Of a DNA stretch of 37,293 nt, positions 1 through 37,293 are shown piece after piece; the stretch's first letter is position 1; every line of letters starts with the position of its first letter. The notes below the pieces were generated by a model, which did not search any database, was not told where the DNA came from, and saw only the letters and a program-made list of their open reading frames with translations. The DNA comes from Opitutaceae bacterium. GTDB taxonomy: Bacteria; Verrucomicrobiota; Verrucomicrobiia; Opitutales; Opitutaceae. Where the stretch lies: assembly GCA_016794625.1 (NCBI GenBank), contig JAEUGY010000013.1, positions 1-37,293 of the forward strand, given 5' to 3'. Both the position numbers and the translations under genes were made by a program.

Positions 1-183
1 ATTGCACAGAGTGCACAGACTGAGTTCTCATCCAGATCGAACCTCGTCCGTGGTTTTCACTCCGTGCATTCCGTGCACTCCGTGGTCAATCGTCCGGATT
101 TGAACCACAGATTGCACAGAATGCACAGACTGAGTACTCACCCAGATCGAGCCTCGTCCGTGGTTTCCACTCCGTGCATTCCT
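1..183. repeat. 110-base tandem intergenic repeat (about 1.6 copies)
   Basis: Bases 1-70 recur at 111-180 with 65 of 70 identical, a period of 110. The unit is itself built of short repeats: forward (A/T)TGCACAGA words at 1-20 and 111-130, and TCCGTGCA(T/C)T words at 60-85 and 171-180. The reverse complement of the latter is CACGGA-type, so the unit is an imperfect inverted repeat of CCAC(A/G)GA/TGCAC(A/G)GA words. No coding potential is evident. Arrays of such words between genes are, as I recall, common in Verrucomicrobiota. The left end is cut by the window. Confidence 0.75.
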
Positions 184-215
184 CGGTCAGAGACTCAGAG
201 GTGCGCGGCGAAACC

Positions 216-3200
216 TCAGAATGTACCCTTCAGGCCGACCACGATGTAGGACGGGGTGACGTAGCGCTGGTACGTCTGGGCAAAAGCCGGGGTATCCGGA
301 GCCCGGCGATAAACCAAACGATCCTTGGCCAGCACATCGTCCCAACTCATATAGAGGGAGAACTTTTTGCTCACGGCGTATTCCGCACTGAGTCCGTAGC
401 GGGTGTAAGCCGCCTGATATTCATACGTGGATAGCGGAATGAACCCCTCGGTCGAGGTGCCGGGAACGACCACCACCTCCGCGCGCTTCGTCTCGGCCTG
501 ATAGGCAGCCGTCAACCGGACGGAAAAGCGCGGCCGGATGTAGTTCACGCCCGCCGTCAGGGAATCGGGGCTGAAACCCACGAAATCCTCCGCATTGGGA
601 CCGCCCACCTTCAGGTGGGTGTAGTTCACCCAAGCCTGCATCCGTTGCAGCCACGACGGCAGGAACAGCAGATCCTGCCGATAACTCAGCTCCACGCCGT
701 CCAGCGTGGCATCGCCGACGTTTTCCCAGCGCCGCAGGACATAGTTGTCGGCCAGCATGAGATCGATGTCGCCATCCGGAATGCCGTAAGCCTCGAGCGT
801 GGCCGCCGTGGTCGGCTGACCCCGTTGCGCGAAGAAATTGCTGACCTTCTTGTGATACACTCCGACGGAGCCAAATCCGCCCTTCAGGTGATAAGAATCA
901 AGGGAGAGGTGGAAGCTATCCGCCGTCCAGGGCTCCAAGCCAGGATTGCCGACGACGATGGTGCGGGCCGTGGTAGGATTGTTGTCCGTGGGCACCGGCA
1001 CCGTGATGCCGGCCACGACATATTGCACATCCGGACGGCCGATCGTCCGTGCGTAAGCGGCCCGCGCCACGAGGTTGTCCGTGAACGCAAAGTTGGCGTT
1101 CAGGCTCGGATAGAGTCCGTCGTAGCTCTGGCTCTCAAACTGCCCGCGCTCCTGATTGATCAGCAGCAGCCGCTGCTCGGTGTTGTTGGTGATCGGGATC
1201 AACGCACCCGCGCTGTTGCGCAGGAGGTTGCCCGCTGCATCCCTCTGATAGATGGCGAAGTTGTCCCGCTTCATGCTCCACCCCTTGAGGTCGGTCTTCT
1301 CGAATCGGGCCCCACCGGTGAAATTCAGCCGGCCGGTCAGCAGACGCAGGTCGAACCGGAAATAGCCGGCCGTGATGTCCTCCAGCATCCGCCTGGAGTT
1401 CTGCGCCCGGTTCTGGATGTGGGTGGTATTCAGCGTAAAATACTCCGGGTGCGCGACGAAGAGATCGTAGACCTTCACCGGGCTGATCCACCGCACCGAA
1501 TTTCCATTCACCTTCACGTCAATGGATTCATCCACGATGTCGTACAAGGACACCGCGGTTTGACCGCTGGCGCGACCGACAAAGGTGTAGTTTTTGACCG
1601 GGCGGGTATCGTCCTTGTCGAGACGATTGTAGGCACCGCCGATCTTGATCGTGAGGTTCCGGCCGATCGCCCGACTGACGTTCAGACGGCCGGACGTGAG
1701 ATCCGTTTGGTAAAGGGCATACTCTTCGTTCGCGGTGCCGAGGGTGTAATTGTTGGCATCGTAGGGATCCAAAAGCGTGCCGTTGGCGCGGGTGATCGTA
1801 TAGGTTTCCGGCCCGATGCTCGAACCCTTCCCGATCCCATCGCCGCGAATGTTGACGTTGAGGGCATTGGCGAGCACGCCGTTGAAGTAACCCTTGCCGA
1901 TGCTACTGCGCTCGCGGTCGGCGACCGAATAGGACGCCTGTCCCTCGATGTTCCACACCGGTCCACGATGTTGATACCGAAGCGACAGAAGGGATGTATC
2001 GGTGGTCGCATCGTAGTTCGACGGGTTGAGCGTGCCCATTTCAAATCGCCCGGTGGTCCCTCGGCTCTGGGTGTAGTCCGACGTCCCGATCGCGTCGTAG
2101 TTGGCGTTCACGCGGGCGGTGAAAAAACTCTGGGCTTTCTTGTCCACCACGCCGCGCTGCTGAACCTGCAGGCTCAGCGTGTCATTCCTGGACAGCCTCC
2201 AATCCAGACCCAACTGGAGGTTCTCGGTCCGGGAAATCGATGCTTCCTGGCGCCATTGCGTGATCGCGAGGGCGAAATCCTTCGGGGCGTTGGTCGTAAA
2301 GTAGGTGTTCCTTAGATTCCAGAAGGCGACTTCCGAGGGCGTGTCGTCCGTCGGCCGCTGCCGCCAGGAGCGGGACACACCCAGATTGACGGAGAGTTTC
2401 TTCCCCACCGGGAAGGCGTAACTCAGGTTGAGCGAGGGCTCCTTGTGCCGCGGCGAAGCTCGGTCATGCGGCTGTCGCGAACCGCCGCCAAAATCCAATC
2501 CGTCCACATTGCTGAAATTCATATAGACCTGATAACGGCCGATCGGGCGCTTGATGCCCGTTCCGGTCTTCGCAATCAGGTTCATCGAACCGCCCAAACC
2601 GGAAGCCGGCTGGTCGGGCGTGGGCACCTTCGAAACCTCCACGCGGTCGATATTCAGGATCGGCACGTCCTGCAGCGCCGCGGCGCGGCTACTGGTGGCA
2701 CCAATGCCCGTGGCCGCGACGTCCACGCCGTCAATTTGGATGTTGGACATTTCCGCAGGAAAGCCCCCCAGGGCGATCCGGCCGGGATTCTCACCGTCAT
2801 CCAAAATGGTGACGCCGGGCAGAAAGCGCACATAATCCCCGATATTCTCCTGGCCGCGTTCCCCGAGCTCATCAAACGAGACCACGTTCTTGATATTGGC
2901 GGCATGGCGTTGCTCGTTCATCGCCACGGCCTGACCGCTCATCGTCTGCTCGGCCACCACTTCGAACTCGGCCAGCGTTAGCGTCTGGCCTTCCACCTCG
3001 CGACCGGCCGTTCCCTCGCGCCTGAGCTGGAAATCCTGCGCGACCAGCCCGCCCGTCGGCACCGTCACGCGCAGAGTTTGGGGAACAAAGCCCAGGTAGG
3101 AGACCTCCAGCGCGATATCCTTGGACGGAGCCCCCTTGAAATAATAGCGGCCATCGTCGTCGGTGAGCGCCTCCTGGGCCGTGCCTCGGATCGTCACTTT

Positions 3201-3392
3201 GGCCCGGCCCAGCGGGGAACCACTCACCGCGTTCGTGACCGTGCCCTGGATCTCGCCCGTCGCTTCACCCGCGGCTTGAGCACGGCCATCGAGGGCAACA
3301 GCGGCCAACGCAAACAGGGACCAAAACAAGCGGCAGACGGAACTCCAGGTTCCGCTCGAACAAGGGGAGGTGACGGTTGGATTGGGGTTCAT
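216..3392 (-). CDS. TonB-dependent outer-membrane receptor with carboxypeptidase-regulatory-like N-terminal domain
   Basis: Likely imports a bulky nutrient or siderophore across the outer membrane using TonB energy; the substrate is unknown. Counting from the ATG at 3392, the order is: signal peptide (about 1-40, ending near GRAQA), a CarboxypepD_reg-like beta sandwich (GEIQGTVTNAVSG to SYLGFVPQTLRV), a plug domain (SFDELGERGQENIGDYVRFLPGV; IDRVEVSKVPTPDQPASGLGG), then a long 22-strand-type beta barrel ending in Phe, the usual outer-membrane signature. About 1058 residues fits this class. The frame is open 11 codons further upstream (3425), but the 3392 start places the hydrophobic signal best; no clear ribosome binding site supports either. 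It is monocistronic, with a gene-poor region upstream. Confidence 0.93.
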   Translation of the reverse strand: MNPNPTVTSPCSSGTWSSVCRLFWSLFALAAVALDGRAQAAGEATGEIQGTVTNAVSGSPLGRAKVTIRGTAQEALTDDDGRYYFKGAPSKDIALEVSYLGFVPQTLRVTVPTGGLVAQDFQLRREGTAGREVEGQTLTLAEFEVVAEQTMSGQAVAMNEQRHAANIKNVVSFDELGERGQENIGDYVRFLPGVTILDDGENPGRIALGGFPAEMSNIQIDGVDVAATGIGATSSRAAALQDVPILNIDRVEVSKVPTPDQPASGLGGSMNLIAKTGTGIKRPIGRYQVYMNFSNVDGLDFGGGSRQPHDRASPRHKEPSLNLSYAFPVGKKLSVNLGVSRSWRQRPTDDTPSEVAFWNLRNTYFTTNAPKDFALAITQWRQEASISRTENLQLGLDWRLSRNDTLSLQVQQRGVVDKKAQSFFTARVNANYDAIGTSDYTQSRGTTGRFEMGTLNPSNYDATTDTSLLSLRYQHRGPVWNIEGQASYSVADRERSSIGKGYFNGVLANALNVNIRGDGIGKGSSIGPETYTITRANGTLLDPYDANNYTLGTANEEYALYQTDLTSGRLNVSRAIGRNLTIKIGGAYNRLDKDDTRPVKNYTFVGRASGQTAVSLYDIVDESIDVKVNGNSVRWISPVKVYDLFVAHPEYFTLNTTHIQNRAQNSRRMLEDITAGYFRFDLRLLTGRLNFTGGARFEKTDLKGWSMKRDNFAIYQRDAAGNLLRNSAGALIPITNNTEQRLLLINQERGQFESQSYDGLYPSLNANFAFTDNLVARAAYARTIGRPDVQYVVAGITVPVPTDNNPTTARTIVVGNPGLEPWTADSFHLSLDSYHLKGGFGSVGVYHKKVSNFFAQRGQPTTAATLEAYGIPDGDIDLMLADNYVLRRWENVGDATLDGVELSYRQDLLFLPSWLQRMQAWVNYTHLKVGGPNAEDFVGFSPDSLTAGVNYIRPRFSVRLTAAYQAETKRAEVVVVPGTSTEGFIPLSTYEYQAAYTRYGLSAEYAVSKKFSLYMSWDDVLAKDRLVYRRAPDTPAFAQTYQRYVTPSYIVVGLKGTF

Positions 3393-3997
3393 TAGAGTAA
3401 AGATTCGGGATTCGACCATGTACACGGGCCCATCATGACGTCGCCGTGTGGTCAGAAATCGGCGCGCCGCCGCTCTCCGGTCGTTGCCCCATCAGCGCCG
3501 TGGCCGCCCCGCTGGAACCGACCGACAGGACGAATCTCAGCGCAAAGCCAGCAGAGAAAACGACCTCCCGTGGGTCCAAACGCTGCCATCCAAGGGATCG
3601 AACCATGACGAGAAACGCGGAGAAAAAGGGTTAACGGAGGGAAAAAGCGCACAGCCTTTTCTTCTGGGGCGGCGAGATTAGGAAACTCGCTCCGACAAAG
3701 CGCAAGGAACGCCCCGGTACACCGTTGACCTGAGCCCCGGGGCTCGAAACTCACCCGCAAGGAAGCGCCGTCCGGTCGTGGTTCGAACAACCGCCGGATG
3801 GGCGCTGATCGGGCCTTGGGCCCGGGCAGAGGAGGTACTGCCGGCCAAACCGGAAGCGCTGAAGCGCACGGCGTGGGAGACGGAGCTGCGGGCGACCCCG
3901 GAGCGACGTTGATGGCCCGCTCGCGTCCGTCGCTCGCCCAATGTCGGTCCTCAAGCTCGCCGGCACAGTGGCCGGCAAGCGACGAACCGCGAGGTCA
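3393..3997. other. Gene-poor intergenic region with two short palindromes
   Basis: No convincing gene is present: the open frames here are overlapping, arginine-rich and without recognisable motifs. It holds a perfect 14-base palindrome GAGCCCCGGGGCTC at 3732-3745 and a hairpin GCCGGC-ACAGTG-GCCGGC at 3959-3976. The second lies just past the stop of the cupin gene (minus strand) and could end its transcript, but there is no T run. The promoter of the TonB receptor should lie near 3393-3460; no good -35/-10 pair was found. Confidence 0.5.
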
Positions 3998-4492
3998 TCA
4001 CACGGCTAGGCTTGAAGCCGCCGAATCGAACGTCGTCTTTCCGTCGAAGTGTTCGGAGTCAGCCTCGGCGTCCGCGCGGGTGTGGTGGACGACGCCGTCC
4101 CGATGGTTCGGAGGCGCATAGAGCGAATAGAGCCTCAGCGGCACCGTGCCAGTATTGATGATGTTATGATGGGTCCCGGCCGGCACGACCACGGCGAAGC
4201 CCGCGCGGATCGGCGTCTTCACGCCCTCCAGCACCGCTTCACCGGCGCCCTCCTCGATGCGGAAGAACTGGTCGAGCGTGTGCACCTCCAACCCAATCTC
4301 GCCCTGGGGCGGCAGGGTCATCAGCACCAGCTGGCAGTGTTCGGCCGTGTAAAGGACACGACGGAAGTCCTGATTGTGGATCGCGAGGCTCTCGATATCC
4401 TCAACATAGCCATTCCGGATAACTCCGTTTGGCTTCGGTTTGCTCTTCCGATTTTCCTGGGGACGCGTCGCTTCTGGCACTTGGGCTTTCAT
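3998..4492 (-). CDS. Small single-domain cupin protein
   Basis: A 164-residue protein with one cupin barrel; the reaction or ligand is unknown. Motif 1 reads EVHTLDQFFRIEEGAGEAVLEG, with a metal-ligand type His followed by Asp and Gln rather than the full HxH...E set. Motif 2 reads GFAVVVPAGTHHNIINTG and supplies PxGxxH and Asn. The first 30 residues are basic and low in complexity (PEATRPQENRKSKPKP), with no signal peptide, so it is likely cytoplasmic. Cupins of this form are often mannose-6-phosphate isomerase-like or small-molecule binding proteins. It is monocistronic; neighbours do not suggest a role. Confidence 0.8.
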   Translation of the reverse strand: MKAQVPEATRPQENRKSKPKPNGVIRNGYVEDIESLAIHNQDFRRVLYTAEHCQLVLMTLPPQGEIGLEVHTLDQFFRIEEGAGEAVLEGVKTPIRAGFAVVVPAGTHHNIINTGTVPLRLYSLYAPPNHRDGVVHHTRADAEADSEHFDGKTTFDSAASSLAV

Positions 4493-4634
4493 GGACGTAG
4501 CTTGCGCCCCCCAGGCGCGGTCTCGCTATGGGGTCTAGGCCCACCGAAAGCCCTCACCGCGGAGTAGTACCGGTCTGGAAGCACCTCCTTTCCAAGCGGC
4601 GCGGTCACTTCTCTTCAGGGCCGCCCGGACGCGG

Positions 4635-4913
4635 TTGATCGAGGTTTGGGCAAACTCCGAAACCACCTGGGGTGCCGCCCAAGCGGACAAGTACGTGCGT
4701 GGTTTGGTGGCCGCAGTAGAGCGCATCCGGGACGAGCCTCGCCGCTGGCGGTCCCTGAGGGACAAGGCTTTGCCGGGCATCTTCTATTTTCGCCACGAGC
4801 ATCACTTCGTGTTCTTTCGACGGCTCTTGAAGGGGCAGATTGGCGTAATCACCGTGCTGCGTGAGAGCATGAATCTGCCGGCCCAGTTGCGTGAAGGTCT
4901 GACCACGGACTGA
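4635..4913 (+). pseudogene. Orphan RelE/ParE-family toxin, 5' end unclear, no antitoxin
   Basis: The encoded protein matches the ParE fold: LIEVWANSETTWG (helix 1), a helix with AAVERIRDEPRRW, then strands YFRHEHHFVFFRR and IGVITVLRESMNLPAQL, the family's C-terminal signature. The only plausible initiator in frame is TTG at 4635. The frame stays open back to 4539 and residues just upstream (LLFRAARTR) fit the family's first strand, but there is no ATG or GTG there, only CTG at 4575. No ParD/CopG/RHH antitoxin frame is seen on either side; upstream is a divergent cupin gene. I infer a decayed or start-less toxin remnant; a CTG/TTG-started functional orphan is the alternative. Confidence 0.6.
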
Positions 4914-5023
4914 GGAGCATGGCGACTGAGCGCCGTTTTGAAACCGGTCGTCGACGCCGGGCTCGTCCTGCAATGACCAAACCATTTCCTCCCCTCGCGC
5001 CGCTGAAGCGGTCGCGGAGGGGG

Positions 5024-5386
5024 CTAAAACGTGATCACCTGATAGCCTTCGCGCTGAAGCGCGAGCAGGCTGGGTAGTCCGGTGGTGCCGGGCACGGCGT
5101 TGGTGGTGATGCGGGCGAGTCCCTGATCGTCCGCGCCGAAGACGTCGGCGCAACCGCACGAGACGCCGACGACGGTGTCGAGCACCTGTTTGTAGAGTGC
5201 GTGGGCGGGATGGCCGGCCTTGTTGAGCACCGCGGGCCAGCGCGTGCCGGCGCCGGCGAACAGCACCTGCACGGTCGCGCCGGCTTGCTTGAACTCGTGG
5301 GCGACGGCGAGAGCATTGAAGACGCGGCCGAGGGCTTCTTCGGTGCCAGCGTTGGGATCGGAGAGGACGATGAGTGCGGTTTTCAT
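5024..5386 (-). CDS. DsrE-family small protein
   Basis: A 120-residue protein starting MKTALIVLSDPNAGTEEALGRVFNAL and continuing with HEFKQAGATVQVLFAGAGTRW, the alpha/beta DsrE/DsrF/TusD fold. A Cys pair in GVSCGCADVFGADD sits where family members carry a sulfur-relay or regulatory cysteine. The frame extends upstream to 5599, but that stretch overlaps the next gene and the family begins at the ATG at 5386. It is the last gene of a probable operon with the oxidase-like gene at 5532-6134 and the 25-codon frame between them, so it may share TetR control. Its role may be redox or sulfur handling; this is inferred from the family. Confidence 0.8.
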   Translation of the reverse strand: MKTALIVLSDPNAGTEEALGRVFNALAVAHEFKQAGATVQVLFAGAGTRWPAVLNKAGHPAHALYKQVLDTVVGVSCGCADVFGADDQGLARITTNAVPGTTGLPSLLALQREGYQVITF

Positions 5387-5457
5387 GAGGGAAGCGGACT
5401 TCTTTCTTGTTTTGGGTTGGAGATACGGCCGATGTATCCGGCCTAAAGTGACTGCGC

Positions 5458-5535
5458 TCAGGCGATCTGGCGCATCGGCAGGCGGGGCGGCAGCGGGGCG
5501 CGCTGACCGCGGAACTCCTCGAGGACCGGGATCAT
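5458..5535 (-). CDS. Possible 25-codon ORF translationally coupled to the upstream gene
   Basis: An ATG at 5535 overlaps the TGA of the oxidase-like gene (5534-5532) in an ATGA arrangement typical of translational coupling. The frame reads MIPVLEEFRGQRAPLPPRLP then MRQIA and a stop at 5458. No family is recognised. It has no membrane segment and is proline/arginine rich. It could be a real microprotein, or chance: an ATGA overlap and 25 open codons are not rare at this GC content. Confidence 0.3.
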   Translation of the reverse strand: MIPVLEEFRGQRAPLPPRLPMRQIA

Positions 5536-6134
5536 GACCGCCTGGCGGCAAGTGCAGCCTCGAGTTCGGCGATGCGCTGCCGGAGCGGCGCGGCGGCACG
5601 CTCCACCTCCTCGGCGGTGAAGCGGGGCGTGATGTACTTCGGGCAGTTCCAGTCGAAACCGGTGACGCGCACGCGAAACAGCCGCTCGACCAGCCTCACC
5701 GGCACGCCGTCCGGCGCGAGCTCGGCGGCCAGCGCCGGATCCTCCTTTGCAGGGACGATCGTCGCATGGCCGAGGAGCTTCAGTCGCTCCCGGCGCGCGT
5801 AGTCCATCAGGAAGAGCGCGACGCGGTCGTTGGTCGCGACATTGCCGGTGGTGAGGAGCTGGCGGTTACCGGAGAGATCGGCGAAACCCAGCGTGTGCGG
5901 ATCCAGCACCTTCAGAAAGCCGCGCGGGCCTCCGCGATGCTGGATGTAGGGCCAGCCGTCGGAGTTGACGGACGCCAGATAAAAGCTGTCGCGGCGCTGG
6001 ATGAAGACCTCCTCCTGCGCCCCCAACTCGTCCGAACCGGGCGCGGGTGGGATCTTGTGGGACCGGCCATACGCCGCCTCCTGGGCGCGCAGAACATCGG
6101 GAGTGAACGTGGTGCTCAGGAAGTGGTGGGCCAT
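5532..6134 (-). CDS. Pyridoxamine 5'-phosphate oxidase-family (FMN-binding split barrel) protein
   Basis: A 200-residue protein of the PPOX-like split-barrel family, which binds FMN or F420/heme; the exact substrate is not visible. Family marks: FIQRRDSFYLASVNSDGWPYIQHRGGPRGFLKVLD, then LGFADLSGNRQLLTTGNVATNDRVALFLMDYARRERLKLLG. A C-terminal helix (VERAAAPLRQRIAELEAALAARR) is probably coiled. The start at 6134 (MAHHFLSTTF) fits the family; the frame's first ATG at 6182 would run through the operator region. It is divergent from the TetR gene with two operators between, so TetR probably represses it. Downstream genes are the 25-codon frame (4-base overlap) and a DsrE protein. Confidence 0.88.
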   Translation of the reverse strand: MAHHFLSTTFTPDVLRAQEAAYGRSHKIPPAPGSDELGAQEEVFIQRRDSFYLASVNSDGWPYIQHRGGPRGFLKVLDPHTLGFADLSGNRQLLTTGNVATNDRVALFLMDYARRERLKLLGHATIVPAKEDPALAAELAPDGVPVRLVERLFRVRVTGFDWNCPKYITPRFTAEEVERAAAPLRQRIAELEAALAARRS

Positions 6135-6148
6135 GGCGATGCGGGATA

Positions 6149-6166
6149 ATAGACAGACCTGTCTAT
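6149..6166. promoter_or_regulatory. TetR-type operator 1 (18 bases)
   Basis: A perfect inverted repeat ATAGACAG-AC-CTGTCTAT in the divergent intergenic region between the oxidase-like gene (start 6134) and the TetR gene (start 6240). TetR-family repressors usually bind such sites next to their own gene. Its centre is 35 bases from that of operator 2, with the same TAGAC/GTCTA core. It lies 15 bases before the oxidase-like start, well placed to block that promoter. Confidence 0.75.
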
Positions 6167-6182
6167 CTGATCGCAAGCACAA

Positions 6183-6202
6183 AATAGACTGATCTGTCTA
6201 TT
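6183..6202. promoter_or_regulatory. TetR-type operator 2 (20 bases), nested in a larger palindrome
   Basis: Arms AATAGAC and GTCTATT flank TGATCT, sharing the TAGAC...GTCTA core with operator 1. It sits inside a second inverted repeat, TCGCAAGC (6171-6178) with GCTTGCGA (6204-6211), so the whole 6171-6211 stretch can form a long cruciform or carry two overlapping sites. Position near the TetR start suggests autoregulation. Confidence 0.7.
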
Positions 6203-6239
6203 CGCTTGCGACGGCCCGGTGCGGGTGCAGACTGGGATC

Positions 6240-6818
6240 ATGCTGGAACCGGAAGTTTCGTCCCCCAAGCGCGAGCATCTGATGGCCACCGCGTGGCGGC
6301 TATTCTACCGGGACGGCTTCCGATCGGTAGGCATCGACACGATCCTCGCCGAGGCGGGTGTGGCGAAAATGACGCTCTACCATCACTTTGCCTCCAAAGA
6401 GGAGCTGATCGTGGCGCTGCTGGAGAAACGGGACCGGGAACTCCGCGCGTCGATCGTCGCGACGGTCGAGGCGGCGGGCAAGTCCCCGGCGAAGCGCCTG
6501 CTGGCGGTGTTTGATTGGCTGGAGTCCTGGTTTGGCAGCGCGGACTTCAACGGCTGCATCTTCATCCGCGCATTGAGTGAGTATCCGGAGGCCACGCATG
6601 CGATCCATCGCACCGCCTGGAACCACAAGGAGGCGGTGAAGCAGATGCTCGCCCAGCTCTGCGAGGCTGCCGGGGCCAAGAATCCGGTGGCACTGGCGGA
6701 GACGCTGAGCCTCTTGATCGACGGCGCGATCGTCGCCGCGCACGGCACACGCGAAACCGGCTCGGCGCGATCAGCACGGGCGACCGCGGCCACGCTGCTC
6801 AAGCTGGCGACAGGCTGA
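6240..6818 (+). CDS. TetR/AcrR-family transcriptional repressor
   Basis: A 192-residue regulator. The N-terminal helix-turn-helix domain reads LMATAWRLFYRDGFRSVGIDTILAEAGVAKMTLYHHFASKEELIVALL, a textbook TetR DNA-binding domain (about residues 12-60). The C-terminal helical domain (FDWLESWFGSADFNGCIFIRALSEYPE; LLIDGAIVAAHGT) resembles the TetR_C group found with small-molecule or redox regulators. The ATG at 6240 is chosen; a GTG at 6219 would add seven residues. It is divergent from the oxidase-like/DsrE operon, with two matching operators between, so it likely represses both directions until an unknown ligand binds. Confidence 0.92.
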   Translation: MLEPEVSSPKREHLMATAWRLFYRDGFRSVGIDTILAEAGVAKMTLYHHFASKEELIVALLEKRDRELRASIVATVEAAGKSPAKRLLAVFDWLESWFGSADFNGCIFIRALSEYPEATHAIHRTAWNHKEAVKQMLAQLCEAAGAKNPVALAETLSLLIDGAIVAAHGTRETGSARSARATAATLLKLATG

Positions 6819-6834
6819 GTGTGGCTGGTTGGGC

Positions 6835-7008
6835 CCGCCCACTGGGGCGGCTGCCTCAGCCTCTTCCGCGGGAATCAAAGCCAATCGTGTTCCATTGTTT
6901 GGAGACAGGTCGAAATCTCCCGAGCCGGCACTCTAGCCAAAGACGCACTCAGAGCGTGTAGTGGTCCTTGGACGGTAGGTTGGCTCACGCCTCCAGCAGC
7001 GGAGGCGT
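6835..7008. terminator. Hairpins between convergent tetR and amidohydrolase genes
   Basis: Two GC-rich hairpins lie between convergent genes: CCGCCC-ACTG-GGGCGG at 6835-6850, 16 bases after the tetR stop, and ACGCCTCC-AGCAGC-GGAGGCGT at 6987-7008, near the end of the minus-strand amidohydrolase gene. Neither has a clear T run. They may slow or end transcription from both sides. The rest of 6819-7058 shows no gene. Confidence 0.4.
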
Positions 7009-7058
7009 AGCGCCGGGGAGCATTGGCTTTGGCTGGGTCGCCGAGGGGCGGTCGCCTC

Positions 7059-8582
7059 TCAGGGCAGATCGAGCGTCCGGCCGGCTTCAGCGGCGAGACG
7101 GGTGATGCGGGTGTCGATCTCTCGGCGCAGCGCCGCCTCGTCCTGCTTGACCGCACGCAATCCGTGAATCACCCGCTGTCCACCCACGTAAACCTCCTGC
7201 AGGTTCCGCAGACCGCAGGCGAGCACATAGGTGGCCACGGCGTCGTGGACGGGACCGGTGTCCGGGTCGCGGGGGTCGACGACGAGAAAGTCGGCAAACT
7301 TGCCCACTTCCAGGCTACCGACATCCTTGGCAATGCCGAGGACCTCGGCGCTGCTCAGGGTGTGCAGGTAAAGCATGTGGTAGACCGACATCGCGGTGGC
7401 CGACTTGTACTTGGTGCGGATCAAAGCCATGCCCATACGGAGATTCTGGAACGGGTCGGAGATGTCTGTGCACGACTGGTCGTCGAGGCCCACCGCAACC
7501 TTCATGCCCATCGCCTCGTAGAGGGGAATGTCGGCCACCCCGGAGGCGAGGCGGGAGTTTGACGTCGGCTGCCAGCACATGTGGGCCCCGGCCTTCGCCG
7601 CACGGCGGACGATGTCAGGCGTCGTTTGGATAAAGTGGCCGAAAATGAAGTCGGGGCCAAGCGCACCCGACTCCTCATACCAGTCGAACTTGACCTGCTG
7701 TTCAGTGACCCGTTCGGGACTCTCGAGGAAGTGGGCCTGATTGATCAGCCCGTGGCTGCGCATGGCTTTGACCTCAAGGTCGGCGGTGGCCTTGGTGGGC
7801 GCCCGCTGCAGGCCACCGGAAATCGCCATCTTCAGGAAAAGGGGATTCTTGCCGTAGTGGACCTGAGCCCACTCGATCAGCGATTTGAGCCGCGCCAGCA
7901 CCTCCTCATGGGTGCCGAACTCCGGCAGACCGACGCTGTTGATGAACCGCAGCCCGGCATCCGCCTTGCCTCGTATCTGGTTTTCCTCGTACGGACCCGG
8001 CTTGAGGACCGGCGCCGGCACCGCTTCGTTGACCCCGACCGCCGGCACGGCGACGGCACCGGAGTGCGTGAAATCATACGCGGTGGTGATGCCATTCCGG
8101 AGAAAATCAATTGATCCGTGCAGGGTGAACCAATACAGATCCTCCGCCGTGGCCCGGTCGGTGAAGGCACCAAAGCCCTTGACCCATCCGTAGAGCGTCT
8201 GGTCCGTGGCCAGGCCCCGCAGCGGGCTCATGTAAATGTGACTGTGTCCCGAGATGAAACCGGGCCCAATCAGCTTGCCCCGGGCATCGATCGTCCGATC
8301 GGCCGCGAGCCCGGCCGGCGGTGAACCCTCCGCGAGGTGGGAAATCCGGCCGTTGTCCCCCACCCTGAAATAGCCGACGAAGGGCTTCTCCTGCCCTCGT
8401 TTCATGGTGATCAACATGGCGTCCTTGACCAGGAGCGTTTCCGCCCGCGCTCCGGCCACGAGCGCCGCGAACAGCGCGATCCACAGTAACCGTTGGCGCA
8501 GGCCGGAGATCGCTCGCGGGGCTTGTCTGCGGGAAATCGATAGGAGAGCAGTCACCCCTTCATCGAAGCTTAACCCGTGCAC
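7059..8582 (-). CDS. Exported amidohydrolase (metal-dependent hydrolase, cytosine-deaminase-like class)
   Basis: A 507-residue amidohydrolase-superfamily enzyme. A hydrophobic signal (LLWIALFAALVAGARA, about residues 32-47) points to export to the periplasm. The composite domain starts LLVKDAMLITM; the metal-binding HxH is GHSHIYM (H113, H115), later ligands are in NQAHFLES and FGHFIQ, and the Asp is in VGLDDQSC. The C terminus has LGIAKDVGSLEVGKFADFLVVDP, typical of AtzA/TrzA-like enzymes. The substrate is probably a cyclic amide, amidine or guanidine-type compound; this cannot be narrowed. The ATG at 8582 leaves a long n-region; an internal GTG at 8555 is possible. It is divergent from the gene at 8745. 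Confidence 0.9.
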   Translation of the reverse strand: MHGLSFDEGVTALLSISRRQAPRAISGLRQRLLWIALFAALVAGARAETLLVKDAMLITMKRGQEKPFVGYFRVGDNGRISHLAEGSPPAGLAADRTIDARGKLIGPGFISGHSHIYMSPLRGLATDQTLYGWVKGFGAFTDRATAEDLYWFTLHGSIDFLRNGITTAYDFTHSGAVAVPAVGVNEAVPAPVLKPGPYEENQIRGKADAGLRFINSVGLPEFGTHEEVLARLKSLIEWAQVHYGKNPLFLKMAISGGLQRAPTKATADLEVKAMRSHGLINQAHFLESPERVTEQQVKFDWYEESGALGPDFIFGHFIQTTPDIVRRAAKAGAHMCWQPTSNSRLASGVADIPLYEAMGMKVAVGLDDQSCTDISDPFQNLRMGMALIRTKYKSATAMSVYHMLYLHTLSSAEVLGIAKDVGSLEVGKFADFLVVDPRDPDTGPVHDAVATYVLACGLRNLQEVYVGGQRVIHGLRAVKQDEAALRREIDTRITRLAAEAGRTLDLP

Positions 8583-8744
8583 GAAGGGCCTGCCTCCCTG
8601 AGACTTTTGAAGTTACTCTGGCACGGTAGCGCACGCGGAGCCTCGAAGTCGCGAAAGCGACCTCACCTGACTCGATTGAATCGCCCACGAGCGAGAGTTT
8701 CGGCCCAGCGGAATAAAGCGTCAGCTGGAGCTTCTCACGTGAGA

Positions 8745-9728
8745 ATGAAGACGAAGCGGTGGGTTGGGTTTTTCACGTGCCTGGCGGCGTTCCTGGCGGG
8801 GTGGACGCATAAGGTGACGGCGGGCGAAGCGTCGGCAGCGCCGATCGAGATCGGGAAGGTATCTTGGGTGCGTGACTTGGACGAGGGTCTGTCGCGCGCG
8901 AAGGCCTTGGGCAAACCGGTCTTTCTCCTGTTTCAGGAAGTGCCCGGCTGCTCGGGTTGCCAGAACTTTGGCCGCGAGGTGCTTTCGGATCCAAGGATGG
9001 TCACCGCAATCGAGACCCACTTTGTGCCCGTCTTCATTCCCAACAACCAGCCGGGCAAAGCGGCGGAGGTGCTCAAGCGCTTCGGTGAACCGGCGTGGAA
9101 TTTTCAAGTGGTGCGTTTCCTGGCGGCGGACGGCAAGGACCTCATTCCGCGCGAGGACAAAGTCTGGACCGTCCCTGCTCTCGCCCAACGGATGGTGAGC
9201 AGCTTGAAAAAGGCCGGGCTCCCTGCCTCGGAGGCGTTGCAACTCCTGGCCGGACGACCGGCGGTCGGAGGCTCGCCTCGGCAGAAAATCGCGTTTGCCC
9301 AAGCCTGTTTCTGGATCGGAGAAATGCAGTTGGGTCAAATTGACGGAGTCGAGCGCACCGAGGCCGGCTTCTTCGAGGGCCGTGAAGTCACCTTGGTGGA
9401 GTTTGACCCTCAGCGGGTCACCCTGCCCGACTTGGTCAAGGCGGCGCTGGCGCGGCACTGTGCGGACCGGATCTACGCTGCGACTCCGATGGACAAGTCT
9501 GCCGCCGAAGCGGTCGCCCCCGGGCGCCAGGTGAAGATCCTGAATGCGAGCTATCGCGCGGCACCTGCCTCAGACCAAAAGAAGCAACTCCAAGGAACGG
9601 CGGCCCAAGGCCGGTCCCTGACACCGGAGCAGGCGACCAAAGTGAATGCCTTTATCCGCACCGATCCCGCCCGGGCAGCGCGCTACCTGGCAGAATCGCA
9701 GGGCGATCTGGACGGGGTCAGCCACTGA
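8745..9728 (+). CDS. Exported thioredoxin-like (VPGUxxT-type) protein with MsrA-like C-terminal domain
   Basis: A 327-residue protein from the ATG at 8745, with a signal peptide (MKTKRWVGFFTCLAAFLAGW). Residues 40-150 are thioredoxin-like, with VPG-CSGC (C69, C72) where some homologues, as I know the VPGUxxT family, carry selenocysteine after VPG. Residues 180-240 resemble methionine sulfoxide reductase MsrA: FAQACFWIGEMQLGQIDGVERTEAGFF and VTLVEFDPQRVTLPDLV, matching the MsrA GCFWG and V-x-FDP-x-x-(I/V)-S/T regions, with catalytic-type C188 kept. The tail (TPEQATKVNAFIRTDPARAARYL) is unassigned. It probably carries out thiol/disulfide or methionine repair in the periplasm; this is inferred. 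The frame's earlier ATG (8577) overlaps the divergent gene and is unlikely. Confidence 0.82.
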   Translation: MKTKRWVGFFTCLAAFLAGWTHKVTAGEASAAPIEIGKVSWVRDLDEGLSRAKALGKPVFLLFQEVPGCSGCQNFGREVLSDPRMVTAIETHFVPVFIPNNQPGKAAEVLKRFGEPAWNFQVVRFLAADGKDLIPREDKVWTVPALAQRMVSSLKKAGLPASEALQLLAGRPAVGGSPRQKIAFAQACFWIGEMQLGQIDGVERTEAGFFEGREVTLVEFDPQRVTLPDLVKAALARHCADRIYAATPMDKSAAEAVAPGRQVKILNASYRAAPASDQKKQLQGTAAQGRSLTPEQATKVNAFIRTDPARAARYLAESQGDLDGVSH

Positions 9729-9847
9729 AACCTGCGGTCCATGTTTGCATCCGGAGGGGCTCGTCCCGCGTCCGCGCGATCCTTGGTTCTTTCGCAGTCT
9801 TTGAGGTCGTTTGGCGCTGAGCCGTGGACCGGAACGCGGATGCCCGG

Positions 9848-10996
9848 TCAGGGGCGCTCGAGCTCGACGAACTCGGTGGCAAGATGGGTGACGCGGCCGG
9901 CGGCGTCAAAATCCCAGCGCTGCAGTAAGCGCGCACCGCTGAAGTAGGTAATGCAGCGCTGGCCGGATGGCAGGGGCGGCGAGGAGGACACGAGTGTGAC
10001 CTGGCGCAGATCGCCGAGGCGCGCAAGATCCCGTTGTAAGTCGGTGCTGGCGGGGGCGAGTTGGCTCCAGAACGCGGAAGCGTAGTCCTCGGAGCGCATG
10101 GTTCCTCGCACTGCATCCTGAAGGAGTCGCTCAATCTTTGCCACCAATCCCGAGTTAGGGGGCTCCTGCACCGCCCAGCGATCCAGGTGGAATCGCTGCT
10201 GTTCCGGCCGGAGCGGGGTCCCGCCGGAGTAAAGTGTTTCGCCGAGCCGGGGGATCTCGTAGGCATGCCCCCCGCGCGCCAGTTCCTCGCCGAGGAGCAG
10301 GCGTACCGGACGTTCCTTCGCCAGATTGGAAGAGATCCAGATCTCGCCCGTCTTCAGGTCGAAGAGATTCGAGTACTGGGTCGGATTTTCGCCGGGTTGC
10401 CGGCAGGCGCGCAGGATCGCGGCGCCGGCTTCAAAGGTGGGCGCCGGCGGATTGGCCAGCCGGGTCCGCAGCACCGCGCCTCCGTATCCAAAACCCCGGC
10501 TGCGCTCTTGCCGGTCGAAGTCCAGGGCACCGTGGCGCGCGCCGATGATCACCGAGGCCCCGGTGCGGTCGGCCACCAAAAGCGTGGCCCGTGCGAACTC
10601 CGTCTCGCGATGCGTGCGGTAGAACGCGATTGCCTCGTCGACGGAGGTGCAGGTTTCCAGCATGCGCTGGCTTGAGTTGCCGCGGACCCGACGCAAGGAC
10701 GCGGCCGGTAGGTAAGTCTCCATCGCACCCGCCACCCAGTCGAACGCCAGGCCAGCGGTATTGACGCCCCCCTGCGCCCAACCGTCGTCGAAACCGACGT
10801 ACGCACAGCCCAGGTGGTCCTTGCCCGCCGGCACAAACCAAAGACGAGTCGAGGGGTTCGAAAAATCCTCGTTGTTGCAGAAGAGCACCTGTCCCGCGTC
10901 CGTCAGGACAAAGACCGTGCAAGCCGGTAGCCGAGTCGCGGACCAGGCCACGACCGACGCGAGGGCAAACACGAGGCGGCAGGGAATTTCGATCAT
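9848..10996 (-). CDS. Exported linear-amide C-N hydrolase (Ntn-hydrolase fold)
   Basis: A 382-residue protein beginning MIEIPCRLVFALASVVAWSATRLPA, a signal peptide, directly followed by CTVFVLTDAGQVLFCNNEDF. In the choloylglycine hydrolase/carcinine-hydrolase/acyl-transferase families the mature N-terminal Cys is the nucleophile; here Cys is exposed if cleavage follows LPA. NNEDF, GWAQGGVNTAGLAFDWV and LLVADRTGASVIIGA are further family marks. The start at 10996 is well supported: TTGGAGGAACTCGC lies just before the ATG, a strong ribosome binding site, and rules against the earlier in-frame ATG at 11038. It likely cleaves an amide-linked small molecule in the periplasm; the substrate is unknown. 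Confidence 0.83.
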   Translation of the reverse strand: MIEIPCRLVFALASVVAWSATRLPACTVFVLTDAGQVLFCNNEDFSNPSTRLWFVPAGKDHLGCAYVGFDDGWAQGGVNTAGLAFDWVAGAMETYLPAASLRRVRGNSSQRMLETCTSVDEAIAFYRTHRETEFARATLLVADRTGASVIIGARHGALDFDRQERSRGFGYGGAVLRTRLANPPAPTFEAGAAILRACRQPGENPTQYSNLFDLKTGEIWISSNLAKERPVRLLLGEELARGGHAYEIPRLGETLYSGGTPLRPEQQRFHLDRWAVQEPPNSGLVAKIERLLQDAVRGTMRSEDYASAFWSQLAPASTDLQRDLARLGDLRQVTLVSSSPPLPSGQRCITYFSGARLLQRWDFDAAGRVTHLATEFVELERP

Positions 10997-11281
10997 GCGA
11001 GTTCCTCCAATACCCGCCATCCAGCCCGCTTGTTGCAAGTCCCACCCGATTCCGATGCCCGCTCAGGGTCGGAGTATGTCCCGACGCTCAAACCAGGGCG
11101 GGAAATCCACGTGATCGCGGGGTAGAACGGGGCTGAGCTTTCGCCGGCGTGGTGCGATTTCGGCCGTGGGTTCCGCGCGCAAGGCGGCGTTTTCCACATC
11201 GTTGGGCAATTGTGACACGGCCGCCACGCAATCGACACGGAACCGGGGCTTAGTAGGATCGCGCCCGGCGCCTCCCTTCCT

Positions 11282-12457
11282 GTGAACCTCGTCTTCGTCA
11301 CCGAAACCTTCCCGCCGGAAATCAATGGCGTGGCGATGACCTTGCGGCAGATCGCCACCGAGCTGGGGCGGAGAGGCCATGCGGTGACCGTCTTTCGACC
11401 GCTGCGCGACGACCTGCCGGCCACCGCGCCCGACCCTACGTTTCGGGAAATTGCAGTGCCAGGGTTTCCCGTTCCGGGTTACGCCCTGATTCGCTTTGGT
11501 TTACCCGCGCGCGGGCGGTTTCTGCGCGCTTGGCGGGAGAGTCGGCCGGATCTGGTCCATGTCGCCACCGAAGGTCCCCTCGGCGCTTCCGCGATTTCCG
11601 CGGCCCGGAGCCTCGGCATTCCGGTCACCTCCAGTTTTCACACCAACTTCCACACCTACACCGGCAATTACGGGCTGCCGCTGCTTCGGCGCGCGGTGCT
11701 GGCTTGGCTGCGGCGGGTCCATAATCGCACGGCCTGCACGTTTGCGCCCACCCAGGAGTTGGTCAACGAACTGGCGGGGCTGGGGTTTCGCGATCTCGCC
11801 GTGCTCTCACGCGGGGTGGACACCCGCCGCTTCCGTCCCGAACGGCGTCAGGCCGCGCTGCGGGCTCGCTGGAAGGCCGGTCCAAACGACCCGGTGGTGA
11901 TCCACGTCGGCCGTCTCGCGGCGGAAAAGAACTATCCGCTCTTGTTTTGCGCCTTCGATGCCATCCGCGCCGCCAATCCCGCGTGCCGCTTTGTTGTGGT
12001 CGGCGACGGCCCGTTGCGTCGCCGGTTGGAACGCCAACAGCCCGACGTTTACTTTCCCGGCTTCATCGTCGGGGTGGAACTGGCCCAGTACTACGCCTCC
12101 GCCGACGTCTACCTCCACCCCAGTCTCACCGAGACCTTTGGCAATGTCCTGACCGAAGCCATGGCCAGCGGCCTGGCGGTCACGGGTTTCGACTACGCCG
12201 CCGCCCGGCAATTTCTCCGCTCCGAGGTGAATGGTCTGAGCATGCCGTGCGATCAGCCGGAGCAATTAGTGGCGGCAGGAGTCCGGCTGGCCACCGACGC
12301 GCCGCTGCGCCGGCGACTCGGCGCCGCGGCCCGTCTCGCCGTGGAAGGCCAATCGTGGGAAAAGGTCATCACCGGATTCGAGTCGCAGCTGGAAGCCATC
12401 GCCAACCGCGCGTCCGTGTCCCCGGTTCGCCCGCATCCGATTCGAAGCGCCGCCTGA
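11282..12457 (+). CDS. GT4-family glycosyltransferase (MgtA/SQD2-like)
   Basis: A 391-residue GT-B enzyme with retaining GT4 features. N-terminal acceptor-domain mark: FVTETFPPEINGVAMTL. Nucleotide-sugar-domain marks: SRGVDTRRFRP, IHVGRLAAEKNYPLL, VVGDGPLRRRLE, and the E-x7-E motif in SLTETFGNVLTEAMASG. These resemble diacylglycerol or phosphatidylinositol sugar transferases. No signal or membrane span is seen, so it likely works at the inner face of the membrane. It starts with GTG. Twelve bases downstream is an LpxH-like phosphoesterase in the same direction, an association that suggests envelope glycolipid work. Confidence 0.92.
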   Translation: MNLVFVTETFPPEINGVAMTLRQIATELGRRGHAVTVFRPLRDDLPATAPDPTFREIAVPGFPVPGYALIRFGLPARGRFLRAWRESRPDLVHVATEGPLGASAISAARSLGIPVTSSFHTNFHTYTGNYGLPLLRRAVLAWLRRVHNRTACTFAPTQELVNELAGLGFRDLAVLSRGVDTRRFRPERRQAALRARWKAGPNDPVVIHVGRLAAEKNYPLLFCAFDAIRAANPACRFVVVGDGPLRRRLERQQPDVYFPGFIVGVELAQYYASADVYLHPSLTETFGNVLTEAMASGLAVTGFDYAAARQFLRSEVNGLSMPCDQPEQLVAAGVRLATDAPLRRRLGAAARLAVEGQSWEKVITGFESQLEAIANRASVSPVRPHPIRSAA

Positions 12458-12469
12458 CGACCCACCACC

Positions 12470-13270
12470 ATGGATAAACCGCTGCTCCGCGTCCGGACTG
12501 TGATCATCTCCGACGTCCACCTGGGCACGCCGGATTGCAAGATCGAGGAAGTGAATCACTTCCTGCGCCACACCCGCTGCGAGAAACTCATCCTCAATGG
12601 TGATATCATCGACGGCTGGCAGCTGCGACGCGCCGGGCAGTGGACGCACAGCCACACGCGCTTCATTCGGATCATCCTCAAGAAACTGGAAAAGCGCGGC
12701 ACCGAGGTGATCTACCTGCGGGGCAACCACGACGACATCCTCTCCGCGTTCCTGCCGTTGAGCTTCGAACACCTTTCCTTGGTGGAGGACTACGTGCACG
12801 TGGGCCTGCGGGGCAACTACCTCGTGCTGCACGGAGATATCTTCGATACCATCACCAAGAACTTTGTCTTTCTCGCCCACCTCGGAGACTGGGGCTATCG
12901 CGCGCTGCTGCGGATCAACCGCGCCTACAACGCCTGGCGACGCTGGCGCGGCAAGGAATACTGGTCCCTGAGCAAGGCGATCAAGGCCCGGGTCAAATCC
13001 GCAGTCAGTCACGTGTCCAACTTTGAAGACCACATCGCCGACCTTGCCCGCGCGCGAGGCTGCATCGGTGTGATGTGCGGCCACATCCATACGCCCGCGG
13101 ACAAACAGCTGGGCAACATTCACTATCTCAACTCCGGCGACTGGGTGGAATCCATGACCGCGTTGGTCGAGCACCTCGACGGACGGTTCGAGTTGATCGA
13201 GTTCGCCCGTTTCCTCCAAGACCATCCCATGGCCCCGGTCCCCGCCGCCGGCGAGTTGGTGGAGTCCTGA
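12470..13270 (+). CDS. LpxH-like metallophosphoesterase (UDP-2,3-diacylglucosamine diphosphatase family)
   Basis: A 266-residue calcineurin-type phosphoesterase. All metal motifs are present in order: ISDVHLG (D15, H17), LNGDIIDGW, LRGNHDD, VLHGDIFD and CGHIHTP. The DGW and FE-DHIADLARARG stretches match the LpxH-like branch. In lipid A synthesis LpxH makes lipid X from UDP-diacylglucosamine; many LpxH-like paralogues beside glycosyltransferases have untested substrates, so exact function is uncertain. It forms a two-gene operon with the GT4 gene and is followed by two hairpins. Confidence 0.88.
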   Translation: MDKPLLRVRTVIISDVHLGTPDCKIEEVNHFLRHTRCEKLILNGDIIDGWQLRRAGQWTHSHTRFIRIILKKLEKRGTEVIYLRGNHDDILSAFLPLSFEHLSLVEDYVHVGLRGNYLVLHGDIFDTITKNFVFLAHLGDWGYRALLRINRAYNAWRRWRGKEYWSLSKAIKARVKSAVSHVSNFEDHIADLARARGCIGVMCGHIHTPADKQLGNIHYLNSGDWVESMTALVEHLDGRFELIEFARFLQDHPMAPVPAAGELVES

Positions 13271-13286
13271 ACGAGAAAACGACCCC

Positions 13287-13329
13287 GCCACCGGCTCACC
13301 GGTGGCCGATTTCCCGCGTTTTGGCGGGA
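13287..13329 (+). terminator. Double hairpin after the LpxH-like gene
   Basis: GCCACCGG-CTCA-CCGGTGGC at 13287-13306 is closely followed by TCCCGC-GTTTTG-GCGGGA at 13312-13329, starting 17 bases past the stop codon. The lack of a long T run makes it a weak intrinsic terminator, but the pair marks the end of the GT4/LpxH operon. Confidence 0.45.
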
Positions 13330-13403
13330 GAGAATTCCCGGGACCGGCAACAGCAGGTACGCGCTGCCGACGTCGGGCGCCCGAGCGCCTGCTCATTAGT
13401 TTC

Positions 13404-13433
13404 TTGTATCGCGGGCGTTGGTCAGCTTATAGA
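13404..13433 (+). promoter_or_regulatory. Candidate promoter for accB
   Basis: TTGTAT, an 18-base spacer and TATAGA give four of six matches to each sigma-70 box. It would leave a leader of about 215 bases before accB. This is the best box pair noticed in the 385-base gap 13271-13655, but it is weak evidence. Confidence 0.3.
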
Positions 13434-13529
13434 CACCCTCCCGTTTCTTGGCTCCGCGCCTGAGAACAACGCCCATGAACTCCCGAAAAGCGCCTCGAAA
13501 ATCGGCGGATTTTAATGAATTTCGGGCCG

Positions 13530-13599
13530 ATTTTCGCGATTTTCGCCCATTTTTGCGAAAAATTCAAAGATTGCACTCCGGCGCCTGAATCTTTTTGAA
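13530..13599 (+). promoter_or_regulatory. AT-rich leader with two inverted repeats before accB
   Basis: Unlike its GC-rich surroundings this stretch is rich in A and T. It holds ATTTTCGC (13530-13537) paired with GCGAAAAAT (13555-13563), then TTCAAAGATT (13563-13572) paired with AATCTTTTTGAA (13588-13599, two extra T). The two hairpins share base 13563, so they could be alternative folds in the leader RNA of accB. Regulatory role is inferred only. Confidence 0.35.
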
Positions 13600-13655
13600 C
13601 GCCACTCCGGCCTAGGACACTAACTCATTCTCTTCAACTCAACCCAGGCTCACAC

Positions 13656-14147
13656 TTGGACCTCAAACAGATCAAGCAAGTCATCGACCTGATGAAGCGT
13701 TCCGACCTTACGGCTTTCGAGCTCGAGGAGGAAGGTTTCAAGATCAAGATCAAGCGCGGCTCGGACGCGCTTCCGGTGGTCCATTCCAGCCGCGCCCCTG
13801 TCCTCACCTACCAAGAAGCCCCGGCGGCGGAAACCGCGGCGGCTCCGCGTCCCGCGGCCGCCCCGGCCCCGAGCGCGGCCCCGGCCGCGCCCGTCGACGA
13901 AGTGGGTGTGGCCTACATCAAGTCCCCCATGGTGGGCACCTTTTACCGGGCCTCCTCGCCGGAGAGCAAAGCGTTCATCGAGAACGGCGCCAAGGTCACG
14001 GAGACCTCGGTGGTGTGCATCATCGAAGCCATGAAGATCATGAATGAGATCCAGGCTGAAGCGAAGGGCACGATCCTCGAGATCCTCGTCGAAAACGGAC
14101 AGCCGGTCGAATACGGCCAGCGCCTCTTCAAGATCAAACAGGACTAG
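13656..14147 (+). CDS. accB: Biotin carboxyl carrier protein of acetyl-CoA carboxylase
   Basis: A 163-residue BCCP that carries biotin between AccC and the carboxyltransferase in fatty acid synthesis. The N-terminal helix region ([34 protein letters not shown]) is typical, then a flexible Ala/Pro linker (about 50-80) and the biotinyl domain with GTFYRAS and EAMKIMNEI, where K127 is the biotinylated lysine. It starts with TTG at 13656; the family N terminus agrees with this start. accC follows after a 90-base gap containing a strong hairpin. Confidence 0.96.
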
Positions 14148-14176
14148 CCTCGACGTCCGCAAGTCACTAAACACCA

Positions 14177-14206
14177 GGTGATTCGCTCAACTCTTTGAGC
14201 GTCACC
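14177..14206 (+). promoter_or_regulatory. Hairpin between accB and accC
   Basis: GGTGA-TT-CGCTCAA-CTCT-TTGAGCG-TCACC forms a 12-pair stem with a two-base bulge and four-base loop. It is followed by GGCGG...CCGCC (about 14216-14234) right before the accC ATG at 14238, where no Shine-Dalgarno is visible. It may act in RNA processing or partial attenuation that sets the AccB:AccC ratio; this is inference. Confidence 0.4.
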
Positions 14207-14237
14207 CGAGGTTTGGCGGCTTCTTATTCCGCCACCT

Positions 14238-15602
14238 ATGATTCAAAAGGTCCTCATCGCCAATCGCGGTGAAATTGCCCTGCGCATTGTTCGCGCCTGT
14301 CGCGAACTCGGCGTCAAGACGCTCGCCGTTTATTCGGAAGCCGATGTGCAATCGCTTCATGTGCAACTGGCCGACGAGGCGATTTGCATCGGTGGCCCGA
14401 AGAGCAGCGACAGCTACCTGCGGGCCGACCGCATCATCAGCGCGGCGGAAATCGCCGACGTCGATGCGATCCATCCGGGCTACGGGTTTCTCTCCGAAAA
14501 CGCGAAGTTCGCCGAGCAGTGCGAGTCCTGCAATATCAAGTTCATCGGACCGAAATCCCGCAGTATCAAAATGATGGGCGACAAAGCGGTCGCCAAGGAC
14601 ACGGTCCGCAAGGCGGGCGTGCCCATCGTCCCAGGGTCCGATGGCCCGGTTGAAAGCGAGGGCGAGGCGGTGAAGGCGGCGCGCAAGATCGGTTACCCGG
14701 TCATCATCAAGGCGGTCGCCGGTGGCGGGGGCCGCGGCATGCGCATCGCGCACAACGACGTTTCCTTCGCCAAGGAATACCATGTCGCCCGCAACGAGGC
14801 CGAAAAGGCCTTCGGCAATGGCGCGGTTTACATCGAGAAATACATCGAAAAGCCTCGGCACATCGAGTTCCAGATCCTGGCCGACAGCCACGGCAAGATC
14901 CTTCATCTCGGCGAGCGCGACTGCTCGGTCCAACGGCGGCACCAGAAGCTGATCGAAGAGTCGCCCTCCCCTTTCCTGACGCCGGGCCTGCGCAAGGCGA
15001 TGGGCAAAGCCGCGATCAAGGCGGCGGCCGCGGCGGACTACGAAAATGCCGGTACGATCGAATTCCTCGTCGATGCGAAGGGGAATTTTTACTTCATCGA
15101 GATGAACACCCGCATTCAGGTGGAGCATCCGGTGACCGAGGAATGCACCGGAATCGACCTGATTAAGCAGCAAATCCGGGTCGCCAATGGCGAAAAACTG
15201 GATTTCGACCAGGGCGACATCACGTTCAACAAGCACGCCATCGAGTGCCGGATCAACGCCGAGGACCCGGCCCGGAATTTCACCCCGTCCCCCGGTACGA
15301 TCGGCCTGTATTACGCCCCGGGCGGCCACGGCGTGCGCGTCGACAGCCATGTTTACAGCGGTTACTCGATCCCGCCCTACTACGATTCCATGATCGGCAA
15401 GCTGATCACGTACGGTCCGGATCGCAAAACCGCCTTGGAACGGATGTACCGCGCCCTGAGCGAGTACCTGATCCGCGGGATCAAGACGACCATTCCTTTG
15501 CACAAGGCGATCATGAGCGACCCGGTCTTCATCGAAGGCAAGGCCACCACCGCCTACATGGAAGAGTTCATGGCTCGTACGCCGACAGATTTGTTCACTT
15601 AA
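14238..15602 (+). CDS. accC: Biotin carboxylase subunit of acetyl-CoA carboxylase
   Basis: A 454-residue ATP-grasp enzyme that carboxylates the biotin on AccB with bicarbonate and ATP. It has the full family layout: [48 protein letters not shown], the glycine-rich ATP loop [13 protein letters not shown], catalytic [14 protein letters not shown], and the C-terminal [16 protein letters not shown]. Length is normal. It forms an operon with accB; the Asp23 gene follows after 169 bases. No accA/accD is in the window. Confidence 0.97.
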
Positions 15603-15771
15603 CTCGCTGCGGGGAATAGAGCTACAACCTCGCTGACGTGATTCACGAGGCCGTGGGGACACGGTGGACAGCCTTCCGGGATTGCCGGTTGGTCTGAGAA
15701 AATGCGCCGTGCTTGCCTTTTTACCTGCGGTTCCTTGCAACCTTGGTCGAAAACAGACACACTAAGCCGTC

Positions 15772-16218
15772 ATGCAAGCCAGCGCCGATTTTGTCCCTCC
15801 CACCCGAATCGATGACCAACCGGAACTCGGGGAAATCAAGATCAACCACACCGTGGTTGCCAGCATCGTCCGTCTCGCGGCCTTGCAGATCAAAGGGGTC
15901 GCGGCCGTCGGCGGTGGCTTGGTGGACGGGATCAGTGAGCTGTTTTCCAAACGCGAGTCCGACGCCCGGGGCGTCAAGGTGATCGAAGACGAGACCGAAG
16001 CCTACGCGATCGAACTGCGGATCGCCGTGATCTACGGCTCCGAAATCGGACGCACCGCCTACGATGTCCAGATGGCCGTCCGTCGTCAGGTCATGGCCAT
16101 GACGGGCAAAAATGTGAACCGGGTCGATGTCATCATCGAGGGGGTGCGGCTGCCTTCCGAGGTCAACCGTCCGGACCAACCCGACGAAGTCTGGCCGGAC
16201 GCACCCGCCACCGACTGA
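15772..16218 (+). CDS. Asp23/Gls24-family envelope protein
   Basis: A 148-residue protein with the Asp23 domain (about residues 18-125): GEIKINHTVVASIVRLAALQIKGVAAVGGG, ELRIAVIYGSEI, VRRQVMAMTGKNVNRVDVIIEGVRLP. In Gram-positive bacteria Asp23 is an abundant, membrane-tethered stress protein; its role in diderms is poorly known. A charged acidic tail (PDQPDEVWPDAPATD) ends the protein. The next gene, 63 bases on, is an AmaP-like membrane protein with a related domain, matching the Asp23-AmaP partner pair. Confidence 0.87.
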   Translation: MQASADFVPPTRIDDQPELGEIKINHTVVASIVRLAALQIKGVAAVGGGLVDGISELFSKRESDARGVKVIEDETEAYAIELRIAVIYGSEIGRTAYDVQMAVRRQVMAMTGKNVNRVDVIIEGVRLPSEVNRPDQPDEVWPDAPATD

Positions 16219-16281
16219 TCGGGTCGAGGCCGCCTCGAGGTCGCCCTTGCGCCGGCGCCGATCTCCCCTCACAACCCTCGC

Positions 16282-16692
16282 GTGGCCCTGTTCGATTCGA
16301 TCTCCGTTACGACGATCCAGTTCCTCGTGCTGTGGGGGTTGCTGGGCCTGCTGGTAGTCTTGATCGTTCTCCGCGCTCCCACCACGATGGTGCTGGCGCG
16401 CGACAGCAAGGGTCGTCTGGAAATCTCGCGCAGCGCCCTCCACCGGGTGCTGGAATCGTGCTGCGAACAGGTTCGCGGCATCGCCTCAGCCCGCGCCTAT
16501 GTGACCCGCAAGGGCAAAACCTACCACACGGAACTGCGCCTGAAGATCCGTCCGGACGCCAAGCTGGACGCGATTCAGGGTTACCTGACGCAGGAGATCA
16601 CCGAAATCTACCACCAGAACCTCGGTTTGAAGGACATCGGCGAAATCGAGATCAAGGTCGTGGGCGTCGTTCCCAGCGACCAGACATTCTAG
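16282..16692 (+). CDS. AmaP-like membrane-anchored Asp23-domain protein
   Basis: A 136-residue protein with one N-terminal membrane helix (ISVTTIQFLVLWGLLGLLVVLIVL, about residues 6-30) and a C-terminal Asp23-like domain (ISRSALHRVLESCCEQVRGIASARAYVTRKGKTYHTELRLKIRP; VGVVPSDQTF). AmaP in Firmicutes anchors Asp23 at the membrane; the gene order here supports the same partnership. It starts with GTG at 16282. Convergent with the TonB receptor gene, with a repeat-rich gap between. Confidence 0.82.
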   Translation: MALFDSISVTTIQFLVLWGLLGLLVVLIVLRAPTTMVLARDSKGRLEISRSALHRVLESCCEQVRGIASARAYVTRKGKTYHTELRLKIRPDAKLDAIQGYLTQEITEIYHQNLGLKDIGEIEIKVVGVVPSDQTF

Positions 16693-16710
16693 CGAGTTCA
16701 GCCCCTCCGT

Positions 16711-16876
16711 CCCTCCGTTGGAGGTGGCCTCGCTGAGGCCGCGACGGGACCCTCGGTCCCGCCTCTTCCATCCCTCTTGGAGTCACAACGCCCATCCGCG
16801 CGGGGTCGGCGACCCCACCTCCAACAGAATGTCCTGCCCCCTCCGTTGTAGGTGGCCTCGCTGAGGCCGCAACGGA
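16711..16876. repeat. REP-like cluster of two direct repeats and several hairpins
   Basis: A unit of about 38 bases (CCCTCCGTTG(G/T)AGGTGGCCTC, then GCTGAGGCCG(C)(G/A)ACGG) occurs at 16711-16749 and 16839-16876. Each copy contains the hairpin GGCCTC-GCT-GAGGCC. Between them lie GGGACC-CTC-GGTCCC (16746-16760) and GGGGTC-GGC-GACCCC (16802-16816). All lie in the gap between convergent genes, the usual place for REP-type elements; bidirectional termination is also possible. Confidence 0.65.
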
Positions 16877-16888
16877 CCCCCGCGGCCC

Positions 16889-18964
16889 TCAAAACGCACG
16901 GCTGACACTGAAACGGAAGGTCCTCGGCTCCGCCGGGTGCAGGTGAACGTCCTCCACCCCGTCGTCGGGCTCGCCCGACAGCCGGGAGGTATACGCATAC
17001 GCAATGTCGGCCTGGGCGCGATCGAGCAGGTTGAGCACATCCACCGCCACCTCCCACTGCCGCCAGCGCCAGCCTAGCCGGGCGTTGAGCGTGGTCGACG
17101 CTGGCTGCACGATCCGGTTGTCCTCGGTCAGCGGTTGCTCGCCGAACGAGCGAAGGCGGAGAACGCCAAATGCGCCTTCGGTCGCGCGTCCCAACACCAC
17201 GCCGGCGGTCACAACGGTGCCAATCGAGTTGGCAATGCGATCCGCTCCCGGCGCGTTGCGGTAGCGGGCGCGGGTAAACGAGAGATCGGCATCAAACGCG
17301 AGCCAGTCGTTGGCTCGATAAAAGTTCGCCCACTCCACCCCATACCGCCGGGTCGCTCCGGTGGGTTCGGTCTCTCCGGCATCACCGACAAACACGAGTT
17401 CGGAATCAAGGTCGAGGGACCAGACCGACACGGTGGAAATCCAGCCGTCCCTCCAAGTGGTCCGCACGCCTGCCTCCATCCCGCGCGACCGCACCAGGGG
17501 GTCCACGGGGTCGGCCGGTTCCCCGGTCACGGGGCTGACCCGGATCGTGGTCCCGCGGGCATCATTGCTGTGAAACCCAAACCCGGCATTGAAGTAAGCT
17601 TCGGTCTTCGCCCACGGTCCGAAGACTAGACCGGCCTTCGGACTGGCAATCGTGGCGCTCCGCGACCCGCTGTTGAGCGGCTCGGAACTCTCCACCTTGA
17701 ACCGGTAGGCGTCCGCCCGGACACCCGCGTCCATCCGCACCTTCGGACCGATCTGCCAGCGGGCCCGGGTGTACACCGCGGCACTGCCTTCGACCACCTC
17801 ATCCTCGCGCACGGTGGCCAGCCTTCGCCGGGCCGTCGTCTGGTGCAGCCCGACCTCGTCAATCCGGTCCTGCCGCAGCTGCAGACCCACGCTGACCGTG
17901 AAGTCGCGTTCGCGCAGGAGGCGGCTCCAGCTCCGGTCGACGTCGCCCCCCCACACCCAGCGACGATCCCGCTGGTTGAACTGGTCGCCGTTCACGGGAT
18001 CCGAGAGCAGCAGCGTGAAGTTGGAGTAGAGATCAAGCTGGTATCTGAATCCGTAAACTCGGGCGCGCGTGACCGCTCCGGGGTCGCGTCGCACCCATTC
18101 GAGCGAGACACCGGCGCGCTCGGTCTCGCCCCCGTTGCTCGTATCCAGACTCCCGAACCGGCCGATGTCGCCCCGCTCGATCGCCCGGGCGGGCACCTGG
18201 TCGGTGGCGTTCCACGTGGTGCGGGAGGCGTGCGCGGTCACGCTCGCCCGGCTGCCGTGGGTGTCGCTCCAGACCCAGCGCACCAGTCCGTTCGTACGCC
18301 GCAGGTCATCCGGCCTCTCCCACGGTCCGTCGTCCCGCAGCGATTCCAGCCCAAGGGTCAACGCCCCCTTTCCTCCGGCGGGCACGGTCAGCCCGGCGAC
18401 CGCCCGGAGATAACCGTTCTCACCCGCCTCCGCCCGTACGAATGACTGCCGCAACCGGTCGACCCATTGAAATTCCGCCGCTCCCGCCGAGGAGAAATCG
18501 CCCACGTGGACGGAGTAGGGTCCCTTGCCGTAGTCGACCCGCTGCACCAGCTCGGGAATGATGAAGTTGAGATCGGCGTACCCCTGGCCATGGCCGTGGG
18601 AACGCAGGTTGACCGGCATGCCCTCGACCGCGACGGAGAAGTCGGTGCCATGATCCAGGTTGAATCCACGAAGAAAATACTGATTGGCCTTGCCGCCGCC
18701 GGAGTGCTGGGTGATGACCACGCCGGGCACCACCTCGAGCAGCTCACCGCGCCGCAGAAAGGGCCGGGTCTCCAGCTCCGACCGACCCACGCTGCCTTCG
18801 GACGAAGCCCCGGCGATGCCGACGAGGTCGGTCGCCCGCCCGCGCACCACGACCTCCTCCATCACCGTCTCGGTTTCCGGTGCCACCGGTTGGGAAAACA
18901 GCGGTGCCACCGCGAACAACGGGCCCACCGCGAATAGGAACGAACGCACACAAAGAAAATTCAT
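16889..18964 (-). CDS. TonB-dependent receptor, last gene of the ECF/HupE/DUF4331 cluster
   Basis: About 691 residues from the ATG at 18964 (MNFLCVRSFLFAVGPLFAVAPLFS signal peptide). Plug domain: ELLEVVPGVVITQHSGGGKANQYFLRGFNLDHGTDFSVAVEGMPVNLRSHGHGQGYADLNFIIPELVQRVDYGKGPYSVHVGDFSSAGAAEF; the barrel ends FRFSVSRAF. His-rich plug text (SHGHGQGY) might relate to metal, but that is speculative. It lacks the N-terminal regulatory-like domain of the receptor at 216-3392 and is about 370 residues shorter. A 23-base palindrome lies 138 bases before its start, so it may be read both from the operon and from its own promoter. With HupE/UreJ in the same cluster, metal uptake is a reasonable guess. Confidence 0.93.
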   Translation of the reverse strand: MNFLCVRSFLFAVGPLFAVAPLFSQPVAPETETVMEEVVVRGRATDLVGIAGASSEGSVGRSELETRPFLRRGELLEVVPGVVITQHSGGGKANQYFLRGFNLDHGTDFSVAVEGMPVNLRSHGHGQGYADLNFIIPELVQRVDYGKGPYSVHVGDFSSAGAAEFQWVDRLRQSFVRAEAGENGYLRAVAGLTVPAGGKGALTLGLESLRDDGPWERPDDLRRTNGLVRWVWSDTHGSRASVTAHASRTTWNATDQVPARAIERGDIGRFGSLDTSNGGETERAGVSLEWVRRDPGAVTRARVYGFRYQLDLYSNFTLLLSDPVNGDQFNQRDRRWVWGGDVDRSWSRLLRERDFTVSVGLQLRQDRIDEVGLHQTTARRRLATVREDEVVEGSAAVYTRARWQIGPKVRMDAGVRADAYRFKVESSEPLNSGSRSATIASPKAGLVFGPWAKTEAYFNAGFGFHSNDARGTTIRVSPVTGEPADPVDPLVRSRGMEAGVRTTWRDGWISTVSVWSLDLDSELVFVGDAGETEPTGATRRYGVEWANFYRANDWLAFDADLSFTRARYRNAPGADRIANSIGTVVTAGVVLGRATEGAFGVLRLRSFGEQPLTEDNRIVQPASTTLNARLGWRWRQWEVAVDVLNLLDRAQADIAYAYTSRLSGEPDDGVEDVHLHPAEPRTFRFSVSRAF

Positions 18965-19101
18965 GACCACAGGAGCCGCCGATCCGACGGCCCATAAAAA
19001 GTGAGAAAACGACGCCACCCCCGGACGGACCACGTCCGCCCTTAACCCACGGAGGAGGCCACCGCCTCCTCGCCCACGCCGCCCCGGACCCGGCCGGCTG
19101 G

Positions 19102-19124
19102 AGTGTCATCCCGCGGATGACACT
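19102..19124. promoter_or_regulatory. 23-base palindrome AGTGTCATC-N5-GATGACACT, copy 1
   Basis: Arms are ten bases here (AGTGTCATCC and GGATGACACT around CGC). The same arms recur once, at 29651-29673 before the VIT/VWA gene. It lies 43 bases past the stop of the small membrane gene (19167) and 138 bases before the TonB receptor start. On the coding (minus) strand no T run follows, which argues against a terminator. An operator for a dimeric regulator or a REP-like hairpin are both possible. The rest of 18965-19166 shows no gene. Confidence 0.6.
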
Positions 19125-19166
19125 TTTCCGCCCACCGTTCCACGGTCGGTCGTGCCTGACGGTCAG

Positions 19167-19577
19167 TCAGGCGAAGCGGGGCGGGGTGCGGGGGACGTCG
19201 TCGTACCTGGGCTCGGGTATCCGCTGACCGACTCGAGGCCAGCCACCCGGCACGCGCTGATGAAGGATCGTTTCAACCAAAGGAACCGAGCCGAGATCGG
19301 CTTTGGTCCAGCTCTGCACCGGAGCGGTCTCCGCTTCCGTCCGCTCCGGCTTCGGGGCCGCCGCCAGGCGGGCGGCGCTCGGCGCCGCCGCCCGCCCCGC
19401 GAGCGCCGCGGCGACCTGCTCACGCAGGCTCGCCTGGTGTTCGAATCGGACCGCCTCGCGCGCCCACAACACCACCTCGTAGATTGCGGCCTGGGGACCG
19501 TTGGCACACACCCACGCCGCCACCAGGACCCGAAGGGCCCAGCGGCGGAAACAGGGGTTTGATCTCAGGATGGACAC
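19167..19577 (-). CDS. Small single-span membrane protein of unknown function
   Basis: About 136 residues from a GTG at 19577; the frame is open to 19679 but that would run into the DUF4331 gene. One hydrophobic helix (ALRVLVAAWVCANGPQAAIYEVVLW) is followed by a charged helix (AREAVRFEHQASLREQVAAALAGRAAAPSAARLAAAPKPE) and a Pro/Arg-rich tail (VPGGWPRVGQRIPEPRYDDVPRTPPRFA). No family is recognised. Its place between DUF4331 and the TonB receptor, same strand, supports a real gene and a role in the same envelope process. No good ribosome binding site is seen. Confidence 0.55.
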   Translation of the reverse strand: MSILRSNPCFRRWALRVLVAAWVCANGPQAAIYEVVLWAREAVRFEHQASLREQVAAALAGRAAAPSAARLAAAPKPERTEAETAPVQSWTKADLGSVPLVETILHQRVPGGWPRVGQRIPEPRYDDVPRTPPRFA

Positions 19578-19650
19578 GAGAGGAGCGCAGCTTACACCGG
19601 ACAATCGCACGGATCGGGACGAGGCAATGTCTTTCCTTGTAACGTCGTGG

Positions 19651-21516
19651 TCACATACCGTCGACCAGGAAGGCCTCAACCAGGCCGACTCCGGTGGCGC
19701 CGCCCTTGCCGCGCACGATCATCGTGTAAACACCCGGACTGAGTGTCACGATCATCGCTGATTCACGATCATTGGTCGGGGCGAAGCCGGTGGCCTGGAT
19801 GGCAGCCTGCTGCGTACTCTTCCAGTCGTCGTTCAGCTGAATGGAATTGGCGCCCTGGAAGAGCTCAACCGTCGTATCCGCCACGGGTGACGTGACGCCG
19901 AAGGCCGCGAGGCTCGGGCCCTGGGCCCGGACAAGCACGCGCACCGGGGCGTTGCCGCGCACAATCAACCCGCCGATGAGCACCTGATCGCCCACCCCCA
20001 CCAGCCCGCGCGTGGAGATATTGACGAGCGGCCAGACGCCGGGTCGCGCATTCTTCACGGTATTGCGTCCGTTGTGCGGAGTCCCTGCATACGGGAACAC
20101 CTTGCTGTAGAGCGAATCGTTGAACGAGACATTGTCGATCCCGTCAGCGGAACGCAGGGTGAGAGGATTGGTGCGCAGATCGCTGATCAACGCGGTCACT
20201 GCGATGTCAATGACGTCATCACCAAACCGGCGGCCATTCGGCCAGCCGCCCGGAATCGTCCCCGTGGGGAATCCCGGCAGCCCGGCCTGCACCCGGGAGG
20301 TCAGCGCATCCCCGCCAAACACGCCGAGCCGCGAATATCCGGCGTCGTCGGCGTTCGCCCCGGCCAGCCGGGCCGCGGCCGTCGATAGATCGACCTTGAT
20401 CAGATCGGGAATGAAGATGCCGGAGAGGTCGGTTCTTCCGGTCTCCGGAGCCACCTTCTGGCCCTTGAAGACGATCGCGTTGATCAAGGCGGCCAGTTCA
20501 GGCTGCTCGGCGTATTTGCGGAACAGGGTGCTGTCCTGCGTCGGCTTGGTGCGATTGTAGAGGTCCTTGTCCTTGATCGCGATGAGCGCCTCGGCGAACA
20601 GCGGGTTGCCCTGGCGGCCGATCTGCACGAATTCACCCGAAGGCACGAGACCGGAACCGCTGCTGAGCACCTGCATGGAGCGGCGGCTCGTCGTGGCATA
20701 GACGCCCACGATCTGCTGGTCGCCGCCGAGATCGAATACGGGGATCTCGAGTGAGATCATGTGCACGTTGTATCCACCCTGGCTGTCAAAGGTGTTGCCC
20801 GCGCCGGACCGGAGCTGAAGCAGATCGAAGATCGCGTTGATGTCGCCGTAGAACCCGTCTTCGCGCTGCCCGGCAAAGCTGCGGTAGCCGCCGCTGAGGG
20901 AGGCGATGGCCTGGCTGGTGTAGGGATCGAGCTGCGCGGCGGAGGACACGCCATCCTTCGCCACCCCGTCCCCGCTGTTGTTCTTGTTGTACAGCGGCGT
21001 GGCCACGCCCTGGTTGTTCGGCGGCACCACCCCGGTCCCGAGCACCGTGCTCTGCCCGCCGGTTACCTTGGTCACCGTGTAGTTCTGGGTCAGATTCTGG
21101 TTCGCATCACCGACCGAGTTGACCACCCCGAGGTAGGACTGGAGGATCGTGTCCTGGGACTTGTACGTGGTCGTGAAACGGAATTGATACGCCACCGAAT
21201 CGGCACCGGTCGCGAGATCGGCCCCTCGGGAGATGAAGATCTGGTAGAGGATGTTGTCGTCGAAATTGTACTTGTTCGGCCCGATGCCAGGCTCCTGATG
21301 GGGATAGACCCCGAGGGCGACCTGCAGGTATTTCTGGCCGCCGCGTTCAGTCAGGAACGCATAGACGTCCGTGGTATTGGCGGCCGGATCGAGGGTGACG
21401 AGCGGGGCGTCCATGTGACTCGAAGCAAGCAAGGCAGGCACCGGCGCAGTCGCCAGGCCGAGGACGAGCAGGCCGGAGAGGCCCGCGCGTTTCAGGCGGG
21501 AGGAGGAGGATTTCAT
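19651..21516 (-). CDS. Exported DUF4331 protein with C-terminal beta domain
   Basis: A 621-residue protein with a signal peptide (LSGLLVLGLATAPVPALLASS) followed by HMDAPLVTLDPAANTTDVYAF, the hallmark of DUF4331, running to about residue 490 (NAIFDLLQLRSG, MISLEIPVFDL, DVIDIAVTALISDL, LYSKVFPYAGTPHNG). The last 125 residues (STRGLVGVGDQVLIGGLIVRGNAPVRVLVRAQGPSLAAFGV ... NDDWKSTQQAAI ... YTMIVRGKGGATGVGLVEAF) form a separate beta domain that I know from many Verrucomicrobiota surface proteins. Function of DUF4331 is unknown; DH/HMD residues could bind metal. Start at 21516 lies 4 bases after the TPR stop, indicating an operon. Confidence 0.92.
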   Translation of the reverse strand: MKSSSSRLKRAGLSGLLVLGLATAPVPALLASSHMDAPLVTLDPAANTTDVYAFLTERGGQKYLQVALGVYPHQEPGIGPNKYNFDDNILYQIFISRGADLATGADSVAYQFRFTTTYKSQDTILQSYLGVVNSVGDANQNLTQNYTVTKVTGGQSTVLGTGVVPPNNQGVATPLYNKNNSGDGVAKDGVSSAAQLDPYTSQAIASLSGGYRSFAGQREDGFYGDINAIFDLLQLRSGAGNTFDSQGGYNVHMISLEIPVFDLGGDQQIVGVYATTSRRSMQVLSSGSGLVPSGEFVQIGRQGNPLFAEALIAIKDKDLYNRTKPTQDSTLFRKYAEQPELAALINAIVFKGQKVAPETGRTDLSGIFIPDLIKVDLSTAAARLAGANADDAGYSRLGVFGGDALTSRVQAGLPGFPTGTIPGGWPNGRRFGDDVIDIAVTALISDLRTNPLTLRSADGIDNVSFNDSLYSKVFPYAGTPHNGRNTVKNARPGVWPLVNISTRGLVGVGDQVLIGGLIVRGNAPVRVLVRAQGPSLAAFGVTSPVADTTVELFQGANSIQLNDDWKSTQQAAIQATGFAPTNDRESAMIVTLSPGVYTMIVRGKGGATGVGLVEAFLVDGM

Positions 21517-21520
21517 AATG

Positions 21521-22855
21521 CTAGTTTTGGTTTCCAACGAGGGAAGTGGAGGGGGCCGTGAGGTCCCGGTTTGGCGCCGTCGCGCCCGCCTCCAGGCGAG
21601 GAAGCAGCGCCCGTTCGGACGGGGTCAGGCTGCCGGCGTACCGGCGCGCCAGTTCAAGGTGGTGGCGGGACTCCTCCGCGCGCCCCGCCGCAGCGGCGAT
21701 CAGGCCGGCGTGCAGCCGCAGCCGGGCGTCCTGGGTCCCGTGCGCCAGCGCCAGGGCCATCGCCCGGTCGGCGCCCTCGAGGTCGCCGGCGGCGAAGCGG
21801 GCCCAGGCCACGGCGTCGTGGGTGAAGCCGTCGTTGCGGGAAGCCTGCTCTGCCTCCGCCAGCGCCACCGCACGGGCCGCGGCGCGGCCGCGCGTGGCGA
21901 GGAACAACGACAAGGTGCGCGGATCCGACGCCTCTCCACGCTCCTCCAGTTCGCGCTCGAGCCCGGCGGCACGCACCGGATCATCCGCCGCGCGCACCGC
22001 CTCCGCCAGCCACCACTGGTATTCAGGCAGCGGATTGAGTTCGGCGCCGCGTTCGATCCGGACTGCGGCCTCGTGCGAACGAGCCTGCGCGAGCAGCGCC
22101 CGGCCCCCGGCCAGCAGCGCCGGCGCGTAGTCGGGAACCAGCGCCGCGGCCTGGTCCGCGATCCGCAGCGCACCGGCGGCATCTCCAGCCTGCAGCCGCA
22201 GACCCGACAGCCGCACCGCCAGCCAGGCACGGGTTTCCGCGCCGGAGGTCGACGCCGCGGCGAGGGCCGCGACGAGGGCGGATTCGGCGCCCGCCAGGTC
22301 GCCCTTCAACCAGCGTAGGTGCGCCACACGGGCGAACGACTCGGCTCCCGGACGGAGATCAACGGCCCGCTGGCAAGCCGCCACCGCCTCGTCGATCCGG
22401 CCGAGCTCGAGCAGGGTGTCGCTCCAGAGCGCATGGTCCGCAGCCAGCCCGCGCTGGGCGACCAACGTCCGAGCCACCTGCTCGGCCTCGGCAAAACGAT
22501 GCAGGTTGTGCAAGGCATGCCCGCGCAGCAGCTGGGCGTCCGGGCTCGGCCCGAACCGCGCCGCCATCGCCTCCGCCACCGCCTCGGCCAGCCGGTAGCA
22601 GCCCGCGTCCTGGGTGCGTCGGGCCTTGGCGACAAAGGCCCAGCCGAGTCGCTCGTAGTGAAATTCTTGTGACTCTTGGGCGCGGACCCGTTCCTGCCAT
22701 CGGGAAATCTCCGCATCCTCCGCGGTCGAACCGCCCGCGGGCAGCAGGATGATCTTTTCCGGCGGGAGGGCGCCGTTCGTCGTCTCCGGCCGGAACAAGC
22801 CAAGGACGAGGAGACAGCCGAGAAGGGTAGCGCGGCAGGTTGGGTTCACATCCAT
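21521..22855 (-). CDS. Exported TPR-repeat protein
   Basis: About 444 residues with a signal peptide (ATLLGCLLVLGLFRPETTNG) and many helical TPR-type pairs: DAQLLRGHALHNLHRFAEAEQVARTLV, ALWSDTLLELGRIDEAVAACQRAVDLRPG, HLRWLKGDLAGAESALVAAL, ALRIADQAAALVPDYAPALLAGGRALL, RFAAGDLEGADRAMALAL. It is likely a periplasmic scaffold for the DUF4331, HupE and TonB partners. The ATG at 22855 is chosen because it starts the signal peptide; the frame is open to 22927. It follows the HupE gene by 120 bases with no evident feature in the gap. Confidence 0.87.
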   Translation of the reverse strand: MDVNPTCRATLLGCLLVLGLFRPETTNGALPPEKIILLPAGGSTAEDAEISRWQERVRAQESQEFHYERLGWAFVAKARRTQDAGCYRLAEAVAEAMAARFGPSPDAQLLRGHALHNLHRFAEAEQVARTLVAQRGLAADHALWSDTLLELGRIDEAVAACQRAVDLRPGAESFARVAHLRWLKGDLAGAESALVAALAAASTSGAETRAWLAVRLSGLRLQAGDAAGALRIADQAAALVPDYAPALLAGGRALLAQARSHEAAVRIERGAELNPLPEYQWWLAEAVRAADDPVRAAGLERELEERGEASDPRTLSLFLATRGRAAARAVALAEAEQASRNDGFTHDAVAWARFAAGDLEGADRAMALALAHGTQDARLRLHAGLIAAAAGRAEESRHHLELARRYAGSLTPSERALLPRLEAGATAPNRDLTAPSTSLVGNQN

Positions 22856-22975
22856 GGATCGCGCGAGGTGACGGCGCGGATGCGCGACAAAAACTATTCC
22901 CCGCCAAATCTTCTTTTGCGCATCCAAACCGGTCGCGCCGGCGTAATGCGCCCGGCGGACGGGCTCCGGCGACGG

Positions 22976-24142
22976 CTACGCCAGCAGCGTCCGCGCGACC
23001 AGCCAGTACAGGCCCGCCGCACCGATCAGGACGGACAAGACCGCGACGGACCGGTCTGTCACCACACCGCGGCGACGGCCCCACTGCAGGAGGGGAACCA
23101 CCAGGGCCGCGACCAGCAGCTGGCCCGCCTCGACGCCCAGATTGAAGGCTGCGAGCGGGACCAGGAGCCCGCCCGGCGACTCGGCCACTCCGAGATCGCG
23201 CAGCACGGTCGCAAAGCCGAACCCATGCACGAGACCAAAGAAAAACGTCACCCACCAGCGGCCGCGCGGTTCGGCTCCGCGCCGGAGGAGATTTTCCAGC
23301 GCGATCACGACGATGGAAGCCGCGATGGCCGGCTCGACCACGCGCCCCGGGAGGGAGACGGTGCCAACCGTGGCCAGAATCAGCGTCAGGGAGTGACCGA
23401 TCGTGAAGCTGGTGACAATCGCCGCAATGGTCTGCCAGCGTGTGCACACGACCAGCAGACCGAAGAGGAAGAGCAAGTGATCATATCCGACGAGGATGTG
23501 CTCCACCCCCAGGTGAAAAAAGAGCAGGAAACCGGACCGACGCGGAGTCACGGGCGCAGGCGGCACGACGGTGGCCGCGGGCACCGGTTCCGCCGCAAGG
23601 ACCGGTCTGGCCTCGGGCGGGACCCCGGCCGGCGCCTCCACGGTCAGGGAGGGAGCGCGTGCATGCAGCAGTCCTTCAGCCAGCAATTCCCCCGCCTCCG
23701 AGACAACGGAAACGTAGTGGCGGTGTCCCGCCGGCAAAGCCGGGAAACAACGCAGGGTGAAGGTCAGGCGACGACCCGGGCCGCGGGTCAGTGTGGTCTG
23801 AAGTTCAACATTGTCGCCCGGCCGCACCACGACCTCCGTCGGGCCGAGAACAAGCGCCCTGCCGTCCTCGGTCGCCCCAAGCAGCTCGCCTGCCTTTTGT
23901 CCGAGCAAGGTCTTCTGTCGCGCTTCGTCCCCTCCACGCTGATCCAGTGGCAGCAGCCACTCGGCATCGGTTGGCGCAAACGCCACGGTCCACACCACGT
24001 CGCTGGACCTGATCTCGATGCGCCCGGTGCTGAGCCCGGGATCGTGCGCCCGGACGCTCCCCGCCAAAACCAACCACATCACACCGACGAGTACGCGCGC
24101 AAGCATGCAGGTCGAACGAGCCGGCGCGCCGTATGGATGCAT
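22976..24142 (-). CDS. HupE/UreJ-family membrane protein
   Basis: About 388 residues from the ATG at 24142, which has AGGGAG a few bases upstream. A signal peptide ends at VRA, giving a mature N terminus AHDPGLSTGRIEI, then a periplasmic domain (to about 215) and a C-terminal bundle of membrane helices: FFHLGVEHILVGYDHLLFLFGLLVV, FTIGHSLTLILATVG, WVTFFFGLVHGFGFATVL, AFNLGVEAGQLLVAALVVPLL. The His residues in VEHILVGYDH, GHS and VHGFGF are the conserved family set. Some HupE/UreJ proteins take up nickel or cobalt; the ligand here is unknown. The gap to the ChrR-like gene is 8 bases. Confidence 0.9.
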   Translation of the reverse strand: MHPYGAPARSTCMLARVLVGVMWLVLAGSVRAHDPGLSTGRIEIRSSDVVWTVAFAPTDAEWLLPLDQRGGDEARQKTLLGQKAGELLGATEDGRALVLGPTEVVVRPGDNVELQTTLTRGPGRRLTFTLRCFPALPAGHRHYVSVVSEAGELLAEGLLHARAPSLTVEAPAGVPPEARPVLAAEPVPAATVVPPAPVTPRRSGFLLFFHLGVEHILVGYDHLLFLFGLLVVCTRWQTIAAIVTSFTIGHSLTLILATVGTVSLPGRVVEPAIAASIVVIALENLLRRGAEPRGRWWVTFFFGLVHGFGFATVLRDLGVAESPGGLLVPLAAFNLGVEAGQLLVAALVVPLLQWGRRRGVVTDRSVAVLSVLIGAAGLYWLVARTLLA

Positions 24143-24150
24143 GCCGCTCC

Positions 24151-24768
24151 CTAGGTCGCCGGCACGAGGAAGGCAGAGCGCCAGTCCCGCCACGCCTCGG
24201 CATTGACGGCCAGCAGCGCCGTGCATCCGTTGGGACTGACGATCTCGGTATGGGCTGAACCCGCGGCTGTGTGATAATAGTCGCCGGCTCGGAGCAGTCG
24301 GCCGCCGCTGGTGACATCGCCGGTCAGCACCAGTCCGAATTCCGCCCCCCGGTGCACGTGATCCGGAAACCGGCGGCCCGGCGCAATCTCGACCATCAAG
24401 AACGCCATGCCCCGCTCCACGTCCACCGAGAGTTCCTTCAAGCGCACCCCGGGGACAGGGGGTCGCAACCAACCTTCCGTCGTATGAATCGAGGCAAAAC
24501 GCCACAGCGCTCCGGCCTCCGGCGGCGGCTCCACGGGTCGAACCGGAGGGGTTTGCGCGGCTTGAATGCGGGCAAGCAGGCGGGCCTTGACCCCCGGAGG
24601 AGGCGTCAGCGGGGGACAGGCGTGCGCCAGCTGAGCCAGCGCTTCCGTCATCAGGCCGGGCTCCGCTGGCACCGCGGACGCCGTTCCGCCGGTTGCGCCG
24701 ACCGGCGCGCCGCAGGTGGGGCACACCGACGCGCCCAAAACCAAGGAAGGAGGAATCGGCTCAGCCAT
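24151..24768 (-). CDS. ChrR-like cupin anti-sigma factor
   Basis: A 205-residue protein with two parts. The N-terminal part (1-75) has a C-P-T-C pair (C16, C19) and HACPPLTPPPGVKARLLARI, the helix seen in anti-sigma factors. The C-terminal ChrR-type cupin has FPDHVHRGAEFGLVLTGDV and GDYYHTAAGSAHTEIVSPNGC. In Rhodobacter, ChrR holds its sigma factor until singlet oxygen acts. Its N-terminal zinc motif is H-x3-C-x2-C with further His; here only C-x2-C plus a later H-A-C is visible, so metal binding may differ. It overlaps the sigma factor gene by 8 bases and is surely co-translated. Confidence 0.87.
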   Translation of the reverse strand: MAEPIPPSLVLGASVCPTCGAPVGATGGTASAVPAEPGLMTEALAQLAHACPPLTPPPGVKARLLARIQAAQTPPVRPVEPPPEAGALWRFASIHTTEGWLRPPVPGVRLKELSVDVERGMAFLMVEIAPGRRFPDHVHRGAEFGLVLTGDVTSGGRLLRAGDYYHTAAGSAHTEIVSPNGCTALLAVNAEAWRDWRSAFLVPAT

Positions 24769-25339
24769 GGTCGCGTAAAGGGTTCAAAGGTGACTGCAGT
24801 TTCAACAGACCCCGCCGGATTCGCGCCTTCACCGTCCCCAACGGCAGCTTGAGGGCCTCGGAGATTTCCTGCTGGGTCAGTCCATCGAAGAACGCGAGCT
24901 CGATGGGCCGGCGCTGGTTGAGGGGCAGCGCGCGGACCGCCCGGCGAACCACATCACCCCGTTCCTGCGCCGCCAGCTGGGAGGACCCCACGGGCTCCTC
25001 GATCGGCGTGTCCTCGGCGGTGGCCTGGGCCTCCGCGATCCGGTCGCGGTGGCGCAGATTGCCCCGGAGCCGGTCGATCGCCTTATTGCGCGCCAGGGTC
25101 ACCGTCCAGCAGAACGGAGACCCCAAATCGACGCGATAGCTCGGGGCGCGCTCCCAGATCTGCCAGAACGCTTCCTGCAATACGTCCTCCGCCTCCACCT
25201 TGCTGCGCAGGATGCGAAACACGAGCGAGTAAAGCACAGGCGAAAGCCGGTCGTAGAGAAGCGCAAAGGCGTCCGCATCCCGCTGCGCCACCCGGAGCAG
25301 GAGATCGGTCTCTTCGAGCGACGGTTCAGACCGGGGCAT
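24761..25339 (-). CDS. ECF-type RNA polymerase sigma factor
   Basis: A 192-residue sigma-70 family protein. Region 2: FALLYDRLSPVLYSLVFRILRSKVEAEDVLQEAFWQIWERAPSYRVDLGSPFCWTVTLARNKAIDRLR. Region 4: LPLNQRRPIELAFFDGLTQQEISEALKLPLGTVKARIRRGLLKL, a clear helix-turn-helix. It heads the minus-strand cluster and is followed, with an 8-base overlap, by its ChrR-like anti-sigma. The likely regulon includes the downstream HupE, TPR, DUF4331 and TonB genes. An inverted repeat TTTCCC-N7-GGGAAA (25339-25357) covers its start codon. Confidence 0.93.
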   Translation of the reverse strand: MPRSEPSLEETDLLLRVAQRDADAFALLYDRLSPVLYSLVFRILRSKVEAEDVLQEAFWQIWERAPSYRVDLGSPFCWTVTLARNKAIDRLRGNLRHRDRIAEAQATAEDTPIEEPVGSSQLAAQERGDVVRRAVRALPLNQRRPIELAFFDGLTQQEISEALKLPLGTVKARIRRGLLKLQSPLNPLRDHG

Positions 25340-25376
25340 TTCCCTTATCTTGGGAAAACCTTCCCCCTGCGCTCAA

Positions 25377-25407
25377 TGCAGAACTCCAAACGGGAGCGAT
25401 TTCTGCA
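25377..25407. promoter_or_regulatory. Nested dyad between divergent sigma and P-loop genes
   Basis: Outer arms TGCAGAA (25377-25383) and TTCTGCA (25401-25407) enclose an inner hairpin CTCC-AAAC-GGGAG. It lies in the 123-base gap between the divergent ECF sigma gene (25339) and the P-loop gene (25463), so it could be an operator for either. A promoter of ECF type was not identified. Confidence 0.35.
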
Positions 25408-25462
25408 TCCGAAATGCCCTCGGCGACGTAACCTCCTTGAGCTTGTCGTGTCTAGCCCCACC

Positions 25463-26068
25463 ATGGCGACGCGTCCGTCAATGCTTCCTGTACTTCCGGC
25501 GGTATCGGAACCTCTCCCGGCTGCGACCGAACCGTCTCTTCCCCTTCGACCCACCCCTGCGGAGTTTGGCAACACCCCGCGCACCGCCATCTTGGGCAAT
25601 TCCGGCTCCGGCAAGACGTCCCTGACCCGGGCATTGGTCCGGCGGCGGCCCTTTCCCACTCTGGACCTCGATTCCGTGGTCTGGGAACCCACCCGGATCG
25701 CCGTGCGGCGTCCCGACCAGGCGATCCTGGCCGAATTGAAGGCCTTCACCGATCACCATCCCGGGTGGATCATCGAGGGATGCTACAGCGACTTGATCGA
25801 GGCCCTGCTGCCGCTCACCCCGGAACTCATCTTCCTCAACCCCGGACGGGAAACCTGCCTGCACCAGTGCCGGCAGCGGTTTCAGGAATCTCCGGGCTTC
25901 GCCGCCCGGCAGGATCAGGAACAACGGCTGGGATTCCTTCTCGATTGGGTCGCCGGCTACTACACGCGCAGCGACTCGCAATCCCTCGCCGCGCACCGGC
26001 GGTTGTTCGACGCCTACCCGGGTCCCAAAAGGGAACTGCTGGTGCCGGTGGACCTCGCACCGCACTGA
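25463..26068 (+). CDS. P-loop NTPase of the adenylate-kinase/topology-modulation (FlaR-like) type
   Basis: About 201 residues from the ATG at 25463; an ATG at 25376 is possible but would begin inside the dyad. Walker A is ILGNSGSGKTSLTRAL, then FPTLDLDSVVWEP (nucleoside-binding Asp), HPGWIIEGCYSDLIEALLPLTPELIFLNPGRETCLHQCRQRF, which closely follows the FlaR/topology modulation family. It likely phosphorylates a small substrate; no specific function is known. The first 35 residues are Pro/Leu-rich and look disordered. It is convergent with the exosortase gene. Confidence 0.82.
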   Translation: MATRPSMLPVLPAVSEPLPAATEPSLPLRPTPAEFGNTPRTAILGNSGSGKTSLTRALVRRRPFPTLDLDSVVWEPTRIAVRRPDQAILAELKAFTDHHPGWIIEGCYSDLIEALLPLTPELIFLNPGRETCLHQCRQRFQESPGFAARQDQEQRLGFLLDWVAGYYTRSDSQSLAAHRRLFDAYPGPKRELLVPVDLAPH

Positions 26069-26085
26069 CGACTTCAGGCGTCGTC
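26067..26085. terminator. Hairpin between convergent P-loop and exosortase genes
   Basis: GACGAC-TTCAGGC-GTCGTC starts within the stop codon of the P-loop gene and ends 4 bases before the exosortase stop. The 20-base gap holds nothing else. It could end both transcripts but has no T run. Confidence 0.35.
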
Positions 26086-26088
26086 GGA

Positions 26089-27546
26089 TCAAGCCCGCGG
26101 CGCGCCCGCCTCCGGTGTCACCCCGTCCTCCGGGGCCACCACGGTGACCGCCCACCACGGACCCGGCGTGGAGCGACGCAGCGCCGACCAGTACCAGGCG
26201 GAGACATCGGTCCACTCCCCTCCCCGTTCGTCGTGGAATCGTTCGCGCACGCGCCAGCCCTCCCCCGCGCGGGCCGCCCGGAATTCGCTCCAGGTGACAC
26301 CGCGATCGTCGCGCACCAAGCGCAACGGCCCCACCTCGTAACCCCGGGCCCGAAAGCAGTCGGCGGCCGGGTGCAGCTGTCGCGAGGGCTCTCGTATCCA
26401 CCTTAAAACCACCCAACGCCCGTCCTGGCGGAACACCCCGGTCGTCAGAGCGCCCGTCCCGAGCACCGCCGACAGCGGCTGCTCCCGGACCAGGCGTATC
26501 CATGGTCGGCCTTCAAACAACTCCGGCCAGCCGGGAAACACTTCGCCCGAGTTCGGGGTGAAGGCCGCGCGGCCCGGCGTCGCCAGCCAGGGTGCCGCAC
26601 CGGTCGCCGCGACGACCAGTCCAAGGGTCCAGCGTGCGGTTTTGATCCATCTCGTCGCAGCCGTCCGCCCCCCGTCCGCCGCGAGGGTCGCCCGGCCGAC
26701 CTCCGACAGGCGGCCACGGGTGAGTGTCAGCAAGCCGGCCGCCAGGACCAGCATCAGGAGGAGAGCCAGCGCAGAATGAAACCAGCCGGGCACCGTCCAT
26801 CGTCCGGTCTCCACGAAAAACAACAGTCCAACTCGCAGCGCGTTGGCGAGGATCACCGCCACGACCGCCACGCTGAGCAATCCCACTGTGCGCCCCGCCG
26901 GCAGGCGCCGCCACGCGGCCACACCCGCCGCCAGGACGAGCGAGGTCCAAAGCATGTTCAAGCCGCTGCAGGGCGCATCCACAACCACGTCGCCGCCCGC
27001 CCAACGCAGCGTCACTCCCCAACGCTCCACCGGCACGCCCCCGACCGCCACCACATGCCGGCCGAGCTCGGCCGCGACGACTCGCAGGGGATAACCGAGG
27101 TAGAACTGGAGCGACGTGGTCACGGGCAGCGAAAGCGCGAGGAGCGCGCCCCGGGCCGTCGATCCGGCCCCGTGTCCCAGCAGGATCGCCAACGCCACGA
27201 CGAGCAAAAGCGCCCGCGCCAACATCGGAATTTGCTCCGCCAACACGAACCCGGCCGCCAGGACTCCCGCGGCGGCAAGCGCCGCCGGGGCTGGAAGTTG
27301 CTCGCGCCACGTCTTCGCCGGAGTGGTGACCAGCGCCAGCGTCAATGCCACCAACCCAAGGGGCTCGTCTCCGCCATCGTGCAAGCGACGTCCATACCAG
27401 AACAGGACCGGCAGGTGCGCGAGCAGGGTCGCGGCGGCAAACACCGCGCGCGAGGACGCCACCGGCGCAAACCATCGGGCGGGCCGAACCGGGCCCGTTC
27501 CCTCGCCGGCGGGCGGTCGCAGGACCGTCTCGACTCCGGTTGCCAT
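26089..27546 (-). CDS. Exosortase with C-terminal EpsI-like extension
   Basis: About 485 residues. Several N-terminal membrane helices lead to the exosortase core with all three catalytic residues: Cys193 in VVDAPCSGLNMLW, Arg238 in LANALRVGLLFF, His257 in GWFHSALALLL. Exosortases cut and process PEP-CTERM proteins at the inner membrane. After the core, a helix (WTLGLVVAATGAAPWLA) and a soluble domain (about 330-485) include SRQLHPAADCFRARGYEVGPL, like the H-x-x-x-x-C-x-x-x-G-(Y/W) region of EpsI/DUF3485 partners. The ATG at 27546 is 2 bases after the VIT/VWA stop; an upstream GTG at 27603 would overlap that gene. Coupled translation with its likely single substrate suggests a dedicated system. 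Confidence 0.9.
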   Translation of the reverse strand: MATGVETVLRPPAGEGTGPVRPARWFAPVASSRAVFAAATLLAHLPVLFWYGRRLHDGGDEPLGLVALTLALVTTPAKTWREQLPAPAALAAAGVLAAGFVLAEQIPMLARALLLVVALAILLGHGAGSTARGALLALSLPVTTSLQFYLGYPLRVVAAELGRHVVAVGGVPVERWGVTLRWAGGDVVVDAPCSGLNMLWTSLVLAAGVAAWRRLPAGRTVGLLSVAVVAVILANALRVGLLFFVETGRWTVPGWFHSALALLLMLVLAAGLLTLTRGRLSEVGRATLAADGGRTAATRWIKTARWTLGLVVAATGAAPWLATPGRAAFTPNSGEVFPGWPELFEGRPWIRLVREQPLSAVLGTGALTTGVFRQDGRWVVLRWIREPSRQLHPAADCFRARGYEVGPLRLVRDDRGVTWSEFRAARAGEGWRVRERFHDERGGEWTDVSAWYWSALRRSTPGPWWAVTVVAPEDGVTPEAGAPRA

Positions 27547-27548
27547 GG

Positions 27549-29582
27549 TCAGCCCGTCGTCGCCGGCACCCGGTCCTTTCGACACTGGCGCCAGGTCCTC
27601 CACAGGACCGCGAGCGCGGCCACGCCCAGCAACCCGACGGTTTCAGGCTCCGGCGTGGTCGGCACGTCCTCTCCCATCGTCAGCCCCTGCGGCGTTTGCG
27701 CCGGCTGACGCACGGTGTCCGCCGGCGCCGCTGCCACCCGGGGCGTGGTGTCCACCGCGACGAACGAGGTGAAGCGGGTCAGCAGATTGGCCTGCAGTCC
27801 CAGGTCAATGATCTCCCGCCGGCGTCGCTCGCGGTCCGACCCGAGCGCATGCAGGTCGTCGAGCACCGCAAGTTTCTCCCGCGCCCAAAGCCGTGCCAGC
27901 AGGCCGCGCCCGCCGAGATCCACGGCGTGGTCAAGGTCGATCTCGTGTCGCCAAGGACCCGCCCCCGTCTGGCCCTCGACCGCAATGCGGCCCTTCGCCC
28001 CGAGGGTCGCCTTGCCCACCCAGGTGAGGGGACGCAGGGCGAGCACATCCGGCGCCGCCTCGGGCAGGACGTCCCTCGCCCCGAGCGCCCCCAGATCGGC
28101 CCGGACGCGGGTGAGCACGGGTGACTCGATCAGCGCCCGGAAACGCGCCGCCTCACGGCCGGCTGCCGAGCCTTGGTCGATCACCGCCGGTTCGGACCGG
28201 CCGGCTCTCGCCAGGCGCTCGATCAGCTCACGGTTGACCGAGGACCCGATGCCAAAGGCAAAGAGGCTGGCCTCGCCGGTGCGGGACGCCACCAGCGCAT
28301 ACGCCTCCGCCTCGAGGTCGATGTATCCGTCGGTCACTACCACAAGGCTGCGCGCCACACCGGCGCGAACCGGCAGCGACAGCGCTCGCTCCAGGGCCGA
28401 CAGGAGCTCGGTGCCTCCCCCACCCGACTGGCGCGAGAGCAGGGCCAGCGCCGCCGCCGTCGTCTCCGGGGTCGCGGCGAGCGGTTCGGGCGAGAGCAGG
28501 CGGCTGTCCCCGGAAAAGAGCAGGACGTTGAAGCTGTCCCCGGTTCGCAGGCCCTTGAACAAATCCTCGAGCAGGGTTTTCGCCGTTTGCAGCGGAAATC
28601 CGTGCATGGAGCCCGAGACGTCCACGACAAACACATAATCGCGCGGCGGGATGTTCGCGCGCGTCACGCGGGCCGGCGGCTGCACGGTGAGCAGGAAGTA
28701 CCGTTCCCCTTTCCAATCATCGACGAGCAGGCCCGCCTCCAGGGATTCGCCCAGCGTGCGGTAGCGGAGGATGAAGTCCCGGTTGAGCACGGGTCCCATC
28801 GTGCCGTCGAGTTCGATCCGGGCCCGACGGGTCTCGCGCGCCGCGGCGATCCGGTGGGTCGCGCACTCGATCGCTCCCAGGGGCAGCGCAGAAACGACGT
28901 CGACGGTCAGGGTGCAGACGGGCTCCTCCGCGAGAGACCCTTCCGCCCGCAGCGGCGGCTGCGGAATCGCGGAGGATTCCGTCTCCGCGCCCGTGTGACG
29001 CGAGTACCGCGGACCGACGACGGTGGGGAAGACCCACTCCCACGCGCCGTCGACGGCGAGGATGCGCTCGGTGTAGGCCAGCTCCACCGTCACGGTTTCT
29101 CCGGGCTGAATGTTGGCCACGCTCATTTCGAAAACATTGCTGCGGTGCGCTTCGAGCAGCGACGCGGCCTGTCCCGCCTTGCGCGCGGCGTCGTAGGTCT
29201 TGCGCGCCTCGGTCTTTTCGCGGAGCTGGGCCTCAACCCGTCGGCCACCGACCGTCATGGTGAGCGCGTGCACCGCGGCGCGGGTCGACCCGGGAAACAC
29301 ATAACGCGCCTCCAGCGGCCGGCTCCCGTCGTTGCTGTAGGTCTGGCTGACGCGCACCTCGGCCAGCACTCCGGTGAGCAACGCCTGCACACGCGTGCTC
29401 TTCAACGGAAACGCATCGCGCCCGGCCGCCGCACCCAGGACTTCAAAATAGGGCGCGGTGGACGGCAGCGTCTCCGCTCCGACGCGTCCCTGCCACAGCA
29501 GGAGGAACACGCCGGCGGCGCCGAGCCACCACCGGAAAATGCAACGCACCGCGGCCACCGCCGGGGTCTCTTTTTTGTCCAT
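27549..29582 (-). CDS. VIT/VWA surface protein with PEP-CTERM sorting tail
   Basis: A 677-residue exported protein. Signal segment: FRWWLGAAGVFLLLWQGRVGA. VIT domain (about 45-170): VLAEVRVSQTYSNDGSRPLEARYVFPGS, KTYDAARKAGQAASLLEAHRSNVFEMSVANIQPGETVTVEL. VWA domain (about 315-480) with the MIDAS motif DVSGSMHG (first Asp at 321) and LVVVTDGYIDLEAEAY. The last 34 residues are a PEP-CTERM signal: PEP, a hydrophobic helix (VGLLGVAALAVLW) and a basic end (RTWRQCRKDR). It should be cut by the exosortase encoded 2 bases downstream. The four TTCAY boxes 22-60 bases before its start suggest control by the adjacent CreB-like regulator. The VIT and VWA pair suggests metal-dependent adhesion or protein binding. 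Confidence 0.93.
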   Translation of the reverse strand: MDKKETPAVAAVRCIFRWWLGAAGVFLLLWQGRVGAETLPSTAPYFEVLGAAAGRDAFPLKSTRVQALLTGVLAEVRVSQTYSNDGSRPLEARYVFPGSTRAAVHALTMTVGGRRVEAQLREKTEARKTYDAARKAGQAASLLEAHRSNVFEMSVANIQPGETVTVELAYTERILAVDGAWEWVFPTVVGPRYSRHTGAETESSAIPQPPLRAEGSLAEEPVCTLTVDVVSALPLGAIECATHRIAAARETRRARIELDGTMGPVLNRDFILRYRTLGESLEAGLLVDDWKGERYFLLTVQPPARVTRANIPPRDYVFVVDVSGSMHGFPLQTAKTLLEDLFKGLRTGDSFNVLLFSGDSRLLSPEPLAATPETTAAALALLSRQSGGGGTELLSALERALSLPVRAGVARSLVVVTDGYIDLEAEAYALVASRTGEASLFAFGIGSSVNRELIERLARAGRSEPAVIDQGSAAGREAARFRALIESPVLTRVRADLGALGARDVLPEAAPDVLALRPLTWVGKATLGAKGRIAVEGQTGAGPWRHEIDLDHAVDLGGRGLLARLWAREKLAVLDDLHALGSDRERRRREIIDLGLQANLLTRFTSFVAVDTTPRVAAAPADTVRQPAQTPQGLTMGEDVPTTPEPETVGLLGVAALAVLWRTWRQCRKDRVPATTG

Positions 29583-29603
29583 GCCGCATCCTCGCAGACC
29601 ACG

Positions 29604-29641
29604 ATGAAGTCAGCGTGAAACCGGAATGAAATCGCGATGAA
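29604..29641 (-). promoter_or_regulatory. Predicted CreB-binding site: four TTCAY boxes spaced 11 bases
   Basis: Read on the coding (minus) strand, TTCAT (29637-29641), TTCAT (29626-29630), TTCAC (29615-29619) and TTCAT (29604-29608) follow one another with exactly six bases between each. E. coli CreB binds the cre tag TTCAC-N6-TTCAC, the same pentamer and spacing. The array ends 22 bases before the VIT/VWA ATG, and creB/creC-like genes lie immediately upstream. Repeats on one helix face are usual for OmpR-family activators. The short distance to the ATG means the transcript would have a very short leader if the boxes sit in front of a -10. Confidence 0.7.
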
Positions 29642-29650
29642 CTCGGGGTA

Positions 29651-29673
29651 AGTGTCATCTCCGGGATGACACT
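29651..29673. promoter_or_regulatory. 23-base palindrome AGTGTCATC-N5-GATGACACT, copy 2
   Basis: Nine-base perfect arms around TCCGG, the same arms as at 19102-19124. It lies 33 bases after the CreC-like stop codon and 69 bases before the VIT/VWA start, just beyond the four TTCAY boxes. On the coding strand it is not followed by a T run. An operator shared with the TonB receptor gene, or a REP-like hairpin, are both possible. Confidence 0.6.
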
Positions 29674-29705
29674 GGGGCGGGCGCGCGGCAGTCAAGGTGC
29701 GACGG

Positions 29706-31157
29706 TCAAACCGGCGCGCGATGGATCGGGATGCGCATCTCGGCGCGCACGCCGCCTTCCGCACGGTTGGTCACGGAGATTTCGCCGTCGTGCAGGTTCG
29801 CAATCTCGCGCACGAGACTCAGACCCAGTCCGGTGCTCTTCACTCCCGTGCCCGGACGCGGCAGCGAATAAAACCGTTCGAAGATGCGCGCCTGCGCGTA
29901 GTCCGGAATGCCCGTTCCCGTGTCGTCCACCGTGATCCGCGCGCCGCCGTCGGGGCTGGAGCTGGTTCTCACCACCACCGTTCCGCCGGCCGGGGTGAAG
30001 GCGAGGGCGTTCTGCACGAGATTGGACACGGCCTGAGCCAGCAAGGCGGCATCGCCCCGGCAGGCCGTTGGCGCCGAGGTGTCCAGCGTGAGAGACACGC
30101 GACCGACCTGCGCCGCCGGCTGCGCGGCATCCACCACTTCGCGGGCCACCTGGGCCAGATCCACCGCCTTGAAGTCCGGCCGCGCCTTGCGCGCTTCGAG
30201 CGAGGCGAGCTGAAGGAGCAGGTCGACCACCCGTTGAATGCGACCGGCCTCGGCCCGGATGTTCTCAATGAAGCGAACCCGCACCTCGTCCGGAGGGTTC
30301 TCCACCAGGATCTCCGCCGCGCCGCGGATGGCGGAGAGGGGCGATTTGATTTCGTGCGTCAGCGTCTGGACGTAACGTTCGACATAGGCCTTTCCCTCGA
30401 GCGCCGCGCGCATCTCCTCGAAGGCCTGGCGCAACTCTCCGACCTCGCGGCCCGCCAGTCGCGGCAACTCGGCCGGGCGGCCGTCGCGCACCGCGCGCGC
30501 GTAGGCGGTGAGGCGGGCGACGGGCGTCGCAATCCAGATGGAAAAGGCCACGCCGACCATGATGATCAGGCCGCCGCCGGCCAGGCCCGCAAGCATCACC
30601 CGGCGGCGGGCCGCGTTGACGAGGTCATTGATGCTGGCCGTGGGTTTGCCAATCGACACCACTCCGAGAATCCGGTCCGTCGAAACGGATCGCACTGGCG
30701 CGGCGACATACAAGACGACGCTTTCCACATTGTCCGGCTCCGTGCGTGTGGTGCGTGCTCCGTACTTTCCCTTCAAGGAGCGGGCCACATCCATCCATTG
30801 GGAATAGTCCTGCCCTTCATCCGACGGCAAAATCGAGTCGTAGAGGACGATGCCACGCTCATCCGTCACATACACCCGCAGATCAACCCGGTCCTTGGTC
30901 AGGCTGAAAATGCGGGCGTAAAACCGGCGGGCGAAGGCACTGCGGAACAGCTGGTTCACCTTGGAGGCGTCGATCGGGCCGTCGCCCACGTCGCGCTCGA
31001 TCACCGTCGCGAGCAGATTCACCGTGTCGACCAGCGACTCCTCCATCGACTCGAGGTACCGGGGCCGGAGTTCAGCGACGCTGCGGTTGACGAGGTAATA
31101 AAACCCGCCGCCCACGATCAGCAGATAGACCAGGAGGATGCGGGTGCGGATGGTCAT
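29706..31157 (-). CDS. CreC-like sensor histidine kinase
   Basis: About 483 residues, close in layout to E. coli CreC. Membrane helix 1 (ILLVYLLIVGGGFYYLV), a periplasmic sensor with YVTDERGIVLYDS, GQDYSQWMDVARSLKGKYGARTTR and VVLYVAAPV ... ILGVVSIGKP, membrane helix 2 (VMLAGLAGGGLIIMVGVAFSIWIA), a HAMP-like part, HisKA with LTHEIKSPLSAIRGAAEI (H268), then ATPase boxes NLVQNALAFTP, DDTGTGIPD and STGLGLSLV. These sensor strings are CreC signatures, not general kinase features. The ATG overlaps the response-regulator stop (ATGA). It should phosphorylate the CreB-like regulator; in E. coli CreBC responds to metabolic state, and the signal here is unknown. Confidence 0.93.
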   Translation of the reverse strand: MTIRTRILLVYLLIVGGGFYYLVNRSVAELRPRYLESMEESLVDTVNLLATVIERDVGDGPIDASKVNQLFRSAFARRFYARIFSLTKDRVDLRVYVTDERGIVLYDSILPSDEGQDYSQWMDVARSLKGKYGARTTRTEPDNVESVVLYVAAPVRSVSTDRILGVVSIGKPTASINDLVNAARRRVMLAGLAGGGLIIMVGVAFSIWIATPVARLTAYARAVRDGRPAELPRLAGREVGELRQAFEEMRAALEGKAYVERYVQTLTHEIKSPLSAIRGAAEILVENPPDEVRVRFIENIRAEAGRIQRVVDLLLQLASLEARKARPDFKAVDLAQVAREVVDAAQPAAQVGRVSLTLDTSAPTACRGDAALLAQAVSNLVQNALAFTPAGGTVVVRTSSSPDGGARITVDDTGTGIPDYAQARIFERFYSLPRPGTGVKSTGLGLSLVREIANLHDGEISVTNRAEGGVRAEMRIPIHRAPV

Positions 31158-31948
31158 GGCACCCGCAAGGAGTAGCCCAACCCGCGGTGGGTCTGGATGG
31201 GTTCGCCCAGCGGGGTGATGCCGCGCAGTTTCGCCCGCAGCATCTTGATGTGGGCATCGACCGTGCGGTCGAGGCTCGCGCCCGGATCCTCCCACGCCTG
31301 GGTCATGAGTTCGTCGCGCGAGAACACTTTGCCCGGCCGCCCAAGCAGCGTGCGCAGCAGACGATACTCATACCGCGTCAACTCGAGACGCGTACCGCCG
31401 TAGCGGATTTCGCACCGCTCTTCGTCGAGGACAAATCCGGTGGCGCCCTCGCGTCGCTCCGCGCCGGGCCGCGGTGGAGTCAGGGGCGGAGCGGCATCAC
31501 CGGCGACCACAGGTGTCGCCGCGACAGGTGGGCTCGCCGGGGGTGCGGACCACGTCGGCGGCATCGCTCCGGGACCGGTCCCCGGGGCGGGCCGGGCGCG
31601 GCGCAGGATGGCTTTGACCCGGGCGGTGACCTCGCGGGGACTGAAGGGCTTGGTCACGTAGTCGTCCGCCCCAAGCTCAAGGCCGAGGACGCGGTCGAGT
31701 TCGTCCGCGCGCGCAGTGAGAAAGAGGATCGGGACGCTGCTGAGCGTGCGGATGCGTTTGCACCACTCCAGTCCGCTGCCATCGGGCAGGCCGATGTCGA
31801 GGATGACCAGCGCCACGTCGCTCGACTGGATCGCCGCCAGCCCCTCGCCTCCGGTCGTGCGCCACTCCGGCTGAAAGCCCTCGGTGCGCAGGGCGTAAAC
31901 GAGCGTGTCGGCAATGGCCGGCTCGTCTTCGATCAGGAGGATGCGCAT
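31154..31948 (-). CDS. CreB-like OmpR-family response regulator
   Basis: A 264-residue regulator. The receiver domain has EDEPAIADTLVYALRTEGF, phosphoacceptor D51 in VILDIGLPDGSGLEWCKRI, ILFLTARADELDRVLGLELGADDYVTKPFSPREV, close to E. coli CreB. The winged-helix domain has LTRYEYRLLRTLLGRPGKVFSRDELMTQAWEDPGASLDRTVDAHIKMLRAKLRGI and THRGLGYSLR, also CreB-like. Between them is an unusual Pro/Ala/Gly linker of about 50 residues (about 118-170). It is followed with a 4-base overlap by the CreC-like kinase, and lies 18 bases after prmA. Its predicted target is the TTCAY array before the VIT/VWA gene. Confidence 0.94.
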   Translation of the reverse strand: MRILLIEDEPAIADTLVYALRTEGFQPEWRTTGGEGLAAIQSSDVALVILDIGLPDGSGLEWCKRIRTLSSVPILFLTARADELDRVLGLELGADDYVTKPFSPREVTARVKAILRRARPAPGTGPGAMPPTWSAPPASPPVAATPVVAGDAAPPLTPPRPGAERREGATGFVLDEERCEIRYGGTRLELTRYEYRLLRTLLGRPGKVFSRDELMTQAWEDPGASLDRTVDAHIKMLRAKLRGITPLGEPIQTHRGLGYSLRVP

Positions 31949-31966
31949 GAGAAGGTCGCCTTCGGC

Positions 31967-32872
31967 TTAGGACGCCGGCCGGTCGAGCACGAGATCGCTC
32001 CATTCGCCGAGCACCCGCGACGCCACCGACCAGGTGGGCACGCGCTCCGAGAACGTGCGACGCACCGTCTCGAGCTCGATGGAAAGAATGCCGCTCAAGA
32101 CCAGACGTCCGCCGGGAGCGACGGCACTGGTCAGCTCCCGCACAAACGCCATGAGCACGTCCGCCTGGATATTGGCCATGAGCAGATCCACCTCGCGTCC
32201 GGTGAGTCCACTGATGAGGTCGGCGGTGAAGAAGGGCACGGCTCCGTCCAGGCCGTTGAGCACGGCGTTTTCCAGGCTGACCCGGACGGCCTCGGGATCG
32301 TTGTCGAAACCCTCGACCCGGTGGAAACCCAGGCGAGCGGCGGACAATGCGAGGATGCCCGAGCCGCAGCCGGCATCGAGCACGCGTTCCGGGCGACGAC
32401 CGGAAGCGGAGGGGGCGCGCCGTTCACATTCCTCCGCATAGGTGGCGAGACGCTCACAGCACAACCGCGTCGTTTCGTGATTCCCGGTGCCGAACGCGAG
32501 GCCCGGATCGAGCCAGATCACGGCATCGCCCGGAGGCAGGACGTGCGTCGCCCGCTCCCAGACCGGCACCCAGTGAAGCCGGCCAAACTTCCAGGCGTGA
32601 AAGTGGGCCTTGTAGCTGTCGCGCCAGTCCTGATCGGCCAGCTCGCGTACATCCGGCGGCTCGGTCGCCGTGCCGGGATCCAGCGCGGCCTGGATGCGGT
32701 CCCAGGCTTCCGTGGCGTCCTCGCGTCGCTCAAAATAGCCGGCGATCCAGGCCCGGGCCGACGGTTTGTCTTCCAGCACCATCAACCGCCCGTCCTCCAG
32801 CAGACTGAGCGTTTCCTCCACGAACGGCACCCGTTCCAGGGCAATCTCCGACTTCAATTCGTACAAGGGCAT
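31967..32872 (-). CDS. prmA: Ribosomal protein L11 methyltransferase
   Basis: A 301-residue SAM-dependent enzyme that trimethylates ribosomal protein L11. Family marks: WRDSYKAHFHAWKFGRLHWVPVW, LDPGLAFGTGNHETTRLCCERL, SAM-binding LDAGCGSGILALSAARLG, NDPEAVRVSLENAVLNG and the MANIQADVL motif in place of the usual N-x-x/NI-(L/A). It lies upstream of the CreB-like gene by 18 bases on the same strand and may be co-transcribed with it, although its function does not obviously relate. Confidence 0.9.
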   Translation of the reverse strand: MPLYELKSEIALERVPFVEETLSLLEDGRLMVLEDKPSARAWIAGYFERREDATEAWDRIQAALDPGTATEPPDVRELADQDWRDSYKAHFHAWKFGRLHWVPVWERATHVLPPGDAVIWLDPGLAFGTGNHETTRLCCERLATYAEECERRAPSASGRRPERVLDAGCGSGILALSAARLGFHRVEGFDNDPEAVRVSLENAVLNGLDGAVPFFTADLISGLTGREVDLLMANIQADVLMAFVRELTSAVAPGGRLVLSGILSIELETVRRTFSERVPTWSVASRVLGEWSDLVLDRPAS

Positions 32873-32931
32873 GGCTCTACTCCAAAACCGCCTGCCGGCC
32901 CCGACGGCGAGAGATTTCGCGCACCAGGCGG

Positions 32932-35900
32932 CTAGTCCCCGTTGATCACCGCCCGCATCACCTTGGCCAGATCGCCGAGTCGGTAAGGTTTTGCCACCAC
33001 GCCGCGAAAGCCATGGGCCTTGTGGTTGGCCAACACGGGATCGCTCGAATAACCGCTCGAAACGATGGCCCGGACCTCGGAATCGAGCTTGAGCAGCTCC
33101 TCCATCGCCTGCCGGCCTCCCATGCCGCCGGGTACGGTGAGGTCCATCACGACCACGCGGAACGGGTGTCCCGCCTTCATCGCCGCGGCGTAGGTGCTGA
33201 CGGCGGCGGCGCCGTCGGACACCGTGACCACCTCAAACCCCAGCCGGGCCAGCAGCGCCTGCGCCATGCGGCGGATCGTCTCCTCGTCATCCATGAACAG
33301 CACCCGGCCCGACAACCGGTCCGGCAGCGTGGCGCCCGTCACCTCGGCCGCCGGAGCGACGCGGGCCGCGGGCAGCCAGAACCGGAAGGTGGTTCCGCGG
33401 CCGGGCTCGGACTCGACCTCGATGTGTCCCTGGTGCTTGCGGATGATGGAATAGACGGTGGCGAGTCCCAGTCCGCTGCCGCTCTGTTTGGTGGTGAAAT
33501 ACGGATCGAAAATCCGTCCAAGGTGCTCCTGCCGGATTCCCTGGCCCGTGTCCGAAATTCGGATGCACACATAACGTCCCTCCACCGCCTGCGCGCCTTC
33601 GCTGCGGTCGGGCCGGCCGGTGAAGTTGCGCAGCTGAATCTGGATCCGTCCGCCTTCCGGCATGGCCTGCACGGCGTTGATCACGAGGTTCTGCACGACC
33701 TGGCCGATCTGGCCCTTGTCGACATCGGCCGGCCAGAGCGTCGGTTCGGTGTCGAACTCGCAGCTGACCTTGGAGCCGTGCAGTGCAAACGCCGCCGACT
33801 CGCGCACCACCTCGGGCAGGCGGACGGCGCTGCGCACGGGATCGCCTCCCTTGGCGAACGTCAGCAACTGCTGCGTCAGATCTCGCGCCCGCATGGCCCC
33901 GCGCTCGGCCTCCTGCAGCCAGCGTCCGGCGTGGGCCATGACCTGGGTGTCGAGCTGGGCGAGGGTGAGATTGCCCATCACCACGGTCAGGATGTTGTTG
34001 AAATCGTGGGCAATGCCGCCGGCGAGGATGCCGACGGACTCCAGCTTGGAAGCGCGCAACATCTCGTTCTCCAGGCGGGCGCGTTCGCCAATGTCGCGCA
34101 CGACCAGCACGCTGCCGAGCGGCTGCCCCTGGGCGCCGAACATGGGCGCGCACCGGCCCTCCACCAGGTGGGTCGCGCCGCCGCGATCCAGCAGCGTCGT
34201 CTGCGCGGGCAGATCGAGCACCCGGCGTTCCTGCAATGCGTTCGCCACCGGCACGGCGACGTCCGCCCGGGTCTTCTGGTGCCGGAGCACGACCACGTCC
34301 TCGATCCGCCGGCCGACCGCCCCGCCAAATCTCCAGCCGACCAGCTCCTCGGCCGCATGGTTGATGAATTGCACCACGCCCTGGGTATCCGTGGTGACCA
34401 CACCCTCGGCCATCGCACGCAGCGTGACGCTCAACCGCTCGCGCTCGGCCGCGAGAGCCGACTCGGCCTGTTTGGCCACCGTCAGGTCGACGAGCACCAG
34501 CTGCGTCCACTCAAAGTCCAGACGGCCGTCGCGCGCCGGCAGCCACCAGCGGTAGTACACCAGCCGGGGCGATCCATCGATGGCCCGCAGGGTCAGCTCG
34601 CCCTCGATCTGGTTGATGCCCTGCCACACTGCGACGAAGGCCCGCTGCCGGGCCAGGTAGGCCTCCTCGGTGAAGATCTTCTCCATCTGGGCGATGACTT
34701 CCTGCTTCGACCGCGCGCCGACCAGCTCGACCACCGCCTCGTTCATGCCCACGGGCACCACTTTCTTCAGCGCCGCCGAAAGCTCCTCGGGGTGCTGCAC
34801 AAAATGGCGTTCCAAGTCTTCAACGCCAAGGATGCGCAGGTCCTCCATCCAGTCACCCACCGCGCGATAGTCATACTCCACGATCGCCACCGGCGAATGC
34901 TCGAACAGGACCCGATAGCGCTCCTCGCTGGTGCGCAAATCGAGTTCGGACTGCCGGCGCTCCGTGATGTCCGAGACAAACCCCTGCAGGTAGAGCAATT
35001 CCCCCTGCCCACCGCGGATGGCGCGGACATTTTCCGAGATCCACTTGCTCGTGCCGTCGGCACAGAGCACCTCCGACTCAAAGTCGGTCACGGTGTCCTT
35101 GGCGCCCAGCGCGTCGAAAAATTCACGTCGCCGGCCTGGCTTGACGTAGAGGGAGCGCACCCCGTTGTTCAGGCATTCGATGAGTTCCGCCGGGCTGGCG
35201 TAGCCCAGCATGCGCGCGAACGCGGGATTGACGGCGCGGAAGCTGCCGTCCGCAACGGATTCGTAAACACCTTCCACCGCGCTTTCGAACAGCGCCCGAT
35301 AGCGGGCCTCACTCACCCGCAACCGCTCTTCGGCCAGGTGGCGCTCCGTCACATCCTGCGCCAATACGAGTACGGCGGCGCGTCCCTCCAGCTCGTACCG
35401 GTGGGCGGTGACCACCACAAAGAGCAGGGAGCCATCCTTGCGGAGGTGGCGCCAGACGCCGGACAAATCCCCGCTCTGGCCGGTCCAGGCGCGCAGCACG
35501 GCGTACAGGCGCGCGTGCTCCTCCGGCGGACGGATGTCGAGCACGGTCATGCCCAGCAGTTCTTCGCGACTGTAGCCGTAGACCCGTTCGGTCGCGGTAT
35601 TGACCTCGAGGAATCGCAGGGTCTCGAGGTCGTAGAGCCACATCGGCGTCGGGTTGCCCTCGAAGAGACGGCGGTAGCGCTCCTCGCTCAGGCGCAACGC
35701 CTGTTCGCTCGCCCGCAATGCCTCCTCGGATACCTTGCGCTGGCTGATGTCGGAGTGGGCGCCGACGATTCGCAGGGGCTTGCCGTCCGGGCCGAAGAGG
35801 GCCTGTCCACGCGAGAGCACCCACTTGTAGTCGCCATTCTTGCACCGCAGCCGGACCTCCGCCCGGTAGTGGGAGTCACGGCCTTCGAGGTGGGCGCGAA

Positions 35901-37293
35901 GGGACGACTCCACCACGTCACGATCATCGGGGTGGATCCGACTCCAGAATTCCTCGCGGTCGGCCGCGATCTCGTCGGGGGCGTAGCCGATGATCTCCTT
36001 CCAACGGTCGGAAAAGAACGCGACCCCGGTCGCGAAGTCATACTCCCAGAGGCCGAGCTTGAGCCCGCGCACCGCCAGCTCCCAGCGGTTCTCGCTCTGC
36101 TGCAACCGCGCCTCGGTCCGTCGGAGGTCGGTCAGATCGGAAAACGCCACCACCACCCGGCTCCAGTCCGGCCGGCCATCGGCCGACTCGATCACGGTCC
36201 ATTGCATCAGGCAGTGCAGCTCGCGTCCGGTGGAGTCGGGAAAATCGACCTCGCACGAGGTGGACCGCCGGCCATCCCAGATCGCCTGCAACTCCAGACG
36301 CAGCGCGGGATTCACCGCCGGAAGGTAGAAACTCTGCACCCGCTCGTTCAGCTCCGCACTGTCACGTGCCCCCATCAATCGGAGAATAAGGTCGTTGGCC
36401 CCGGTCACGCGGATGGCGGCAAACGCCTGCCGGAACAAATCCGGGTTGGCATCCAAATGGGCCTGCAGGTCGGTCACTCCCTGCATCCGCCAGGTCTCCA
36501 CGAGTCGGTGCACGCCGGAAAAATCCTCCTCCAGAATCATCACCGGAAGATTGGCGAAGGTCTCGCGGTAGCGGTGCTCGGACCGGGCCAGGGCGCGGGT
36601 TCTCAGTTCGACCAGCCGGTGGAGGCGGAGATTCCAGATCAGAATGATCACCCCGATCACCGCCACCAGACCGACGCCGGCGCCGAGCCAGCGGAGCCAG
36701 ACGAGGCTGGGGCCGCTGGCCCGCGGTTCGGGAATGAACCCATTCAACCGTTCCGTTGTCCGGGTCAAATCGAGCTTGGCATAGAGCCGCGCGATCTCCG
36801 CCCAGCGTCCGCGATTGACGTGGCCCAATTCCACGAGATCCGCAGCCACGAGTTCGCGGACCGCATCCGCTTCCTCCTCCAGCCAGGCCCGTGTCCTCCG
36901 CTGCGACCCGGTCGAGGGCTCGTACAAGAGGTGTTCAATCACGATCTCCGGTCGGGCCAGCGCCTCCGCCCAGCCCCGCAGCACCGCGAGCCGCACGGCC
37001 TCCACGCGTTCCGGGTTCCGCTTCACCTCCGTCTCGGTCGTGTAAAGTCCGTCACCATAAAAATCCGCGCCATACCGCGCCGGCCGGAGCACCCGATAGT
37101 TGCCCTGCTCGGCATACAGCCGCGGGCGGTTGACGTAGTAGGCGGCCATCGCATCCGCCTCACCGGTCTGCAGCTCGTTGACGTGCCAGCTCTCGGGCAC
37201 CTGTCGGATCTGATCGCGCCGGATTCCCTCCTGCAGCAGCATCGACCAGATCTCGGCGTAGCGGGGTTCGTCCTGGATCGCGAGGCGACGGCC
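32932..37293 (-). CDS. Large hybrid sensor histidine kinase with substrate-binding input and multiple PAS domains (5' end off window)
   Basis: The frame is open to the window edge, so the N terminus is missing; over 1450 residues remain. The first part (ADAMAAYYVNRPRLY, YGADFYGDGLYTTETEVKRNPERVEAVRLAVLRGWAEAL) resembles NMT1/THI5-type periplasmic binding proteins. A membrane helix follows (WLGAGVGLVAVIGVIILIWNL), then about six PAS-type units, among them LGLWEYDFATGVAFFSDRWKEIIGY, WLYDLETLRFLEVNTATERVYGY and VTTDTQGVVQFINHAAEELVGW. The output is HisKA (LAGGIAHDFNNILTVVMGNL), an ATPase domain (VINAVQAMP, SDTGQGI, GSGLGLATVYSII) and a C-terminal receiver (MDDEETIRRM, VVVMDLTVPGGMGG, VAKPY). Ligand binding outside probably drives phosphorelay inside. 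It ends 59 bases before prmA; no clear partner regulator is in the window. Confidence 0.93.
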   Translation of the reverse strand, partial: GRRLAIQDEPRYAEIWSMLLQEGIRRDQIRQVPESWHVNELQTGEADAMAAYYVNRPRLYAEQGNYRVLRPARYGADFYGDGLYTTETEVKRNPERVEAVRLAVLRGWAEALARPEIVIEHLLYEPSTGSQRRTRAWLEEEADAVRELVAADLVELGHVNRGRWAEIARLYAKLDLTRTTERLNGFIPEPRASGPSLVWLRWLGAGVGLVAVIGVIILIWNLRLHRLVELRTRALARSEHRYRETFANLPVMILEEDFSGVHRLVETWRMQGVTDLQAHLDANPDLFRQAFAAIRVTGANDLILRLMGARDSAELNERVQSFYLPAVNPALRLELQAIWDGRRSTSCEVDFPDSTGRELHCLMQWTVIESADGRPDWSRVVVAFSDLTDLRRTEARLQQSENRWELAVRGLKLGLWEYDFATGVAFFSDRWKEIIGYAPDEIAADREEFWSRIHPDDRDVVESSLRAHLEGRDSHYRAEVRLRCKNGDYKWVLSRGQALFGPDGKPLRIVGAHSDISQRKVSEEALRASEQALRLSEERYRRLFEGNPTPMWLYDLETLRFLEVNTATERVYGYSREELLGMTVLDIRPPEEHARLYAVLRAWTGQSGDLSGVWRHLRKDGSLLFVVVTAHRYELEGRAAVLVLAQDVTERHLAEERLRVSEARYRALFESAVEGVYESVADGSFRAVNPAFARMLGYASPAELIECLNNGVRSLYVKPGRRREFFDALGAKDTVTDFESEVLCADGTSKWISENVRAIRGGQGELLYLQGFVSDITERRQSELDLRTSEERYRVLFEHSPVAIVEYDYRAVGDWMEDLRILGVEDLERHFVQHPEELSAALKKVVPVGMNEAVVELVGARSKQEVIAQMEKIFTEEAYLARQRAFVAVWQGINQIEGELTLRAIDGSPRLVYYRWWLPARDGRLDFEWTQLVLVDLTVAKQAESALAAERERLSVTLRAMAEGVVTTDTQGVVQFINHAAEELVGWRFGGAVGRRIEDVVVLRHQKTRADVAVPVANALQERRVLDLPAQTTLLDRGGATHLVEGRCAPMFGAQGQPLGSVLVVRDIGERARLENEMLRASKLESVGILAGGIAHDFNNILTVVMGNLTLAQLDTQVMAHAGRWLQEAERGAMRARDLTQQLLTFAKGGDPVRSAVRLPEVVRESAAFALHGSKVSCEFDTEPTLWPADVDKGQIGQVVQNLVINAVQAMPEGGRIQIQLRNFTGRPDRSEGAQAVEGRYVCIRISDTGQGIRQEHLGRIFDPYFTTKQSGSGLGLATVYSIIRKHQGHIEVESEPGRGTTFRFWLPAARVAPAAEVTGATLPDRLSGRVLFMDDEETIRRMAQALLARLGFEVVTVSDGAAAVSTYAAAMKAGHPFRVVVMDLTVPGGMGGRQAMEELLKLDSEVRAIVSSGYSSDPVLANHKAHGFRGVVAKPYRLGDLAKVMRAVINGD

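Follow-up and report, generated by a model that had tools for sequence, protein, structure and literature searches.

Phased CreB-type half-sites before a VIT/VWA and exosortase gene pair in an Opitutaceae bacterium: a candidate Cre operator in Verrucomicrobiota

Which regulator, if any, reads the short word repeated four times between a creBC-type gene pair and a VIT/VWA gene in an Opitutaceae bacterium (contig JAEUGY010000013.1)? In the stretch of DNA analysed (37,293 nucleotides, here called the window), direct reading, a pattern search with shuffles and conservation before orthologs identified a four-box CreB-type TTCAY array on the minus strand at 29604..29641. Its boxes are TTCAT (29641-29637), TTCAT (29630-29626), TTCAC (29619-29615) and TTCAT (29608-29604), and the minus strand from 29641 to 29604 reads TTCAT-CGCGAT-TTCAT-TCCGGT-TTCAC-GCTGAC-TTCAT, with gaps of exactly six bases and a phase of 11 bp. 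The ATG of the VIT/VWA gene, at 29582, follows 21 bp after the end of the last box. A sequence-only reading had likened the boxes to the E. coli cre tag in spacing, orientation and word. The four boxes, their exact N6 gaps and their single orientation on the coding strand bear out the first two, and the word agrees once TTCAY is accepted. With three TTCAT and one TTCAC, the window array does not contain the strict tag TTCAC-N6-TTCAC, and lacking strict TTCAC in both halves it is classed as a variant of the Cre tag. A Stenotrophomonas tag, TTCAC-N6-TTCAA, also departs from the strict word (excerpts of PMC4689548).

Upstream of the VIT/VWA gene, creB, creC and the array follow one another on one strand. 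The response regulator gene creB (31154..31948, minus) scores 309 bits against NF008296 (cut-off 273) and its product has 47% identity to E. coli CreB, while the sensor kinase gene creC (29706..31157, minus), which adjoins the array, scores 581 bits against NF008312 (cut-off 356); the proposed presence of a cognate-type regulator immediately upstream is confirmed by both scores. The proposed target (27549..29582, minus) encodes a protein of 677 aa with Pfam matches to VIT (117 bits) and VWA_3 (73 bits) and a PEP-CTERM-like C-terminus that scores 19.9 bits, just under the cut-off of 20.7; residues P644, E645, P646 and T648 are invariant in eight aligned orthologs. The second gene of the putative operon (26089..27546, minus) encodes an exosortase, with 77 bits against Pfam Exosortase_EpsH (cut-off 25.7) and 42.5 bits against TIGR04178 (cut-off 23), both in keeping with the EpsH family. 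XrtQ was its best named type, at 138.7 bits below the cut-off of 270. The frame at 25478-26503 overlaps the end of the exosortase gene.

Within the window, three TTCAYN6TTCAY pairs were found, all inside the array, against 0.13 expected, and none of 100 shuffles reached three. The genome-wide motif scan proposed in the sequence-only reading gave a divided answer: pairs occurred at background, the outcome which that reading had named as counting against it, whereas arrays of at least three boxes stood above background. The 6.45-Mb genome holds 36 TTCAY-N6-TTCAY pairs against about 47 per spacing, a background taken from 1231 matches over 26 spacings. A reversed-pattern control (1 match against 36 for the pair) is misleading for a TTCAY scan because TTCAY far outnumbers its reverse (1231 against 234). 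With pairs at background, information comes only from arrays of at least three boxes, or from boxes combined with a downstream -10. From the density of TTCAY we estimate that about 0.09 three-box and 0.0002 four-box arrays would arise per genome by chance; the window's own genome has four three-box arrays in addition to the four-box array of the window, five places altogether. Among 121 spacing combinations (1 to 11) in the same genome, 6 of the 49 three-word matches fell at N6/N6, and the pair plus a -10 element matched seven times in the whole genome, at the five arrays and at two other places. Across 57 genomes, own included, 47 distinct N6/N6 arrays of at least three boxes were recovered, spread over 21 genomes, as against three arrays in three genomes for an N5/N5 control. 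Many of the three-word matches outside N6/N6 in the own genome are seven-base repeats. Such repeats, of the CTTCGCC/CTTCACT type (type CTTCACTCTTCGCCCTTCAC), are scattered through this genome (for example at G000:C28:14605, C38:35448, C93:199546 and C127:12827) and are the source of many other TTCAC clusters.

The 47 arrays were aligned on their last box and split into two classes after the sequences had been viewed. Class B (13 of the 47) is defined by an ATGAA or ATGGAA that lies no more than 14 bases upstream and keeps the 11-bp register; class A comprises the remaining 34 arrays, which lack this inverted element and include that of the window. Counted from the last box, class A has A at +12 in 31 of 34 arrays and T at +16 in 30 of 34, the NAnnnT form of a -10 element, which had played no part in array selection. 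The proposed -10 element of the window is GAGGAT (29588..29593, minus; +11..+16), at the position conserved across the 34 arrays. By an automatic rule, 20 of the 34 have an ATG that opens a reading frame 21-25 bases beyond the last box. In at least three more arrays (L122, L126, L144) the rule stops at an ATG that comes too soon or is out of frame, and direct reading of these puts the ATG at 22-23 bases. All 20 found by the rule carry NAnnnT, and a GGAG, GAGG or AGGA core precedes the ATG in only two of them; in others of class A the ATG comes 28-36 bases after the last box, or no ATG fits. With the -10 at a fixed place, transcription would start at or beside the ATG and many of the messages are probably leaderless. 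In the window itself AGGA overlaps the proposed -10, so that a ribosome site and a short leader may be present. A scan of 29500-29800 found no sigma-70 consensus promoter, which fits an array standing in place of the -35 without proving it.

Class B arrays have the layout ATGAA-N6-(TTCAY-N6)2-TTCAY, with the -10 position as in class A. Examples are G000:C33:12374-12400 and 16284-16310 (L145), L112, L113, L119, L120, L133, L139, L140, L149 and L152; the class B array of G044 lies in AT-rich sequence and may be due to chance. Pfam searches with four genes behind class B arrays returned YceI, NUDIX, sulfatase and glycosyltransferase. Because class B puts the same word before other genes, TTCAY is not exclusive to class A targets, and the regulator of class B arrays may be one other than CreB.

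The proposal that the boxes would be conserved before orthologous VIT/VWA genes was upheld. Orthologs with at least 43% identity were present in nine of the 57 genomes, window included, and in eight of them three to four exact boxes stand directly upstream; the ninth (G021) has the degenerate series TTCAC, TTCCA, TTCCC, TTCAC, TTCTC, which keeps the 11-bp register exactly. CreC is over the cut-off in each of the nine genomes, and an exosortase match adjoins the VIT/VWA gene in all eight other orthologous loci. The array is found with the VIT/VWA gene even in G011, G014 and G018, where creC lies far off or on a different contig; in G016 creC and the VIT/VWA gene are on short separate contigs. 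VIT/VWA genes account for 8 of the 34 class A arrays. The family found most often behind the arrays is that of CreD (10 of 34, by tblastn with E. coli CreD), with five homologs of full length and five that correspond to the C-terminal part only; Pfam confirmed the identity of two of these array-linked genes. One of the short forms is encoded in the own genome, where three TTCAY boxes (C5:8020) precede a CreD-family gene (Pfam 174 bits). The proteins with only the C-terminal part are about 225-240 aa long (L144:4318-4998 in contig C5 of the own genome, L118, L147, L151 and L153). DUF2975-like genes follow six class A arrays, where one call is over the Pfam cut-off, two are below it and three rest on likeness of the translations only, and DUF3142 genes follow two. 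The remaining eight are mixed or doubtful (L114, L116, L130, L132, L136, L138, L142, L150), L114 and L116 being short frames directly behind creC.

Class A arrays were present in all 15 of the 57 genomes with CreC over the curated cut-off and in 3 of the 42 others (G008, G027 and G035; Fisher p 4e-11, kinship ignored). The CreC of G035 is just under the cut-off, at 335 against 356 bits. We then used a phylum set of 387 genomes, overlapping the 57, with a pattern of a three-box array plus -10 and with CreC accepted at E up to 1e-60. The pattern occurred in 41 genomes, CreC in 62 and both in 27, that is, in 27 of 62 CreC-positive against 14 of 325 CreC-negative genomes (odds ratio 17, p 9e-15, again with kinship ignored), and this strict pattern was missing from 35 of the 62 CreC-positive genomes. 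Among the 14 of 41 array genomes without CreC, which include G008, eight share one near-identical site in one genus. This site starts TTCACTTCACTTTCATCCGTA (G075, G081, G084, G087, G116, G159, G265 and G293; no CreC at E up to 1e-60). Of the other CreC-less genomes, G028 and G186 carry the inverted element at their arrays (in G186 before one array), and the arrays of G250 and G253 look like simple sequence. A four-box array also precedes a DUF2975-like gene at G008:C1:1006309-1006346, in a member of the window's genus that has no CreC over the cut-off, and a five-box array was seen in a distant genome without CreC (G314:C21, L166); these two could be relics or, alternatively, sites of another regulator.

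A CreC-centred test chose loci independently of the motif, taking 41 stretches from 30 bp before to 400 bp after the creC stop. N6 pairs were found in 15 of the 41, nine of these 15 from near relatives, and other spacings from 0 to 20 gave 0-2 loci, except 17, which is the next register of N6 boxes. The remaining 26 loci had no N6 pair between these limits; in this count two of the 41 loci have incomplete downstream sequence, and the script missed an array of G099 just behind its CreC match.

A wider set was drawn from named genomes, in which the VIT/VWA protein has at least 400 relatives; of the best 80, 77, from several phyla, had 450 bp of upstream sequence. The N6 pair was present upstream on the coding strand in 27 of the 77 and on the other strand in one; spacings from 0 to 20 otherwise gave 0-3 loci, except 17 (10 loci, the next register). 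The tag went with an exosortase match: it is present at 25 of the 28 loci that have such a match and at 2 of the 49 that lack one (p 9e-15). The 27 tagged loci are partly dependent, with 12 titled Variovorax and with L197 apparently on the same contig as G018. By title they also include nine records of Rhodoferax, Pseudorhodoferax, Ottowia, Xenophilus, Ramlibacter and unnamed Comamonadaceae, together with one other betaproteobacterium, Moraxellaceae, a further gammaproteobacterium, Desulfobacteraceae and one more Verrucomicrobiota record. A CreC homolog was within the fetched stretch in 13 of the 27; L270, a VIT locus with CreB and CreC nearby, had no tag upstream. Because the boxes of the wider set mostly number two (20 of the 27 tagged loci) and apparently lie farther from the start codon, tight coupling to the -10 and ATG is a trait of the window's family and not of the whole set.

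The likely reader of the boxes was approached through a 17-residue stretch of CreB that we take to be the recognition helix. In this region the CreB of the window agrees with E. coli CreB at 14 of the 17 positions, and seven CreB proteins encoded at further VIT loci do so at 11-15. Agreement is lower for E. coli ArcA (7) and for two regulators close to class B arrays (5 and 6). In E. coli, the tag TTCACCGTCACTTCAC stands 61 bp upstream of the creD ATG. Together with the ten arrays before CreD homologs, the conserved region sustains the earlier proposal that the Cre code extends across phyla, and a recognition code common to Verrucomicrobiota and Proteobacteria is well supported by these sequence comparisons.

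At a probability of roughly 0.85, we interpret the array as a CreB operator and the activating promoter part of a VIT/VWA-exosortase operon, with binding, activation and the operon deduced from sequence. CreC would sense an envelope or cell-wall signal and phosphorylate CreB, and CreB-P would bind the TTCAY half-sites head-to-tail, with one half-site for each turn of the helix and probably in the form of two tandem dimers. The usual place of the -35 would lie between the last two boxes, as in class II activation of the PhoB type, and RNA polymerase could thereby be recruited to the weak NAnnnT -10 ten bases downstream, with transcription beginning at the ATG or within a few bases of it. The VIT/VWA protein would be exported and its PEP-CTERM-like tail processed by the exosortase of the same operon. 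In excerpts of the cited papers, TTCACN6TTCAC in front of creD is described as a critical tag for CreB/BlrA (PMC4689548), BlrA induction depended on it (PMC3660660), and in Pseudomonas aeruginosa the loss of the cell-wall enzyme PBP4 activates CreBC and drives creD, with a link to the beta-lactam response (PMC2654508). From PBP4-loss activation and the critical tag, the VIT/VWA-exosortase operon would be expected to be an envelope-stress output. Activation by CreB is not universal, because creD of Stenotrophomonas rises 3.8-fold upon creBC inactivation (excerpts of PMC4689548), and activation rather than repression is here the presumed mode.

A different response regulator of the OmpR family in this organism might instead read the TTCAY array, with the adjacency of creBC incidental. 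Such a regulator would fit the 13 of 47 arrays of class B, where the same word precedes genes of other families and where two arrays lie near other response regulators, as well as the four-box array of G008 in a genome with no CreC over the cut-off. We nevertheless consider it unlikely, given that the array accompanies CreC in 15 of 15 genomes, that the tag lies right behind creC in 15 of 41 CreC loci, that CreD is the common target, and that the two other regulators examined differ in the recognition-helix region. The layout of the array is also reminiscent of operators of CarH/LitR-type repressors, which in the case of CarH consist of three or four tandem 11-bp direct repeats including or overlapping the -35 or -10 (excerpts of PMC9304148). 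The CarH repeat, however, is nnnnTnnACAn (same excerpts), as opposed to TTCAYNNNNNN in the window, and a CarH operator was rejected on this word; with the co-occurrence of the array with CreC and CreD also against it, a repressor of this type is very improbable. Repetition by chance, or an artefact of coding or simple sequence, could draw on the background frequency of pairs genome-wide and on the seven-base repeats that yield other TTCAC clusters, yet the three-box N6 arrays are far above both the N5 control and the density estimate and are tied to orthologous genes and to the -10 element. A chance or tandem-repeat origin was rejected by these conservation tests, and we regard it as scarcely credible.

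As a CreB operator, the array has its closest counterpart in the cre/blr-tag regulon (CreBC in E. coli, Pseudomonas aeruginosa and Stenotrophomonas; BlrAB in Aeromonas), with which it shares CreB and CreC over curated cut-offs, TTCAC/T half-sites at six-base spacing, creD-family targets and a tag often right behind creC. It differs in its occurrence in Verrucomicrobiota, in three to four boxes as opposed to two (mostly TTCAT in the window), in the fixed link to the -10 and often to the start codon, in a VIT/VWA-exosortase operon as target, and in the presence of only the C-terminal part of CreD in 5 of the 10 genomes with a CreD target. CreBC has been described in a few Gammaproteobacteria (excerpts of PMC4689548). 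The tag is thus already known; the VIT/VWA-exosortase target and the array layout were not found in print, nor was an exosortase together with CreB or CreC, in the library searched, which covers only a minority of subscription papers. We lean towards the view that CreBC controls VIT/VWA proteins and their own exosortases in at least two phyla, and that in the window's family it does so via three to four phased half-sites fixed to the -10 and the start codon, which would make most Cre-regulon messages there leaderless. If the same DNA code holds in Verrucomicrobiota, a core Cre regulon could be studied outside pathogens, and VIT/VWA-type exosortase systems would gain a named regulator and a likely signal, through which their function becomes testable.

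Two further systems resemble parts of the locus. In PhoB-type promoters, 11-bp repeats stand in tandem some 10 bases upstream of the -10. The window array is similar in having direct repeats one helical turn apart that would replace the -35, and differs in its half-site word and in its proposed regulator, CreB and not PhoB. In the proteobacterial dedicated sortase system (kinase TIGR03785, regulator TIGR03787, target TIGR03788), a two-component pair adjoins a VIT/VWA protein and a sorting enzyme, the gene order also seen here. In contrast to that system, the enzyme of the window is an exosortase and the regulators are CreBC, and the three dedicated models score far below their cut-offs (TIGR03788 398 against 552 bits, TIGR03785 130 against 612, TIGR03787 124 against 336).

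Between creC and the array, a perfect 9-bp hairpin, AGTGTCATC-CCGGA-GATGACACT, lies at 29651..29673 (minus), with a predicted fold of -12.4 kcal/mol (z -3.3). It is without a T run and was not called a terminator in a consensus scan, and the longer RNA fold of the intergenic region is ordinary (z -0.55). As a conserved part of the locus the hairpin is unsupported, with stems of only 6-8 bp in the 180 bp upstream of five other arrays. One of these five stems, of 6 bp in G002, is at a similar distance from its array as the hairpin in the window.
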